Positions 1 through 64,000 of a stretch of 64,000 bases of DNA are shown one piece after another (position 1 is the stretch's first letter; every line of letters begins with the position of its first letter). The stretch lies in contig NZ_CP074570.1 of the NCBI RefSeq assembly GCF_019900845.1, positions 3,844,001-3,908,000 on the forward strand, given 5' to 3'. This DNA comes from Paraneptunicella aestuarii. Its GTDB lineage: Bacteria; Pseudomonadota; Gammaproteobacteria; Enterobacterales; Alteromonadaceae. The notes under the pieces were generated by a model that made no database searches, was not told the DNA's origin, and worked only from the letters and a program-made list of their open reading frames with translations. A program made the position numbers and the translations under genes.

Positions 1-1098
1 ATGAGCGCTTCAGGTGAAATCAAAACCAAGCCAACCCAGCACTCGGTAAAAGAAATCCGTTCTATCGGTATTCAACCCGATATTCTGGTGTGCCGTTCTG
101 AGAAGCCGTTACCTGCCAACGAACGTGCAAAAATCGCGCTATTTACCAACGTACCAGAAAAAGCCGTTATTTCATTGAAAGATGCCGACAGCATCTACCG
201 TATTCCAGCCATGTTGAAGGCGCAAAATATGGATGAGCTGGTGGTTAATCACTTCGGTATTGAATGTAAGGAAGCCGATTTGGTTGAATGGGAACAGGTG
301 CTATACGCAGAATCCAACCCAAGTGGCGAAGTCACAGTCGGCATGGTCGGCAAATACGTTGAACTACCCGACGCCTATAAATCCGTTAACGAAGCACTGA
401 AACACGCCGGTTTGAAAAACCGCGTTACGGTCAATATCAAATATATTGATTCGCAAGATGTTGAGAGCAAAGGCACACAAATTCTGGATGGACTAGACGC
501 TATTCTGGTGCCTGGAGGCTTTGGTGAGCGTGGTATCGAAGGCAAGATCCTCACAGCTCAATACGCTCGCGAAAATAAAATACCCTACCTGGGCATCTGT
601 TTGGGCATGCAAGTAGCATTAATTGAATTTGCCAGACACGTCGCAAATATGGAAAATGCCAACAGCACCGAGTTTAACCCCAACACGCCATACCCGGTTG
701 TCGGTCTGATTACAGAATGGCAAGACAGCACGGGCAGCGTAGAACAAAGAACGGAAAACTCGGATTTGGGTGGCACTATGCGTTTGGGAAGCCAGCTATG
801 TCATGTACTCCCAGACAGCAAAGCGAGAGAAATGTACGGCTCAGACAGCATTTATGAGCGTCATCGCCACCGCTACGAGGTAAACAACAACCTATTACCA
901 CAATTACAAGAAGCAGGTTTAAAAGTGACAGGATTGTCGACTGACCGCAAACTGGTAGAGATCATCGAATTACCTGATCATCCCTGGTTTGTCGCAGGAC
1001 AATTTCACCCTGAGTTTAACTCTACACCCCGCGACGGGCACCCTCTGTTTGAAGGGTTTATAGCCGCAGCGGTTCAGCACCAAAAAGAGGAACATTAG
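1..1098 (+). CDS. pyrG: CTP synthase, C-terminal two thirds (cut by window start)
   Basis: CTP synthase aminates UTP to CTP using glutamine and ATP, the last step of pyrimidine nucleotide synthesis in the cytoplasm. The family is about 545 residues long; 365 are visible, so the N-terminal part of the synthetase domain lies outside the window and the ATG at base 1 is internal. The end of the synthetase domain (motif [10 protein letters not shown]) is followed by the class I glutamine amidotransferase domain. Its nucleophile Cys200 of the visible part lies in LGICLGMQ, and the partners His336 and Glu338 lie in FHPEF. eno follows 128 bases downstream in the same direction, the usual gammaproteobacterial order. 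No sign of damage. Confidence 0.97.
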
Positions 1099-1108
1099 GC
1101 TGACCAAA

Positions 1109-1166
1109 CCATGTTGCCATATCCGCGGCGAACGCAATAACCGCAAGCGATATGGCACAGACATGG
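1109..1166. other. Intergenic hairpin between pyrG and eno
   Basis: Three nested complementary blocks: CCATG (1109-1113) with CATGG (1162-1166), GCCATATC (1116-1123) with GATATGGC (1149-1156), and GCGG (1125-1128) with CCGC (1141-1144). There is no T run, so it is not a classical terminator. It may be an mRNA stabilising or processing hairpin, or a dispersed palindrome. Confidence 0.4.
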
Positions 1167-1190
1167 TGCATAACAAGTCTGGATCCTTGA

Positions 1191-2519
<1,329 letters not shown>

Positions 2520-2530
2520 GCAAAATTCAC

Positions 2531-2572
2531 AACGCCGCTATGCTCTGCTTAGGCAGAATGAGCGGCGTTTTT
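2531..2572 (+). terminator. Rho-independent terminator of eno
   Basis: Perfect 9-bp stem AACGCCGCT / AGCGGCGTT (2531-2539 and 2561-2569), continued by an inner TCTGC/GCAGA stem, and ended by a T run. It lies 11 bases after the eno stop codon. Confidence 0.9.
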
Positions 2573-2621
2573 GCCTCTGACTTTTAGTTAGCGCCACATC
2601 AAGCCATCCAGAGCTGAGACC

Positions 2622-3314
2622 ATGGTTTCCTCGTCAGGTAAACAGACCACCATTTTCCTTAATGGCGCCTCTCGACAAGCCTCTTATGCAGAGCTATGTA
2701 ATGCGCTGTACGATAAGTCGATTCTGGAACTGGCAGAACACCCCACCCTCAGCAAAACCGCATTACAACAACGACTAGGCAGCCTCACCTATTACGTGAA
2801 CCTGGCAGCCGAAAAGCTACTTAACTGCGACACACCGCTAGAATTAGATCTTTACAACGGAAGCTGGCAAGGCGCACAAAGCCTGACTTGTAAAACCGAA
2901 AACAGCAATACCGAAACCGCCACCAAATGGCTGCTAAAACACGCCCAACCCGGTTTAGTGGTTCCGGTTTATGTAGAAGAACAGCGCGTTGAATACATCG
3001 AGCTCGACGTAGTCGACAAGATCGACCTCGACAACAACAAGTTCAGGCTCAACAAACACGGCTGGTTCACCTTCGACGGAATTCACCTGTCATGCCCCAT
3101 GACCAACCAAGGCGAATCTGGCGCGACTCACTCACCCATGACCAGCATTCGCGTACTTAAACCCAGCAAAGGTTACCTCACTGCCGCTTGCTGTGGACAC
3201 TGCTGGAACTTAAAAGGCAAAGCCACCACCCCCCGCAGATTATCCCTGCGACAACTCCTGCTCACGACACAGATCAACTGGAAAACCTACAAGTTACATA
3301 CTGCTAGAAAGTAG
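2622..3314 (+). CDS. Conserved-looking protein of unknown function
   Basis: I do not recognise this family. The 230-residue product has no signal peptide or membrane segment and is probably cytoplasmic. The C-terminal third contains a cysteine cluster (AACCGHCWNLKGK) followed by a basic stretch, which could bind a metal or nucleic acid, but that is a guess. Base composition and codon use resemble the housekeeping neighbours, unlike the AT-rich gene downstream. The ATG at 2622 follows the eno terminator by about 50 bases, so it needs its own promoter. It sits where ftsB/ispD occur in many gammaproteobacteria, and shares no visible motif with either. Confidence 0.7.
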   Translation: MVSSSGKQTTIFLNGASRQASYAELCNALYDKSILELAEHPTLSKTALQQRLGSLTYYVNLAAEKLLNCDTPLELDLYNGSWQGAQSLTCKTENSNTETATKWLLKHAQPGLVVPVYVEEQRVEYIELDVVDKIDLDNNKFRLNKHGWFTFDGIHLSCPMTNQGESGATHSPMTSIRVLKPSKGYLTAACCGHCWNLKGKATTPRRLSLRQLLLTTQINWKTYKLHTARK

Positions 3315-3419
3315 GTTTGGTTAATCATTCAGCTCTCCCCCCTTTTTAGGTAACGCTAATAATTGCAATTATATATATTTCAAATATAATTTGGTTACTT
3401 TTAATACCTTTTATAAATT

Positions 3420-6137
3420 ATGAATAGTGTTCTAAGAAGAAAAACAGCAATGCTTCTTCATCAAATTGAAGAGTCATTAGGTGAATTTATATTAAAAAAT
3501 GGGGATTCTTCCTCACTGAATTTGGAAACACTGGAAAATATTCTTAAAAGGGAAGTGGATAAAGGAAGACGATTCAACAAAGGTTCAATAAAAGACATCG
3601 TTGAAGCAACTTATTTAGATGAGATTTTTGGCTTTGCTCTGGACATTACACAAGACACTAGTATAGGGGATTCAATAAATTATATTTATTCTCTATTTCA
3701 TCACCTTGACATTTATGAAATCAGAAATGCAATTTCCCACCCTAATAGGCAATTTTGGGATTGTTATTGGTATAGAGTAGCAGCTATAGCAAGCGACCCC
3801 GTCAATGAAATATTAGGTTTAGAATCAGTTAAACAAACTCTAGTAGCTGCCGAAAACAATTTGATAGTTGACCCACCTGAAGAATGGGTCAATAAAATCA
3901 TTTGGCAAATTCCCAATAATTTACCACATACATTTGATCATGGACTAACTGGCTTAATTGGACGTAATAAAGAGATAGATGAGTTAAAAAAACATATATC
4001 AAATCCAAGAGTTAACACTATAGCCCTAGTTGCTCCAGGAGGTGCTGGAAAAACAGCATTAGCACTTGATCTTTTAGAAAAATTGATTTCAACCCCGAGC
4101 TCTTCAAAGTTTATAGATGCTGTCATCTACACAACTATGAAAACTGAAAAATTAACTACAGATGGAGTTGTATCTTTAGATGCAATAGAAACAATTGGTG
4201 AACTTCAAGAAGCAATAGTTTCTTCCATAAACATTGTATTTGATGAGTCATTTGAAACATTTGATGAAGCAATAAAGGACATGCAGGATAGAAAAATTCT
4301 ACTTTGCATAGACAATCTAGAAACCCTTTTGAGAGATACACCACAAGCTTTTGAAGAATTAAATTATACCTTACCGGTTCAGTGGCAAATATTAGTAACG
4401 AGTAGAGTTTCTGTATCCAATGCGACAGTTTTAAGTTTAGATACACTGAAACAAAAATCTGCAATCCATTTAGCAAGAACTTATGCATCAAAAAAAGGTT
4501 CTCTCGAGCTAAAGGAGGAAATTTACTCTTCACTTATTAAGAGCTGTTACTATAATCCTTTAGCTATCAGGCTGACCATTGATTTATTGATAGCCGGAAA
4601 AGATTTACCTACATCAGTTGGTGTTGCAAACAAAGAAATAGCCGAGTTTTCATATAACAATTTGATAGAAACTTTAAGTGAAGATTCAATTGAAATATTG
4701 GAAACCATATTTGTTGAAGGTGATTCGAATAGATTATCATTATGTGAATTATTAGATCGCTCTTTAGATGACATTGCAATATCAATATTAGAATTATCTA
4801 AAACCAGTTTAGTTAGAAGAAACTCGACAGAACAAGGTGAAACATACAGCCTAAGCGACTCTGTACGAGGCCTACTACTTATTTCACCGAGAAATATAAA
4901 AGCAAGAACAAAAATTCAAAATAAAATTCACCAAAGACGAAAATTATCAAATGAAATAGACATCAGAAGAGCTCAAAAAAGCATACCACAATGGCACATT
5001 GAATTTGTTCCTAAAAACCTTAAGGAAAACTTCAAAGTCTTCATCTCTAGTATAATAAGACATCTAAATAAAGCTAGACAAAGCATTGAGACTGCGGCGT
5101 CACTCTATAGAAAACTAAAAGAAGCAGAATCATTTTACTCTGATGAATACTTATTCCACAAAATTTTTGGAATTGTTTTAGAAACCCTCAAAGACTACAA
5201 TGCTGCAGAAAATAGTTATAAGAAAGCTGCTAAACTAAACCCTGAAGACCCATCATCCAAGTATCAATTGGCCAGATTATATCATTCCACAAAACGTTAT
5301 GATGAGGCATTAAATCAATACCAAAATTTAATAGAAATGAAGTGGATTAATGAGCAAAAAGAAAATATTTCATTCGGTAAGTCCATACTAAACGGATATT
5401 ATTTATCACTATTATTTTCAGGTCAATATACTCGAATAGAGGAGGAAACTAAAGATTGGAAGAAAATGGGGATTTATAGGGGGATAGTGGGAACTTTTAG
5501 AGTTAGCAGCCTAAAAAGACAAGCCGAAAACACAAGCGAATCAGATCCACAAACAACAATTAACTTTCTAATACGAGCATCAAAAATTTTAGACGATGTA
5601 TTTAGAAATGATGGATATGTTCAATTTTCTAATAAGCAGGCCATAAAATTATTCGATGAAATTGAATTTTGCTTTTCAAAATCTGCATATCAAGAATTTA
5701 GAGAAGAGGGAAAACTTCTATTGGAATTCATATCCAAACATTTATTTGAAGTTATAAGTGAAGAAAAACAATATGATGTAAAACCACTTATAGAAAAGTT
5801 AAGCGATATTGCCATATATGGAAACCCATTTACAGCCGAGGTATGGAAAGATATTTCAAATTCTTCATACTCATACGAAAAAGAAGAGGATGGAGTTCCT
5901 ATTGGGCTGATTTTAGTAAAAATTTCGAGTAGACCAAGCAGTGCAAGCTATTTATTTGCCAAAGATAAATATGGCACTGATTTCTATCTACATTATGAGC
6001 AATTTAAAGATGGAAATTGGAAAGTATGGAGCCAGCTGTCTGTCAACGATAACCTTTTTATTGTAGCAAATCACGATGAAGCAAAAGCAGGAAAAGCCAT
6101 CCCTGTTAGCGAAATATATTTATTAGATGATCTTTAG
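3420..6137 (+). CDS. Putative defence protein: HEPN-like motif, STAND/NB-ARC NTPase, TPR, OB-like C-terminus
   Basis: A 905-residue protein that looks like a STAND-type signalling NTPase. The N-terminal helical region (about 1-170) contains RNAISH at 102-107, matching the Rx4H signature of HEPN ribonucleases. The NTPase follows: Walker A APGGAGKT (205-212), Walker B ILLCIDNLE (D298), a TSR sensor motif (327-329) and NPLA (379-382), as in NB-ARC proteins. A winged-helix-like part spans about 404-490. At least one clear TPR unit covers about 575-640. The last 75 residues (about 826-902) resemble a cold-shock OB fold (phrases SYLFAKDKYGTDFYLHY and VNDNLFIVAN). The gene is much richer in A and T than both neighbours and stands alone, which suggests transfer. 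STAND proteins of this layout often serve phage defence; function here is inferred. Confidence 0.8.
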   Translation: MNSVLRRKTAMLLHQIEESLGEFILKNGDSSSLNLETLENILKREVDKGRRFNKGSIKDIVEATYLDEIFGFALDITQDTSIGDSINYIYSLFHHLDIYEIRNAISHPNRQFWDCYWYRVAAIASDPVNEILGLESVKQTLVAAENNLIVDPPEEWVNKIIWQIPNNLPHTFDHGLTGLIGRNKEIDELKKHISNPRVNTIALVAPGGAGKTALALDLLEKLISTPSSSKFIDAVIYTTMKTEKLTTDGVVSLDAIETIGELQEAIVSSINIVFDESFETFDEAIKDMQDRKILLCIDNLETLLRDTPQAFEELNYTLPVQWQILVTSRVSVSNATVLSLDTLKQKSAIHLARTYASKKGSLELKEEIYSSLIKSCYYNPLAIRLTIDLLIAGKDLPTSVGVANKEIAEFSYNNLIETLSEDSIEILETIFVEGDSNRLSLCELLDRSLDDIAISILELSKTSLVRRNSTEQGETYSLSDSVRGLLLISPRNIKARTKIQNKIHQRRKLSNEIDIRRAQKSIPQWHIEFVPKNLKENFKVFISSIIRHLNKARQSIETAASLYRKLKEAESFYSDEYLFHKIFGIVLETLKDYNAAENSYKKAAKLNPEDPSSKYQLARLYHSTKRYDEALNQYQNLIEMKWINEQKENISFGKSILNGYYLSLLFSGQYTRIEEETKDWKKMGIYRGIVGTFRVSSLKRQAENTSESDPQTTINFLIRASKILDDVFRNDGYVQFSNKQAIKLFDEIEFCFSKSAYQEFREEGKLLLEFISKHLFEVISEEKQYDVKPLIEKLSDIAIYGNPFTAEVWKDISNSSYSYEKEEDGVPIGLILVKISSRPSSASYLFAKDKYGTDFYLHYEQFKDGNWKVWSQLSVNDNLFIVANHDEAKAGKAIPVSEIYLLDDL

Positions 6138-6156
6138 CTCTCTTAATTATCTAAAT

Positions 6157-6182
6157 ACCGGATAGCGCTTCGCGCTTCCGGT
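6157..6182. repeat. Short palindromic hairpin after the STAND gene
   Basis: ACCGGA-T-AGCGC, loop TTC, GCGCT-TCCGGT: an 11-bp stem with one bulged T, 20 bases after the STAND gene stop. No T run follows on the plus strand. It may be a transcript-end hairpin or a REP-like palindrome marking the edge of the AT-rich insertion. Confidence 0.45.
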
Positions 6183-6252
6183 ACGACAGAAAAACAAATT
6201 CCCTAGCCTCAAAACGCCTCCCCCCTAAATTCCCCCATTTTTAAATCTTCAC

Positions 6253-6285
6253 TTGACCTCAAAAGCAATACGCGGTATCTATAAC
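6253..6285 (+). promoter_or_regulatory. Probable sigma-70 promoter of the leu operon
   Basis: TTGACC (6253-6258), a 17-base spacer, then TATCTA (6276-6281), overlapping TATAAC (6280-6285) as an alternative -10. It lies about 65 bases ahead of the leucine leader peptide. Confidence 0.55.
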
Positions 6286-6349
6286 GCCGTCGTGACATTT
6301 CATTTACGACCATTTATTGAAATTTTTATCTCTGGAAATAGCGTTTTTT

Positions 6350-6436
6350 ATGACATTTTTGCTCCTCAACAACCTCTTTCTCATGGCAGCCAAGACTGCA
6401 CGGGTGGGTTGTATTTGTCATAAAGACACAGCGTAA
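6350..6436 (+). CDS. leuL: leu operon leader peptide
   Basis: A 28-residue reading frame starting MTFLLLNNLFLMAAK, with five leucine codons among residues 4-11, then TAA at 6434. It lies in the leader between the leu promoter and an intrinsic terminator. This is the composition expected of a leucine attenuator peptide: ribosome stalling at the Leu codons when charged leucyl-tRNA is scarce should favour the antiterminator. The ATG has only a weak GGAA element 13 bases upstream. Confidence 0.85.
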   Translation: MTFLLLNNLFLMAAKTARVGCICHKDTA

Positions 6437-6494
6437 AAAACGCAACAAGATAAACAACCGAATTTTAAGAACCCGTGCCAAGCACGGGTTTTTT
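6369..6494 (+). promoter_or_regulatory. Leucine attenuator: alternative RNA structures
   Basis: Region 1 ACAACC (6369-6374, inside the Leu codons) can pair with region 2 GGTTGT (6407-6412). Region 2 as a whole, GCACGGGT (6398-6405) plus GGTTGT, can instead pair with region 3, ACAACC (6454-6459) plus ACCCGTGC (6471-6478), forming an antiterminator. If region 3 is free, AACCCGTGC (6470-6478) pairs with GCACGGGTT (6482-6490), loop CAA, followed by a T run to 6494: the terminator. GCACGGGT occurs twice and competes for the same partner, the classic attenuation design. Confidence 0.88.
6470..6494 (+). terminator. Attenuator terminator ahead of leuA
   Basis: Nine-bp GC-rich stem AACCCGTGC/GCACGGGTT with a 3-base loop and a T6 tail, 80 bases before leuA. 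It is conditional on translation of the leader peptide. Confidence 0.88.
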
Positions 6495-6574
6495 CGTTTT
6501 TAGGCCATACTTGTTTTGAATTTTAAATTTGGAATTCTAGATTTTGGCAACCGGAATGAAACATTGGAGTTAAC

Positions 6575-8131
6575 ATGTCAAATCAGGTTTTATTGTTTGA
6601 TACCACCTTGCGCGATGGAGAGCAGGCGTTAGCGGCGAGCTTGACCGTGAAGGAAAAGCTGCAGATCGCCATGGCGCTGGAAAGGTTGGGTGTCGATATT
6701 ATCGAAGCAGGTTTTCCTGTGTCGTCTCCGGGTGACTTTGAATCGGTACGTACTATTGCCAGCCATATTACTCAGTCTCGCGTATGTGGCTTGGCAAGGG
6801 CATTGGAAAAAGACATCGACGCTTGCGGGCAAGCCTTGAGCATCGCTGAACAATTTCGCATTCATACCTTTATTGCCACGTCAGAAATTCACGTTAACGA
6901 CAAGTTGCGTATGTCGAACGACGACGTGTTAGACATGGCAGTCAAAGCCATTAAGCACGCTCGCAAGTATACCGACGATGTGGAATTTTCCAGTGAAGAT
7001 GCCGGGCGTACCGATATCGATTTTCTGTGCCGCATTGTGGAAGCCGCTATTAACGCTGGCGCAACTACGATTAACATTCCGGATACCGTAGGTTACACCA
7101 CGCCAACCGAGTTTGGCGGCATTATCAAAACCCTGTTTAACAGGGTTCCCAATATTGATAAAGCCATTGTGTCGGTGCATTGCCATAACGATTTGGGCTT
7201 GGCTGTAGCCAATTCATTAGCCGCGGTTGAGAACGGCGCTCGGCAGATTGAGTGTACAATTAATGGTATTGGCGAACGAGCAGGTAACTGCGCGTTAGAA
7301 GAAATCGCCATGATCATGAAAACCCGCGAAGCCTTGTTGGGTTATCACACCAACATCAAAACCACAGAAATTTCTCGGACTTCCAAGCTGGTCAGCCAAT
7401 TGTGCAACATGCCTGTACAGGCAAACAAAGCCATTGTTGGCGCAAACGCCTTTAGCCACTCTTCCGGCATTCATCAGGACGGTGTATTAAAAGCGCAAAA
7501 CACCTATGAAATCATGACCCCAGAAAGTGTTGGCATTAACAAAAACAGTTTGAACTTGACCTCACGTTCAGGCCGCCATGTTATCAAACATCGTATGCAC
7601 GAATTAGGCTACAAGGACAACGATTACGACATGGATCGCCTGTACGCCGACTTTTTGCAGTTGGCAGACAAAAAAGGCCAGGTCTTCGACTATGATTTGG
7701 AAGCCTTGGTGTTCTTCGATCAGAACAAACAGGAACAAGCCTTCTACAAATTGCAGTATCTACATGCCAATTCAGGCCACAACATTGTTCCTACCGCCAC
7801 GGTCACATTGAAAATGGGCGAGATTGAAGCCACCGAAGCCGCCACTGGTGTCGGCCCGGTGGATGCGGCATTCAACGCAATACTAAATGCCAGTGGGTTA
7901 ACCAATATCGACATTGTAGACTTCAAGCTGGATTCCAAAGGCGAAGGTGCCGATGCTTTGGCACAAGTGAGCCTGATCGCCGAATACAAAGGGCGTAAAT
8001 TTAATGGTATTGGCTTGGCAACCGACATCGTCGAAGCTGGCGTGAATGCCTTAACTTACGTATTGAACAACACTTACTTGGCTGACCAGATTGATCAGCA
8101 GAAACAACAACAGAAGATTGCAGGTATTTAA
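6575..8131 (+). CDS. leuA: 2-isopropylmalate synthase
   Basis: Condenses acetyl-CoA with 2-oxoisovalerate, the committed step of leucine synthesis. The 518-residue length is that of the bacterial enzyme. It opens with the HMGL-like TIM barrel: [11 protein letters not shown] binds metal and substrate, and the barrel carries [12 protein letters not shown]. The C-terminal 130 residues form the LeuA allosteric domain that senses leucine. The start is supported by GGAG seven bases ahead of ATG 6575. It is the first gene of leuABCD and its stop codon directly abuts the leuB start. Expression should be governed by the upstream attenuator. Confidence 0.98.
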
Positions 8132-9238
<1,107 letters not shown>

Positions 9239-9240
9239 TC

Positions 9241-10644
9241 ATGGGACAAACCCTGTACGAAAAAATCTGGAATGCTCACATCGTCGAACAAATCGGTGAT
9301 GACACCCTGATTTATATTGATCGTCATTTAATCCATGAAGTGACTTCACCCCAGGCTTTCTCTGGTTTGGACGAAAAAGGCCGTCAAGTGCGTCGCCCTG
9401 ATAAAACCTTCGCCACCATGGATCACAGTATTTCCACGCGCTCATTGGCGATTGATGCTTGCGGTGCCGACAACGCATTGCAACTTCAAACGCTGGCGGA
9501 AAACTGCGCTAAACACAATATCGAGCTGTATCCTGTAGGCCATAAAAAACAAGGTATTATCCACGTTATTGCACCGGAGCAAGGCGTGATTCAACCGGGT
9601 ATGACGGTTGTTTGTGGTGATTCGCACACCGCAACACACGGGGCTTTTGGTGCTTTAGCCTTTGGTATCGGAACGTCACAGGTTGAGCATGTATTGGCAA
9701 CGCAAACCTTGAAGCAATCCAAAGCCAAAACCATGCGAGTATCTGTGAACGGCAAGTTGCCAATGGGCATTACCGCCAAAGACATCATTCTCGCCATTAT
9801 TGGTGAAATTGGTCATGCAGGCGCTACCGGACACGTGATTGAATATGCGGGTTCCGCCATTGAAGCCTTATCAATGGAAGAGCGCATGACCATCTGTAAC
9901 ATGAGTATTGAAGCTGGAGCTAAAGCGGGATTGATTGCCCCCGATGCCACCACCATTGCTTATTTGCAAGGCCGTGAAAAATCGCCTCAAGGTGCTGATT
10001 GGGAAGCTGCTGTTGCTTATTGGCAAAACCTGAAAACCGACAACGACGCCACATTCGACAAAGAAGTGGTATTACAAGCGGAAGACATCGAACCGCAAGT
10101 TACCTGGGGAACAAACCCAGGGCAAGTGATTGGCATTAACACGCCAGTACCTGCACCAGAAGATTTCTCTGATTCCGTAGAGCAGGAATCCACCAAAAAA
10201 GCCTTGCGTTATATGAGCTTAAGCTCAGGTCAGAAGCTGTCTGATATTCCTGTCAGCCATGTTTTCATTGGTTCTTGTACCAACAGCCGTATTGAAGATT
10301 TGCGTGCAGCGGCAGACATTGCCAAGCGCGGAAAAGTCGCAGATGGTGTCACCGCCATTGTGGTTCCCGGCTCAGGTCAGGTGAAAGCGCAGGCTGAAGC
10401 CGAAGGCTTGGATAGCATCTTCACACAAGCCGGTTTTGAATGGCGCTTGCCGGGTTGCTCTATGTGTTTGGGTATGAATGACGACATTCTACAACCGGGA
10501 GACCGCTGTGCCTCCACCAGCAACCGCAACTTCGAAGGTCGTCAGGGGCGCGGAGCCCGCACCCATTTGGTCAGCCCGGCAATGGCAGCAGCAGCAGCCT
10601 TAAAAGGCCATTTCGTCGACGTTAGAGCATTCAGTCAGGAGTAA
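9241..10644 (+). CDS. leuC: 3-isopropylmalate dehydratase large subunit
   Basis: With LeuD it isomerises 2-isopropylmalate to 3-isopropylmalate. It is an aconitase-family 4Fe-4S enzyme. The three cluster ligands are visible as Cys346 in GSCTNSR and Cys406 and Cys409 in CSMC, matching the family positions. The 467-residue length and the [14 protein letters not shown] motif are typical. The start follows a GGAG site within the end of leuB. leuD follows after 7 bases. Confidence 0.98.
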
Positions 10645-10651
10645 ATCAGGC

Positions 10652-11269
10652 ATGTCGAATCAAACCCAAACAGGAATTAAGGAAATCACTGGCACAGCCG
10701 TTCCGCTGGATAATGCCAATGTCGATACCGACCAGATTATTCCCAAGCAGTTTCTAACCGCCGTGAGTAAAGTCGGTTTTGGCAAACACTTGTTTCACGA
10801 CTGGCGTTATCTGGATTTGCACGAACAAGAGCCGAATCCCGACTTCGTACTAAACAAGCCGGAATACGCTGGCGCCAGCATCTTATTGGCAAGAGAGAAC
10901 TTTGGTTGTGGTTCCAGCCGAGAACACGCCCCGTGGGCATTAACCGATTACGGTTTCAAGGTGGTCATCGCCACCAGCTACGCTGACATTTTTTACGGCA
11001 ACTGCATGAACAACCAGTTCTTACCCATCCAGTTACCCTCAGCCAGCATGGACGAATTGTTTAACGCCGTCGCAGACGACCCGGCAGTGGAAATTCATAT
11101 CAACCTGCCACAGCAAACCGTTGTGTGCCAGGGAAAAACCTATGAATTCGATATCGAAGAGCATCATAAACACAACCTGATTAAAGGACTTGATGCCATT
11201 GGACAAACCTTGCAAGCAGAGAGTGCAATTACCGAGTACGAGTCGAAAATTCCACACTACCGAGCATAA
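10652..11269 (+). CDS. leuD: 3-isopropylmalate dehydratase small subunit
   Basis: The swivelling small subunit that completes the active site with LeuC. At 205 residues it is of normal length. Motifs include [13 protein letters not shown] near the N-terminus and the substrate-binding loop [14 protein letters not shown]. It is the last gene of leuABCD; a hairpin follows 45 bases after the stop. Confidence 0.97.
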
Positions 11270-11314
11270 GACTGCACCCAGCTGACATTTTCAAAATGAT
11301 CACTGCATTTAAGC

Positions 11315-11341
11315 ATTGCCAATCGCATTTTGATTGGCAAT
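11315..11341 (+). terminator. Hairpin at the end of the leu operon
   Basis: Perfect 10-bp stem ATTGCCAATC/GATTGGCAAT with a 7-base loop, between leuD and the HD-GYP gene. The T run is poor (ACTTAACC follows), so it may be a weak terminator or a 3' end stabiliser. Confidence 0.45.
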
Positions 11342-11383
11342 ACTTAACCATCTACAGCATTAAAAAGTAGGCATCGCAGACTC

Positions 11384-12613
11384 ATGGCAGAAGGAAATTT
11401 TAAGCACGTTCTTATTGACGATTTAGTACCAGGTATGTTCGTTAACCAAGTGCTGAAACAGTCCGGACAACTGCGTATTAAAAGCAAAGGATTAGTGAAG
11501 AACTGGGATGTGATCGATTCACTAAAAGGCCGAGGTATACAGGAAGTTGAAGTAGATTTGTCACGCAGTATTCAGAAAGAAATAGACAAGCACAGCAACA
11601 AGGCCACCGAACAAGAAGTCCCCCAGGAAAACCACTATATTCCGCCCGAGAAAACCGAAGGCGAAGCCCTCAACGACGCACAAAAACTGTATGACAAAGC
11701 CAAACTGGCTCACAGCCGTTTCCTGAAGAAAGTACAAGCGGGTGATCTTGGCAATTTACAAGCCTTGAAAGACACCAGTCAGGAGCTTGTTGACTCACTC
11801 TTTGAAAACAGTAACGCCATTATGTGCCTTACTTTAATCAAGGAAGATAACGAATATCTGCTGCAACATTCTCTCAACAATGCCATTTTGATGGGGATGT
11901 TTGCCAAACATCTGGGCTTTGACAAAGAACTGATTGAAGAACTCAGTCTTGCTGGATTGCTCATGGATACGGGTATGGCGACCATGCCAGACGACATTCA
12001 TAACAAGTCTCAAAAGCTTTCAAACAGCGAATGGAACATTGTTAAAACCCACGTTGATATCGGCATTGAAATGATTGAACAAAGTGTTGGCGAAGGCGGT
12101 GAAATCTCAGAGACAGTCCTGAGCACCATCGCCAACCATCATGAAAGGCTCGACGGTTCAGGCTACCCCGTAGGCAAAAAAGGCGAGAACATATCCACCT
12201 ACGGACGTATGGCCGCCATTGTCGATACTTACGATGCGCTCACCAGCAACCGTCCTTACCGTAAAGCCCTGCCACCGACTACTGCGCTGAAAAAGCTGCT
12301 TGCGGACGATTCTGGCAAGCTGGATCAGTCGCTGGTGCAACAGTTCATTAAATGCGTAGGTGTACATCCCGTTGGCTCTTTAGTGAAACTGAAAAGTGAC
12401 AAGCTGGGCATTATCATCAAAGCCAATCATATCGAGCCATTGAAGCCGGTTATCATGACCTTCTACAGTATTAAGTCCGGCAACCATACCGAATTGAAAC
12501 GATTGGATTTATCCAAGGTGAAAGACGACATTGTCACCAGTGTGCGCCCTGAGGAATTCCGAATAAACCTGACCAAGTTCTTCCGAGAGATATTCCTGGC
12601 GAATATGAAATAG
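11384..12613 (+). CDS. DUF3391/HD-GYP domain protein with altered HD motif
   Basis: HD-GYP proteins hydrolyse cyclic di-GMP. Residues about 5-65 form a DUF3391 domain (LVPGMFVNQVLKQSGQ), and about 150-350 form the HD-GYP domain. The later motifs are intact: THVDIG, HHERLDGSGYP and RPYRKAL. The central HD pair is not: where family members read LLHDIGK, this protein reads LLMDTGM, with Met194 before Asp195 and Met for the lysine. That histidine is normally a metal ligand, so catalysis may be lost or changed and the protein may act as a binding or scaffold protein. It stands alone, convergent with the next gene. A TPR or receiver domain is not visible. Confidence 0.9.
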   Translation: MAEGNFKHVLIDDLVPGMFVNQVLKQSGQLRIKSKGLVKNWDVIDSLKGRGIQEVEVDLSRSIQKEIDKHSNKATEQEVPQENHYIPPEKTEGEALNDAQKLYDKAKLAHSRFLKKVQAGDLGNLQALKDTSQELVDSLFENSNAIMCLTLIKEDNEYLLQHSLNNAILMGMFAKHLGFDKELIEELSLAGLLMDTGMATMPDDIHNKSQKLSNSEWNIVKTHVDIGIEMIEQSVGEGGEISETVLSTIANHHERLDGSGYPVGKKGENISTYGRMAAIVDTYDALTSNRPYRKALPPTTALKKLLADDSGKLDQSLVQQFIKCVGVHPVGSLVKLKSDKLGIIIKANHIEPLKPVIMTFYSIKSGNHTELKRLDLSKVKDDIVTSVRPEEFRINLTKFFREIFLANMK

Positions 12614-12690
12614 CGGTTGTGGCTGGCGGATAAATGTAAACAGGCTAGTTAAACCATCAGGTCAAAACAGATAGCCTGGAGCAGATATCG

Positions 12691-13389
12691 TTATATCTTC
12701 ACCAAAGTATCGCCATCTTCAACATAGGTCGCAAAACCGTATTTGTTTTTCATGGCTTCCTGAATCGCAGGGGCATATAGGCTTTTTTGCTTGTCGGTCA
12801 TAAATTCCGCTAACAATACGGTTTTGAACACCATTACCTTTTGCTCAGTCTCTGGTGTGATCACAAACACTTTGTCGGGAAATACTACGTAAACGGTTTG
12901 CCCGGTTTGCAGTTTCGCCTGCTCGTATTTGCTATATAACAGCACCACACCAACAGAATGAGCTACCAATGCCAGAGCTTGCTTCAAGCCTGGTAAATTA
13001 GCGCGCTGAATTAAACGAATAAAGAAATGACTGTGAAACATGATGTCGGTTGCCAAATCAATTTTCAGCAATTCTTCCAGATCATGTTTCAGCAGCTTTT
13101 TAGAATCGATCGTGCTCTTTTGCACCATCATTAATTTGCCAACCCCTTCCTCTTCAAAAGCAGAAGGTTCCAGATAAAAGAAAGTGTGGCAGTAATGCCA
13201 GGGGTGACGGCTGGGCTTTTTATATTCAAACAGAGTGACATCTTCATGTGCGGCGCGAAACTGTTCCAAAAAGGTGAGTACCTGTTTTTTGGAATCAAAC
13301 TGATGTGGCAATTTGTAAAACGCATTCACTTCGGCTCTGGCCTTACGCAGATCTCGAAGAAAATACGCTTTAGCTTCACTTTCCTGCAC
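12691..13389 (-). CDS. Protein of unknown function
   Basis: A 232-residue soluble protein without signal peptide or membrane segment; I do not recognise the family. It starts at GTG 13389 behind an AGAGAG ribosome binding site. The centre has a histidine-containing phrase (DIMFHSHFFIRLIQR), followed by a beta-rich part (TVYVVFPDKVFVITPE). It lies 38 bases downstream of gspB in the same direction and may be co-transcribed with the exeA-gspB pair, though a link to secretion is only positional. Confidence 0.7.
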   Translation of the reverse strand: MQESEAKAYFLRDLRKARAEVNAFYKLPHQFDSKKQVLTFLEQFRAAHEDVTLFEYKKPSRHPWHYCHTFFYLEPSAFEEEGVGKLMMVQKSTIDSKKLLKHDLEELLKIDLATDIMFHSHFFIRLIQRANLPGLKQALALVAHSVGVVLLYSKYEQAKLQTGQTVYVVFPDKVFVITPETEQKVMVFKTVLLAEFMTDKQKSLYAPAIQEAMKNKYGFATYVEDGDTLVKI

Positions 13390-13427
13390 TCTGTTTCTCT
13401 CTACTTTTTTAACTAATCGCTGTTACT

Positions 13428-14579
13428 TTACCACTCAGATAAAGCTTGCATGCTGAATTCATGCCCCTGAAAACTCAGAATAACATGCTGGGGTTCAATG
13501 CGTTCAATACGCAGTTGTCCATCAACCCAGTCACCTTCCCCCAGCTCAATATCATTGACCTTCACCCACCGGTCGGCCGGTTCCGACGCATACATATGAG
13601 CAGAGAATGACATTCTCGGCAATGATGACAAAATCCAGCCGGGCATTTGATCAACTCTTGGCACATCGGGCGATACTACCTGATTTAGAGGCTTTTGCTG
13701 TTCCGCAGGTTCACCACTTTGCTCTTGTTGCTCCAAATCCGCCATCGCTTTTTGAAACTTCTGTAATAACTCTGGCGAGACATCACCATTTTGCAAAGTC
13801 GAATCTACCGATAAAGCTTCACCTTGCTCATTCACAACCAAGCCATTATCTTCCGGCGGTGTTCCCAATATCAGAGGTTTTTCAGCTTCATTATTAACAG
13901 GAGTTTGCTGTTCACCTGTTGCGGTATTGCTTACTACTGTGTCCACCGACTGAGTGATTTCTTGAGGAGTGGTTTCAGTAACTTGATTGGGAGTATTCTC
14001 AGTAGAAGTTTGTGCACCTAACTTATCTGATGTTTCGGGGGCTGAAGATAAGTCTGTACTTGCCAACTCTTTAGCCTCTGATTTTTCAGCTACTGATTCA
14101 TTTTTCACAACCGTTTGAGTATCGCCAGCATTCATCCACTGCGAAGCACCAAAACCGATGCCAAAGCCAACAATAATCGTCGCTAAAGCCATTGCGCCCT
14201 GTTTCAGATATAACTGCCATGAGTCTGGAATTTCCTGAGCGGTTGGCAAAAACAGGCTTCGGTTAAACTGCTCAGCAAGCTGCGAATCTTGCATGCTTCC
14301 TGTATTAGAGCCTTTATCCTGTACGGCTCTACTTGACGTATTGGACTGTAACAAAAACTGCGTCTGAGACTGACGTTGAACAGATTCTTCCCCAGCCAAT
14401 TCCACAGTTTGAGCTGGATCGATTTCCAACTGCAACACGCCCATTTCCCGTAATCCCTGTACCATAGCGTCACTGCTCACCAAGCCAGACTTGCGAATTC
14501 GCACTGGGCCATTTTGTTCCGTGATCTGAATGATCACCATGCCCGGCTTCAATGCATCAATAGAAATACGCTCAGACAT
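13428..14579 (-). CDS. gspB: GspB/ExeB-type secretion protein with N-terminal DUF3391-like domain
   Basis: GspB works with the ATPase ExeA to help the type II secretion secretin assemble in the outer membrane. The 383-residue protein starts with a DUF3391-like domain (about 1-60, IDALKPGMVIIQITEQNG), has one membrane segment (about 132-152), then a long low-complexity Gln/Thr/Glu-rich periplasmic stretch. It ends in the GspB C-terminal domain (about 305-383, with LPRMSFSAHMYAS and GDWVDGQLRIERI). The N-terminal domain is clearly similar to that of the HD-GYP protein at 11384. The ATG overlaps the end of exeA by 8 bases, so the two are translationally coupled. Confidence 0.85.
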   Translation of the reverse strand: MSERISIDALKPGMVIIQITEQNGPVRIRKSGLVSSDAMVQGLREMGVLQLEIDPAQTVELAGEESVQRQSQTQFLLQSNTSSRAVQDKGSNTGSMQDSQLAEQFNRSLFLPTAQEIPDSWQLYLKQGAMALATIIVGFGIGFGASQWMNAGDTQTVVKNESVAEKSEAKELASTDLSSAPETSDKLGAQTSTENTPNQVTETTPQEITQSVDTVVSNTATGEQQTPVNNEAEKPLILGTPPEDNGLVVNEQGEALSVDSTLQNGDVSPELLQKFQKAMADLEQQEQSGEPAEQQKPLNQVVSPDVPRVDQMPGWILSSLPRMSFSAHMYASEPADRWVKVNDIELGEGDWVDGQLRIERIEPQHVILSFQGHEFSMQALSEW

Positions 14580-15483
14580 ACCAACTCCCTGTCATAAAAC
14601 CCAACAATACCGAAGCGACAAATAATCCAGACAAGATAACCGGCCAGACTTTTGAGCGTCGTTGAGCGACCACATCCTCACCCAATATTTGAGCCGCCGC
14701 AGCAAGAAAAACATGAGGTTTTACCACCAGCATTTGCTTGCTGGCCGTTAAGGTTAATGCTCGGTCACATAATAGATTGATAACGCGAGGAATGCCGCCA
14801 GTAATGCGATGAACAGTTTTCAGGGTCGCTTCACTAAAGATATTACGATTGCCATTCGCCACTTGCAGTCGGTGCGCCACGTACTCTTTCACTTCCGGGG
14901 CGGTTAGCGGTAGCAAGTGATAACGCGCCGTAATGCGCTGGGCTAATTGGCGTAATTCATTGCGTTTTAATAACTGCTGCAATTCGGGTTGCCCAATCAA
15001 TACCACCTTAAGCAATTTTTCCCGATTGGTTTCCAGATTGGTCAATAAACGCAATTGCTCAAGAACTTCGGGCATTAAATGCTGAGCTTCATCAACGATG
15101 AGAACGGTATTGATACCCGCCTGATGGTTCTTGGTGAGTTTGCCAAGGATTTTGTCGGTGAAATACTTTAAACTGGCATCTTGCTGACGATAGTCAATAT
15201 TCAACTCATCACAAATGGTCGCCAACAACTCCATTGCCGACAGGGTCGGGTTCAGGATCATGGCAACCTGGGTATTCTCCGGCAATTCTTGCAATAATTT
15301 CCGCGACACCGTGGTTTTCCCGGTACCAACCTCTCCGGTCAACATCACGAACCCGCCACTTTCCTTTAAACCAAAGGTGAGATGTGCCAAAGCCTCCCGA
15401 TGTCTCGGACTCATATATAAATAATCTGGATTCGGAGCGATTGAAAACGGATTATCCTTTAAACCAAAATAGTTGAGATACAT
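14572..15483 (-). CDS. exeA: ExeA/GspA-type AAA+ ATPase
   Basis: The inner-membrane ATPase partner of GspB in secretin assembly. The 303-residue protein has the ExeA opening (YFGLKDNPFSIAPNPDYLY), Walker A GEVGTGKTT (50-58), Walker B VLIVDEAQ (D131, E132), and an arginine-rich sensor region. One membrane segment lies near the C-terminus (about 279-299). Classical ExeA is about 550 residues with a periplasmic peptidoglycan-binding domain; this one stops just after the membrane segment, a common short form. First gene of the exeA-gspB unit. Confidence 0.9.
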   Translation of the reverse strand: MYLNYFGLKDNPFSIAPNPDYLYMSPRHREALAHLTFGLKESGGFVMLTGEVGTGKTTVSRKLLQELPENTQVAMILNPTLSAMELLATICDELNIDYRQQDASLKYFTDKILGKLTKNHQAGINTVLIVDEAQHLMPEVLEQLRLLTNLETNREKLLKVVLIGQPELQQLLKRNELRQLAQRITARYHLLPLTAPEVKEYVAHRLQVANGNRNIFSEATLKTVHRITGGIPRVINLLCDRALTLTASKQMLVVKPHVFLAAAAQILGEDVVAQRRSKVWPVILSGLFVASVLLGFMTGSWYV

Positions 15484-15645
15484 AACTCATTCATTTTCTT
15501 TAAAAAGCGGCACATAAGCTAACGACTTCCATCAGGCAAGTCAAAGCTTGTAATGCTGCCTTGCGGCTGTTCGCGCAATTATAACTTGGTTCAGGCATAA
15601 TAGGCTGAATATATCCTTACTACATAACTGTTCCAAATAATCAGT

Positions 15646-15746
15646 CACCGACAGAAAGTTGGGAGCAGACCCTCAGCCGCAAGGATGCGGCTGTGGAGCC
15701 TCAAGGGATTGATTTACAGCGAGTCTGCGACCAATTTCTGTCGGTG
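15646..15746. repeat. Structured repeat, copy 1 (upstream of cca)
   Basis: A roughly 101-base element with a perfect 12-bp terminal inverted repeat (CACCGACAGAAA / TTTCTGTCGGTG). This continues inward with TTGG/CCAA and GCAGAC/GTCTGC, and encloses a perfect hairpin CAGCCGC-AAGGAT-GCGGCTG (15674-15693). The second copy lies after cca at 17072-17178 with the same interior but a different, still complementary, outer stem. Confidence 0.8.
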
Positions 15747-15792
15747 GCTTGCAGTTATACACACTTATTTAGCGGAAAATTAAGAAGGCACA

Positions 15793-17040
15793 ATGACAAT
15801 GCAAACCTATCTGGTCGGTGGCGCAGTTAGAGACAAATTATTAGGACGAGAAGTATACGACAAGGATTGGGTCGTGGTCGGCGCATCGCCTGATGACATG
15901 TTGAATCAGGGTTATCAGCAGGTAGGAAAAGATTTTCCGGTATTTTTGCATCCACAAACCAAAGACGAATACGCACTGGCTCGCACAGAACGAAAGTCTG
16001 GCAAAGGCTATACCGGCTTCATTTGTGACTTCTCGCAAGACATTACCTTAGAACAGGATTTACAACGCCGAGACCTGACCATTAATGCCATGGCATTAGA
16101 TGAGCAAGGCAATCTGATCGATCCTTTTAATGGCAAGAGCGACCTCGACAATCGTATTCTGCGCCATGTTTCCGATGCCTTTGTAGAAGACCCTTTACGC
16201 GTACTCAGAGTAGCGCGATTCGCTGCTCGTTATCTGGAATATGGCTTTCGCATTGCCGACGAGACGTTGGAATTAATGCGTACCCTTGCCCATTCTGGTG
16301 AGCTGGAATATTTGGCTGCCGAGCGAGTATGGAAAGAAACGGAACGCAGTTTATTGGGTGAAAACCCACAGGAATATTTCCGTGTACTGCAATCTTGCGA
16401 TGCCTTAAATTACTGGTTTAAAGAACTGGCTGTGCTTTGGGGAGTACCGAACCCTCCTATGCATCACCCGGAAATTGATTCAGGAATTCATACCTTGATG
16501 GTATTGGAACAAGCGGCGAAGCTCTCACCAGAATTGGACGTTCGCTATGCCGCTCTCGCTCATGATTTGGGCAAGGGCATTACGCCCGCAGAAATGTGGC
16601 CTCGTCATATTGGGCACGAAACGAACGGTGTGCCGCTGGTAGAATCGATGAGTCATCGCCTGAAATGCCCAACCAAAGCCAAAGACATCGCCAAGCTGGT
16701 GTGTGAGCTGCACATAAAGGTACATACCGCTTTTAAGCTGAAACCATCGACTATTGTCAAAATGCTGAATCAGATGGATGCCTGGCGCAAGCCGGAACGT
16801 TTTGAGCATATATTGCTTGCCTGTGAAGCCGATGCCAGAGGCCGAACCGGGTTTGAAGATCGTCGTTATCCTCAAGCAGATTATTTGCGTACTTGTTACA
16901 AAGAAGCGTCAGATATAGACGTAAAAGCCATTATGGCGTCAGGCGTTCAAGGTGCTCAAATTCGTGATGCCATTGAACGCGAACGGCAACGTAGAGTGGC
17001 AGCGGTTCCCAGACCAGAACTGGATAGTAACGGATATTGA
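15793..17040 (+). CDS. cca: Multifunctional CCA-adding enzyme (tRNA nucleotidyltransferase)
   Basis: Adds or repairs the CCA end of tRNAs without a nucleic acid template. The 415 residues align over their whole length with the gammaproteobacterial long form. The N-terminal nucleotidyltransferase motif is [10 protein letters not shown], with the catalytic DxD region around [10 protein letters not shown]. Then come [10 protein letters not shown] and RVARFAARY, and a C-terminal HD phosphohydrolase domain ([11 protein letters not shown]). The ATG at 15793 has AAGAAGG seven bases upstream; a second ATG two codons later is possible. The gene is flanked on both sides by copies of a structured repeat. 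Confidence 0.97.
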
Positions 17041-17071
17041 TGTTTAGAGCACGTTTACTTTGACGACAAAG

Positions 17072-17178
17072 AATTACCCATAGAAAGTTATAAGCAGAGC
17101 CTCAGCCGCATGGAAGCGGCTGTGGAGACTCCAAGGACGGATTCACGGCGACTCTGCGATAAATTTCTATAGGTAATT
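17072..17178. repeat. Structured repeat, copy 2 (downstream of cca)
   Basis: Same design and orientation as copy 1. The outer stem is AATTACC/GGTAATT, ATAGAAA/TTTCTAT, TTAT/ATAA and GCAGAG/CTCTGC, enclosing the identical CAGCCGC/GCGGCTG hairpin (17103-17122). The outer stem sequence differs from copy 1 on both arms, so base pairing is kept while sequence changes. Confidence 0.8.
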
Positions 17179-17209
17179 GAGCATTCAGGACTGTTATTCA
17201 GAGTTTAAT

Positions 17210-17237
17210 TGGTATTACCCCTTATTTCTTTTATAAT
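17210..17237 (+). promoter_or_regulatory. Probable srmB promoter
   Basis: TTGGTA (17210-17215), 16-base spacer, perfect TATAAT (17232-17237), about 37 bases ahead of the srmB start codon. Confidence 0.55.
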
Positions 17238-17273
17238 CGCCGACCTTTTATAACGCATACGAGAATCAGTCCA

Positions 17274-18521
17274 GTGTCGAGTCAATTTGAGCAATTTTTA
17301 CTTGATGACAAGCTTTGCAAAGCCCTTGCAGATATGGGGTTTACTGAGCCCACCAGCATTCAAAAAGTTGCTATTCCCGCAGCACTGGATGGAAAGGATT
17401 TACTGGCTACTGCACCAACAGGTACAGGCAAAACAGCCGCCTATCTGTTACCTGTATGCCAAATGTTACTCGATGTTCCTCGCAGAGAGCCCGGTTCAGC
17501 CAGAGTGTTAGTGCTTACTCCTACTCGTGAGTTAGCTATTCAGGTAGCAGAACAATGCGAACGCATCTGCCGTTATACCAAATTATCTTGCGGCGTGATC
17601 ACTGGCGGTATCAACTACGGTACAGACCATGATTTGCTGGAAAAAAATCTGGATATTTTGGTCGCCACCCCCGGACGTTTGTTCGAGCACATCGAGGGCG
17701 AAAGATTCGATTGCCGAGAGATTGAATGCCTGATCCTCGACGAAGCCGACCGCATGTTAGACATGGGCTTTGGTGGCGTCGTTAATCAAATCAGTGGCGA
17801 AGCGCGCTGGCGTCGTCAAAGTATGTTGTTTTCTGCCACACTGGAAGGTAACGGCGTTGCGTCTTTTGCTCGCAATATATTGAATGAACCCGTCGAAGTC
17901 AGCTCAGATCCTTCACGCAAAGAACGTCCAAAGATCTTGCAATGGATACACTATGCCGACAGTTACGATCACAAGCTGAGTTTACTTTCTCACATCCTGA
18001 AAAATGATGCGCAATCCGCCATTGTGTTTGTCAAAACCCGTGAGCGCGTAATGCAGCTACAAGCTCAATTACAGTCTCAAGGGATCATCAGTGTTTATTT
18101 GCAAGGTGACATGGCGCAAGACAAGCGTATTCTGGCATTAGATAAGTTCAAACAAGGTCAGGTTAAAATATTGCTGGCGACCGACGTCGCTGCTCGCGGT
18201 ATTGATATTCCCAACGTCAGCCATGTTATTAACTTCGATTTGCCACGCACTGCCGATGTTTATGTTCACCGTATTGGTCGTACTGGTCGTTCCGGGCAAA
18301 AAGGCATCGCGATTTCCATCGTCGAAGCCCACGATATGGCAATACTGGCAAAAATCGAGCGCTACATTGATGAAAAGCTTAAGCCTCGTGTGATCGACGG
18401 CTTGCGCCCACAGCACAAAATTGCCGCGCTTCCAGGCAAGAAGAAAGTGAAGATAAAAGGCAAAGCGAAAAGCAAAAAAGCCAAAGCCAAGAAGAAATCC
18501 GCCAGTAAAAAGCCCAAGTAG
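17274..18521 (+). CDS. srmB: DEAD-box ATP-dependent RNA helicase, SrmB type
   Basis: SrmB unwinds RNA during early assembly of the large ribosomal subunit. The 415-residue protein carries the Q motif (GFTEPTSIQ), motif I APTGTGKTAAY, motif II DEAD in LILDEADRMLDMGF, motif III SAT, and the C-terminal helicase motifs ATDVAARGID and HRIGRTGR. It ends in a lysine-rich tail typical of RNA-binding helicases. It aligns with E. coli SrmB from the first residues, which supports the GTG start at 17274. Codon use is ordinary. rdgB follows after 12 bases, so they are probably co-transcribed. Confidence 0.92.
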   Translation: MSSQFEQFLLDDKLCKALADMGFTEPTSIQKVAIPAALDGKDLLATAPTGTGKTAAYLLPVCQMLLDVPRREPGSARVLVLTPTRELAIQVAEQCERICRYTKLSCGVITGGINYGTDHDLLEKNLDILVATPGRLFEHIEGERFDCREIECLILDEADRMLDMGFGGVVNQISGEARWRRQSMLFSATLEGNGVASFARNILNEPVEVSSDPSRKERPKILQWIHYADSYDHKLSLLSHILKNDAQSAIVFVKTRERVMQLQAQLQSQGIISVYLQGDMAQDKRILALDKFKQGQVKILLATDVAARGIDIPNVSHVINFDLPRTADVYVHRIGRTGRSGQKGIAISIVEAHDMAILAKIERYIDEKLKPRVIDGLRPQHKIAALPGKKKVKIKGKAKSKKAKAKKKSASKKPK

Positions 18522-18533
18522 AGAAACCAAGTC

Positions 18534-19124
18534 ATGAAAAAAGTCGTTCTCGCCACAGGCAACCCGGGTAAAGTGAAAGAACTACAATCCTTACTGGCCG
18601 ATTTAGGTATTGAAGTTGTACCTCAATCTGAATTCGATGTGCCTGAAGCCGAAGAAACAGGCTCAACCTTTGTCGAAAATGCCATTATCAAAGCGCGTAA
18701 TGCGGCTAAGCATACGGGTTTGCCAGCGATTGCCGACGACTCAGGTTTATCAGTGGATTTTCTGGGTGGCGAGCCCGGCGTTTATTCAGCGCGTTACGCT
18801 GGCGCAGATGCTAACGACAGCGACAATATCGTCAAGCTATTGGATGCCATGAAGGATGCTCCAGCAGGTCAACGAGGCGCGAAATTTAATTGCGTATTAG
18901 TGTTGATGCAACATGAAAACGACCCTACCCCCATTATTGCTCATGGACAATGGCAAGGCGAAATTCTGCATGAGATCCAAGGCGAAGGCGGTTTCGGTTA
19001 CGACCCGGTATTCTGGGTAGAATCGCTAAATCGTTCAGCAGCCCAGTTGGAAAAAGCAGAGAAGAACGCCATTAGCCATCGTGGTCAGGCGTTGCAAAAG
19101 CTGTTAGCTCAGCTTCGCGATTAA
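18534..19124 (+). CDS. rdgB: XTP/dITP pyrophosphatase
   Basis: Hydrolyses non-canonical purine nucleotides (XTP, dITP, ITP) to monophosphates, keeping them out of DNA. The 196-residue protein has family length and motifs [10 protein letters not shown] at the N-terminus, the metal-binding [14 protein letters not shown], and GFGYDPVFW. It sits between srmB and hemW; the rdgB-hemW pair is a conserved gammaproteobacterial arrangement. Confidence 0.97.
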
Positions 19125-19151
19125 CATAGATTCACGCCGTAAAAGTATCCC

Positions 19152-20297
19152 ATGCTCACTGCACCACCACTTTCTCTCTATATTCACATTCCCTGGTGTG
19201 TGCAGAAATGTCCTTATTGTGATTTCAATTCCCACGGTGTTAAAAGCGACATACCCGAAGCAGAATACATTCAACACCTTTTAAATGATTTAGCGATAGA
19301 CGCAAAGCGGGTTGAAGGACGAACCATAGAAACCATCTTCTTCGGTGGTGGTACGCCGAGTTTGTTCTCACCCGAAGGCATTCATGCCATTTTGCAAGGC
19401 GTTCAACAACATTTGCCTCTGGCAAAAGACGCCGAAATCACTATGGAAGCCAACCCGGGAACCATAGAAAGCGGACGCTTTGCCGGGTTCCAACAGGCAG
19501 GTGTCAACCGTATTTCGGTAGGAGTGCAAAGCTTCCAGACTAACCATTTGCTAATACTGGGGCGCATCCACGACAGCCAACAAGCGATTCAAGCCATACA
19601 GCAAGCAGGAAACGTTGGCTTAAACAGCTTTAATATCGACTTGATGCATGGTCTTCCAAAGCAGGATGCCCACTTGGCACTTGACGATCTGCAACAAGCC
19701 ATCGCACTGAATGCCCCTCACTTGTCCTGGTATCAATTAACCATTGAGCCCAATACCCTGTTTCATTCCAAGCCACCGACATTGCCTCCCGACGACACCT
19801 TGTGGGACATCCAGGAACAAGGCCAAGCACTACTGGCAAAAGCCGGATACGAGCAATACGAAATTTCTGGCTACAGCAAACCCGGGCATCAATGCCGTCA
19901 TAACCTGAATTACTGGCGTTTTGGCGACTACATAGGCATTGGTTGCGGTGCTCATGGCAAAATCACCAATGCCGAAACTGGCACGATTACACGCACTGTC
20001 AAGATCAAACATCCTAAAGGTTATATGGATTGTTCGAATAACTACCTTGATGAAAGCTGGCTGGTGGAAAAGGAAGATCGCCCATTTGAGTTTTTCATGA
20101 ACCAGTTTCGCCTGTTCGAAGCTTGCCCGAAACAGCGCTACGAACACACCACCGGCTTATCCAGTTCAGCCCCTGAATTGCTGAACATTATCGAACAAGC
20201 ACAACAAAAAGGCTGGCTTATCGACACACCAACTCACTGGGAAACCACCGACCTGGGCAAACGCTTTTTAAATGAGTTACTGGAATTGTTTTTGTAG
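19152..20297 (+). CDS. hemW: Radical SAM heme chaperone HemW
   Basis: HemW binds heme and a 4Fe-4S cluster and is thought to deliver heme to target proteins; it is related to, but distinct from, the coproporphyrinogen dehydrogenase HemN. The radical SAM cysteines are Cys16, Cys20 and Cys23 in CVQKCPYC. FFGGGTPSLF and GVNRISVGVQSFQ follow, and a C-terminal HemN-like domain ends the 381 residues. It lies 27 bases after rdgB. Older annotations call this family YggW or oxygen-independent coproporphyrinogen oxidase. Confidence 0.95.
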   Translation: MLTAPPLSLYIHIPWCVQKCPYCDFNSHGVKSDIPEAEYIQHLLNDLAIDAKRVEGRTIETIFFGGGTPSLFSPEGIHAILQGVQQHLPLAKDAEITMEANPGTIESGRFAGFQQAGVNRISVGVQSFQTNHLLILGRIHDSQQAIQAIQQAGNVGLNSFNIDLMHGLPKQDAHLALDDLQQAIALNAPHLSWYQLTIEPNTLFHSKPPTLPPDDTLWDIQEQGQALLAKAGYEQYEISGYSKPGHQCRHNLNYWRFGDYIGIGCGAHGKITNAETGTITRTVKIKHPKGYMDCSNNYLDESWLVEKEDRPFEFFMNQFRLFEACPKQRYEHTTGLSSSAPELLNIIEQAQQKGWLIDTPTHWETTDLGKRFLNELLELFL

Positions 20298-20382
20298 TCT
20301 TTGCAGAAAAGCATAGATGTCAGAGCTCTTGGGATGGCGCATCAAGTGCTCCGTGACAGATAAAGAAAGTCCTTGAAAAATA

Positions 20383-21186
20383 TCACCTCTCAGACAGCTC
20401 CTTCTCTCCAACCACAATCACATCATAAGGTTCCAGTTGTTTAATACTGCTTCTTAAGCGTTCTTCGATGTCGTTTAACTGTTCGATACGATTGCAAAAC
20501 CATTGGGCTTTTTTACGCAATGTGCCAGCTTTGGGCCCCACGGTGCGTTCAATCTCTTCGCCCATTTGTTCCAAACGTTGGGATAACTCGTCAATGCGTT
20601 TTTCCATGTTGGCGTCGTTGTTGGAGGTCAGGCCGCCTATGGCTGACAAGATACCGCCCAAAGACGTGCTAATGGCGCTTTCCAGTTCTTCTTCCAGTTC
20701 TTCGTCAACGAATTCGTCAACATCTTCCAGACTGCCTGGGCCTATGTAGTAATTATCTCCAGCATGAATAAACTTTTGGTGAACCTTCCTCTTAACTCTT
20801 TCTAACGACGATTCAATTTTGTCGTAGCTTTGGTGATCACTGCCCACCAAGCCTACATAGACGTGCTGCACAGTATCCACTGCCAATTCCACGCCTTCCA
20901 CAGCCAGTAATATCATATTGGGGACAATGTCATGCACTTCGTCAGATAGCGCTTTGATGTCGGCTTGTTGCTCTTCATCAAGCTGGATCCAGTGACCGCC
21001 AACAATGAGTTGGTTATCACCATTAATCTGATACCGGGTGATTTGTTCGTCAACAACACGAATATGCTTGTCGTTTACGATAAATCCGTAACGTAAATCA
21101 ACATCGCATTGCAGCTCGGCTTGAGCATAGCTTGTCATAAAAACAGAAAACGCCATTAGGGCGTATTTGGAGACGTTGGTTAACAA
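20383..21186 (-). CDS. YggN-like exported protein (DUF2884)
   Basis: A 268-residue protein with a signal peptide (MLTNVSKYALMAFSVF, cleavage after YAQA). The layout recalls E. coli YggN: a beta-rich start, a statement-like DNQLIVGGHWIQLDEEQQ section, acidic middle (EFVDEELEEELE), and a helical end. I chose the TTG at 21186, which has GGGA seven bases upstream and gives a clean signal peptide; a GTG at 21210 would add eight residues. In E. coli yggN lies close to hemW/rdgB, matching the position here. Function is unknown; probably periplasmic. Confidence 0.72.
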   Translation of the reverse strand: MLTNVSKYALMAFSVFMTSYAQAELQCDVDLRYGFIVNDKHIRVVDEQITRYQINGDNQLIVGGHWIQLDEEQQADIKALSDEVHDIVPNMILLAVEGVELAVDTVQHVYVGLVGSDHQSYDKIESSLERVKRKVHQKFIHAGDNYYIGPGSLEDVDEFVDEELEEELESAISTSLGGILSAIGGLTSNNDANMEKRIDELSQRLEQMGEEIERTVGPKAGTLRKKAQWFCNRIEQLNDIEERLRSSIKQLEPYDVIVVGEKELSER

Positions 21187-21341
21187 GTGAATATCCCAAA
21201 TCAATAGCACTTAACTGGGCTATATTGTGCCTTAAAATAGATGTCAGGAAACAATCTTTTAGATAAATGGCTTAAATATCACGGCGATCAGAATTGATCT
21301 TTAAATATGAACATGAGTTCTTTGCATAATGGCTGCTCGGC

Positions 21342-21851
21342 TTATTCTTTTTCCTTGGAAGCCAGCTTTTCCTGTAATTCGTTTAGTGTCACTTCCAACG
21401 CTTCACTGCGCTTTTTATGCGCAGCAATATCCGTGACGTCATAAATCATCATGCACAAGTAATCAACTTTGCCTATGGTGTTAGTTAAGGGTGATAATGT
21501 GATGTTTTGGTACATGAAATCTTCTGTACCCGTAATAGGACGATAGTTGGGAAACTTAAAAACATAGGGTCGTTGTTCCCAGGTAATAAAAGCCCGGCCT
21601 CGAAAATCAAAGACAGGACGGCACTTATTGCGGAACCATTTCTGATTTAAGTCAGGAAACAGATCAAACAGGCACTTTTCACGCACCTGACTGGGTAACA
21701 TGCTGCTGTGACTTTCCATGAATGCATTCCAGACACGAACACGATAGTCTCGATCGAGCACGACAATACCAACATCCACGGTCTGAACCATGTCCATCAT
21801 CCAGTGAAATTCTGAAAACTCGTCTTGCATATGCTTGTTCTGAAACGACAC
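21342..21851 (-). CDS. PAS-domain protein
   Basis: A 169-residue single PAS domain (about 18-130, with VDVGIVVLDRDYRVRVWN) followed by a short coiled coil. There is no kinase, cyclase or other output domain, so it should act by binding a partner. It begins 5 bases after the response regulator-CheC gene and is surely in the same operon. No cofactor can be assigned from the sequence. The pair may form a small sensory module without a dedicated kinase in the window. Confidence 0.82.
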   Translation of the reverse strand: MSFQNKHMQDEFSEFHWMMDMVQTVDVGIVVLDRDYRVRVWNAFMESHSSMLPSQVREKCLFDLFPDLNQKWFRNKCRPVFDFRGRAFITWEQRPYVFKFPNYRPITGTEDFMYQNITLSPLTNTIGKVDYLCMMIYDVTDIAAHKKRSEALEVTLNELQEKLASKEKE

Positions 21852-21856
21852 GATAT

Positions 21857-22861
21857 CTAGTCCTCCAACAAATGTGACAGCTTATAATTCATCACTTTCA
21901 TTGATTCTTCCGTCAGTAAAAAGACCAAATCGCAATGCACGTTGTATCCTTCTAATCCGTAACTTAATTCAATGGCAAGTGTGCGATTCCAACGCATCTT
22001 ATTTTGTGAAATCAATTCAGAAATACTGCGATGCTGCCCTAACACTACCGGATGCCCTTGGCTAAACTGCAAATCCAGTTGGTCTGCTAAACCATTTAAA
22101 CAGGTGCCAATGAGAATATTGGCAGCATCCATCAGCAATTCCAGTTGCACCTGATCGTCAACCTCGCCTTCAACTCCGAGAATTTTGGCGACATCATCGA
22201 AACTTGAGTCACTTAAAATGAATAAGGCTTCGCCACAAACTCCAGGGCCAATAAAGCCCTGGCAAATCCCGGATACCTGATCTTTGAGTTCGATGTCTTG
22301 CAACATCATATATAACTCAGACACTTCGATCAGGTTCACGTTGGGTATAGGCAAGCGAACAAAAACATTGAGCAAACGCGCAAGATGATCTCCGGCCTTG
22401 CCCATCGCAATATTGGCAATTTCCTGATAACAGTCGCGTATGTCGCTATTTAATTCATCATCAGTTGAACGGGAAAGCTCATGTTCAGGCCATTTGCACT
22501 GCATGATGCCATGTTCAATCAACACCTTTTTGAGTACGGCAGGTTTTACTGGTTTTTCAATAAAATCAATAGCTCCAAGCGCTTTGACTCGCTCATGAGC
22601 AGTGGGTTGAACATCACCAGAGATAACAATAACCTGTGTTTCAAGATCTTCTCTGAGGATTGCATCAAGAGTTTGATAGCCATCCATAATGGGCATATTG
22701 AGGTCGAGCAACAATAAATCACCTTTGCCTTCCTTTAAAGCAGCAATGGCCTCGCCACCATGCTTGGCAAAATGAACTGCAACATCCCAATTTTCAGGTA
22801 AACATTTGGCGGCTTGCTTGCGCGCCACCATTGAATCGTCACAGATCAGAACTGAAAACAT
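21857..22861 (-). CDS. Response regulator with CheC-like phosphatase domain
   Basis: A 334-residue two-domain protein. The N-terminal receiver has the acidic pair Asp8/Asp9, phospho-acceptor Asp53 and Lys103. The C-terminal half is CheC/CheX-like, with two phosphatase-type signatures: EIANIAMGKA near 145 and AANILIG in the second repeat. CheC-type domains dephosphorylate CheY-like proteins, so this may be a regulator that acts on its own or another receiver. It is first in an operon with the PAS protein. No chemotaxis genes are adjacent. Confidence 0.88.
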   Translation of the reverse strand: MFSVLICDDSMVARKQAAKCLPENWDVAVHFAKHGGEAIAALKEGKGDLLLLDLNMPIMDGYQTLDAILREDLETQVIVISGDVQPTAHERVKALGAIDFIEKPVKPAVLKKVLIEHGIMQCKWPEHELSRSTDDELNSDIRDCYQEIANIAMGKAGDHLARLLNVFVRLPIPNVNLIEVSELYMMLQDIELKDQVSGICQGFIGPGVCGEALFILSDSSFDDVAKILGVEGEVDDQVQLELLMDAANILIGTCLNGLADQLDLQFSQGHPVVLGQHRSISELISQNKMRWNRTLAIELSYGLEGYNVHCDLVFLLTEESMKVMNYKLSHLLED

Positions 22862-23450
22862 ATACCAACACTTCTCTTTGAATACATTGTTATACCTTGT
22901 TCTCTTTGTTCAAGAGTTCCTCTATTACGCAACTAGGGCTTTCACTTCCCCTTTGCCTTTATCCTTTGAAAAACTATCCTCAAGTACATTTCCTACGCCG
23001 AAAAAATCAAATTCTGACCTTGATTTCAGTCGCTGTAATAACATAACTCCGAGAAATAACTGTGAAGAAGACTCCCTTCTAACTATAAGATTAGCACTAC
23101 CCTTGAGGTTTTAAATATATAATTTCATGCAGGGTTGCATTTTAATTGATTGATTTTGTTACTCTTAGTATTACCAAGTCAGCAACAATACCGGCAATAC
23201 TAGTCTTTAATAGAATTAATACCGTAACAAAATGAAATTACATACTTTGGCTAATACATATTGGCTTTAGCATTCGTGACATCTTTTTTAACTCGAACTT
23301 GCCACGATAAAACAACAGCCGATCAGTTAAAGTATGGACTCTGAGAATGACTCGTCAAATATAGTTCTGGAACAAAATTTATAACACGTCAGAGGGAGTC
23401 TGTTTTGTAACACAGAGAAAAGGGGCTGCAGGAAACAAGCAGCAATTTTC
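22862..23450. other. Long AT-rich intergenic region
   Basis: About 590 bases between the divergently placed response regulator start and the palindrome at 23451. Short frames here lack ribosome binding sites and coding character. It should hold the promoter of the response regulator operon; I see no convincing RNA gene or operator. Confidence 0.4.
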
Positions 23451-23505
23451 CGCCAACCCTGACTTTCAGGGAGTGATGATAATGACCCGATAAACTGGGT
23501 TGGCG
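23451..23505. repeat. Inverted repeat with nested hairpin
   Basis: CGCCAACCC (23451-23459) pairs with GGGTTGGCG (23497-23505). Inside, CCCTGA-CTT-TCAGGG forms a hairpin that competes for three bases of the outer stem. It begins 11 bases after the stop of the small gene at 23516. The layout resembles dispersed intergenic repeats rather than a terminator, as there is no T run. Confidence 0.55.
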
Positions 23506-23515
23506 ATAAACGAAT

Positions 23516-23845
23516 TTAGATAACGCTATCCTGATGGATCTTGATAAAGATTGAAGTGTCTTTTTTACTGTAATCCAAGCGATACTCTTTACCATTCAAC
23601 GTTTGCACAAATAGCAAAGTTTTTTCATCGCCAAACACTTCAGCCAAAGTCACATCAATCAATTCCATGTCAAACCTCTTGGCATCACGTTTACTTTCAG
23701 GAATTGGTCCATCATATAGTTTTATTCCTCGGTGCGTCACGATCACCGGCGGATTTTCTTCACCATTAAGGATCAATAAATCAAATTTACGAACCTTGTG
23801 AATAATTGTATTTCTACCACTAAGTAAGAACGGCTTTTCGTTCAT
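23516..23845 (-). CDS. Small protein of unknown function
   Basis: A 109-residue acidic-to-neutral soluble protein with no signal peptide or recognised domain. A good ribosome binding site (GGGGAG) lies seven bases ahead of the ATG, which is why I treat it as a real gene. Predicted strands (KFDLLILNGEENPPVIVTH) suggest a small beta fold. It stands alone. Confidence 0.6.
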   Translation of the reverse strand: MNEKPFLLSGRNTIIHKVRKFDLLILNGEENPPVIVTHRGIKLYDGPIPESKRDAKRFDMELIDVTLAEVFGDEKTLLFVQTLNGKEYRLDYSKKDTSIFIKIHQDSVI

Positions 23846-24111
23846 AGGTCACTCCCCAAAGACAAAGCTCTATTATTTTTACATAGTTTACTCGCGAATA
23901 ATGCGAGAAACATAGCAAATAATTTGCTTTTTGACATCTGTAATATGAAATCAATGGACGTTTATTTTGTTTACTGAACAAAAGTTATACAAAGAGTTAC
24001 GATATCAGTACGTTAGCGACTTAAAAATATAAGGAAAAGATATCTTTATTCATACCAAAAACAGCATAAAAACAGTGGAGTTTTTGAGGTTTATTCCAGC
24101 TTATTCAGCAC

Positions 24112-24204
24112 TGCATAAAAACCCCAAGAATAACCTCTTGGGATAAGGCAATAAGTATGAATTTGATCAACCAAGCTTTACACCCCAAACAAAATGCGAA
24201 CCAG
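24112..24204 (-). ncRNA. Possible small RNA (promoter plus terminator on minus strand)
   Basis: The hairpin CCCAAG/CTTGGG (24123-24142) is followed on the minus strand by a run of five Ts, as in an intrinsic terminator, but no minus-strand gene lies upstream of it. About 70-110 bases to its right, the minus strand has TTGTCA (24239-24234), a 17-base spacer and GTAAAT (24216-24211), a weak promoter. Together they would give a transcript of about 92 bases. This is a speculative call. Confidence 0.22.
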
Positions 24205-24431
24205 CACACAATTTACATGGTTGTTACCTAGCCTGACAATAATTAAGCTACCTAAGCGAAATAAGTGAATTCAAGGTATTGATAGCATATGAAAGCGCGA
24301 GAAAAGCTAAAAAGCGTCATAGGTTTCGTTGCACGTTTAACCTTAAGCATCTCATTTCGGCCTTGAGAAGATTTGCGGCTACCCCCAGATCAGGTAATAT
24401 CAACTCAATACAATATATAAGAGAGTTTCCT

Positions 24432-25733
24432 TTGCGTATTTTTGCTGACTCAAATACCCAACGCATCCCTACTTCCCAATGGCAGCGCACTTGCAAACTT
24501 GCCTGTGTCGGTTTCTCACTGCTTACAGCAAACATGGCGTTCGCTTCATCTTCCCCAGTACAAGTTCCGCAAGAGCCAGACGGCTTTGAACAATGCATTA
24601 GCGATATTCAGGGTGAAGCTCGAAAAGCGGGAGTATCAGAAGAAACCGTTGTGAATGTTTTAGGTAACAGCAAGTTTGTTTCCAATGTCATCAAATACGA
24701 TCGCAGCCAACCCGAATTTGTGCAGACCTTTACCAACTATTTTGGCAAACGAGTCAATGACTGGCGCATAAACAGAGGCCGTGAACTCTACAAAGAACAT
24801 CAGGCATTACTGCAAAAGCTTGCGGCCCAGTATGGTGTTCCAGCTCATTATCTGGTTGCCTTTTGGGGGCTGGAAACCAATTTTGGTAACTACAAAGGCA
24901 AGATGCCCATTATTGATTCCTTGACCACATTGGCTTGCGATCCTCGTCGCAGCAAGTTCTTTGAAAGCGAACTGATCCAGGCATTATTGTTAATGGACAG
25001 AGAAAACATTGATGTTGAAACCATGCTCGGTTCCTGGGCTGGCGCAATGGGACACACTCAGTTCATGCCTTCTGCTTATATGCGTTATGCCGTGGATGGT
25101 GACAATGATGGTAAAGCCGACCTCTGGAATAGCATTCCAGATGCCCTCACCTCTGCCGCCAACTTCCTCAGCAATTTGGGTTGGGAAAGAGGTTATCGCT
25201 GGGGAAGAGAGGTTCGACTACCAGAAAACTTTGACTATCAGCTCAGCGGCAAGGATCAACACTACGACCTGACCTTTTGGGGCAAACAGGGTTTAACCCA
25301 AATCAATGGCAAACCTCTGGGCAAGGGTGATTTAAAAGCCTCGCTACTGGTTCCTGCTGGCCATAAAGGCCCGGCATTTCTGGTGTATGACAATTTTGAT
25401 GTCATCATGAAGTGGAACCGCTCAGAGTTTTATGCGATTGCCGTTGGGCACTTGGCTGACCGCATTTCTGGTCAGGAGCAACTATCAAAACCCTTGCCAG
25501 AATTACCCATCTATACTCTGGACGATGTACGCCAGCTACAAAGCACTTTGAACCAATTAGGTTTTGATGTGGGTAGTCCTGACGGCATTATGGGGCCAGC
25601 AACACGTAAAGGTATCCGTGATTTTCAGGCATCAATAAAGTTGACCGCCGATGGATTCCCGGACAATCAGGTATTCCAGGCGCTGAAACAAGCGGCATCC
25701 ATAAATGATGAACCTGTGAGTCAAGTACAATAA
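24432..25733 (+). CDS. Lytic murein transglycosylase (MltB family) with peptidoglycan-binding domain
   Basis: Cleaves the MurNAc-GlcNAc bond of peptidoglycan, forming 1,6-anhydro ends. The frame is open from TTG 24279 with no in-frame ATG before the signal peptide; I place the start at TTG 24432 because GAGAG lies six bases upstream. This gives 433 residues with a signal sequence ending about NMAFA. The SLT domain shows the catalytic Glu in FWGLETNFGNYKGK, then GSWAGAMGHTQFMPS and YAVDGDNDGKADLW. A C-terminal PG-binding domain (about the last 70 residues, GFDVGSPDGIMGPATRKGI) follows. No lipobox is visible, so it is probably soluble in the periplasm. It stands alone. Confidence 0.88.
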   Translation: MRIFADSNTQRIPTSQWQRTCKLACVGFSLLTANMAFASSSPVQVPQEPDGFEQCISDIQGEARKAGVSEETVVNVLGNSKFVSNVIKYDRSQPEFVQTFTNYFGKRVNDWRINRGRELYKEHQALLQKLAAQYGVPAHYLVAFWGLETNFGNYKGKMPIIDSLTTLACDPRRSKFFESELIQALLLMDRENIDVETMLGSWAGAMGHTQFMPSAYMRYAVDGDNDGKADLWNSIPDALTSAANFLSNLGWERGYRWGREVRLPENFDYQLSGKDQHYDLTFWGKQGLTQINGKPLGKGDLKASLLVPAGHKGPAFLVYDNFDVIMKWNRSEFYAIAVGHLADRISGQEQLSKPLPELPIYTLDDVRQLQSTLNQLGFDVGSPDGIMGPATRKGIRDFQASIKLTADGFPDNQVFQALKQAASINDEPVSQVQ

Positions 25734-25792
25734 TTGATTCCAGAGCTGCTTGAAGCAACTTTGCATAACCAGATGAGAGGGCTGTATATCCA

Positions 25793-26665
25793 ATGGTTAA
25801 ATCAATTCATGAGTGGCAAAGCCAAGGTGGTAACTATTTCACCTTCAAGCACCATCGAATTTTCTATAAAACAGCAGGTGAAGGTACGCCTCTCCTGCTA
25901 ATACATGGTTTTCCAACCGCCTGTTGGGATTGGTGTAAAATTTGGGATGAACTGGCTAGCCATTACAGGTTAATCACCTTTGATCTGATTGGATTCGGCC
26001 TCTCCGATAAGCCCAAACAGAATCAATATAGTATTTTCCAGCAAGCAGATATTGCCGAAGCCCTTTTATCTCACCTGAACCTGAAAGAATGCCATATTCT
26101 GGCACATGATTATGGTGATACCGTTGCTCAAGAATTGCTGGCCAGACACAACGAGAACAAACTGGCCATTGATCTGCAATCCATCGCTTACCTTAATGGC
26201 GGTCTATTTCATGGAGTGCATAAACCGCTTTTAATTCAAAAACTGCTGATGACACCGATTGGGCGATTCCTCGGTAAGTTGATTAATAAGGACAGATTCA
26301 CTCAGAGTATGCGCACTATTTGTGGCAAAAACTCTCAACCCTCAGAGCAAGAGCTCGACATATTGTGGCAGCTCATTACGCACAAAAACGGCAATGCAGT
26401 TATCCATAAAGTCATTCGTTATATGCATGAGCGTAAAAAACATGCCAAGCGCTGGATTGGTGCGTTGCAGCAAACCAAACTTCCCATGCGTTTAATTGAT
26501 GGAACGGTGGATCCTATCTCTGGTCAGCACCTGATTGACCACTATCAGGAACACATTCCAAATGCCGACACCATTGAGCTGGATGGAATTGGTCATTATC
26601 CGCAATTGGAAGCACCTGAAAAAGTGCTGGAATATTACCTGGAATTTCGACAACAGAATATGTGA
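25793..26665 (+). CDS. Alpha/beta hydrolase, haloalkane dehalogenase/epoxide hydrolase-like
   Basis: A 290-residue alpha/beta hydrolase with the HGFPTACWDW oxyanion segment near residue 40. The nucleophile elbow reads AHDYGD, with Asp106 in the nucleophile place, as in haloalkane dehalogenases and epoxide hydrolases, rather than the serine of esterases. The acid is probably the Asp in DGTVDPIS and the base the His in GIGHYPQLEAP. The substrate cannot be told from sequence. There is no signal peptide. Monocistronic, convergent with the coiled-coil gene. Confidence 0.88.
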   Translation: MVKSIHEWQSQGGNYFTFKHHRIFYKTAGEGTPLLLIHGFPTACWDWCKIWDELASHYRLITFDLIGFGLSDKPKQNQYSIFQQADIAEALLSHLNLKECHILAHDYGDTVAQELLARHNENKLAIDLQSIAYLNGGLFHGVHKPLLIQKLLMTPIGRFLGKLINKDRFTQSMRTICGKNSQPSEQELDILWQLITHKNGNAVIHKVIRYMHERKKHAKRWIGALQQTKLPMRLIDGTVDPISGQHLIDHYQEHIPNADTIELDGIGHYPQLEAPEKVLEYYLEFRQQNM

Positions 26666-26675
26666 TATATAAAGA

Positions 26676-26740
26676 AACTCGGCAGCATGGCCAAAAACCG
26701 ATGCTGCCGCAGGTGGTCGGGAAACCACTAAAACCGAGTT
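26676..26740. terminator. Branched hairpin between convergent genes
   Basis: AACTCGG (26676-26682) matches CCGAGTT (26734-26740). Inside, CGGCAGCAT (26680-26688) pairs perfectly with ATGCTGCCG (26701-26709), and GTGGT (26713-26717) with ACCAC (26724-26728). It fills the gap between two convergent stop codons, so a bidirectional transcript end is likely, though T runs are poor. Confidence 0.45.
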
Positions 26741-27668
26741 AGAAATTATAAACTTCAGCTAACTCCAACAACTTCTTCTGAGAAATTTTCTCGGTAACAC
26801 AAGACTTAATATCGCTGTTTTTGAACACATAAATGCGGTCTTTTTTAGCTCGGTTGCGTTTGGTTTTCTCATCGCCAAACTGCTGTAACACGATGCTGAC
26901 TCGCTCATTAGCCGGTAAGGATCTCAAACCTGAACCATAACGACATAACGCCTCGCCAAGCCCGGTTTCAAATTGAGCTAAAAAGCTTTTGCGCGTCGCT
27001 TCTCTTTTTTGCTGCTGTTCTTCCTCTTTTTTACGAGATTCTTCACGCAGCTTGGCTCTGGATTCCTGAACCTTAGCCTGTTCTTTTTGCAGCTTGTCCA
27101 GCTTATCTTCTACTTCTTTCAGTTCCGCTTGTAATTCCTTCGCACGTTTCTCGTCAGCATGTTTCATCTCAAACTTAATATCTCGCTGGCGATACGACAA
27201 ATCACGTCGATCTTCTTCCAATTCACGTTGATCATGTCCCAGGTCGCGGAGCCTTTCATGAACCACTCGTAATCCTTCTTTTGCCTGATCAAGTGCACTG
27301 TAGGTAATAAAGTGGACTTCTTTTTCGAAATCACTCATTCCATCGTCATCGTCCAATTCCATTACCGCCTCCGGTGGTTCGGGGGGCTCAGGGATCATGA
27401 CATCTAATTCCAGCCCTTCCAGAAAGTGACTGAAATCCCAACGACCACCTCTGGAACGCATACTAAATACAGCTCCCTGACCAGCCAAATAGGTTGATGT
27501 CACGTTGCTGACTCGCATATCACTGTCTTTTCCAGATTGCTTGAATGTGGTTTGTAAAATAGTGCCCATAATTTCCAGATCTTTATTCAGCCCTTCCAGA
27601 TCCGGTGTCGCAGCCATTGCTGATGCCGACATCAGGCAAGCTAAAGAGAAAGGTAATAGTGATTTCAT
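26739..27668 (-). CDS. Exported coiled-coil protein of unknown function
   Basis: A 309-residue protein with a signal peptide (MKSLLPFSLACLMSASAMA), an acidic stretch (about 95-115), a long charged coiled coil rich in Glu, Arg, Lys and Gln (about 130-225), and a globular end. I prefer ATG 27668, with GAGG seven bases upstream, over ATG 27680, which overlaps the stop of the anti-sigma gene. It is third in an operon with an ECF sigma factor and a membrane anti-sigma-like protein, so it may be a periplasmic partner or envelope-stress effector; that is inference. Confidence 0.8.
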   Translation of the reverse strand: MKSLLPFSLACLMSASAMAATPDLEGLNKDLEIMGTILQTTFKQSGKDSDMRVSNVTSTYLAGQGAVFSMRSRGGRWDFSHFLEGLELDVMIPEPPEPPEAVMELDDDDGMSDFEKEVHFITYSALDQAKEGLRVVHERLRDLGHDQRELEEDRRDLSYRQRDIKFEMKHADEKRAKELQAELKEVEDKLDKLQKEQAKVQESRAKLREESRKKEEEQQQKREATRKSFLAQFETGLGEALCRYGSGLRSLPANERVSIVLQQFGDEKTKRNRAKKDRIYVFKNSDIKSCVTEKISQKKLLELAEVYNF

Positions 27669-27676
27669 CGTGAACC

Positions 27677-28378
27677 TCATTTATCAAGGGTAATTGGGTT
27701 AGTGTCTGACTGTGCCTGCCAGCCATCTTCAGGTAGTCGATAAGAAATATCACGTTCCAAACGAGTAAGTTGTCTGGCGTAATAAACCTGATCATCTGCA
27801 CGTTGTTGGTTGACGAACTTAATCAGCTCCGCAAAATCTTGCTTGCGCTCGGTTCGATTCGCCGAAAGTAGATACTCTGCAAACTGAGCATTCAGCTGCT
27901 TTTGTTGATCCTGTAATTGAGCGGTATATTGCTGCAATTGTGAATTCTGTGTGGTTTGGTACGCAGTGAGTCGTTCATCCAACATGGATTGAATTTGCGT
28001 TTTGTCATAATCGTCAGCAAAACCAATTAACACGCCACTATCGGTGATATTGACTTGCAATTTTAAAGTCACCATCAAAATAGCGGCCATTGACGCGGCA
28101 AATGACAACAGTGGAAAACCTGACCATTGCCACCAGGGTTTGTTCACCTGGCGATGGTAGGGCGAAGCTCCCGCTGTGATCGTGGCGCTTCTGTTCCACT
28201 CAGGAACCGCCACTTCTTCATAATCCTGCCCCAAGGATTCGAATTTGGACATGGTCGCAACCAGTTGGGAAAATTCTCGATCTTCGCGGCACAGGCGTTC
28301 AAATTCTGCTTGCTCGTCTTGATTCAGTTGATCATCTAACCAACGAGCAAACAAGATGTCTTTATCTTGCTTCTGCAT
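27677..28378 (-). CDS. Membrane anti-sigma factor-like protein
   Basis: A 233-residue protein: an N-terminal cytoplasmic region of about 85 residues (RWLDDQLNQDEQAEFERL, like anti-sigma domains), one membrane segment (about 92-112, FPLLSFAASMAAILMVTL), then a periplasmic Gln-rich coiled coil. ATG 28378 has GGAG seven bases upstream; the in-frame TTG two codons earlier is less likely. It overlaps the sigma factor gene by 17 bases. No zinc-finger HxxxCxxC motif is visible. The assignment rests on topology and gene order. Confidence 0.75.
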   Translation of the reverse strand: MQKQDKDILFARWLDDQLNQDEQAEFERLCREDREFSQLVATMSKFESLGQDYEEVAVPEWNRSATITAGASPYHRQVNKPWWQWSGFPLLSFAASMAAILMVTLKLQVNITDSGVLIGFADDYDKTQIQSMLDERLTAYQTTQNSQLQQYTAQLQDQQKQLNAQFAEYLLSANRTERKQDFAELIKFVNQQRADDQVYYARQLTRLERDISYRLPEDGWQAQSDTNPITLDK

Positions 28379-28937
28379 GGTCAATCTCCAGTATTTGTTT
28401 CAATTTTTCCAGCGCACTGTATAAGCGGGATTTCACCGTATTGCTCGGCACATCCAATTGTTGGGCAATTTCATCAAAGGTAAATTGCCCGAAGAATTTC
28501 AATTCCAGCACCGCTCTTTGAGCTAAGGGTAATTGTTGCAATGCGCCAATAAGTTGCTTGTTACTCTGATTCATCAATAGCATTTGCTCAGGTAAAGGTT
28601 CTTCGCAAACTTGTTCCGGTGCGTCATCCAACCCTTGAGTTGGTTTCTTCTTGCGGTAAAACTCGACACATCGGTAACTGGCAATTCTAAACAACCAGCC
28701 TTTAAAACTGCCTTCTGAACGAAAGGTTGCCAAATTGCGATAAACCGAAATGAACACTTCCTGCATCAGATCCAGCGCATCTTCCGTATTTCCGGTCATC
28801 CTGATGCCGTAGTTATAAACCGCCTTTTCATATCGTTTGACGATCTTTAACCAGGCATTGTCATTACCGCTTAACGCCTTCTTTATAAGTTGTTCGTCAC
28901 TTTGTTCAAACAAGATGATAAGTGTCCCAATTAGCAT
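28362..28937 (-). CDS. ECF sigma factor, RpoE-like
   Basis: A 191-residue extracytoplasmic-function sigma factor. Region 2 contains YNYGIRMTGNTEDALDLMQEVF and the -10 recognition helix; region 4 has LPLAQRAVLELKFFGQFT and the helix-turn-helix EIAQQLDVPSNTVKSRLYSA. First gene of a three-gene cassette with its presumed membrane anti-sigma factor and an exported coiled-coil protein. This order and the overlap suggest the sigma factor is held inactive until an envelope signal. No self-promoter was identified with certainty. Confidence 0.92.
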   Translation of the reverse strand: MLIGTLIILFEQSDEQLIKKALSGNDNAWLKIVKRYEKAVYNYGIRMTGNTEDALDLMQEVFISVYRNLATFRSEGSFKGWLFRIASYRCVEFYRKKKPTQGLDDAPEQVCEEPLPEQMLLMNQSNKQLIGALQQLPLAQRAVLELKFFGQFTFDEIAQQLDVPSNTVKSRLYSALEKLKQILEIDHAEAR

Positions 28938-29127
28938 ATTCCGGCGAGAATTAACTATCAGCGCATAACGAATATGAATGTTTAATTATTGTTATCTGAC
29001 TCTTTAAACTGCCTGTTTTGAACAAATTACAGCAAGAGAGTTCAGATGTTCTGGGTATAAAGTCGCGAGTCGTTTTAAAAAAGTTTGGATGAAATGAAAA
29101 AATATCGAATTTGTTTGTAGGACTAAA

Positions 29128-29154
29128 GAGCCCGGTTTGGGATACACCGGGCTC
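29128..29154 (-). terminator. Hairpin after oxyR
   Basis: Perfect 9-bp stem GAGCCCGGT/ACCGGGCTC with a 9-base loop, 8 bases beyond the oxyR stop. On the minus strand it is followed by TTTAGTCC, a short T run. Confidence 0.65.
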
Positions 29155-29161
29155 ATATTTC

Positions 29162-30091
29162 CTATTTAAGAACAGGAATAGGCATTAACGGACTAATCAC
29201 CTCGGCGATTCGGCGGAACAACTTCATACGCGTAGTACCACTGCGCCAAACCAAGCCGATTTCACGATACGCTTTTTCCTCTGCTGGCAAGGAAATTAAT
29301 CCCGAGTCCCGCAGAATATTATCGTTCAAGGCCAGCTCTGGTAAGAAAGTCATTCCCATCTTACTTGCCGCCAGTTTCACCAAGGTATGCAAGCTACTGG
29401 CAGCCAATGAGCTCACTTGCTCTTGATGCTTCAAGCCACAGGCACTAACCGCATGATCCGTCATACAATGCTCCGATTGCAGCAAAAACACACTGTTTTT
29501 CGGTAACGTGGTGATATCTACGGGATGTTTACCTTCAGACAAACCTTCGCGAAGCCCTTCCAGTACATTTCTGTCTGCCACTAAATGAAAAGGGTCATGC
29601 CCTACAACCATTTGCTTACATCCGGGTGTAGACATAGGTAAAGCCAACACCAACAAATCCAGCGTCCCCTCATTTAACTGCTTCAACAGGTTTTCTGTCG
29701 TATCTTCCTGTAGCTGCAAGGTTAACTTGGGCAGTTCTTGCGACAAGCTGGAAATCATGGATTCAAACAGGAAAGGGGCAATAGTCGGGATAACACCAAT
29801 CTTCACCATTCCCGCCTGCCAGTCACCGGCATTCTGAGCAAAATCCATCAACTCGTTGGCTTGATCCAGCAAATGCTTGCTACGTTCGACAACTTCCAAG
29901 CCGAAGGCGGTAAAAATAAAGGTTTTATGGTCACGCTCCAACAGTTGACCATTTAATTGCTCTTCCAGATTTTGAATTGCTGTGCTGAGCGTTGACTGGC
30001 TAACATGACAATGCTGAGCTGCGCGGTTGAAGTGCTGCTCTCTATGTAAGGTTACTAAATAGTGAAGATGCTTCAAATTAGGCCACTTCAT
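29162..30091 (-). CDS. oxyR: Hydrogen peroxide-sensing LysR-type regulator OxyR
   Basis: OxyR senses peroxide by forming a disulfide and activates catalase, peroxiredoxin and iron-protection genes. The 309-residue protein has a LysR winged helix (FNRAAQHCHVSQSTLSTAIQ) and the effector domain. Cys209 and Cys218, in SEHCMTDHAVSAC, match in spacing and context the redox pair Cys199/Cys208 of E. coli OxyR (DGHCLRDQAMGFC), which separates it from other LysR proteins. No catalase or ahp gene is adjacent. Confidence 0.9.
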   Translation of the reverse strand: MKWPNLKHLHYLVTLHREQHFNRAAQHCHVSQSTLSTAIQNLEEQLNGQLLERDHKTFIFTAFGLEVVERSKHLLDQANELMDFAQNAGDWQAGMVKIGVIPTIAPFLFESMISSLSQELPKLTLQLQEDTTENLLKQLNEGTLDLLVLALPMSTPGCKQMVVGHDPFHLVADRNVLEGLREGLSEGKHPVDITTLPKNSVFLLQSEHCMTDHAVSACGLKHQEQVSSLAASSLHTLVKLAASKMGMTFLPELALNDNILRDSGLISLPAEEKAYREIGLVWRSGTTRMKLFRRIAEVISPLMPIPVLK

Positions 30092-30641
30092 ACTTTGTCA
30101 TCCTAAAATTCGATTGGGGAAAGATTCTTAATTCGTTTTTATCAATCGTCAAGTAATGGGATGAAAAAAGATTATTTAAAGCGTCAAGAAAAGTGGTTAG
30201 AAATAAAACCTGGTATGGAATTTTCTCAGAAAAGGATGAATTTCATTTAATTATAAAAATCGAAAATTGAAATAAGAACGGGAATTAAAAAATAATTAGG
30301 CGAAAATATACAGACTTAAAAACACACCTCATTAATTATAAAAACGCCAGCTTAAACACTCGGAATTTCAGATTAACTTTCTACACACCTTGAAAAACAA
30401 GAGGCTCAAGCATTTTTAAATTTTCAAAATAAAATTAAATAGATAGTGAACGACTTATTCTTGTTAAAGATCAAAATCTAAAGTTGCAAAAAAAAAGGTT
30501 CCCTCCTATTTTTTAGAATAGGTTATTGGGTCTTGCATACCGGGCAAAATCGTAAATTTACCACCCATAATACCGAGTCACTTAATAGTGAAAGTACAAT
30601 GTACATCTCGCGTATAAACATCCGTAGTATAAGGGGAAGAT
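30092..30641. other. Intergenic region between oxyR and the chemoreceptor gene
   Basis: About 550 AT-rich bases between divergent genes. It contains a short hairpin CCTATT/AATAGG near 30507 and the AAGGGGAAG ribosome binding site of the chemoreceptor. I see no riboswitch, RNA gene or clear flagellar-type promoter. Confidence 0.4.
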
Positions 30642-32327
30642 ATGTTTGACAGGCTATCCATCAAACACAGACTTTTATCGATTTCAACAATACCTTTGGT
30701 ATTACTAGTCGTTATTTTAATTGCGCTAATATCCCAACAAATTGATAAAACCATTGATAAGGAAGTGAAGGTCGTCGAAAGCACCGCTTACGAAAATAAA
30801 AAACAGGAATTAAAACAAATAATTGATGCAGCCTACAGCATAGTTAAATCCATTTATGAAAATGGTGGAACCAAAGAAGAAGCGGCAGAACTTTTAACGA
30901 AATTCCAATATGGTGGTGACGGTTATTTATTCGGACTGGATAAAGACGCCATTCAAATATTTAGCGGTGGTGCCAATTCAAAGACAGGTATCAGCTATTA
31001 CGATGTAAAAGATGCAAACGGCGTTTACTTTATTCGAGAATTAATTTCGGCCGGTAGAAAAAATGGGTTAGGTGATGGTAATAACTTCGTGACCTATCAC
31101 TACCCATTACCCGGGCAAAAAATCCCTGTCGCGAAATTGTCTTATGCCATTTACTTTGAGCGTTGGGACATGATGGTGGGAACAGGTATTTACATCAACC
31201 ACATCGAAGAACAGGTTAACGCATTCAGAGACAGCATGAACGACTCCAAGAGCAGCATGTTATCTATGGCTGTGATTATATCAGTTGTTGTCTTAGTGCT
31301 TTTAATCGGAGTGGGTATGATGGCTGTTCGCTCAATTATCCAGCCATTGGACGAAGTCAACGAATCTATCGAGAAGCTAGCACAAGGGAACGGCGACCTG
31401 ACCCAAAGAGTGAATGTAAAAGACAGGTTTGAAGTGGGAACACTGGCTGGAAACGTAAATACCCTGCTAGCGAGTTTGCAAAGACTGATTATTAGCATTA
31501 AGGATGTGTCTAACGGTGTTAATAATGAAAGCAATGAGCTGGCTAAAGAAGCTGACAGAATGGAATCCTTAAGTATTAAACAGCTTAATTCTGTAGAGCA
31601 GATTGCCGCCGCAACAACCGAAATGGCACAAACCGCTCATCATGTGGCAGATAATGCCAATAGAGCAGCCAATGCTGCTCAGGAAGCCAATGAGCATGGG
31701 CAGAATGCGCTCGAAAAAGTAGAATCGAGCTGTGAGGAAATGGCTCATCTTAACAACGAAATGATGCGTGCAAGCCAAGTGGTCACGCAAGTAGGTGAAG
31801 ACGTTGAAAACATTAGCTCTGTATTACAGGTGATAGAGAATATTGCTGGGCAAACCAATTTACTTGCGCTTAACGCCGCGATAGAAGCGGCACGAGCTGG
31901 AGAGCAAGGCCGAGGCTTTGCAGTTGTTGCTGATGAAGTACGTAATCTGGCAAGTAAAACTCAGGGAAGCACAGAAGAAATTCAGGAAATGATCACCAAG
32001 CTGCAAAATGGATCCCGCTCGGCAGTAGGGGTAATGAGCAGCAGCATCAAACGTAGCCATGCCGCGGAGCAAAGCATCCGTTCTACCGCTGAAATGCTGC
32101 AGGAAATCGCAGGAGCGATAAATACCATGTCAGATGTCAATGCTCAGATAGCCGAAGCCGCAAGGCAACAAAATGAGGCGGGCGAGGAAATCAATCGCAG
32201 TGTGGTTGAATTATCAGAGCAAAACAAAGGCTTGAGCGAGTTCGCTACCAGGAATGGTAAAACAGCAGAACACATGCGCAAAGACACCAACGAACTGGAA
32301 AAACTGGTGGGTCAGTTCAAGGTGTAA
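30642..32327 (+). CDS. Methyl-accepting chemotaxis protein with Cache sensor
   Basis: A 561-residue transmembrane chemoreceptor. One membrane segment (about 13-33) and a second (about 200-222) bracket a periplasmic single-Cache domain (phrases [11 protein letters not shown] and [13 protein letters not shown]), of the type that binds small organic acids. HAMP (about 223-275, [13 protein letters not shown]) and the signalling domain follow. The highly conserved hairpin tip is intact: [20 protein letters not shown]. No CheB/CheR-docking pentapeptide is seen at the C-terminus. The ligand is unknown. Monocistronic with a strong terminator. Confidence 0.95.
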
Positions 32328-32356
32328 ATCCATCTCGCATTAAACCTCTAAGCGTA

Positions 32357-32384
32357 AAAAACCCAGCATCAATGCTGGGTTTTT
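32357..32384 (+). terminator. Terminator of the chemoreceptor gene
   Basis: Nine-bp stem ACCCAGCAT/ATGCTGGGT (32361-32369, 32372-32380), preceded by an A run and followed by a T run; effective loop of about 6 bases. Confidence 0.9.
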
Positions 32385-32483
32385 CCTATTTAAAATGGCT
32401 CTGCCTATCTACAATCTTTGAAACTCTCAGTCACTAATTTCAGAGAGAATCTTGCAGCAAAGTGGACGAGATTTAGACAAGGC

Positions 32484-32518
32484 AGAGACTACGCAGCATA
32501 GCAATCCGAGTAGTCTCT
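32484..32518. repeat. Hairpin between chemoreceptor and PiT permease genes
   Basis: AGAGACTAC (32484-32492) pairs with GTAGTCTCT (32510-32518), with a 17-base loop. It lies 41 bases beyond the PiT stop codon on the minus strand, without a T run. It may be the transcript end of the phosphate operon or part of a dispersed repeat. Confidence 0.45.
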
Positions 32519-32559
32519 AACGACATATAAATTTCATCCAGGAAGGGGCTTTAATGAAT

Positions 32560-33825
32560 CTAGCCAAAGATGCTCTTAATGATCTCATAAAAAATGAACG
32601 ACAAAATCGCACCAGCAGGCAGTGTTACCACCCATGAAAGAATGATGCTTTTCACTGTGGTCAAATTCAGCGCAGCGATACCACGTGCCATGCCAACACC
32701 CATAACAGCACCAACCAGGGTTTGAGTGGTGGAAATAGGCAAGCCGGTTCCAGAAGCGATAACTACGGTGCTGGCAGCCGCAAGTTCAGCAGCAAAGCCT
32801 CGGCTTGGCGTCAGGTGAGTAATGCCCTTACCAATCGTGCCAATCACTCGCTTACCAAAGAAGGCCAGACCCAACACAATACCGATGGCGCCAAGAGGTA
32901 AAATCCAGGCATCCAGCTCAGCAGATTGAGTGATTTGTCCACCACTATTGACAATGCTCACCACAGCAGCCAAAGGCCCAATAGCATTAGCCACGTCGTT
33001 GGAGCCATGAGCAAAAGCCATACAACAAGCCGTTACTACCATCAACAGAGCGAAAATCTTTTCAACATTGTTGAAGTGCATCTGCTTATCGCTGTTCTCA
33101 TCGAACTGAATGCGTTCAATGGCAATCTTACCGATAATAGCAACCAGTATTGCAATAGCCACGCTCAAGCCATAGCCTGCGGCTGTCGGTAAATCCAAAC
33201 CAACGTGCTTCAAGCCTTTCTTAATGGTGACCAAAACCAAAATAAAACCCGCAAATCCCATATAGATAGGAACGTATTTCTTGGCACTTTGGAATGGATT
33301 TTCAGCGTTAAAAATAAGGTGCTGAGCACTCATAAAGATCATATAGGCAATCAACCCGGCAATAGCAGGGGTGACAATCCATGAGGCAAAAATACCACCG
33401 ACCTTGCCCCATGACACCGCGTCTCCACCCACCGACATCACCGCAAAGCCGAGGATACCGCCAACAATAGAGTGAGTCGTCGATACAGGCCAGCCCTTAT
33501 AGGAAGCGACGGTTAGCCACAAGCCAGCAGCCAACAGAGAAGAGATCATGCCATACACCAAGAGATGAGGGGTATCGACAAAGAAACTACTGTCAATGAT
33601 GCCCTTTCGAATGGTAGCGGTGACTTCACCGCCGGCGAGATAGGCTCCGGCAAATTCAAAGATCATTGCAATGAAAATCGCTTGCTTGATAGTAAGAGCG
33701 CCTGAACCAACAGAGGTTCCCATTGCGTTGGCAACATCATTTGCTCCTACGCCCCACGCCATCAAAAAACCGACGACAGCTGCAACCAGAACCAGAATAG
33801 CTCCGTAAGTACTAATAATATCCAT
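32560..33825 (-). CDS. Inorganic phosphate permease, PiT family
   Basis: Low-affinity phosphate uptake driven by ion symport across the inner membrane. At 421 residues it shows the duplicated PiT signature: GANDVANAMGTSVGSGALT near the N-terminus and HGSNDVANAIGPLAAV in the second half, with about ten membrane segments. It starts 12 bases after the DUF47 protein gene, with which such permeases are commonly paired. Confidence 0.93.
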   Translation of the reverse strand: MDIISTYGAILVLVAAVVGFLMAWGVGANDVANAMGTSVGSGALTIKQAIFIAMIFEFAGAYLAGGEVTATIRKGIIDSSFFVDTPHLLVYGMISSLLAAGLWLTVASYKGWPVSTTHSIVGGILGFAVMSVGGDAVSWGKVGGIFASWIVTPAIAGLIAYMIFMSAQHLIFNAENPFQSAKKYVPIYMGFAGFILVLVTIKKGLKHVGLDLPTAAGYGLSVAIAILVAIIGKIAIERIQFDENSDKQMHFNNVEKIFALLMVVTACCMAFAHGSNDVANAIGPLAAVVSIVNSGGQITQSAELDAWILPLGAIGIVLGLAFFGKRVIGTIGKGITHLTPSRGFAAELAAASTVVIASGTGLPISTTQTLVGAVMGVGMARGIAALNLTTVKSIILSWVVTLPAGAILSFIFYEIIKSIFG

Positions 33826-33837
33826 GTAATATGAACC

Positions 33838-34515
33838 CTATTCCGACAGCATCACATCAATTTTGGCACCAGCCGACTCAGCAAAGTCCGCCAGCTTTCC
33901 AACACGTTCAAAGACATCATACAAAAACATGACATCCACCGGAGATAACTGGGATTCAAGCTTATACAACTTTTCAAACAACCCAATTTTCATTACGTCC
34001 GTGTCTTCCTGAATCTGATCCAGTTCTTCAACCATTCTGATCACGATGTCCGCTTCGCGACCTTTAAACCCGGTTTCCAATAGGGATTCCAGTTCATTGA
34101 TCACTTCTCTGGCCTGTTCGCTGGCGTCAACGCAGCGTTGCAGATAAGCGCGGAAATCGTCTTGTAAGGATTGAGGAATAAGCAAATTCCGCACACAAAC
34201 GTTAGTGGAAATATATTCGGAACAATTGGCGATTCTGTCTTGTTGTACTAACAATTCAGATAATGAGGATTTACTTACGGGAAGCATGATGTCTTTCGCC
34301 AGAATACAACGGACTTCACGCTTGATCTCATCGGCTTCTTTCTCTAATTGACTAATTTCGTCGCGCTTAACGCATGCTTCTTTCCAATTGTTTTGAAAAG
34401 TGGCTTCAAAGAAAGGAACCAGCAACTTACAACACTTTGTCACCACATCAATATGCTCTTCAATAGGCTTGATAGGAGACTTTGCAAACATTGCCAGAAA
34501 TGGATTTATGGTCAT
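33838..34515 (-). CDS. PhoU-like DUF47 protein, accessory to the PiT permease
   Basis: A 225-residue all-helical protein of the DUF47/TIGR00153 family, distantly related to PhoU, which commonly accompanies PiT permeases and is thought to control them. Phrases such as EKEADEIKREVRCILA and VEELDQIQEDTDVM show the family pattern. It lies 62 bases below phoU; this gap holds an 8-bp inverted repeat TTTATCTG/CAGATAAA (34538-34560), so an internal promoter or processing site is possible. Confidence 0.88.
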   Translation of the reverse strand: MTINPFLAMFAKSPIKPIEEHIDVVTKCCKLLVPFFEATFQNNWKEACVKRDEISQLEKEADEIKREVRCILAKDIMLPVSKSSLSELLVQQDRIANCSEYISTNVCVRNLLIPQSLQDDFRAYLQRCVDASEQAREVINELESLLETGFKGREADIVIRMVEELDQIQEDTDVMKIGLFEKLYKLESQLSPVDVMFLYDVFERVGKLADFAESAGAKIDVMLSE

Positions 34516-34577
34516 TGTTAATCTTACTCGTATTCTATTTATCTGTCGTAGTCAGATAAACTCTCTGTCTGTTTTGA

Positions 34578-35294
34578 TTACTCTTCATCATCTAAAGATG
34601 GTTCATTAAAAGGGTTCACAGCATGTCGAATATTAATACCCTCGACGGAATAAATGAGGTATTCACAAATATTCTTACATCTGTCCCCTATTCGCTCCAT
34701 TGCACGTAATGCCCACAATACATCTAACCAACCGGGCAAAATTTCTGCTTCTTGTTGCATTTCCTGTAGCACAAGAATCAGTAACTTCTTGTATTCCTTA
34801 TCAATTCTCGCATCATCTTTATGAATAGATTGAGCCGCTTCGACATCCATTCTGGCGAAGGCGTCCAATGTGCCGCGGATCATATCTAAAATTAGGTGTC
34901 CTGTGTTAAACATTCCTGCTTTTATTGCTTCGGATGACGGTAAGCTCTTCAATACAACCATCCGCGCAATACGTTCAACTTCATCCCCGATACGCTCGAT
35001 ATCGGTGTTGATCTTCACAATGGTTAACACCAGGCGCAGATCACCCGCAGTCGGATTTCGGCGTGCGATTATACGCATACATTCCTGATCGATCCTCAAT
35101 TCCATTTGATTTACTTTCGAATCTTCCAGAACAACTTGTTCTGCAACGCGTTTATCATCGTCTCTCAAGGCAACAAGGGTATTTCCCAACTGCTGTTCAA
35201 CAATGCCCCCCATCGACAGCAAAGCGTTCTTCAGGCTTTCTAATTCCTGATTAAAACGTCCGGAAATGTGTGAACTCAAGCTAAAGTCTTTCAT
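34578..35294 (-). CDS. phoU: Phosphate signalling protein PhoU
   Basis: PhoU links the Pst transporter to the PhoR/PhoB two-component system and restrains phosphate uptake. The 238 residues contain both three-helix repeats, with the metal-binding phrases DIERIGDEVERIA and AMERIGDRCKNI(C). It follows pstB by 12 bases, the standard order. Confidence 0.95.
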   Translation of the reverse strand: MKDFSLSSHISGRFNQELESLKNALLSMGGIVEQQLGNTLVALRDDDKRVAEQVVLEDSKVNQMELRIDQECMRIIARRNPTAGDLRLVLTIVKINTDIERIGDEVERIARMVVLKSLPSSEAIKAGMFNTGHLILDMIRGTLDAFARMDVEAAQSIHKDDARIDKEYKKLLILVLQEMQQEAEILPGWLDVLWALRAMERIGDRCKNICEYLIYSVEGINIRHAVNPFNEPSLDDEE

Positions 35295-35306
35295 GCTTTG
35301 ACTCTC

Positions 35307-36119
35307 CTAACCGTAACGCCCGGTAATATAGGCTTCGGTTTGTTGCTGCTTGGGCATAGTGAAGATGGTATCGGTATCAGCAAACTCAATGAGCTCCCCC
35401 TGATACATAAAGGCAGTGTAATCAGACACTCGGGCAGCTTGCTGCAAGTTGTGGGTTACAATCACAACGGTGTACTGATTCTTGAGATCGTTGATCAGCT
35501 CTTCGATAGTCAAGGTAGAAATGGGATCCAGTGCCGATGTAGGCTCGTCCAGCAATAAGATTTCAGGCTCCAGAGCCAAAGCACGAGCAATAACCAAACG
35601 CTGTTGTTGTCCGCTGGAAAGTAACAGGGCAGATTCAAACAAGGTATCTTTCACCTCTTCCCACAAAGCCGCTCTGTTGAGCGCCATCTCAACCGTATCA
35701 TCCAAAATGCGTCTATCGGTAATGCCCTTCAAACGCAGTCCATAAACCACGTTTTCATAGACCGACACAGGAAATGGATTGGGTCGTTGAAACACCATGC
35801 CCACCTGGGTACGCAAGGCTGGCACATTCTGTTTAGGATGAAAGATGTTTTTTCCAGCAATAACCACCTTGCCGGAAATTTCACACTCAGGATTCAGATC
35901 ATTCAGTCGATTGAAGCAGCTGATCAAGGTTGACTTACCACAACCGCTCGGCCCGATAATCGCGGTCACGCAGTTACGGGGAATGCGCATGGAAATATCA
36001 TGCAAGGCTTTGCGCTTACCAAAGTACAAATCCAGATGTCTGACATCAATGGCAATGTCATTATCATCCAGGCTTTCCAGCTTGCGAGCCGAAGGAATAT
36101 AAGTATCGAAGCCTTCCAT
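35307..36119 (-). CDS. pstB: Phosphate ABC transporter ATP-binding protein
   Basis: The ATPase of the high-affinity phosphate importer. The 270 residues carry Walker [10 protein letters not shown], the ABC signature LSSGQQQRL, Walker [12 protein letters not shown] and the switch His in VTHNLQQA. It starts 4 bases after the pstA stop. The N-terminal extension of about 25 residues ([15 protein letters not shown]) is typical of marine gammaproteobacterial forms. Confidence 0.97.
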
Positions 36120-36123
36120 TTAA

Positions 36124-37695
36124 TCAGTTACCTATCAAGACTTTATACTGGTTACGCAATCTGTTGCGCACATTAACCGCTATCGTGTTTAAAACCAAGA
36201 CCACAAGTAACAATAATAAACAGGCAGCAAACATTAAGCTGGCTTCCTGACCTGCACTCTGGCTGTGGAAAGCACCGTCATAAATCAGCACACCAAGGTG
36301 CATAAACTGACGTTCAAGATGAATATAGGGAAACTCGCCATCAATGGGCAGTAGTAAAGCAAACTTCACCGCTCCCAACATCAACAAAGGTGCGACTTCA
36401 CCCGCGCCGCGCGCAATGGCCAAAATAACCCCGGTCATAATACCAGGAGTTGCCAGTGGCAATACCGTCAAGCGAATGGTTTCCAATTTTGTCGCCCCCA
36501 AGGCGTAGCTGCCCTGTCGCAATGAAAAAGGCACTCGGCGTAACCCCTCTTCTGTCGCCACAATCACCACTGGCAAGGTTAACAAAGCCATGGTCAACGA
36601 TGCCCATAATAAGCCCGGAGCACCAAACACAGCAGCATCGGTTCGCTCAGGGAAAAGCCAGGTATCAAGCTGACCACCCACGGTATAAACAAAAAAGCCC
36701 AAGCCAAACACGCCATATACAATAGAAGGCACGCCCGCCAAATTCCCCACCGCAATACGCACGATCGACACCACAATATTATTAGGCGCATATTCAGCCA
36801 GATAAATGGCAGCCAGCACGCCAAAAGGCGTGACCATGACCGTCATTAACATCACCATTAATACAGTGCCAAACAAAGCAGGAAAAACGCCACCAGCGGT
36901 AATGGCCTGCTTTGGAGATTCACTCACAAACAACCAGATTTGCGCAAAGAAATATTGCATTTTCCCCATCAGAGAAACCGCATTAGGAAACAACAAAGAT
37001 TGAATGTCAGCGACAGGAATATGCAGGCTTTCTCCGTCAGGAAGGCTTATTTTCACTTGAGCTTTCTGCTGTGAGACTTGCAACGCATCCAGCTTTTCTT
37101 GCCAGAATTGAAACTGTTGTAAGACTTTCTTATAAGCAGGAGCCGAAGCATCCACTCCTTGTAAACGCATCTCTGCCAGCGATTCATGTAAAGGGGCTAA
37201 TTGATTCAACTGAATGTCACTAATTTGGCTATTAATTTCCTGTACCGACTCAGTCACTGAATCAAAGGAGGCAATATCCAGCATACCATCATCAACCACG
37301 ATACCCTGCGGGATTGCCAACAAAAATGAACCATCCTGCATGTTAAACTCAGCCAGGTTTTCAGGTCGTTCCAGATACACAATGCGAGACTTGTCGACAA
37401 CACTGGGTTTACCACCGCCATGAGCACTAAAATAAGTGCCATCATGCAGCCAAACCCGCTGAATGCGGTTACTGGCAATATCGCGTTCTTCTATATTGGC
37501 AAAACGATATTCCAACCCGGTTTCCGTTTGCAAAGTGACGAAATAAGCAGGTTGCAGCCAGAAATGAGCCAAGCCTCGCGTAACGATCAACGCCACAATA
37601 GCCAGCAAAGCCATGAGTACCAAGCCCGCCAACGACCCGCTCAATATCATGGCGAAGTTTTGCTTATCAGAATCGCCCAACGTCCACTTACTCAT
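36124..37695 (-). CDS. pstA: Phosphate ABC transporter permease PstA, long form
   Basis: An inner-membrane channel subunit. It has 523 residues, against roughly 300 in E. coli PstA: the N-terminal membrane segment (about 15-40) is followed by some 200 extra residues, probably periplasmic, with a coiled-coil-like part, before the conserved permease domain (about 285-510; EEGLRRVPFSLRQGSYALGATK is the coupling loop). It overlaps the end of pstC by 8 bases. Long PstA and PstC pairs are usual in Vibrio- and Alteromonas-like bacteria. Confidence 0.93.
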   Translation of the reverse strand: MSKWTLGDSDKQNFAMILSGSLAGLVLMALLAIVALIVTRGLAHFWLQPAYFVTLQTETGLEYRFANIEERDIASNRIQRVWLHDGTYFSAHGGGKPSVVDKSRIVYLERPENLAEFNMQDGSFLLAIPQGIVVDDGMLDIASFDSVTESVQEINSQISDIQLNQLAPLHESLAEMRLQGVDASAPAYKKVLQQFQFWQEKLDALQVSQQKAQVKISLPDGESLHIPVADIQSLLFPNAVSLMGKMQYFFAQIWLFVSESPKQAITAGGVFPALFGTVLMVMLMTVMVTPFGVLAAIYLAEYAPNNIVVSIVRIAVGNLAGVPSIVYGVFGLGFFVYTVGGQLDTWLFPERTDAAVFGAPGLLWASLTMALLTLPVVIVATEEGLRRVPFSLRQGSYALGATKLETIRLTVLPLATPGIMTGVILAIARGAGEVAPLLMLGAVKFALLLPIDGEFPYIHLERQFMHLGVLIYDGAFHSQSAGQEASLMFAACLLLLLVVLVLNTIAVNVRNRLRNQYKVLIGN

Positions 37696-39838
37696 GGCGA
37701 TACTTCCTTCTTAAACGTAATCGCAATAGCTCAGCGACAGTGTTAATCGTCATGGTAAATATCAACAACAATAATGCGGTCAGGAATAATACTCGATAAT
37801 GAATGCCGCCGACTTCCGATTCAGGTAACTCAATGGCTAAATTCGCGGTTAAAGTTCGCATCCCCGACATCAAATCCCATTCAGCAATTGGTGTATTGCC
37901 CGTCACCATAAGTAAAATCATGGTCTCTCCGATAGCTCGGGAGAAGCCCAGCATTAAAGCCGACAAAATCCCCGGATAAGCCACTTTCAACACAACATTG
38001 AGTAGCGTCTGTAAGCGGGTAGCGCCTAATGCATAAGAAGCCCGGCGCAAACTGCTAGGCACTTCAAAAATTGCATCTTCCGCCAAACTATAAATACTGG
38101 GCGCAATCGCAATACCCAATGCCATGGCAACAACAATGGTATTTTTACTGTGTGTGTCCATGTCTTTAAGGAAAAAGATAGAAGGCAGATGCAACCAGTT
38201 CATCAAATGCATGACCTGCGGCACCAGATAGCCAATAAACAAGGCAAACACCAGCAAGTAAATAAAGCTGAATTGCAAGCTCATGGGCAACGCCATACCA
38301 AAGAAGCGCTGCATTAATTTGTTCACCCAAACCAGAAAAAAAGCGAATAATGGCAATAGCAACACAAAACTGATCATGCCCGACAAATATTCCTCTGGTA
38401 GTGGTAACAACCAAACTGCGGCAATAAATCCAATCACCACAGACGGAATCGCTTCCAGCATTTCAATAGCAGGTTTTAGCCATTTCCGACTTCCCGAAGG
38501 TGCAAAATAAGCCGTATAAACTGCGGCTCCCAAGCCCATTGGCAACGCCACTAACATGGCAATTAATGCAGCTTTAATACTGCCAATAATTAACGGAATA
38601 ACACTGTATTTCGGCTCATGATGATCAGCCCCGGAAGAGCTCTGCCAAACATATTCAGGCTGCCCGTAACCTTCATATTGAATAGGTAGAAACAAGCTGC
38701 GAAAGGTTAAAATGGCATTTGCGTTATCAATACTGGCAACACGAATTTGCTCTGCACTCTTAAAGCCTAATTGTCGATCCAGCCAAATCACATCTTGTAA
38801 GTTTTCTCTGGAAACAGGAGACATCAACTGCGACAAAGACTGCTCATTTAACACCTCTCCGGTTGTGGTATTAAACAAGGTAATCTGATGTTCATCGACC
38901 AAGACACCAAGCATGTCCAGTGGATGAAATAGCAGCTGCACGAACTGCCCCTGAACAGGAAGCTGGTACAAAGGAGCAAACGCCAACTGTTCTTTATTAG
39001 CAAGTGCCCACTTTCTTGCCAGGCCGCTATCATCAATAGCAACGAAGCTCTTGCTGGAAGGCAATGGCACTACATTTTGAATAGGCACGTTACTATATTG
39101 CTCCCACAATCTGTCATTGTTCAAAGAGCGATATTGCAAACTACTGCCCATATTAACCAAGGCTGTCATGGTTTCTGTCATGGGAACGACTTGCCGGGCA
39201 TTGGCATACCAGTAAGATTGCTGCCACAAAGGATCATCGGGTTGCAGCCAATAAAGTTGCCAGCCATTTCGCAACTTTAAATTCACCGCCCATTTATTTT
39301 CACCCACAAAAAGCGACCAGTCTTCTATGGATTCGAAAAACAGGTTTTCCAAGCGTGTACTATACACCTGCGCTTGATGCACATCGTCGTTCATCATGGT
39401 TAATTCTGACACGCGCAAAATGTGTGTATCTGACAACTGCGCCAAATACATCACCCCGGCAGATACCGACACCCGCACTTTATCCTGACAAGGAATAGAA
39501 ATGCGTTTCATCACCTGCCATTGCTGAGAAGGCGTTGCTAAAACCCCTTCCCGGCGCTGCGACACAAACAGCTTACAGTCGTCGGTTTGGGAAACAATTA
39601 AGGTCGACTGGTGGATTTTTGAAAAGAATAAAACCTGACCGGGAACTGAAGTCTGCCATACATCGGTAGCTCGAATTTCCGGACTTTTGAAAATAGGTAG
39701 AACAACAGACAACAGGTGCCACAACAGCATAAGCAGGGCAGCCAGAACAGTCCAACCTCCCAAACGGATCAACCATGCAGCATTGCGGTCTTTACGAATA
39801 CGACGACGCTGTTGTTTCTGTATTGCGTTTTTTAGCAA
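37688..39838 (-). CDS. pstC: Phosphate ABC transporter permease PstC, long form
   Basis: The partner channel subunit, 716 residues instead of about 320. After one membrane segment (about 30-52) it carries a large periplasmic region of some 350 residues, then the permease domain (about 420-710), whose coupling loop reads SLRRASYALGATRLQT. The start is TTG 39838; an in-frame stop lies about 21 bases upstream and no ATG fits, so TTG is the best choice although no strong ribosome binding site is seen. First gene of pstC-pstA-pstB-phoU. No pstS is in the window, and I found no convincing Pho box upstream. Confidence 0.92.
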   Translation of the reverse strand: MLKNAIQKQQRRRIRKDRNAAWLIRLGGWTVLAALLMLLWHLLSVVLPIFKSPEIRATDVWQTSVPGQVLFFSKIHQSTLIVSQTDDCKLFVSQRREGVLATPSQQWQVMKRISIPCQDKVRVSVSAGVMYLAQLSDTHILRVSELTMMNDDVHQAQVYSTRLENLFFESIEDWSLFVGENKWAVNLKLRNGWQLYWLQPDDPLWQQSYWYANARQVVPMTETMTALVNMGSSLQYRSLNNDRLWEQYSNVPIQNVVPLPSSKSFVAIDDSGLARKWALANKEQLAFAPLYQLPVQGQFVQLLFHPLDMLGVLVDEHQITLFNTTTGEVLNEQSLSQLMSPVSRENLQDVIWLDRQLGFKSAEQIRVASIDNANAILTFRSLFLPIQYEGYGQPEYVWQSSSGADHHEPKYSVIPLIIGSIKAALIAMLVALPMGLGAAVYTAYFAPSGSRKWLKPAIEMLEAIPSVVIGFIAAVWLLPLPEEYLSGMISFVLLLPLFAFFLVWVNKLMQRFFGMALPMSLQFSFIYLLVFALFIGYLVPQVMHLMNWLHLPSIFFLKDMDTHSKNTIVVAMALGIAIAPSIYSLAEDAIFEVPSSLRRASYALGATRLQTLLNVVLKVAYPGILSALMLGFSRAIGETMILLMVTGNTPIAEWDLMSGMRTLTANLAIELPESEVGGIHYRVLFLTALLLLIFTMTINTVAELLRLRLRRKYRHE

Positions 39839-40122
39839 ACCAAAGGCTCGGCGCTGAATTTAAAACGGGCACATTGTACTTGCGACTGCTTCGCAAATTC
39901 CAGCACAAATACACAAAACCAAGAAGAAAGCAGAGAAAAGTAATTAATCTTCTCCTCTACAACGTAATGTACCTGTCTCTCTCCGTTTATACGCATGATC
40001 AAGTAAATGATTCCTTTCTCCATTTATCTACGAAAATTCAGAAAGTAGATATTGATTACGAATCTTCTTCAATAGTTTGACGGTAAGCCAAATCCCCCCT
40101 CAATTAACCCCGAGCATCGAAA
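39839..40122. other. Intergenic region upstream of pstC
   Basis: About 280 bases between the divergent pstC start and the repeat at 40123. It should hold the pst promoter. I looked for two CTGTCAT-like Pho box repeats spaced by four bases and did not find a convincing pair. Confidence 0.4.
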
Positions 40123-40205
40123 GAATATTGAAAGTAATTCGTCAGGGAAGACGAATTAGGGCTGCCCGATGCATGGATGCATCGTGAGACCGGCTTTCAA
40201 TATTC
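40123..40205. repeat. Three-way-junction structured repeat
   Basis: A perfect 12-bp terminal inverted repeat GAATATTGAAAG/CTTTCAATATTC encloses two perfect hairpins: AATTCGTC/GACGAATT (40136-40157) and CGATGCAT/ATGCATCG (40167-40184). It has the general design of the repeats around cca (terminal stem plus internal hairpin) without sharing their sequence. Confidence 0.75.
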
Positions 40206-40249
40206 GAGAAGCGCAGGATCAGGTTAATTGTTGGGGCTGATTTCTTTTG

Positions 40250-40283
40250 GTTACTTTTCTTGTTCAGCCACAAGAAAAGTAAC
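40250..40283. repeat. Long perfect hairpin
   Basis: GTTACTTTTCTTGT (40250-40263), loop TCAGCC, ACAAGAAAAGTAAC (40270-40283): a perfect 14-bp stem, 44 bases beyond the three-way-junction element. It looks like part of the same composite intergenic repeat. There is no gene nearby that it would terminate. Confidence 0.7.
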
Positions 40284-40531
40284 TGGCGCGTCCGAAGGAT
40301 GTGTCATATAAATCCTCCAAAATGAAAAACAAAAGTCGATACGGAATAAGTATTGATTAAAAATACTTTTCAACCATCTGAAATAACAACAGATTATTAC
40401 CCTTGTTACTGGTGTAAACCGAATCTCTGACGTATAGTTTAAAAGCCGCTAGTATCCTGAATTCGCTGCCAGAGCAAACAGCCTAAATTCAGGTTCCGTA
40501 TAAACTATCTGCATTGGAACACGTAGTTATC

Positions 40532-41032
40532 ATGAAACCATTTATTATTACCTTGGTAGGAAAAGACAAGCCCGGTTTGCTAGGCACACTTGCCGACATA
40601 GTGTATCAACATAAAGGTAACTGGCTCGCCAGTAACTTTGCACATATGGCAGGGCAATTTGCCGGTTTTGTTGAAGTACATATTCCTGAAGATCAAGTTA
40701 AAGCACTGGAAGAAGCGTTAACCCAACAAACCGACTTACGCATTACTTTTAATTCGGGTGATGAGACACCTGCTGCACATCAACAAGCCTTGATTAGTGT
40801 GGTGGGTAACGACAAACCCGGTATCGTTCAGGAAGTGGCAGCAGCAATTCGTAAGCTCAATTTGAACATCGAGCAATTTGAATCAGCCTGTGTGAGCGCT
40901 CCAGGTTCAGGTAATGAATTGTTTAATGCAGAGTTATTTGTCAATATTCCCGAAGACTTTGATATCGACAAACTTCAGGATGCTGTTGAAAAAGTCGCGA
41001 ATGACTTAATGGTAGACGTCGAGCTTAAATAG
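40532..41032 (+). CDS. gcvR: Glycine cleavage system transcriptional repressor-like ACT protein
   Basis: A 166-residue protein made of two ACT domains (about 1-80: FIITLVGKDKPGLLGTLADI; about 88-166: LISVVGNDKPGIVQEVAAAI), the layout of GcvR, which binds glycine and the activator GcvA to repress the glycine cleavage operon. I use ATG 40532; a TTG at 40514 would add six residues. It is followed by a hairpin and then ppk. Whether it truly regulates gcv genes cannot be told here, as none is near. Confidence 0.83.
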   Translation: MKPFIITLVGKDKPGLLGTLADIVYQHKGNWLASNFAHMAGQFAGFVEVHIPEDQVKALEEALTQQTDLRITFNSGDETPAAHQQALISVVGNDKPGIVQEVAAAIRKLNLNIEQFESACVSAPGSGNELFNAELFVNIPEDFDIDKLQDAVEKVANDLMVDVELK

Positions 41033-41045
41033 ACCAAGCCAAATA

Positions 41046-41070
41046 GCGGTTCCAAACATACAGGAACCGC
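41046..41070 (+). terminator. Hairpin after gcvR
   Basis: Perfect 8-bp stem GCGGTTCC/GGAACCGC with a 9-base loop, 13 bases after the gcvR stop; the T run that follows is weak. Confidence 0.5.
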
Positions 41071-41153
41071 GAATTGTAATAAACGTGTCACCGAACTGAA
41101 CGATCATTTTTGCGCCCTAGTCCTATTTTAATCAGGTACAGATATATATCCCT

Positions 41154-43274
41154 ATGATACACGATGCACAGCTCTACTTTCCGAAAGAACTCAGTTGGTT
41201 ATCCTTTAACGAAAGAGTTCTCCAGGAAGCAGCCGACAAGCAAAACCCTATCGTCGAACGTATTCGCTTTCTTGGTATCTATTCCAACAATATGGATGAA
41301 TTCTTTCGAGTTCGTGTTGCTGATGTTCGCCGCCAAATAGCCATTCATCACAACAATCAGGATGAAGATAAGGAAGATGCAACCCGCGAGCTGCTGGATC
41401 AAATTCAGGAACGGGTCATCGGTATGACCCGTGAGTTTGACCGTATATTCAAAGAATTGGTCACTCGTCTGGGACGATACAATATCCACCTGATTAGCGC
41501 GAAGGATACCAATGAGTATCAACAGGAATGGCTCACCAATTTCTTTAAGAATAAAGTGCTTAGACACATTGCCCCGATTTTGATTGATGGCAAAACAGAC
41601 TTGGTGGGTCGATTAAAAGATTCCGGTACCTATTTGATCGTGCAAATTAAACGTAATAGCAAAAATGATAAATACGCGGTGGTGGAAGTACCTACCAATT
41701 ACCTATCGCGCTTTATCATGATCCCGCCGGAAAAGAGCCGTAAGAAAAAGCACATTATCCTGCTGGATAACATCATAAAACTGAATCTGGACAGGATTTT
41801 CCGGGGCTTTGTAAAGTTCGATTCGCTAGAATGTTATTCCTTTAAAATGACCCGTGATGCCGAATACAAAATCAACGACGAGATAGATGAAAGCTACATG
41901 GAGAAAATGTCCGAATCCATGAAGCAGCGCTTGATCGCAGAACCGGTTCGCTTCACCTATGACGCGGATATGCCTGAAGATATGCTCACCTTGCTACGAC
42001 GCAAACTGAATATCTCGTCACTGGATAGCATCATTGCCGGAGGCCCAGTCAGAAACTTCCGTGATTTTATTGGCTTCCCCAATGTTGGGCGTGAGTATCT
42101 GGAGAATCCACCATTACCCGCTATCCACACACAAGAATTCTCGCATTTTGATACGGTTTTCCAAGCCATCACAGAAAAAGACCGTTTACTCTATTACCCC
42201 TATCACCGATTCTTGCACCTAACGGAATTTGTGCGCCAGGCTGCGATAGATCCAAGTGTACGCCACATTCGTATGAATCTTTATCGTCTAGCCAGCAAAT
42301 CGCGCATCATCAATTCCCTGATTGATGCCGTCGATAATGGCAAGATGGTAACGGTGGTAATGGAGCTGCAAGCCCGATTTGATGAAGAGGCCAATATTGA
42401 ATGGTCAAAAATCATGAGAGAAGCAGGCATCAAAGTATTGCTGGGTATCCCAACCCTGAAAATCCACTCCAAGCTTTGTGTTGTCAGCCGCGAAGAAAAA
42501 GGCGATATCGTCCATTACGCCCATATTGGTACGGGCAATTTCAATGAGAAGACCGCCAAGATTTATACGGATTTCAGTCTATTCACCCGCAATCAGGAAA
42601 TTGCTCAGGAAGCGGTGAGTGTTTTCGACTTGATCCAATTCCCATATAAAACCTTCAAGTTTCAGCATTTACAAGTTTCACCACTGAATAGCCGAACCAA
42701 AATTCAATCGCTGATCCGTCAGGAAATCCAGCATGTCATTGAAGGTAAGAAAGGCCGTATCAGGCTGAAAATAAATAATCTGGTTGATAAAGAACTAATC
42801 GATGACTTGTACAAGGCAAGTCAGGCTGGCATTAAAATTAAAGCCATTGTTCGTGGCATGTGTAGCTTGATCCCGGGTATTAAAGGCATCAGTGAGAATA
42901 TCTCGATCATCAGTATCGTTGACCGATTTTTAGAGCATCCCAGGGTTGCCGTATTTGATAACGGTGGGGAACCGAAAGTGTTTATCTCTTCCGCTGACTG
43001 GATGACACGTAACATGGATAACCGTATTGAAGTGGGTTGCCCTATCTACGATGAAGAACTGAAAAAACGCATTATCGACATCATGGAAATTCAGTTCAAA
43101 GATACCACCAAAGCACGAGTGATTGATCAAACCCAATCCAACAAATATGTGCCCAGAGGTAATCGCAAGAAAATCCGCTCTCAAATCGAAATATACGATT
43201 ATTTGAAAGATCTGGAAGATGAAGCCGACACATCCGACGATGAATTAGCGCAAGAACATGCAAATGATTTATAG
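41154..43274 (+). CDS. ppk1: Polyphosphate kinase 1
   Basis: Reversibly makes polyphosphate from ATP. At 706 residues it has normal length: N-terminal domain (YFPKELSWLSFNERVLQEA), head domain, and two phospholipase D-like domains. The catalytic, autophosphorylated histidine is His438 in KIHSKLCVV, matching His435 of E. coli; the HIGTGNFNEKTAKIYTD stretch follows. ppx starts 59 bases downstream, the conserved ppk-ppx order. The gene lies in a block otherwise devoted to phosphate uptake. Confidence 0.97.
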   Translation: MIHDAQLYFPKELSWLSFNERVLQEAADKQNPIVERIRFLGIYSNNMDEFFRVRVADVRRQIAIHHNNQDEDKEDATRELLDQIQERVIGMTREFDRIFKELVTRLGRYNIHLISAKDTNEYQQEWLTNFFKNKVLRHIAPILIDGKTDLVGRLKDSGTYLIVQIKRNSKNDKYAVVEVPTNYLSRFIMIPPEKSRKKKHIILLDNIIKLNLDRIFRGFVKFDSLECYSFKMTRDAEYKINDEIDESYMEKMSESMKQRLIAEPVRFTYDADMPEDMLTLLRRKLNISSLDSIIAGGPVRNFRDFIGFPNVGREYLENPPLPAIHTQEFSHFDTVFQAITEKDRLLYYPYHRFLHLTEFVRQAAIDPSVRHIRMNLYRLASKSRIINSLIDAVDNGKMVTVVMELQARFDEEANIEWSKIMREAGIKVLLGIPTLKIHSKLCVVSREEKGDIVHYAHIGTGNFNEKTAKIYTDFSLFTRNQEIAQEAVSVFDLIQFPYKTFKFQHLQVSPLNSRTKIQSLIRQEIQHVIEGKKGRIRLKINNLVDKELIDDLYKASQAGIKIKAIVRGMCSLIPGIKGISENISIISIVDRFLEHPRVAVFDNGGEPKVFISSADWMTRNMDNRIEVGCPIYDEELKKRIIDIMEIQFKDTTKARVIDQTQSNKYVPRGNRKKIRSQIEIYDYLKDLEDEADTSDDELAQEHANDL

Positions 43275-43333
43275 TGTCGAAAGTGGTTATAAAACAGAAA
43301 AAAGCGAGCGCTTTTAGGGATACTTGAACGCTC

Positions 43334-44887
43334 ATGACCGAATTTGAAAATGCTTTTGACAGTGTCGCGACCAGAGAAGTCACCAAAGTGGCTGCGCTGG
43401 ATATTGGCTCCAATAGCTTCCATCTGGTTATTGCTCGTATCGTGGCTGGCTCAGTGCAAATTCTGCACAGAGTAAAACAGAAAGTACGCTTGGCTGAAGG
43501 GCTTGATGAGCGCCAGATCCTGTCGGATGAAGCCATTCAAAGAGGCTTGGAAGCACTTCAAACCTGCAAGGAAAGTATGCAGGGTTTCAACCCCGACACA
43601 GTACGCATTGTAGCAACACACACGTTACGTCGCGCCAGAAATGCAGACGTTTTCATTAAAGCCGCCAGACAGATCATTCCCTACCCTGTTGAAGTGATAT
43701 CAGGTGTTGAAGAAGCACGTTTAATTTACTTGGGTGTAGCCCATACATCAGCGGCTTCAGGAAAACGCTTAATCATAGATATTGGCGGCGGTTCCACCGA
43801 GTTTATCATCGGCAAAGGCTTTGACCCTCTACTACTGCGCAGTGTAAAAATGGGTTGTGTTAGTTTTACCCATCAGTTTTTTAAGGAAGGCGAACTCAAA
43901 TCAAAAGCCTTCAAAAAAGCCATTACCGCAGCTCAGCAAGAGCTGGAAATCATTTCGGATCGTTACAGAAGTTTAGGTTGGAAGAGTTGCCTGGGTAGCT
44001 CTGGCACTATTCGCACCATCGCTAACCTGATTAGCGAATTAAATGAAGACCCGGATGCAGAAAACAACGAACCGCAACCGCTTGCCAAGATCACCTTATC
44101 AGGCTTGGAAAAGTTGATTGAACAATGCTGCGATTGCGGAAAAATCACCAAGCTGGACTTTTCCACCCTAAGCGAAGACAGACGTGTTGTTTTCCCGGCA
44201 GGTCTTGCCATACTCACCGCCATATTTAAAAGTTTGAATATCAGTGAAATGGAATATTCACCTTCGGCTTTGCGCGAAGGGGTATTGTACGAAATGGAAG
44301 ATCGTCTGGAACACCATGATATCCGACAACGCACAGCACAAAGCATGGCAACACGTTATGACGTCGATATCGAACAGGCACAACGAGTGCTGGCAACCAC
44401 CACTCATTTGTACCAGCAATGTAAATCCTCATGGGATATAAAACGCAATGAACTGCAAAGTATGTTGGGATGGGCAGCCCTGTTGCATGAAGTGGGCTTA
44501 CAAATAAACTCTCGCGGTGTGCAGAAGCATTCAGCCTACATACTAAAAAATACAGAGCTACCCGGATTTAATCAGGAACAACAATATTTTCTGGCAACCC
44601 TGGTCGCTATGCATAGAAAGAAGATTCGTAAAGAAGAGCTGCTCCAACTGCAACAGTTTACGGAAGAAGAAACCTTTAAGCTGATTGTGCTTCTGCGCTT
44701 GGGCGTATTACTTAATATTCATCGCCAAGATGACTTGTTGCCCAATATCGAATGTCACGCGGAAAATAATCGTTTGGTATTGTCTTTTCCTGAAAACTGG
44801 CTGGAACAATCCATCCTGATGCAGGCCGATTTGGAAACAGAATCCATGCGCCTTAAAAACATAGGGATCAAACTCATCATTCAGTAA
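43334..44887 (+). CDS. ppx: Exopolyphosphatase
   Basis: Releases phosphate from the ends of polyphosphate; the Ppx/GppA family also hydrolyses pppGpp. The 517 residues contain the sugar kinase/Hsp70-type fold with ALDIGSNSFHLVIARI, the catalytic Glu region GVEEARLIYLGV, and the second phosphate loop IDIGGGSTEF, followed by a C-terminal helical HD-like domain (LLHEVGLQINSRG). Its place directly after ppk favours Ppx over GppA. Confidence 0.93.
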   Translation: MTEFENAFDSVATREVTKVAALDIGSNSFHLVIARIVAGSVQILHRVKQKVRLAEGLDERQILSDEAIQRGLEALQTCKESMQGFNPDTVRIVATHTLRRARNADVFIKAARQIIPYPVEVISGVEEARLIYLGVAHTSAASGKRLIIDIGGGSTEFIIGKGFDPLLLRSVKMGCVSFTHQFFKEGELKSKAFKKAITAAQQELEIISDRYRSLGWKSCLGSSGTIRTIANLISELNEDPDAENNEPQPLAKITLSGLEKLIEQCCDCGKITKLDFSTLSEDRRVVFPAGLAILTAIFKSLNISEMEYSPSALREGVLYEMEDRLEHHDIRQRTAQSMATRYDVDIEQAQRVLATTTHLYQQCKSSWDIKRNELQSMLGWAALLHEVGLQINSRGVQKHSAYILKNTELPGFNQEQQYFLATLVAMHRKKIRKEELLQLQQFTEEETFKLIVLLRLGVLLNIHRQDDLLPNIECHAENNRLVLSFPENWLEQSILMQADLETESMRLKNIGIKLIIQ

Positions 44888-45341
44888 CGATTTTATTCAC
44901 TGCTATACCTATGCTTGTCAGCCTCAATTATCCCTGTTTTTATAAACCAACCATCAACATTTTGATTACATAAAAATAACATTCAAGGTTCTTTTCGGCT
45001 GGAAAGCATCTATCTTTCAATTCAATCGACTAATGAGCAGTTCGACGCAGTTATCTTCTGTTAATACCAATATATTTACCGAGTAAAAGAAATTGGCAAC
45101 GGATAGGCAAAATAACCTCTCTGACAAAGAAAATTTATTTCCTCCCCAACCAAAAAAACCATTGTTTTTTGGTTCTTTTCTAACTATAAAGAGGAGTTGT
45201 TCTCGCTAGTTCGGGGACAAAAACCAAGGAGCAAATAAAGAGGTCGATACCAAAATCGCGGTCAACGGAAAGACGAAAAAACACAGTAAGTGAACGATTC
45301 TCGACCAATAAATCAGTAAAGTAATCCATTGGGGACACACA
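44888..45341. other. Intergenic region before the TonB-dependent receptor gene
   Basis: About 450 bases, AT-rich at first. No terminator follows ppx clearly. The last part contains the GGGGAC ribosome binding site of the receptor. A promoter is expected, but I cannot point to one with confidence. Confidence 0.4.
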
Positions 45342-47942
45342 ATGAAAACGCAACTATCCCAATTGTCGAAGAGCATTCGTCTAATTACGGCAGCCTCTTT
45401 AACGGCATCATTAACAGTAGCGCTACCTACCATTGCTCAAGAAGAGCAAAGCGCTAATGAATCTGTAGAAAAAATTGCTGTTGTTGGTACTCGTGCAGCA
45501 CCTCGCTCAATCGGCGACTCTGCAGTACCAGTAGACATCATTTCGGAAGAAGAGTTCCGTAGTCAGGGTTCTACTGACATGGTATCCATGATGCAATCAG
45601 CAGTACCATCTTTTAACGTTAACGACCAACCTATCAACGATGCATCAACATTGGTTCGTCCTGCCAACTTGCGTGGCATGGCTTCTGACCATACTTTGGT
45701 GTTGGTAAACGGTAAACGTCGTCATCGTTCTGCAGTTATCACCTTTTTGGGTGGTGGCTTGTCTGATGGTGCTCAAGGTCCAGATATTTCAACTATTCCA
45801 TCTATCGCATTAAAACAAGTAGAAGTGCTACGTGACGGCGCTGCCGCTCAGTACGGTTCTGATGCGATTGCCGGGGTAGTTAACTTTGTATTGAAAGATG
45901 ACGCCGAAGGCGGATCTTTTGAAGCTCGCTACGGTTCATACTATGAAGGTGACGGCGATACTTACCAGTACTCTGGTAACATTGGTTTGCCGTTCACTTC
46001 TTCTGGTTTTGCTAACTTCAGCTTTGAATACCGTGAAGCAGATGCAACTGTACGCAGTGTACAACGCGACGATGCACAAGCATTGTTCGACGCAGGTAAC
46101 ACAGCGGTTGCTAACCCAGCTCAAATTTGGGGTAATCCAGAAATCATGGATGACTTCAAATTGTTCGCCAACATTGGCCTTGAACTGAGCAATAACAGCG
46201 AAGCATACCTATTCGGTAACTACGCGACTCGTGAAGTGGACGGTGGTTTCTACTATCGTAACCCACACACTCGTGGCGGTGTATACGCGGGCGAAGAAGT
46301 TAATGGTCAAGCAACCCTGTTGGTTGGCGACCTTGACGGTGTAGGCACAGGTATTGACTGCCCAACTGTATTTGTTGGTGACAACGTACTGAACTCTCCA
46401 GAATACGCTATCATTGCAGATAACAGCACTGCTGTTGGCGCGAACTGTTTCGCATTCAACGAAATGTTCCCTGGCGGTTTCACACCTCGTTTCGGTGGTA
46501 CAGTTGAAGACGCTTCAATTGTATTAGGAACTAAAGGTCAATTTGCGAATGAAGTATCTTACGACGTAAGCTTCTCTTACGGTCAAAACGAAGTTGACTT
46601 CACAATCCGTAATACAGTTAACCCTTCTTTGGGTCCAAATTCTCCTACAGAATTCAGCCCAGGTCGTTACACTCAAGCAGAACAAAGCTTCAACGTAGAC
46701 TTGTCCAAACCTTTCGATGTAGGCTTGTCTGAGCCTCTGTTCCTTGCTGGTGGTTTTGAATACCGTCATGAGTCATACGACTCTGTAGCTGGCGATCCTC
46801 AGTCTTACGAAGTAGGTTCATTGGCTTCTCAAGGCTTTGGTATCGGCTCTAACGGTTTCCCAGGTCTAGCCGCTCGCTTCCAGGGTAAAGACTCTCGTAA
46901 GAGTGTTGCCTTGTACCTTGACTCAGAAGTGTATCTGACTCAAGACTTGATGGTTGGCGCAGCTATCCGTTATGAAGACTTCTCAGATTTCGGTAACACA
47001 ACCAAAGGTAAGTTGTCTGCTCGTTGGCAGGTAGCAGAAAGCTGGGCAATTCGTGGTGCTGTTTCTACAGGCTTTAAAGCGCCTACAATTGGTCAAAGCA
47101 ACGTGCGTAACGTAACCACAGCATTCAGTGCTGGTGGTTTGGTTGACCGTGCAACATTGCCTCCAACAGATCCTATCGCGATCCAAAAAGGTGCGACTCC
47201 TCTTGGCCCAGAAGAATCAACAGCATACAGCATTGGTTTGGTTGGCGAATTAGACAATGGTCTGTTCTTGACGATTGACTACTTCAACATCGAGCTGGAA
47301 GACCGTATTAGTACAACTTCAGGTTTAAGCTTAAGTGATACCGACATCGCAGCGTTATTAGCAGCAGGTGTTAGCGACGCTTCCAGCTTCAGCGAAGTTA
47401 GCTTCTTCACCAATGACTTCACCACCACAACCGAAGGTGTAGACATTGTTGCTAACTACAGTATGGAAATGTTCGGCGGCGACACCAAGTTCTCCTTGGC
47501 GTACAACTGGACTAACACTGAAGTTGACTCTGTTAAATACTTCTCAATCAACGGTGAACTTCAGAAGAATATCTCTGATGATCGTATCCGTATGATCGAA
47601 GACAACTTGCCACCAGTACGTTACAGCTTGACTGCCAACCACACTAATGGTGACTGGCGTGTAATGGGTCGTTTGAACTACTTCGGTAGCATCTTCGAAG
47701 ACCACCTGGATTCTGGTTTGCCTATCGACAAAGTGGGCTCAGAGTTCACAGTTGATCTGGAGTTGGGTTATACCTTCAACGACAACATCACTTTGATCCT
47801 TGGCGCGAAGAATGCCTTCGACGAATACCCAGATGCGAACACCATGTGGGATAGCGAAATTGCAGGCTCTACGTACCCAACCACTTCACCAATCGGTATC
47901 AACGGTGGTTTCTACTACTTTAGAGGTATTTACAACTTCTAA
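45342..47942 (+). CDS. TonB-dependent outer-membrane receptor
   Basis: An 866-residue outer-membrane importer for a siderophore, vitamin, sugar or peptide-like ligand, powered by TonB. Signal peptide to about residue 32 (TVALPTIAQ), a TonB-box-like EKIAVVGTR, plug domain with LVLVNGKRRHRSAV and VEVLRDGAAAQYGSDAIAGV, then the beta barrel ending in a C-terminal phenylalanine. Codon use is visibly more biased (AAC, GGT, CGT, TTC) than in its neighbours, as in highly expressed genes. A FecI-like sigma factor follows downstream after a strong terminator. The ligand is not evident. Confidence 0.95.
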   Translation: MKTQLSQLSKSIRLITAASLTASLTVALPTIAQEEQSANESVEKIAVVGTRAAPRSIGDSAVPVDIISEEEFRSQGSTDMVSMMQSAVPSFNVNDQPINDASTLVRPANLRGMASDHTLVLVNGKRRHRSAVITFLGGGLSDGAQGPDISTIPSIALKQVEVLRDGAAAQYGSDAIAGVVNFVLKDDAEGGSFEARYGSYYEGDGDTYQYSGNIGLPFTSSGFANFSFEYREADATVRSVQRDDAQALFDAGNTAVANPAQIWGNPEIMDDFKLFANIGLELSNNSEAYLFGNYATREVDGGFYYRNPHTRGGVYAGEEVNGQATLLVGDLDGVGTGIDCPTVFVGDNVLNSPEYAIIADNSTAVGANCFAFNEMFPGGFTPRFGGTVEDASIVLGTKGQFANEVSYDVSFSYGQNEVDFTIRNTVNPSLGPNSPTEFSPGRYTQAEQSFNVDLSKPFDVGLSEPLFLAGGFEYRHESYDSVAGDPQSYEVGSLASQGFGIGSNGFPGLAARFQGKDSRKSVALYLDSEVYLTQDLMVGAAIRYEDFSDFGNTTKGKLSARWQVAESWAIRGAVSTGFKAPTIGQSNVRNVTTAFSAGGLVDRATLPPTDPIAIQKGATPLGPEESTAYSIGLVGELDNGLFLTIDYFNIELEDRISTTSGLSLSDTDIAALLAAGVSDASSFSEVSFFTNDFTTTTEGVDIVANYSMEMFGGDTKFSLAYNWTNTEVDSVKYFSINGELQKNISDDRIRMIEDNLPPVRYSLTANHTNGDWRVMGRLNYFGSIFEDHLDSGLPIDKVGSEFTVDLELGYTFNDNITLILGAKNAFDEYPDANTMWDSEIAGSTYPTTSPIGINGGFYYFRGIYNF

Positions 47943-47962
47943 GCATCATATTTGATGAATGT

Positions 47963-47998
47963 AAAAAATGGGGAGCTTGATCGCTCCCCATTTTTTTA
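47963..47998 (+). terminator. Terminator of the TonB-dependent receptor gene
   Basis: Nine-bp stem ATGGGGAGC/GCTCCCCAT with loop TTGATC, preceded by six As and followed by seven or more Ts. Confidence 0.93.
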
Positions 47999-48132
47999 TA
48001 TCTATATGTGCTATAACTTGGGTTTTTAGTGAAATTTTTTTCTACGTTAAAACCACATCTTTAGTGTTTAGCTATTGTGTAATATCCTTCTCTGTGATTA
48101 AACTATGAACTCATAAATAAGTTTGAGCAATT

Positions 48133-48720
48133 ATGAGCAAAAGATCAGAGCTAGTAGATGTATTTCTTAATTACCGCACCCAGTTAAGACGTGCGGTTAG
48201 CGGAATTGTACGCAGCGATGATATTGATGACATTGTTCAAGAAACTTTTATCAAAAGCTACGAAGCTGATTTAAAACAAGATATTAAGTACGAGCGAACT
48301 TACATGCTAAGAACCGCTAGAAATCTTGCTTTAAATCATGTTTCCAGAGCTTGCGAAAGAAGCAATGTTTCGATGGAAGAGTGCGGTGAATTTGACACCA
48401 ATCTCATGGGGGCTCACCTGGAGACCCTATTTGAAAGCAAAGAGAGATTCTTTCATTTCTGCCGAGCTACCGACATGCTATCAAATGAAGTAAAGCGCGT
48501 ATTTATCCTGAAAAAAGTGTATGGTCTCAGCCAAAAGGAAATTGCGGATCACTTGGGAATTAGTGAAAGCATGGTGGAAAAACATGTAGCTAAAGGGCTA
48601 CAGAAATGCTCCAACATACTGGAAAGACTTAATTTGTTAACAACAAAAAACAAGTCTGACACAGTCAAACCATCAAGACTCGCTATTCCATCAAATTTAT
48701 TAGAACTTAGTAAAAGCTAA
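48133..48720 (+). CDS. FecI-like ECF sigma factor
   Basis: A 195-residue sigma-70 family protein of the iron-uptake (FecI) type. Region 2 reads DDIDDIVQETFIKSYEA, and region 4 has VFILKKVYGLSQKEIADHLG with the helix-turn-helix ISESMVEKHVAKGL. It is immediately followed, with no gap, by a FecR-type N-terminal domain gene, so the two form a sigma/anti-sigma pair. It lies just after a TonB-dependent receptor gene on the same strand, whose transcription it may control. Confidence 0.92.
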   Translation: MSKRSELVDVFLNYRTQLRRAVSGIVRSDDIDDIVQETFIKSYEADLKQDIKYERTYMLRTARNLALNHVSRACERSNVSMEECGEFDTNLMGAHLETLFESKERFFHFCRATDMLSNEVKRVFILKKVYGLSQKEIADHLGISESMVEKHVAKGLQKCSNILERLNLLTTKNKSDTVKPSRLAIPSNLLELSKS

Positions 48721-48924
48721 ATGAATACCAAATCTGACTTGGCAAAAAAAGGCGGAGCGCTTGAACTTGCTAGTGTATGGATTAGCCGCATAGATCGAGG
48801 TCTGGATCCAGATGAAGAAAAAATGCTGGGTGAATGGTTAAAGGAGTCCGAATGCAATATGGAAGCCTTGTTTAGTCTGGCTACACTTTGGGACAACCTG
48901 AGTTCATTGAATAAGTTCAAATAG
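48721..48924 (+). CDS. Miniature FecR-like protein (DUF4880 domain only)
   Basis: A 67-residue protein whose sequence (ASVWISRIDRGLDPDEEKML, then LATLWDNLSS) matches the cytoplasmic N-terminal DUF4880 domain of FecR regulators. FecR proteins are usually about 320 residues, with a membrane segment and a periplasmic domain that touches the receptor; both are absent. A clean terminator follows 14 bases after the stop, so this is not simply a frameshifted long gene. Its ATG abuts the sigma factor stop. It probably binds the sigma factor, but cannot receive a signal from the outer membrane in the usual way. Confidence 0.8.
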   Translation: MNTKSDLAKKGGALELASVWISRIDRGLDPDEEKMLGEWLKESECNMEALFSLATLWDNLSSLNKFK

Positions 48925-48938
48925 CACATTTTCATATT

Positions 48939-48967
48939 AAAAAGCCGCATATAAACTGCGGCTTTTT
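48939..48967. terminator. Bidirectional terminator
   Basis: Perfect 11-bp stem AAAAAGCCGCA/TGCGGCTTTTT with a 7-base loop between the convergent mini-FecR and TPR protein genes; the A and T runs serve both strands. Confidence 0.92.
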
Positions 48968-48988
48968 CGTATCTAAAAGGCTTGTTAG

Positions 48989-50305
48989 CTATAGTTCAGC
49001 CTGCATTCTCTCAAAGCTTTTCTGCTCGCCTGAAACGAAAGACTGCCATTGTTGAGCCATCTTGCGCGTCTGCTTGAATTTTTCAGCCAAGGCTAATTGA
49101 TTCAACGCCTCATTAAATTCCTTCTTGTTAAATAGCGCCATGCCAATAACCAGATGAGAAGTGCCAGGGTTACGCAATCCACCTTTCTCGATAGACTTTT
49201 CCGCTTCTGCAATGGCTTTGTCCCACTGTTCCATATTCAGGAAAATCTGGCTCAACTGGGCATTGAGCTCTCCATCAGTAGACAACTCTGCCGCAGCTTG
49301 CATAACCGGAATAGCTTTGTCATTTTCCTTGGCTGCTGCCCAGCATTGTGACAAGAAACGCAAATTACGCAGATTCTTTTCCAGCTTGCCGTTATCAAAG
49401 GCTTCTTCCATCAAACGAGCCGCTTTATAAGGCACTTGATGGTAGTAATACAGCTGAGACAAGTTGAAGATATCAGAGCCCTTCTCAACATACCCCTGCT
49501 GATAAGCCGACTCCATTACAGCTAACTGCTTTTTCTCTTCACCAATCTCGCCGTACATACCACCTAGCTGCAACCAATATTTAGGCTGGTCGTAATAACG
49601 AACTAATTTAACCAGAATATCAGTCACCTTCTTAGGCTGCTTTAGCTCGTAATAAATTGCGCGTTGCAAGATATACCAGTTTTCTTCAGCAATACCCTTT
49701 TCAGGATCAGCTTCTACCAACTCAATCGCTTTGTTGATATGAGTTAATGCAACGTCATATTGCTTTTGCTGATAACGAGCCTGAGCTTTTAACAGGAAGT
49801 TTTTAGGTGGAATATCACCGGTTTGTAGTGTTTCCCAACGCTCCAGATACTCGATACTTTTATCAAATTTCCCTTGCATCAAGCTCAACTGAGACAAACT
49901 AAACAAGGTCGTTTGTTCAAAAGATTCCGGAATAGGCTGTTGTGCAACCACCTGCTCAAACGATGCAATCGCCTCGTCGTATTTCTCGGCATTGTAATAA
50001 ATGAACCCATAAAAGTTGTACATCATAGCTTTTTCATAGCTATTCATGGAGTCACTTTTATCTTTCACCTTATCCAATACTTCAATCGCCTCGGCAACCT
50101 TACCTTCGTCACCCAAGGCCTGAGCGCGAGCTAACTGTTCGTAAACACGAGCTCTTAGTGCCGGTGTACGACGCGTTTTACGTTCTTTTTTCTCTTCCTG
50201 TGCATAAGCTTTGCCTGAATCAGCAACAGGAACGATAGAAGGAGCTACCAATATAGCAACGGTTGAAGCCGTCAATATGGAAACTCGCAAGAATTGTTTG
50301 ATCAT
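48989..50305 (-). CDS. Exported TPR protein of the TonB2 operon
   Basis: A 438-residue protein with a signal peptide (about 1-36, ending KAYAQ) followed by a basic segment and about eight tetratricopeptide-like repeats, for example EKYDEAIASFEQVVAQQP. Probably periplasmic. It is the last gene of the six-gene TonB operon, 9 bases after tonB. TPR proteins in this position are common in Vibrio- and Shewanella-like TonB2 systems; they are thought to assist the transport complex, but the exact role is not known. Confidence 0.88.
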   Translation of the reverse strand: MIKQFLRVSILTASTVAILVAPSIVPVADSGKAYAQEEKKERKTRRTPALRARVYEQLARAQALGDEGKVAEAIEVLDKVKDKSDSMNSYEKAMMYNFYGFIYYNAEKYDEAIASFEQVVAQQPIPESFEQTTLFSLSQLSLMQGKFDKSIEYLERWETLQTGDIPPKNFLLKAQARYQQKQYDVALTHINKAIELVEADPEKGIAEENWYILQRAIYYELKQPKKVTDILVKLVRYYDQPKYWLQLGGMYGEIGEEKKQLAVMESAYQQGYVEKGSDIFNLSQLYYYHQVPYKAARLMEEAFDNGKLEKNLRNLRFLSQCWAAAKENDKAIPVMQAAAELSTDGELNAQLSQIFLNMEQWDKAIAEAEKSIEKGGLRNPGTSHLVIGMALFNKKEFNEALNQLALAEKFKQTRKMAQQWQSFVSGEQKSFERMQAEL

Positions 50306-50314
50306 TGCGCCTCC

Positions 50315-50923
50315 TTAACCATCGATCTCAAATGAGATACGGTTTTGAACGCCTGCCACTTCAGTTGGCTCTCCATTCACCACTCTCGCCTTATATTTGA
50401 ACTTCAATGCCGCGTCGATTGCGGCCTGCTCAAATATGCCTTCAGGATTGGCTTCCACCACGATAGGATCTCGAACCGAACCTTGCTTGGTCACTGTGAA
50501 TTCCACGATAACATAACCTTCAATACCACGTTGTAGTGCTCTACGCGGGTACACAGGCGCCACCTTAACGATAGGCAAGTATTCACCATCACCAGACTCA
50601 AGCGCCAAACCACCACCAAGATCCAGGTCATTGCCCACATCAGCGGCAAAGTCTATATTTCCGCCCTCTGAATTAGGTGAAGCAGAATCAAGTTGTGGTT
50701 GGTTCATTTGCGGTGGAGGTTCTTTCGGCGGAGGCGGTTTACGCGGTTTGCGTTCCTTTTTCTCCGCCGATTCTTCTTTCTTTACTCGTACAAAGTCCAG
50801 AACACTGCCGCGAGGCGGATCTGTTAATGCACTACCGCCACTCTTGATCAGCGACTGCATCACATAAAACAGCGCCAGCGTAATGCCCAGACTTAATACT
50901 AACGCGATTAATATCCGTGACAT
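50315..50923 (-). CDS. tonB: TonB-type energy transducer (TonB2 class)
   Basis: Carries the energy of the proton gradient to outer-membrane receptors. The 202-residue protein is short: an N-terminal membrane anchor (about 5-27), a short proline/lysine-rich span (KPRKPPPPKEPPPQ), and the C-terminal TonB domain (about 112-202) with APVYPRRALQRGIEGYVIVEF-like sequence. Shortness is a mark of the TonB2 class, which relies on TtpC. It starts 2 bases after exbD. Confidence 0.93.
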   Translation of the reverse strand: MSRILIALVLSLGITLALFYVMQSLIKSGGSALTDPPRGSVLDFVRVKKEESAEKKERKPRKPPPPKEPPPQMNQPQLDSASPNSEGGNIDFAADVGNDLDLGGGLALESGDGEYLPIVKVAPVYPRRALQRGIEGYVIVEFTVTKQGSVRDPIVVEANPEGIFEQAAIDAALKFKYKARVVNGEPTEVAGVQNRISFEIDG

Positions 50924-50925
50924 AA

Positions 50926-51333
50926 TTACTGCTCTGCTGCTGCGATAGATACGTCGTAGGCTCCCGCTGCTCTGGAAGCGTCCATTACTTTAATCAGGGT
51001 ATCCACATCGGCTTTCTTGTCAGCCTGAATCACCACTGAGCCTTGAGGGTTTTCCGCTTTCAAGCGTTCAATGTTGGCCTGAACTGCACGTTGGTCAACC
51101 TTACGCTTGTTGATCCAGATCTCGCCCTTGTCAGAAATAGCCACCAAAATGGTTGCCCGAGGTTTGGAAACTGCCGTTGCAGCTTCTGGACGATTCACAT
51201 CAATACCCGCTTCTTTTACGAAAGAGGCTGTAACAATGAAGAAAATCAACATGATAAATACAACGTCCAGCATGGGCGTCATGTCAATTGTGGCTTCTTC
51301 CTCTTCCACCAGGTTTTGAAAATGTTGTTTCAT
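50926..51333 (-). CDS. exbD: ExbD-type proton channel subunit
   Basis: A 135-residue membrane protein with one segment (about 20-40) containing the conserved aspartate in PMLDVVFIMLIFF, the proton-carrying residue of ExbD/TolR/MotB proteins, and a small periplasmic domain. It works with ExbB and TonB. Operon member between exbB and tonB. Confidence 0.95.
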   Translation of the reverse strand: MKQHFQNLVEEEEATIDMTPMLDVVFIMLIFFIVTASFVKEAGIDVNRPEAATAVSKPRATILVAISDKGEIWINKRKVDQRAVQANIERLKAENPQGSVVIQADKKADVDTLIKVMDASRAAGAYDVSIAAAEQ

Positions 51334-51410
51334 CTTTCTCTCACTTACCCTTGGTTTGGGTTAAGTGCCGACCAATATCGGCACTCAGTTATGTCTTTCA
51401 GCCAATCGGT

Positions 51411-51944
51411 TTAGCCTTTGTGGCGATCCAGTTGCAATGCATCTTCAATGTGTAAGCGCTCAGACTTGGTGGTACGAACCAACCAGGTAGAAGCAAATAC
51501 ACCAGAAAGAGCGCCAACCATGCCAGCCATAGTAGGAATGGTTGCTTTGGATACACCTGACGCCATTGAACGAGCGTTACCCGAACCGGAAATAGCCATT
51601 ACATCGAATACTTCAATCATGCCCGTTACTGTTCCCATCAATCCCAACAATGGACACAACGCGACCATGGCCTGGATCACCGGAATTGAAGTTTTCAAGC
51701 TCAAATCCAAACGGGAAACCAACATTTGGCGAATTTGCTCTGCGTTCCAACTGCTCTTATCTTTTCGAGCATACCAGTTGGCGATTACGTGCTCTTTTTC
51801 CTTGCGATGCCAAATGAAGAAGTACAGTGCACGTTCCAGAATCAGTAACCACATCACCATGATTAGGAAACCAATGGCCAGAAGTACCTGACCACCTGTT
51901 TCTGTGAAATCCCGAATGGCTTCTAAAAATTCAATTAAGAACAT
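51411..51944 (-). CDS. exbB: ExbB-type proton channel subunit
   Basis: A 177-residue MotA/TolQ/ExbB protein with three membrane segments; the conserved core is LCPLLGLMGTVTGMIEVF. It forms the channel with ExbD. It sits between ttpC and exbD; the 77-base gap to exbD is the widest in the operon. Confidence 0.95.
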   Translation of the reverse strand: MFLIEFLEAIRDFTETGGQVLLAIGFLIMVMWLLILERALYFFIWHRKEKEHVIANWYARKDKSSWNAEQIRQMLVSRLDLSLKTSIPVIQAMVALCPLLGLMGTVTGMIEVFDVMAISGSGNARSMASGVSKATIPTMAGMVGALSGVFASTWLVRTTKSERLHIEDALQLDRHKG

Positions 51945-51961
51945 TGGTCTACTCCTTGAAC

Positions 51962-53329
51962 TTACGCTGTTTGCTCAGCGCGTTCAGCAATGACTCCAGC
52001 AGACTGTTCTTGAAGAATACTTACGATAGCTTTACTACGCGTGTTCAGCAGTGCGTACAGTAAGGTAGTCGGAATAGCCACAACCAAACCTAATACTGTG
52101 GTGACAAGTGCTGTAGAAATACCGCCAGCCATCAATTTAGGGTCTCCCGTACCAAACAAAGTAATTGCCTGGAAGGTGTTGATCATACCGGTAACAGTAC
52201 CGAGTAGACCCATAAGCGGAGCAACAACCGAGATAATCTTAACGATGGTCAGGAAGCGAGTCAGCTTCGGCAATTCGCCCAGAATCGACTCAGTCAAATG
52301 CAATTCCAATGCTTCAACATCGGCATTTGGATACTGATCACGAACCTGCATCACTCGACCAAGAGGGTTGTCGTTTTTGAAAGTGGTTGATTTCAACTGA
52401 CGATCAACTTTCACCTTAATCAATGAAAGGGTGATCAATCTTTCCAACGCTAACAACAAACCTACCGCACCAACAGCCAGAATGATGTAACCAACCAAGC
52501 CACCTTGCTCAATACGTTCTTGCAAGTTAGGCGCTTGTACCAACAAACCAAGGATAGAACCACCGGTTGGATCCAAACCGAACTCAACAAACTCGCCTTT
52601 AGACGCTTGCAGTGCCGCAGCGCTGTCGCCGTATCTGTCGGCTGGCTGGCGAATCAATTCTGCTACAGTGCCCGTTGCACTGTTGTAATCCAGATATTTG
52701 CCATCAGCAATCAAAGCGAAAGGCCCAACACGAACCACATCTTTGGTTACTTTGGTTCCACCCGCTTCAACCACGTCGGTAGAAAAGCGTACAACCTTAC
52801 CGGATTCCGTCATTTCACGTTGAACTTCAAACCAAACGCGCTCAATTTCTTCGATAGACGCCAACTTCGAGCTGGTTCCCATTGATTGCGCCAGGTTATC
52901 CAAAAATTCACCACGTCCTGGAATTTCGGCAGAAATCACAGAGTTAGCAAATTTGTTTTTGGTGTCACCCGATACTTGCTGCAACACACCAAACAGTTCT
53001 TTCAAAGAACCCAGACGCTTGCTCAAGGCTTCATTCAAATCAGCGATTTTGAACTCGTTCTCTTCGAAGCTGGTTTCCAGACGCTCACTGCGGTTTAACT
53101 CGTTGTTACGAGTGTCAGTCGCTTCACGCAACATGCGATCCTGTTCAGATACCTTCGCCATGAACTCTTTTTCACGGCTAGCATTCTGTTGATTCTGTTG
53201 GTATTTACCTTCTTCCAACTGCTTCAATAAAGCATCCAGATCCAAAGGTTTGGATTCCGCAGCCATTGCACCGCCAGCCATGAAGGAGGTCATCAATGCA
53301 GCAGAGATAAATTTAAACATGCTTTTCAT
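51962..53329 (-). CDS. ttpC: TtpC-like MotA/TolQ/ExbB protein of the TonB2 system
   Basis: A 455-residue protein with a signal peptide (ending GGAMAAES), a periplasmic coiled-coil region (about 35-130), a further periplasmic domain, and a C-terminal ExbB-like unit with three membrane segments (about 275-440, core LMGLLGTVTGMINTFQ). This matches TtpC of Vibrio TonB2 systems, an extra component needed for TonB2 function. It is second in the operon, 11 bases after the DUF3450 gene. Confidence 0.92.
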   Translation of the reverse strand: MKSMFKFISAALMTSFMAGGAMAAESKPLDLDALLKQLEEGKYQQNQQNASREKEFMAKVSEQDRMLREATDTRNNELNRSERLETSFEENEFKIADLNEALSKRLGSLKELFGVLQQVSGDTKNKFANSVISAEIPGRGEFLDNLAQSMGTSSKLASIEEIERVWFEVQREMTESGKVVRFSTDVVEAGGTKVTKDVVRVGPFALIADGKYLDYNSATGTVAELIRQPADRYGDSAAALQASKGEFVEFGLDPTGGSILGLLVQAPNLQERIEQGGLVGYIILAVGAVGLLLALERLITLSLIKVKVDRQLKSTTFKNDNPLGRVMQVRDQYPNADVEALELHLTESILGELPKLTRFLTIVKIISVVAPLMGLLGTVTGMINTFQAITLFGTGDPKLMAGGISTALVTTVLGLVVAIPTTLLYALLNTRSKAIVSILQEQSAGVIAERAEQTA

Positions 53330-53340
53330 TATTCCCGCTC

Positions 53341-54111
53341 CTACTCAGTCATCGCCACTGGCAGCATTAGAAGGTCTGGTGCCATTTGTTTCTTCGCCAT
53401 ACGTAGACCTTTCGTTACCTGAGTACGATAACTGGAAGGTAGCGCTTCCCATTGATTGGTTTGCTTGTTCCAAACACCTTGCAAGCTTGCATCACGAGTT
53501 TGATATACCAACAAGGTACGACCAACACGCAAGAAATCGACGTCACGCGCAGTACCTTCAACCGTCAACAAACCGGAATACGCTTCCATGGTACGACCGT
53601 AGTCCATTTCAACCTGATAGGCTTCCATCACTCGACGGAATTTTTCAGAAACAGACACATCCGCACGATCCATCATGTCGCGCAAATCCGCAATTCGCTT
53701 GCTACGCTCTTCCGGCAAGAAAGGCACATCTAAAGACACGAACTGTTCCAAACCGTCGATCATGCGCATCATCAATGGCGTAATTTGACGCTCGATAACG
53801 CTGACTTCGTCGATAGACTTGTTCAGGTCAGCCATTTCCTGAACCTGATTCTGGATTTGCTTTTGCAACTGAGCGTTGTAAACACGCAAACCATCGGTTT
53901 CTTTATTGATGGTTTTGAATTTCTGAATTTTGCTCTCGATCTTGTCGGTAATACCGTTGATCTTCTCTTGCGAGCTTGCTGCTGACTCGTTGATTTCAGA
54001 GGCAGCTTTTACAACAGGCTTTAAATACCCATCTTCTTGTGCAATTCCCGTATTAGCAAAGGCCATGCTGGCTGCTAATACTGCGACTGGGAACGTCTTG
54101 GAAAGCTTCAT
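53341..54111 (-). CDS. DUF3450 exported coiled-coil protein
   Basis: A 256-residue periplasmic protein: signal peptide (MKLSKTFPVAVLAASM, cleavage about NTGIAQ), coiled coil (about 30-110), then a globular beta-rich part (FLRVGRTLLVYQTRD). DUF3450 genes head TonB2-type operons in marine gammaproteobacteria; the protein probably touches TtpC or TonB, which is inference. First gene of the operon, with AGGGTAAG as ribosome binding site. Confidence 0.9.
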   Translation of the reverse strand: MKLSKTFPVAVLAASMAFANTGIAQEDGYLKPVVKAASEINESAASSQEKINGITDKIESKIQKFKTINKETDGLRVYNAQLQKQIQNQVQEMADLNKSIDEVSVIERQITPLMMRMIDGLEQFVSLDVPFLPEERSKRIADLRDMMDRADVSVSEKFRRVMEAYQVEMDYGRTMEAYSGLLTVEGTARDVDFLRVGRTLLVYQTRDASLQGVWNKQTNQWEALPSSYRTQVTKGLRMAKKQMAPDLLMLPVAMTE

Positions 54112-54385
54112 ATAGTCTTACCCTAAGCGTGATGATTACTGGCAGAAATGCCCTAATTTTGCTGGGGGCAGTTTAGGCAGGGTATGTGACAGTTTTATTA
54201 CATTTGAATGAGGACTGGATGAAAACTCTAAAGCTGAATAAAACTAACTTTACAGCAGGTAAAAATATTCATCAGAGATGGTTTAAAAGAAGAGTTCGTT
54301 TCAAATAGCGGAAAAGAGAAAAAATTTCTGCAACTTCAATTTTCCTTTACTACACTTTTTTCAGTCAACCAACAAAGGGGATGTT

Positions 54386-55768
54386 ATGCCTTCGGTAGCT
54401 ATCATCGAAAGCTGTAGTCATACCATTGAAGAAATAAGACATTCAATCGCTCAAACCAACCATAAGATCATTGCTATCACAAGTGAATTTGAAGAGTCGA
54501 TACTCACCCATCTTTGCCCAGATATTATCATAGCCGACTTTTCGTTCGTGCAACGAAAGCAATTCATGTTGTTTATGGAAAAGCTTCATTCAATTTCCCC
54601 CAACACCATTATTATTGCTGCAATAGAAACCAATAACGACGCATTGGTAGAAAAGGCGCTAGAAATCGCGGTTAACGACATCATTCGCAAGCCCATATGC
54701 GCTCGGGAACTCGTTCACAGAATACAACTGAACAGTGAGCTCAAGTCATTGCTCAAAGAAGCAAATGCTTCAAATAAAATCGCACCGTCTACCAAGCAAG
54801 AAACGCAAAAGAATAATCTGTCATCGGATCAGATTCTGGGCGACAGCGAACAAATTCATCAACTCAATGCCACTATCAAGCGAGCTTCCAGACTGGATTG
54901 GAATGCACTAATTCTCGGTAAGTCAGGCTCAGGAAAAGAACTGGTAGCCAAAGAAATCCATAAAAAAAGTAACCGCTGGAGCAGCCCCTTTATTGCATTA
55001 AATTGCGCTGGATTAAATGAGAGTCTTTTGAACTCTCAGTTATTTGGTCATGAAAAAGGCGCATTCACTGGCGCAGACAAACAAGTCAAAGGTGTATTTG
55101 AACTGGCAGATTCAGGGACATTGTTTCTGGACGAAATAGGCGACCTTCCACTCAGCATGCAAGGGATACTACTTCGTGTGCTGCAAGACAGCCAGGTAAC
55201 CAGAGTGGGCGCTCAAACCCCGATCAATGTGGATGTTCGTCTCGTATTCGCGACTCATAAACCTCTTCAGCAGTTAGTGCAAGAAGGAAAGTTCAGAGAG
55301 GATCTGTACTACCGAATTAACAGCCTGATTATCAATGTGCCCAGCCTTAAAGAAAGACGCTCCGACATTCCGCTGTTATTAACCAGTTTCCTGAATAAGC
55401 TATCTATCAGTATTGATGAGGATCCCAAACAACTGAATGCCGACGCCATGCATTGGTTAACGCAGCAATTATGGCCTGGTAATGTTCGACAACTTCAGCA
55501 AGTTGCCAGAAAGCTGACCTTGCTCACCTACAAATATATTTCCCTGGAGGATTGTATGGAAGCTTACGGCGCAGAGCATGTAGAACAGAATGTACAACCT
55601 CGGCTGGAAATCTCTAACTATAAAAATATTCAACAAAAGAATGAAGCTGAATATATTCGTAAAATCCTAATAGAATGCAATGGTGTCCGTTCCGACGCTG
55701 CGAAAAGGCTTGGCATTGGACGAGCTACCCTCTATAGAAAACTGAAATCATTAAATATTGACGATTAA
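54386..55768 (+). CDS. Sigma-54-dependent transcriptional activator with receiver-like domain
   Basis: A 460-residue enhancer-binding protein. The N-terminal receiver-like domain (about 1-115) keeps the phospho-acceptor position Asp51 and Lys102, but the usual acidic pair is reduced to Glu8-Ser9, so phosphorylation may be altered. The AAA+ domain (about 148-385) has Walker A GKSGSGKE (178-185), the sigma-54 contact loop GAFTGA (225-230) and Walker B LFLDE. A Fis-type helix-turn-helix closes the protein ([19 protein letters not shown]). No sensor kinase is adjacent. The two downstream genes each have a -24/-12 promoter and repeated TGTCTCA sites, so they are its likely targets. Confidence 0.93.
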
Positions 55769-56004
55769 CCCAGTCTTATGGAACGGAATTCCCCTTCACA
55801 TTGCATTTTCTTTTCAGCCCTTGCTTATTATAACTAAGCGAGACTCTCTACACTTACACATCAACCAAAAGCTTCTTCATCAACATAAAACTCCCTTTAT
55901 CCCCCCCCATTTAAAGCAAATTTAATTTCCAATCACATTAGAGCGTGTTCTTACATGAATGCATTCTACATGATTGATTTTTAAGCATTTAGTTGTTTCA
56001 TTAA

Positions 56005-56052
56005 TGAGACAGGTGTCTCACGTGTCTCACCAATTCCTTCAAGATTGAGACA
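56005..56052 (+). promoter_or_regulatory. Enhancer-like TGTCTCA sites before paralogue 1
   Basis: Four copies of one 7-base half-site: TGAGACA (56005-56011), TGTCTCA (56014-56020), TGTCTCA (56023-56029) and TGAGACA (56046-56052). The first two form a perfect palindrome with a 2-base spacer, and the first three starts are 9 bases apart. They lie 76-123 bases upstream of the -24 element, as expected for activator sites of a sigma-54 promoter. Confidence 0.82.
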
Positions 56053-56127
56053 CTTTTTCCAGCAAACGCATATCGGTAAAAATTACAACCGATTGATTTT
56101 TAATGATTTTAGAAAAAAATTATGCAC

Positions 56128-56143
56128 TGGCAATATTTTTGCT
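56128..56143 (+). promoter_or_regulatory. Sigma-54 promoter of paralogue 1
   Basis: TGGCA-N6-TTGCT with GG (56129-56130) and GC (56141-56142) exactly 10 bases apart, a good match to the sigma-54 consensus TGGCAC-N5-TTGCW. It lies about 70 bases before the start codon. Confidence 0.82.
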
Positions 56144-56212
56144 CTATTGAAAATGACTTAAACACAAGCAGTTTTAATTTTTAACATAGAGCCAATCTGG
56201 AAAACTAAAATA

Positions 56213-57499
56213 ATGAAACTAAATAAACTAACAACAAGCATTTTGAAGGGTCTTTTCGTAGCAGCAGTAAGTGTAAGTGCAGTTTCTGCACAACCAAATC
56301 TAAGTTTTGATCAATACGATATCACTCAAGTGGGCTGGAGCGTTGTTTACACCGGATGTACTTTTGATGCTGCGTCTCAAACTGCCACTTACAGCTATGA
56401 CTTGACTGTAGACAGTGCAGAAAAAGATCTGTCTCACTGGGTGCTTGCTTTCGACACGGATATGGTCATTGTTGATTCTACGGGTAACGCTGTAACCGAA
56501 TTCGGCCTCGACCCAACAACAGGTGTGTACGGCTTCAAATGGGATAGCGGTCAAGATTCTGGCACAACCCAAACCTACACTCTCACAGTGAATGGTGAAT
56601 GTAATGCGGTAGCAACTGAGTATTCAGTGAAAGGTGGTACCTACTTCGCCATCGGTGAAACAATGGGGCCTTCAGCAGGTGACGGTGGTGGCGATCCAGA
56701 AATTACTACCTATTCAATCTCAGGTTCTCTGTACATAGATGCCAACAACAACCAGTCTCTTGATAGCGACGAGCCAGCTTTGAACAATACCACTGTTCAA
56801 CTACTTGATGACTCAGGTTCTATCATTGCAGAAGCCTTCTCCGACGGTAACGGTAACTACACCTTTGAAGGTTTGCTACCGGGCAATTACACAGTGGTTG
56901 TGCCAGAAGCCACTGCCGACATCGACAGCGACTTTAACGAATCATTAACCGAATACTACAACACCTGGTCAAACCTGACTCCCGTGACAGTTGTCTCTCA
57001 AGATGTGGCTGACGTTGATTTTGGTTACAGCGCAGATATGGGTGCAGTGTTGGATGACCTTGACCCAACCGACCCTGACGCTGACGGTTACAGCTTCATC
57101 GGTTCAGGTAAAACCATCGGTTTCTGGAAGCATCAACATGCCGTTGCTCTTAAAGGCAAAGGTCGTGCTCACATCGACAGTGAAACCCTGACTGATTACC
57201 TGACTACTATCGAATCACTTTGGTTGTCTAACCCTTATCAGTTCGGTGCAGCAAAAATCAGTGCAAGTAACGACATTCTGTCAGCGCGTACTTCTGATGA
57301 AACTGAACTGCTGAACAAGCAAATGTTGGCGACTGAATTAAACCATGTTGACGGAAGAGGCTTGACCGACAACCTGGAACTACAAGCTACCTTGCTAGCC
57401 TACGGTGAATACGTCAGTGCCTATAATGCTCAGTTTACTCGCGAAGAAGTCCTGGCAGTGAAAGACCTGATGGATACCATCAACAACTCTGGTGAATAG
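56213..57499 (+). CDS. Secreted multidomain protein, paralogue 1
   Basis: A 428-residue exported protein with a signal peptide (cleavage about SAVSA-Q27). Domain 1 (about 30-155) is beta-rich with Cys49 and Cys130 as a possible disulfide. A Gly/Asp linker follows. Domain 2 (about 166-275) is an SdrD-B/CNA-B-like Ig fold (GSLYIDANNNQSLDSDEPAL, then GNYTFEGLLPGNYTVVVPE). An Asp-rich DPTDPDADG calcium-site-like stretch leads to a C-terminal domain (about 294-428) opening with TIGFWKHQHA. No sorting or membrane anchor is seen at the C-terminus. The next gene is a close paralogue. The gene has its own sigma-54 promoter, activator sites and terminator. Probably an extracellular or surface protein; the role is unknown. 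Confidence 0.88.
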   Translation: MKLNKLTTSILKGLFVAAVSVSAVSAQPNLSFDQYDITQVGWSVVYTGCTFDAASQTATYSYDLTVDSAEKDLSHWVLAFDTDMVIVDSTGNAVTEFGLDPTTGVYGFKWDSGQDSGTTQTYTLTVNGECNAVATEYSVKGGTYFAIGETMGPSAGDGGGDPEITTYSISGSLYIDANNNQSLDSDEPALNNTTVQLLDDSGSIIAEAFSDGNGNYTFEGLLPGNYTVVVPEATADIDSDFNESLTEYYNTWSNLTPVTVVSQDVADVDFGYSADMGAVLDDLDPTDPDADGYSFIGSGKTIGFWKHQHAVALKGKGRAHIDSETLTDYLTTIESLWLSNPYQFGAAKISASNDILSARTSDETELLNKQMLATELNHVDGRGLTDNLELQATLLAYGEYVSAYNAQFTREEVLAVKDLMDTINNSGE

Positions 57500-57532
57500 T
57501 ATTTAATCCCGTCCTCAACTTGTTTTAGCTTG

Positions 57533-57560
57533 GCCCCATCTTAATTGATGGGGCTTTTTT
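57533..57560 (+). terminator. Terminator of paralogue 1
   Basis: Eight-bp stem GCCCCATC/GATGGGGC with loop TTAATT and a T6 tail; it separates the two paralogues into independent transcription units. Confidence 0.92.
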
Positions 57561-57572
57561 GTTTGTCTTGCT

Positions 57573-57620
57573 TGTCTCAACTGTCTCAACTGTCTCAAGA
57601 AATGATCCATATCTGAGACA
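57573..57620 (+). promoter_or_regulatory. Enhancer-like TGTCTCA sites before paralogue 2
   Basis: Three direct TGTCTCA copies at 57573, 57582 and 57591 (9-base spacing), then TGAGACA at 57614-57620; a degenerate fourth direct copy TGTCTTG is in phase at 57564. They lie 74-121 bases before the -24 element, almost the same distance as for paralogue 1. Confidence 0.82.
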
Positions 57621-57693
57621 CTTGTCCCCTTCCCTTTCAGGTAAAAAAGTTGCAGCAACATGATTTTGATAGGCTTTTTACAACCTGCAAAAC

Positions 57694-57709
57694 TGGCAGC
57701 CTTCTTGAA
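57694..57709 (+). promoter_or_regulatory. Sigma-54-like promoter of paralogue 2
   Basis: TGGCAG-N5-TTGAA: the -24 GG (57695-57696) is perfect and the spacing is right, but the -12 GC is GA. It lies 57 bases before ATG 57766. A weaker promoter than that of paralogue 1 is likely. Confidence 0.6.
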
Positions 57710-57765
57710 TCCCTTACATTCTCACTTTCACCAAAATCTCTTCAACTCCATTGGAAATCAAGCTA

Positions 57766-59049
57766 ATGAAATTAAGCAATTTAACATCATGCATTTGTAA
57801 AGCGCTTTTTTTAACAGGTTTAAGTGTAAGTAGTGTTTATGCAAAGCCAAATCATAGCTTTGATCAATATGACATTACCGATGTTGGATGGAGTGCGTCT
57901 TATACAGGATGCTCCTTTAATGCCGACACACAAACAGCCACCTACAGTTACCAAATGACAGTAGACAGTGCTGAGAAAGACCTGTCTCATTGGGTACTTG
58001 CATTCGATACAGACATGGTCATAGTCGATTCAACTGGCAACGCAAATACCGACTTTGGACTCGACCCAACAACCGGTGTGTATGGCTTTAAATGGGACAG
58101 CGGTCAAGATTCAGGTACAACGCAAACTTACACGTTAACCGTCAATGGTGAATGTAATGCCGTGGCGACAGAATACTCAGTGAAAGGCGGTACTTACTTT
58201 GCCATTGGTGAAACCATGGGCCCGTCTGCTGATGGCGGTGATGGTCCAGACCCTACAACCTATGCTATCTCTGGCTCTGTGTATATTGATGCCAACAACA
58301 GTCAGTCACTGGATATTGATGAGCCCGCTCTCAATAACACAACGGTACAATTACTGGATGCATCAGGCTCAGTGATTGCTGAGACGCTATCCAACAGCAG
58401 CGGCGATTACCAGTTTGAAGGCTTATTGGCTGGTAGTTACAGTGTTGTTGTACCAGATACGACCACCGACTTTGAAGGCGACTTCAACGAAACATTAACC
58501 GAATACTACGATACCTGGTCGAACATGACTTCGGTCACTATTGATTCGCAAGATGTTGCTGACGTTGATTTTGGTTATAGTGCAGATATGGCAGCTGTGA
58601 TGCACGACCTTGACTCAGCAGACCCAGACGACGACGGATACAGCTTCACTGGTTCAGGAAAAACCATTGGCTTCTGGAAGCACCAGCACGCCGTCGCTTT
58701 GAAAGGCAAAGGCAGAGCTCACATCGACAGTGAAACACTCATTGGATACCTGAACACCATTGAATCACTATGGTTAGCCAATCCGTTCCAATTCGGAACT
58801 GACAAAATTAGTGCCAGCAATGAAATTCTGTCAGCACGTACATCGGATGAAACCGAATTACTGAACAAACAAATGCTAGCCACTGAGTTAAACCATGTGG
58901 ATGGCAGAGGCTTAACAGACAACCTTGCACTTCAGGCAACCTTATTGGCTTACGGAGAGTATGTCAGTGCCTACAGTGCGCAATATACTCGCGAACAAGT
59001 GTTGGCGGTCAAAGATATGATGGATGCGATAAACAATTCCGGAGAGTAA
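57766..59049 (+). CDS. Secreted multidomain protein, paralogue 2
   Basis: A 427-residue paralogue of the preceding protein, with the same order: signal peptide (MKLSNLTSCICKALFLTGLS, cleavage about SSVYA), Cys-containing beta domain, SdrD-B-like Ig domain, Asp-rich link, and the TIGFWKHQHA domain. By eye roughly four residues in five match, with long identical runs in domain 1 and the C-terminal domain, and more change in the signal peptide and Ig domain. ATG 57766 fits the paralogue start better than the upstream in-frame TTG 57751. DNA-level codon choices differ often between the copies, so the duplication is not recent. Regulated by its own upstream sites. Confidence 0.88.
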   Translation: MKLSNLTSCICKALFLTGLSVSSVYAKPNHSFDQYDITDVGWSASYTGCSFNADTQTATYSYQMTVDSAEKDLSHWVLAFDTDMVIVDSTGNANTDFGLDPTTGVYGFKWDSGQDSGTTQTYTLTVNGECNAVATEYSVKGGTYFAIGETMGPSADGGDGPDPTTYAISGSVYIDANNSQSLDIDEPALNNTTVQLLDASGSVIAETLSNSSGDYQFEGLLAGSYSVVVPDTTTDFEGDFNETLTEYYDTWSNMTSVTIDSQDVADVDFGYSADMAAVMHDLDSADPDDDGYSFTGSGKTIGFWKHQHAVALKGKGRAHIDSETLIGYLNTIESLWLANPFQFGTDKISASNEILSARTSDETELLNKQMLATELNHVDGRGLTDNLALQATLLAYGEYVSAYSAQYTREQVLAVKDMMDAINNSGE

Positions 59050-59083
59050 CGTTCAAGCCAAAAACAACTCCAATTGCAAAGCG

Positions 59084-59117
59084 AAAAGGCGATGAGGATA
59101 AATTCTCATCGCCTTTT
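59084..59117. terminator. Bidirectional terminator
   Basis: Perfect 13-bp stem AAAAGGCGATGAG/CTCATCGCCTTTT with an 8-base loop between the convergent paralogue 2 and hydrolase genes. Confidence 0.93.
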
Positions 59118-59139
59118 GTTTGATACTAACCTGGAAACA

Positions 59140-60438
59140 CTAATCCCAGTCAGAAGCGCTCAGATTGTAATCGTGAGCACTGACATTTCCCTTCAATTTC
59201 TCCAGCTTGGTTTCTGACCCAACGATAGCCTGATACCAGGAATCGATCATGGATTTTGAGTTCTGCTCACCAAGAAACTCGGTCAATGTGTCTTCTGGTT
59301 TCCATTTACGATCTTGCTTGTTGCCACCAAGATAAACACCTCTTCCATCAGCCAAACCGGGAATGTCTTTATGGTTCAAGGATGTCAATTTGTCAGACAC
59401 AATGGAAATGCGTTGCGCATGATCTTTATATTCACTCAAGTCATCACCCGATGGAGCGACGATCTGACCCAACCCAAAATTCCCATTAAGGTTCAATGGT
59501 TGTAACCAGTCTTGAGTGATACTGGCATCCAATTGCACATTCCATCCAGCTAAAAGCTTGCCGACTTTGCTCACAACAGAACGATAAATATGCAGGCCAA
59601 CAGGGTCTGCATTGCCGTTTTGAGCAGCTTCAGCGCCTCCATAAGGATACAGATTTCCAACTAATGTTGAATGCGTACCCGGCACTTCATATAAACAGAA
59701 TGTGCGACCATCTGTATCACCTAACATGGTTGGCATAGTGGTAGCAAAACCATGTGAACGCTCATCGTGAGCATAGAAACCATGAAACTCGCTGACGTGC
59801 TCAGGCAGTTCCCACCAATTAGTCAGGTTCTTAACAATGGTGTACACACTTTCCGTCAAGTTCTTCGCTCTGGTAACACCTTGAGACAGCCAGGTTTTAG
59901 CGCCCATAATCGCGATGTCTGTCCAGCCCAAATCCAGTGCACGAATATTGGTGCCCAAACCAGATACAGGATCAAAAGCGATAACCTTGATATCCAAATC
60001 AATACCAGAATCTTCTTCTGATTCAACCTTATCCCAGATCTTGGACAGCATATGCGCGGCATAGATACAACCAATACCACCACGGCTCCAGCCCATAAGC
60101 GTTACAGTCAAGGTTAAGTCTCGCTGATTTTGCTGGCGTTGTTGATTAGCACGAAACAGATTGTCTCTGGCTTCCATCACAAAGTTACAGATGTTCTGAA
60201 CGTCTTCGCGCATTTTCACACCAAAGGCAGTGCCAACAGTGTTGGTAACAATATTGCCGTCCGTTTTGCTGCCACCCACACCATGAATTCTCAGCACATT
60301 GGCCTGTTCCTGATTGTTGATGTTCTTGGCATAGTACCCAAATCGGGAAACGATCTCTCCGTGGATAAAGCGCCCTTCTTTTCTAAAGTCTTTATCGTAA
60401 TTTGAATCAGTACCGTTATAAAAAACATGTAATCGCAT
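59140..60438 (-). CDS. Tle-like alpha/beta hydrolase (putative lipase/phospholipase)
   Basis: A 432-residue serine hydrolase resembling DUF2235/Tle phospholipases. It opens with a strand and FYNGTDSNYDKD, then IHGVGG (51-56). The nucleophile elbow GWSRGG places Ser118. Asp156 in IAFDPVSG and His256 in VPGTHSTL complete a likely triad, in the order and context seen in Tle1-type effectors. There is no signal peptide, as in type VI effectors and cytoplasmic enzymes. No VgrG, PAAR or immunity gene is adjacent, so an effector role is unproven. Monocistronic, between two strong terminators. Confidence 0.78.
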   Translation of the reverse strand: MRLHVFYNGTDSNYDKDFRKEGRFIHGEIVSRFGYYAKNINNQEQANVLRIHGVGGSKTDGNIVTNTVGTAFGVKMREDVQNICNFVMEARDNLFRANQQRQQNQRDLTLTVTLMGWSRGGIGCIYAAHMLSKIWDKVESEEDSGIDLDIKVIAFDPVSGLGTNIRALDLGWTDIAIMGAKTWLSQGVTRAKNLTESVYTIVKNLTNWWELPEHVSEFHGFYAHDERSHGFATTMPTMLGDTDGRTFCLYEVPGTHSTLVGNLYPYGGAEAAQNGNADPVGLHIYRSVVSKVGKLLAGWNVQLDASITQDWLQPLNLNGNFGLGQIVAPSGDDLSEYKDHAQRISIVSDKLTSLNHKDIPGLADGRGVYLGGNKQDRKWKPEDTLTEFLGEQNSKSMIDSWYQAIVGSETKLEKLKGNVSAHDYNLSASDWD

Positions 60439-60701
60439 GCTACTTACTCCCGTGGCGGAATCTCATTTGGCTTAAAACGATCCCGGAAAGATTGTCATTA
60501 ATGCCCGTATATCAGTTTGAAATATCTGACTCAAAAACAGGCAACCGTTTAATCATTTCACGTTAGAGCAGAGGCAGGAGATATACACGGATAAAGGCAG
60601 GTAGAAGTCGTTATAACTTGGGATTTATGACAAATGGTAGCAAAAGTGACGCATTCGTTTTTTCTTAAAACGGCTGTAACATTGTTTGTCATCCAAAACA
60701 A
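60439..60701. other. Intergenic region upstream of the hydrolase gene
   Basis: About 260 bases up to the receptor terminator. It should hold the hydrolase promoter; no other structure or credible frame seen. Confidence 0.4.
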
Positions 60702-60733
60702 CAAAAGCCGCCCCTTCAACTGGGCGGCTTTTG
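60702..60733. terminator. Terminator of the TonB-dependent receptor gene
   Basis: Perfect 12-bp stem CAAAAGCCGCCC/GGGCGGCTTTTG with an 8-base loop, 21 bases beyond the receptor stop on the minus strand; symmetrical A/T runs. Confidence 0.9.
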
Positions 60734-60754
60734 AACTCAAATAACAATTAAACT

Positions 60755-63400
60755 TTAGAATTCGCGCTTATACGACAAGCTAAAGCCAATACCTTTAGTT
60801 TCAGATCTGAACAGAACATCTTCAAATTGCATTTCCTTGGTTTCATCAAGAAGGTTTTGCACTTTGAATTTCACTGTGCTGTTGAAATCCGGGTAGTAGG
60901 TGTACACCAAATCCAATGAGTGGAATGGTTGCTCGTAGTTATCATCAAACCCGTCGATACCCGGAATAATAATACGCTCACCAAACACGTTATACACTAA
61001 CGATGCTGAGTGGTTGCCATCATCCGAGTCGTAACCCAAGTTAAAGTTAACCACATATTTGGAATGACCTGTCAATCGGCGAGTCAAATTAGTCACAGCC
61101 GCAGAAACACGGGTTTGTTCAACAATGTTTTGACCATCCATAACCACTTCTGAATCACTTAAGGTCAAGTTTCCACTGAAGAACATATTGTCCCAAATAC
61201 CGTCACCAATAAACTCCAATCCTTTCAGGAATTCCACTTCCATACCGTAAACCTTGCCAGTTTCAGCGTTGGCAATACGGATCAGAGGAGGGCCATCCTG
61301 TGCAGGTGATTGAACCGCTTCAATCGGTGAATCCATATCCTTGTAGAATGCAGCAACAGATAGGTTGTCGCCATTATCCATATACCATTCCCAACGAATA
61401 TCGAAGTTATCCATTTTGGTGGTTCTTAAGCCCGGCGTACCCTGAATTGGATAATCCGTAAGAGGATCGATGTAGGTTGAAGGTGATACTTCACGAATAT
61501 CAGGACGAACAACGGTTGCACCATAGCTGAAACGCAATTGCATTTCAGGGGTTAAGGTGTAAGTCACTGCCAATGAAGGATATAAATCATCTTCCTGGAA
61601 TACCAGATCCTGCAAACCATAACCGTCTGGAACATCAAACTTGTTGGTCAACGGGTTGAACGGGGTAACCGCTTGACGGTAGTCTTCCCATCTCACACCA
61701 CCGCTAAAACGCCATGTATTATTGAAGAACATGTCAGCTTCAAAATAATAAGCATCAATTTTCAGACCCGATGCATAATCATCACCGCCAATTGTTGTAT
61801 TACGGATCAACAATTCATTGTTTGATAACTCTGCCGCATCCAGTGACGAATCACTTAAGATATCGGATAACAAAGAACCTTCCAGATCTGATGAATTAGC
61901 AAAACCACGACCGCTGATATCAAAACGACGGTTGGTGGCATAACGGGATTTAGTGACAAAATCACCACCCGCTTTAAATTCCATTTCCCAACGCCCCAAA
62001 GTCAGTGGGTAGTTCACATTCCAGCCATAGTTTTCTACGCGGTCATGCAAGTCCTGGAATTGATAACGAGCTGAAGTGGTACTGTTGCTCAGGCCACTTT
62101 CATTGACCAAATCAAACAATCCATCTTCGTTGTCGTCTTCAAGAATAAAACGTGCAGATAAACCACCTGGAGCGTTACGGCTTGAACGCCCCAAAGAATA
62201 GCGCCAGTCAACACCAAGGAAGCCAAGCTCAGGGAAGGTATGCATACCTTTGATTTGGTTAACAAACAGCTTACGCTCTTCATATAACACATCAAATTCA
62301 CGGATACGCTGACCATCTTCAAGCAAGATGTTGTTACTTTGACCTTGCTTTTCTTTTAAACGGTCGCTGGTGTCATTCAATACGATGGAACTGAAATCAA
62401 TGCGGTGATTACGTCTGTAATCAATACCGAAGTTCATCATGCCCGACCATTTAATGGAATGCTCAGTGGTTTGTACGTCATCGAAGAAACGTACAAAACG
62501 GACGTTGTCGCCATCACGAGAAGCTTGTTCACCCAAAAACTCTTCCGACACATCCCAGCTATTGTCATAGCCAACAGTCGCTAAAAAGCCTAAGCGAAAA
62601 TCTTCGTTGTAATCGAAGTTATTACCCAAAGCGAAAGTAAATCCATAGTCAGGATCTACGCTATCCAGATAAGGGTCATAATCTCGATTTAAGTCTTTAA
62701 CAAAATCACGCGCTTCATTGGCAGTGATATTTTTAAAGAAATTCAAGCTGTCCCATTCTTGCTGAATTGATGCTGGCGCTGCGCGCAAACCATCATCTTT
62801 ACCAAGAAAGCTACTGCCGTCATTGTATTGATAAGCATCGTCGAAATTGTCGGAGTTACCGCCAATTTTCACACTGCCATTGAAAACAAAATCCGTCGGG
62901 ATCGTCTTCAAACGAATATCCACGTTACCACCACCAAATGCCGCAGGCATGGAAGGGGAATAGGATTTTTGTACCGACAGGCTTTCAATAATGTCAGATG
63001 GAAACAAATCCAGAGGGATAACCGAGCGAGTCGGATCCGGGCTAGGAACAGAACTACCATTCAATTGTGTACTGGAATAACGTTCACCCAAACCACGTAC
63101 ATAAATGAATTTGCCATCAACCAGGGTCAAACCGGTTACACGACGTAAAGCAGAAGCTGCGTCGCTGTCACCGGTACGAGAAATTTGTTCAGCACCCAGG
63201 ATATCCGCAACAAACGCTTGTTCTTTACGTTCCTGTAGCACTGCTGTTGCACTGCCTTTCAAACGTGTACCAACAGCTACCACTTCCTCGATTGTTTGTT
63301 CTTCCTCTTGCTCCTGAGCTAATGCAGGCTGCAAGCTCATCGCGGCAACGACTGCTAAAGTCACTTTTGCCAGAGGATATGCTTTAGAACGCATAGTCAT
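60755..63400 (-). CDS. TonB-dependent outer-membrane receptor
   Basis: An 881-residue outer-membrane receptor. Signal peptide (cleavage about LQPALAQ), TonB box-like EEVVAVGTR, plug domain (VTGLTLVDGKFIYVRGLGER, FGGGNVDIRLKTIP), and a long barrel ending in phenylalanine (LSYKREF). The phrase VRGLGERYSSTQLNGSSVPS places it in the marine/oligotroph receptor group often used for carbohydrates or peptides, though the ligand is unknown. GAGGT lies five bases ahead of ATG 63400. The gene upstream encodes an exported-type protein on the same strand and is probably its partner. Confidence 0.95.
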   Translation of the reverse strand: MTMRSKAYPLAKVTLAVVAAMSLQPALAQEQEEEQTIEEVVAVGTRLKGSATAVLQERKEQAFVADILGAEQISRTGDSDAASALRRVTGLTLVDGKFIYVRGLGERYSSTQLNGSSVPSPDPTRSVIPLDLFPSDIIESLSVQKSYSPSMPAAFGGGNVDIRLKTIPTDFVFNGSVKIGGNSDNFDDAYQYNDGSSFLGKDDGLRAAPASIQQEWDSLNFFKNITANEARDFVKDLNRDYDPYLDSVDPDYGFTFALGNNFDYNEDFRLGFLATVGYDNSWDVSEEFLGEQASRDGDNVRFVRFFDDVQTTEHSIKWSGMMNFGIDYRRNHRIDFSSIVLNDTSDRLKEKQGQSNNILLEDGQRIREFDVLYEERKLFVNQIKGMHTFPELGFLGVDWRYSLGRSSRNAPGGLSARFILEDDNEDGLFDLVNESGLSNSTTSARYQFQDLHDRVENYGWNVNYPLTLGRWEMEFKAGGDFVTKSRYATNRRFDISGRGFANSSDLEGSLLSDILSDSSLDAAELSNNELLIRNTTIGGDDYASGLKIDAYYFEADMFFNNTWRFSGGVRWEDYRQAVTPFNPLTNKFDVPDGYGLQDLVFQEDDLYPSLAVTYTLTPEMQLRFSYGATVVRPDIREVSPSTYIDPLTDYPIQGTPGLRTTKMDNFDIRWEWYMDNGDNLSVAAFYKDMDSPIEAVQSPAQDGPPLIRIANAETGKVYGMEVEFLKGLEFIGDGIWDNMFFSGNLTLSDSEVVMDGQNIVEQTRVSAAVTNLTRRLTGHSKYVVNFNLGYDSDDGNHSASLVYNVFGERIIIPGIDGFDDNYEQPFHSLDLVYTYYPDFNSTVKFKVQNLLDETKEMQFEDVLFRSETKGIGFSLSYKREF

Positions 63401-63495
63401 TCGTTACCTCATTTGAAATCGTTAATTCGGGATGTTCGCATGTTACGGTGTTCGTCAACCGACATCCCACCAAAAATTTCACGCGCCTTTTACAG

Positions 63496-63523
63496 GAAGT
63501 GCGCTGCCTTGGCAACGCACTTC
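63496..63523. other. Intergenic hairpin between partner gene and receptor gene
   Basis: GAAGTGCG (63496-63503) pairs with CGCACTTC (63516-63523), with an inner TGCC/GGCA stem. There is no T run on the minus strand. It may be a processing or attenuation hairpin that lowers readthrough from the partner gene to the receptor gene. Confidence 0.55.
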
Positions 63524-63549
63524 GTTATTCTTAAAAAGCGGTTTGAGGT

Positions 63550-64000
63550 TTACTCAAGACCAACAGTCCAGCCAGCAGTCCAGTCGTTTGACTCTTCTAC
63601 TGCACCGATGAAGTCAACATTGTCGAAGAATGTGTCACCGGAGAAGTCCTTCGCAGTACCGTTGTAAATAGTGTAGATACCATTTACTACCTCTGCCTGG
63701 CTAGCCGCTACCGCGTTACCAGATTGAGTGTTCAGGAACCAGTTTTGCAAATCCACTGCACCAGCTGCATTCTTGAAGTTCTCGCCGTTTTCACAAGCGA
63801 TAACCGAGTTAGTCATAGTGATAGTGCCATCACCCAGGTTCAATTGGCTTTCAGTTGAGTTTTCAACTTCGAAGCATTCACCCATACCAGCAGGACCAGT
63901 GATAACGAAGTTAGCCAACTGAGCACCCGTACCTTCGCGCAAGTAAACACCCTCAGAATCATCTTCACCATCGAAGTTGTTACCGATGATAGTCATGTTC
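63550..64000 (-). CDS. C-terminal part of an exported-type protein (cut by window end)
   Basis: About 150 residues of a larger protein; the frame runs off the window. Short repeated turns of asparagine, glycine and hydrophobic residues (phrases MTIIGNNFDG, ITMTNSVIACENG) suggest a parallel beta-helix. It ends in a tryptophan-rich tail, DWTAGWTVGLE. Two cysteines (GECFEV and IACENG) may form a disulfide, fitting export. It lies upstream of the receptor gene on the same strand, so it may be a surface ligand-binding partner. I do not recognise a named family. Confidence 0.7.
   Translation of the reverse strand, partial: NMTIIGNNFDGEDDSEGVYLREGTGAQLANFVITGPAGMGECFEVENSTESQLNLGDGTITMTNSVIACENGENFKNAAGAVDLQNWFLNTQSGNAVAASQAEVVNGIYTIYNGTAKDFSGDTFFDNVDFIGAVEESNDWTAGWTVGLE

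Follow-up and report, generated by a model that had tools for sequence, protein, structure and literature searches.

In Paraneptunicella aestuarii, a gene for a sigma-54 activator lies upstream of two genes for secreted paralogues, and each paralogue gene is preceded by four exact copies of one heptad at matched positions. We think it likely that the activator, the heptad clusters, the −24/−12 elements and the two secreted-protein genes form a dedicated sigma-54 circuit. A sequence-only reading of the same 64-kb stretch of DNA (hereafter the window) had proposed such a circuit, and two results support it as a prediction from sequence: the clusters are confined to this locus in the genome, and four of the 19 other loci with a paralogue relative also have an activator adjoining it. 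That reading also called the circuit self-contained. This is apt for the activator, the enhancers and the targets, whereas sigma-54, the possible bend by IHF and the input signal would have to come from elsewhere.

Activator, enhancer clusters and promoters

The activator gene (54386..55768, + strand) encodes a bEBP of 460 aa with a degenerate receiver domain, an AAA+ domain and a Fis-type helix-turn-helix (HTH). Pfam assigns Sigma54_activat (PF00158) at 1.6e-66 and HTH_8 (PF02954) at 5.2e-12 (45.7 bits). The Walker motifs are present, and GAFTGA is intact at residues 225–230, as had been read from the letters.

Cluster 1 (56005..56052, + strand) consists of TGAGACA at 56005 (−), TGTCTCA at 56014 (+) and 56023 (+), and TGAGACA at 56046 (−). 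Cluster 2 (57573..57620, + strand) consists of TGTCTCA at 57573, 57582 and 57591 (all +) and TGAGACA at 57614 (−). All eight sites are exact and their offsets are 0, 9, 18 and 41 in both clusters, so counting bears out the description of four half-sites per gene with three phased at 9 bases. The distances had also been given correctly: the first site lies 123 bp (56005 to 56128) and 121 bp (57573 to 57694) from the −24 element, and the last site ends 75 bp (cluster 1) and 73 bp (cluster 2) before it, against the roughly 75 bases claimed. Four or more sites appeared in 0 of 20,000 dinucleotide shuffles of each intergenic region. The supposed perfect palindrome at 56005–56020 reads TGAGACA-GG-TGTCTCA; its heptads are palindromic, its 2-bp GG spacer is not. 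The first site of cluster 1 is inverted relative to its counterpart in cluster 2, with the offset kept. When the clusters are aligned at that site, the spacer bases have mostly diverged and site pairs 2, 3 and 4 are unchanged. Because the heptad has TG...CA ends on either strand, inversion preserves these ends, which may explain the orientation flips between the clusters.

The motif had been thought absent from the rest of the window. This did not hold: we found 14 heptads where shuffles predict 8.65, and six of them are single copies outside the clusters, including two within the paralogue coding regions (56430 and 57983). Only the clusters are special; single heptads occur at chance level in the window. 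In the genome, searched as a single contig of 4,913,533 bp, exact TGTCTCANNTGTCTCA occurs three times, always at this locus, and the next places listed carry two mismatches. (Degenerate TGTCTCANNTGTCTCA sites with three mismatches are too frequent genome-wide to be informative.) The pattern TGTCTCA-N1-30-TGTCTCA gave four matches, three at this locus (reversed control: 1). By eye, the fourth lies in an apparent chemotaxis-receptor frame. Both genomic matches to TGAGACA-N60-90-TGGCAN6TTG are at this locus (reversed control: 1), as are five of the seven to TGTCTCA-N90-120-TGGCAN6TTG, the other two lying within long open frames (reversed control: 0). These counts of TGTCTCANNTGTCTCA and of heptads combined with a −24/−12 pattern thus reveal no random spread of the clusters, the outcome that the sequence-only reading had named as telling against its proposal.

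Promoters were scored with a simple sequence-based scheme of our own. The element TGGCAATATTTTTGC (56128..56142, + strand), 85 bp before the ATG of paralogue 1, has GG at −24 and GC at −12 with standard spacing. Its score of 16 is the best there and was matched by 0.15% of 2000 shuffles. The putative promoter of paralogue 2, TGGCAGCCTTCTTGA (57694..57708, + strand), lies 72 bp before the ATG and has GG at −24 and an imperfect −12, GA rather than GC. Its score of 14 is equalled by about 10% of shuffles and by a rival site at 57639; it is unremarkable by itself, and it is its position that argues for it. The assignment of a −24/−12 promoter to both genes is therefore sound for the first and weaker for the second.

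Between the enhancers and promoter 1 lies an exact match (56086..56098, − strand) to WATCAANNNNTTR, which we take to be the IHF consensus. At the window's own density, 0.013 exact matches are expected per 75 bp; the 64-kb window holds 11 of them compared to 4.91 in shuffles, i.e. twice as many. An IHF-like site with one mismatch precedes promoter 2 (57659..57671, − strand), and it is weak because 0.14 such sites are expected per 75 bp. These candidate sites would fit activation by looping, as weak evidence for it. A terminator-like hairpin with a T-run (57532..57555, + strand), found by pattern match only, lies between the paralogues and suggests that they could be separate transcription units; hits to this pattern are no commoner in the region than in shuffles (4 vs 4.5).

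Exported paralogues and their C-terminal domain

Paralogue 1 (56213..57499, + strand; 428 aa) has a signal peptide, an Ig-like SHWV domain, an SdrD_B domain and a C-terminal TIGFWK domain. Paralogue 2 (57766..59049, + strand; 427 aa) is 82% identical to it and most likely starts at ATG 57766, the open-reading-frame list beginning the frame at TTG 57751. The signal peptide, read by eye, is a hydrophobic stretch ending VSAVSA-QPN, and both proteins end INNSGE. Their description as surface or secreted proteins stands as regards the signal peptide; a recognised anchor is missing. Neither sequence has an SD repeat or LPXTG, neither matches a PEP-CTERM model (NCBIfam up to E 0.1, Pfam up to E 1), and against the MSCRAMM Sdr adhesins the SdrC model gave 19.5 bits compared to a cut-off of 1700.

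An AlphaFold2 model built from a 37-row alignment has a pLDDT of 90.5 and a pTM of 0.64. Over residues ~36–277 the model is similar to SdrD/UafA and CnaB-type pilin domains. The fit is close for single domains (8bdw_A, rmsd 2.4 over 91) and has an rmsd of 11–15 in the long alignments to SdrD. The C-terminal ~130 residues form an all-helical domain that reaches a pLDDT of 92.9 when modelled alone. We found no clear structural match to this domain in the PDB, and searches of Pfam and NCBIfam with 18 members gave scattered weak hits at most (best E 0.02 and 0.005).

The motif TIG[FY]WK is present in 78 of 87 homologues, 111–131 residues from the C-terminus in 77 of these 78. An alignment of 18 rows (the two window paralogues and 16 of the 19 relative loci; L016, L018 and L022 were excluded because the TIG[FY]WK pattern gave no frame) has 17 invariant columns. 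Six of them are TIG[FY]WK itself and are partly invariant by selection, as the rows were picked by this motif; the other eleven are not. By eye, the signal sequences of the relatives in L013, L014, L015 and L017 look like those of lipoproteins, and the C-terminal domain is therefore probably the part on display, not the anchor. A simple lipobox pattern flagged 6 of the 87 homologues but missed some that were clear by eye.

Distribution of the locus and its pairing with activators

The locus is absent from close relatives. Two genomes, a genus-mate (G001) and G016, lack the stretch 54112..60754: the DUF3450 and TonB-receptor genes that flank it lie next to each other there, ~0.2–0.3 kb apart (L106 and L107, respectively), compared to 6.6 kb in the window. 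In G010 and G012 we located the DUF3450 gene but did not see the receptor within the stretch taken. Among 395 genomes of the family, just one has full-length relatives of the paralogues, namely that of the window; the genus-mate genome has none. The simpler reading is a gain of the 6.6-kb stretch in the window lineage, and the gene set is possibly mobile.

As the sequence-only reading had suggested, we looked for co-occurrence of activator and paralogues elsewhere. A tblastn search of 19 relative loci (229,297 bases) with the window activator (E up to 1) found four activators, in L010, L013, L014 and L015. All four adjoin the paralogue relative; the one in L015 is divergent, and the other three lie upstream in the same orientation. 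Since L013 and L014 are near copies, these represent three lineages besides the window. The L015 relative matches from residue 166 onward only.

In L010, L013, L014 and L015, a −24/−12 element lies 82, 81, 81 and 72 bp upstream of the selected start, and elements of this kind occur in 0/2000, 0.4%, 0.2% and 1.5% of shuffles, respectively; L013 has an alternative start 15 bp upstream, and the start chosen in L015 is a GTG after AAGGAG. L010, which groups with Myxococcota, has AGTCTCA sites 121, 104 and 70 bp before −24, and any such triple heptad arises in 0.6% of shuffles. In L015, AAACCAG sites lie 126, 111 and 67 bp before −24, a borderline case (5.9% of shuffles). No repeated heptad was found before −24 in L013 or L014. 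Not every member of the protein family is paired in this way: tblastn found no activator in the available DNA of 15 of the 19 loci (L008 comes without upstream DNA), no convincing −24/−12 element lies upstream of the relative in L007, L009, L011 or L012, and L024 has a −24/−12-like site (score 15) without an activator.

Further pairs may exist among the activator homologues. Leaving aside the window protein itself, P0083 ranks first and P0085 third among the activator matches listed. The longest contig is 9163 for both P0083 and the paralogue relative P0003, and 5216 for both P0085 and P0005; these equal values, and only these, suggest that P0083 is linked to P0003 and P0085 to P0005. We built an activator tree from 37 rows picked from 120 listed hits, plus the window, L010, L013, L014 and L015. 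It has several long branches, and the placements of L010 and L015 are unsure. Seven rows were labelled as lying next to a member of the protein family, P0083 and P0085 on the strength of the suggested linkage; the label requires 4 changes on this tree, of which at least 3 are forced. Even so, the labelled rows cluster more than shuffled ones do, only 4 of 500 shuffles giving so few changes, and the near copies L013 and L014 contribute to this. With at least three forced changes the paired activators do not make up a single clade, and the pairing seems to have arisen repeatedly instead of being inherited from one origin.

Interpretation and relation to known systems

In the circuit that we favour, the activator encoded at 54386 would bind both heptad clusters, the DNA between cluster and promoter would bend, perhaps with the help of IHF, and the AAA+ ring would remodel sigma-54 polymerase at the −24/−12 elements, thereby turning on two separate single-gene units. 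Each unit would yield a Sec-exported modular protein in which the Ig-like and SdrD-B domains may serve as a stalk and the conserved C-terminal helical domain forms the probable working head; that the paralogues act in adhesion or in a matrix is a guess.

While it is possible that the heptads are bound by another regulator, a repressor or an unrelated activator, and that the neighbouring activator acts elsewhere, this seems improbable to us. NtrC-type proteins usually bind palindromes, and direct heptads at 9 bp are unlike these. Moreover, the activators beside the relatives fall in different branches of their family, so shared descent does not link the window activator to the heptad. However, the sites lie at the usual enhancer distance from −24, a sigma-54 promoter requires an activator of this kind, and in L010 an adjacent, distantly related activator goes with the near-identical heptad AGTCTCA at the same distance. 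A still less credible account, to which we give very little weight, is that the two promoters resemble each other because a gene was duplicated along with its upstream DNA and that the motif has no function. The genes are indeed in tandem, with 82% protein and 76.5% DNA identity in the coding regions. Yet the intergenic regions are only 66% identical in a gapped alignment while every site offset is kept: three site pairs are identical, and the remaining one differs by an inversion in place. Moreover, the shuffles described above did not produce four exact copies in either region.

Another alternative touches the input only and is compatible with the dedicated circuit: the activator could be fed by a remote kinase in an ordinary two-component pathway of the PrsK-PrsR type. 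We regard this as rather doubtful, if less so than the two alternatives above. In its favour, an alignment of 12 picked activators shows that the window protein keeps D51, aligned with the phospho-acceptor, and the Lys near the receiver end, and two members of its clade, P0085 and P0088, have receivers that look intact, together with an extra segment. Against it, E-S stands where the acidic pair would follow the first strand, and Response_reg (PF00072) gives 23.8 bits, under its cut-off of 30.2, so that the protein does not qualify as a canonical response regulator. Both the Asp and the Lys are lost in P0083, the nearest relative (53% identity over 90%), and they are also absent from the L013 and L014 activators. 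P0084 begins downstream of the receiver's first strand in the same alignment, and the N-terminus of the L010 activator differs from the others and looks PAS-like by eye. This variation indicates that the inputs differ among activators; with a degenerate receiver, the signal sensed by the window activator is a matter of guesswork.

Returning to the dedicated circuit, it is tempting to speculate that an activator and an exported TIGFWK-domain protein make up a recurrent, sporadically moving regulatory and display module, with activators and enhancers of differing descent and sequence, similar promoter geometry and the new helical domain as its working end. We put this forward tentatively, at somewhat less than even chances. 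Such a module would span the window lineage, the Myxococcota-grouped genome, a Neomarinimicrobiota genome and one further lineage. Where repeat sites are seen, they lie ~67–126 bp before −24, which itself lies ~72–85 bp before the start.

The locus offers a very small, fully testable sigma-54 regulon of one activator, two promoters and eight matching sites, with an unusual enhancer whose heptads, three of them spaced 9 bp, stand in either orientation. The presence of activators beside the same family in unrelated bacteria suggests that tight, on-demand production matters in those lineages, and the conserved, uncharacterised C-terminal domain merits structure solution. Three features appear new, namely the enhancer built of heptads, the family of proteins that share the C-terminal domain, and its repeated pairing with activators; we found no earlier account of them in the open-licence literature searched.

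Parts of the system have known counterparts. It is common for sigma-54 promoters to drive genes for exported or surface material, as set out by Francke et al. 2011 (PMC3162934) and in PMC4641369 (the D. vulgaris regulome); this is a general trend, and the passages on it do not describe such a protein family. Among Gram-positive surface proteins, SdrD/UafA B domains and CnaB-type pilin domains resemble the putative stalk, but the Sdr model is not reached here, and in place of their wall anchor the paralogues have a C-terminal helical domain of no known kind.

Nearly the same promoter layout is found with PrsR and the PEP-CTERM genes, which also combine a Fis-type sigma-54 activator with exported proteins in single-gene units behind long upstream regions. 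According to Haft et al. 2006 (PMC1569441), PEP-CTERM promoters have an activator motif, sometimes repeated, then a spacer of mean 62.8 nt (32–92) to the −24/−12 element, whose motif ends on average 71 nt before the start codon; here the corresponding distances are 75 and 73 bp to −24, and 70 and 57 bp from the element's end to the start. Transcription of the PEP-CTERM gene pepA is RpoN1-dependent by experiment, according to PMC9850573. Motif 1 in PMC1569441 is 17 nt long and ends TTTACA, compared to a clustered 7-nt heptad here, and 99 of 167 proteobacterial PEP-CTERM genes are concerned there, compared to two targets here. The activator scores far under the PrsR cut-off (TIGR02915, NCBIfam; 308.3 bits vs 502.6) and the paralogues lack a PEP-CTERM match. 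With neither model matched, the window system works like the PrsR and PEP-CTERM systems and is a different one.

The insert and its neighbours

Besides the sigma-54 activator and the two secreted paralogues, the 6.6-kb insert holds a gene with a GWSRG motif on the reverse strand (window 59140-60438), whose similarity to Tle1-like phospholipase effectors is sub-threshold (E 0.058, 13.2 bits, cut-off 27). Adjoining the insert, also on the reverse strand, are a DUF3450 gene (match of 1.2e-91) and then further frames (window 48989-54111). The DUF3450 gene has relatives in all 9 genomes searched; by eye, the frames that follow it resemble ExbB/TolQ, ExbD, TonB and TPR proteins, and the group as a whole is probably an ordinary one.

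Additional heptads at the paralogues

Upstream of the heptad cluster preceding the second paralogue, a degenerate copy, TGTCTTG (window 57564-57570), forms a fifth heptad in step with the cluster's 9-bp period. TGTCTCA also lies within the coding sequence of each paralogue (window 56430 and 57983), at conserved LSHW codons, and we take these copies to be due to chance.

Relatives of the C-terminal domain

The C-terminal domain of the paralogues also ends proteins of seven loci (L015, L017, L019, L020, L021, L023 and L025), whose record labels include Neomarinimicrobiota, Spirochaetes and Chloroflexi. In several of these proteins SdrD_B-like stretches precede the domain, and some carry lipoprotein-like signals.

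Arrays beside a Cas1/reverse transcriptase gene

Elsewhere in the genome (G000:C1:2038480-2045790, equivalent to L110 2481-9787), CRISPR-like arrays with the repeat GTCTCAACAGCTTCAAACAGCTAGTGGTTCCAGAC and a period of mostly 67-71 nt flank both sides of a 1026-aa gene. This gene encodes a Cas1 domain (6e-69) and a reverse transcriptase domain (1.5e-36), and it has a Cas6 match slightly under cut-off (24.2 against 25 bits). By eye, several repeats are broken up at roughly one common position by related longer elements that duplicate a portion of the repeat; it looks as though CRISPR repeats were the target of a small mobile element.
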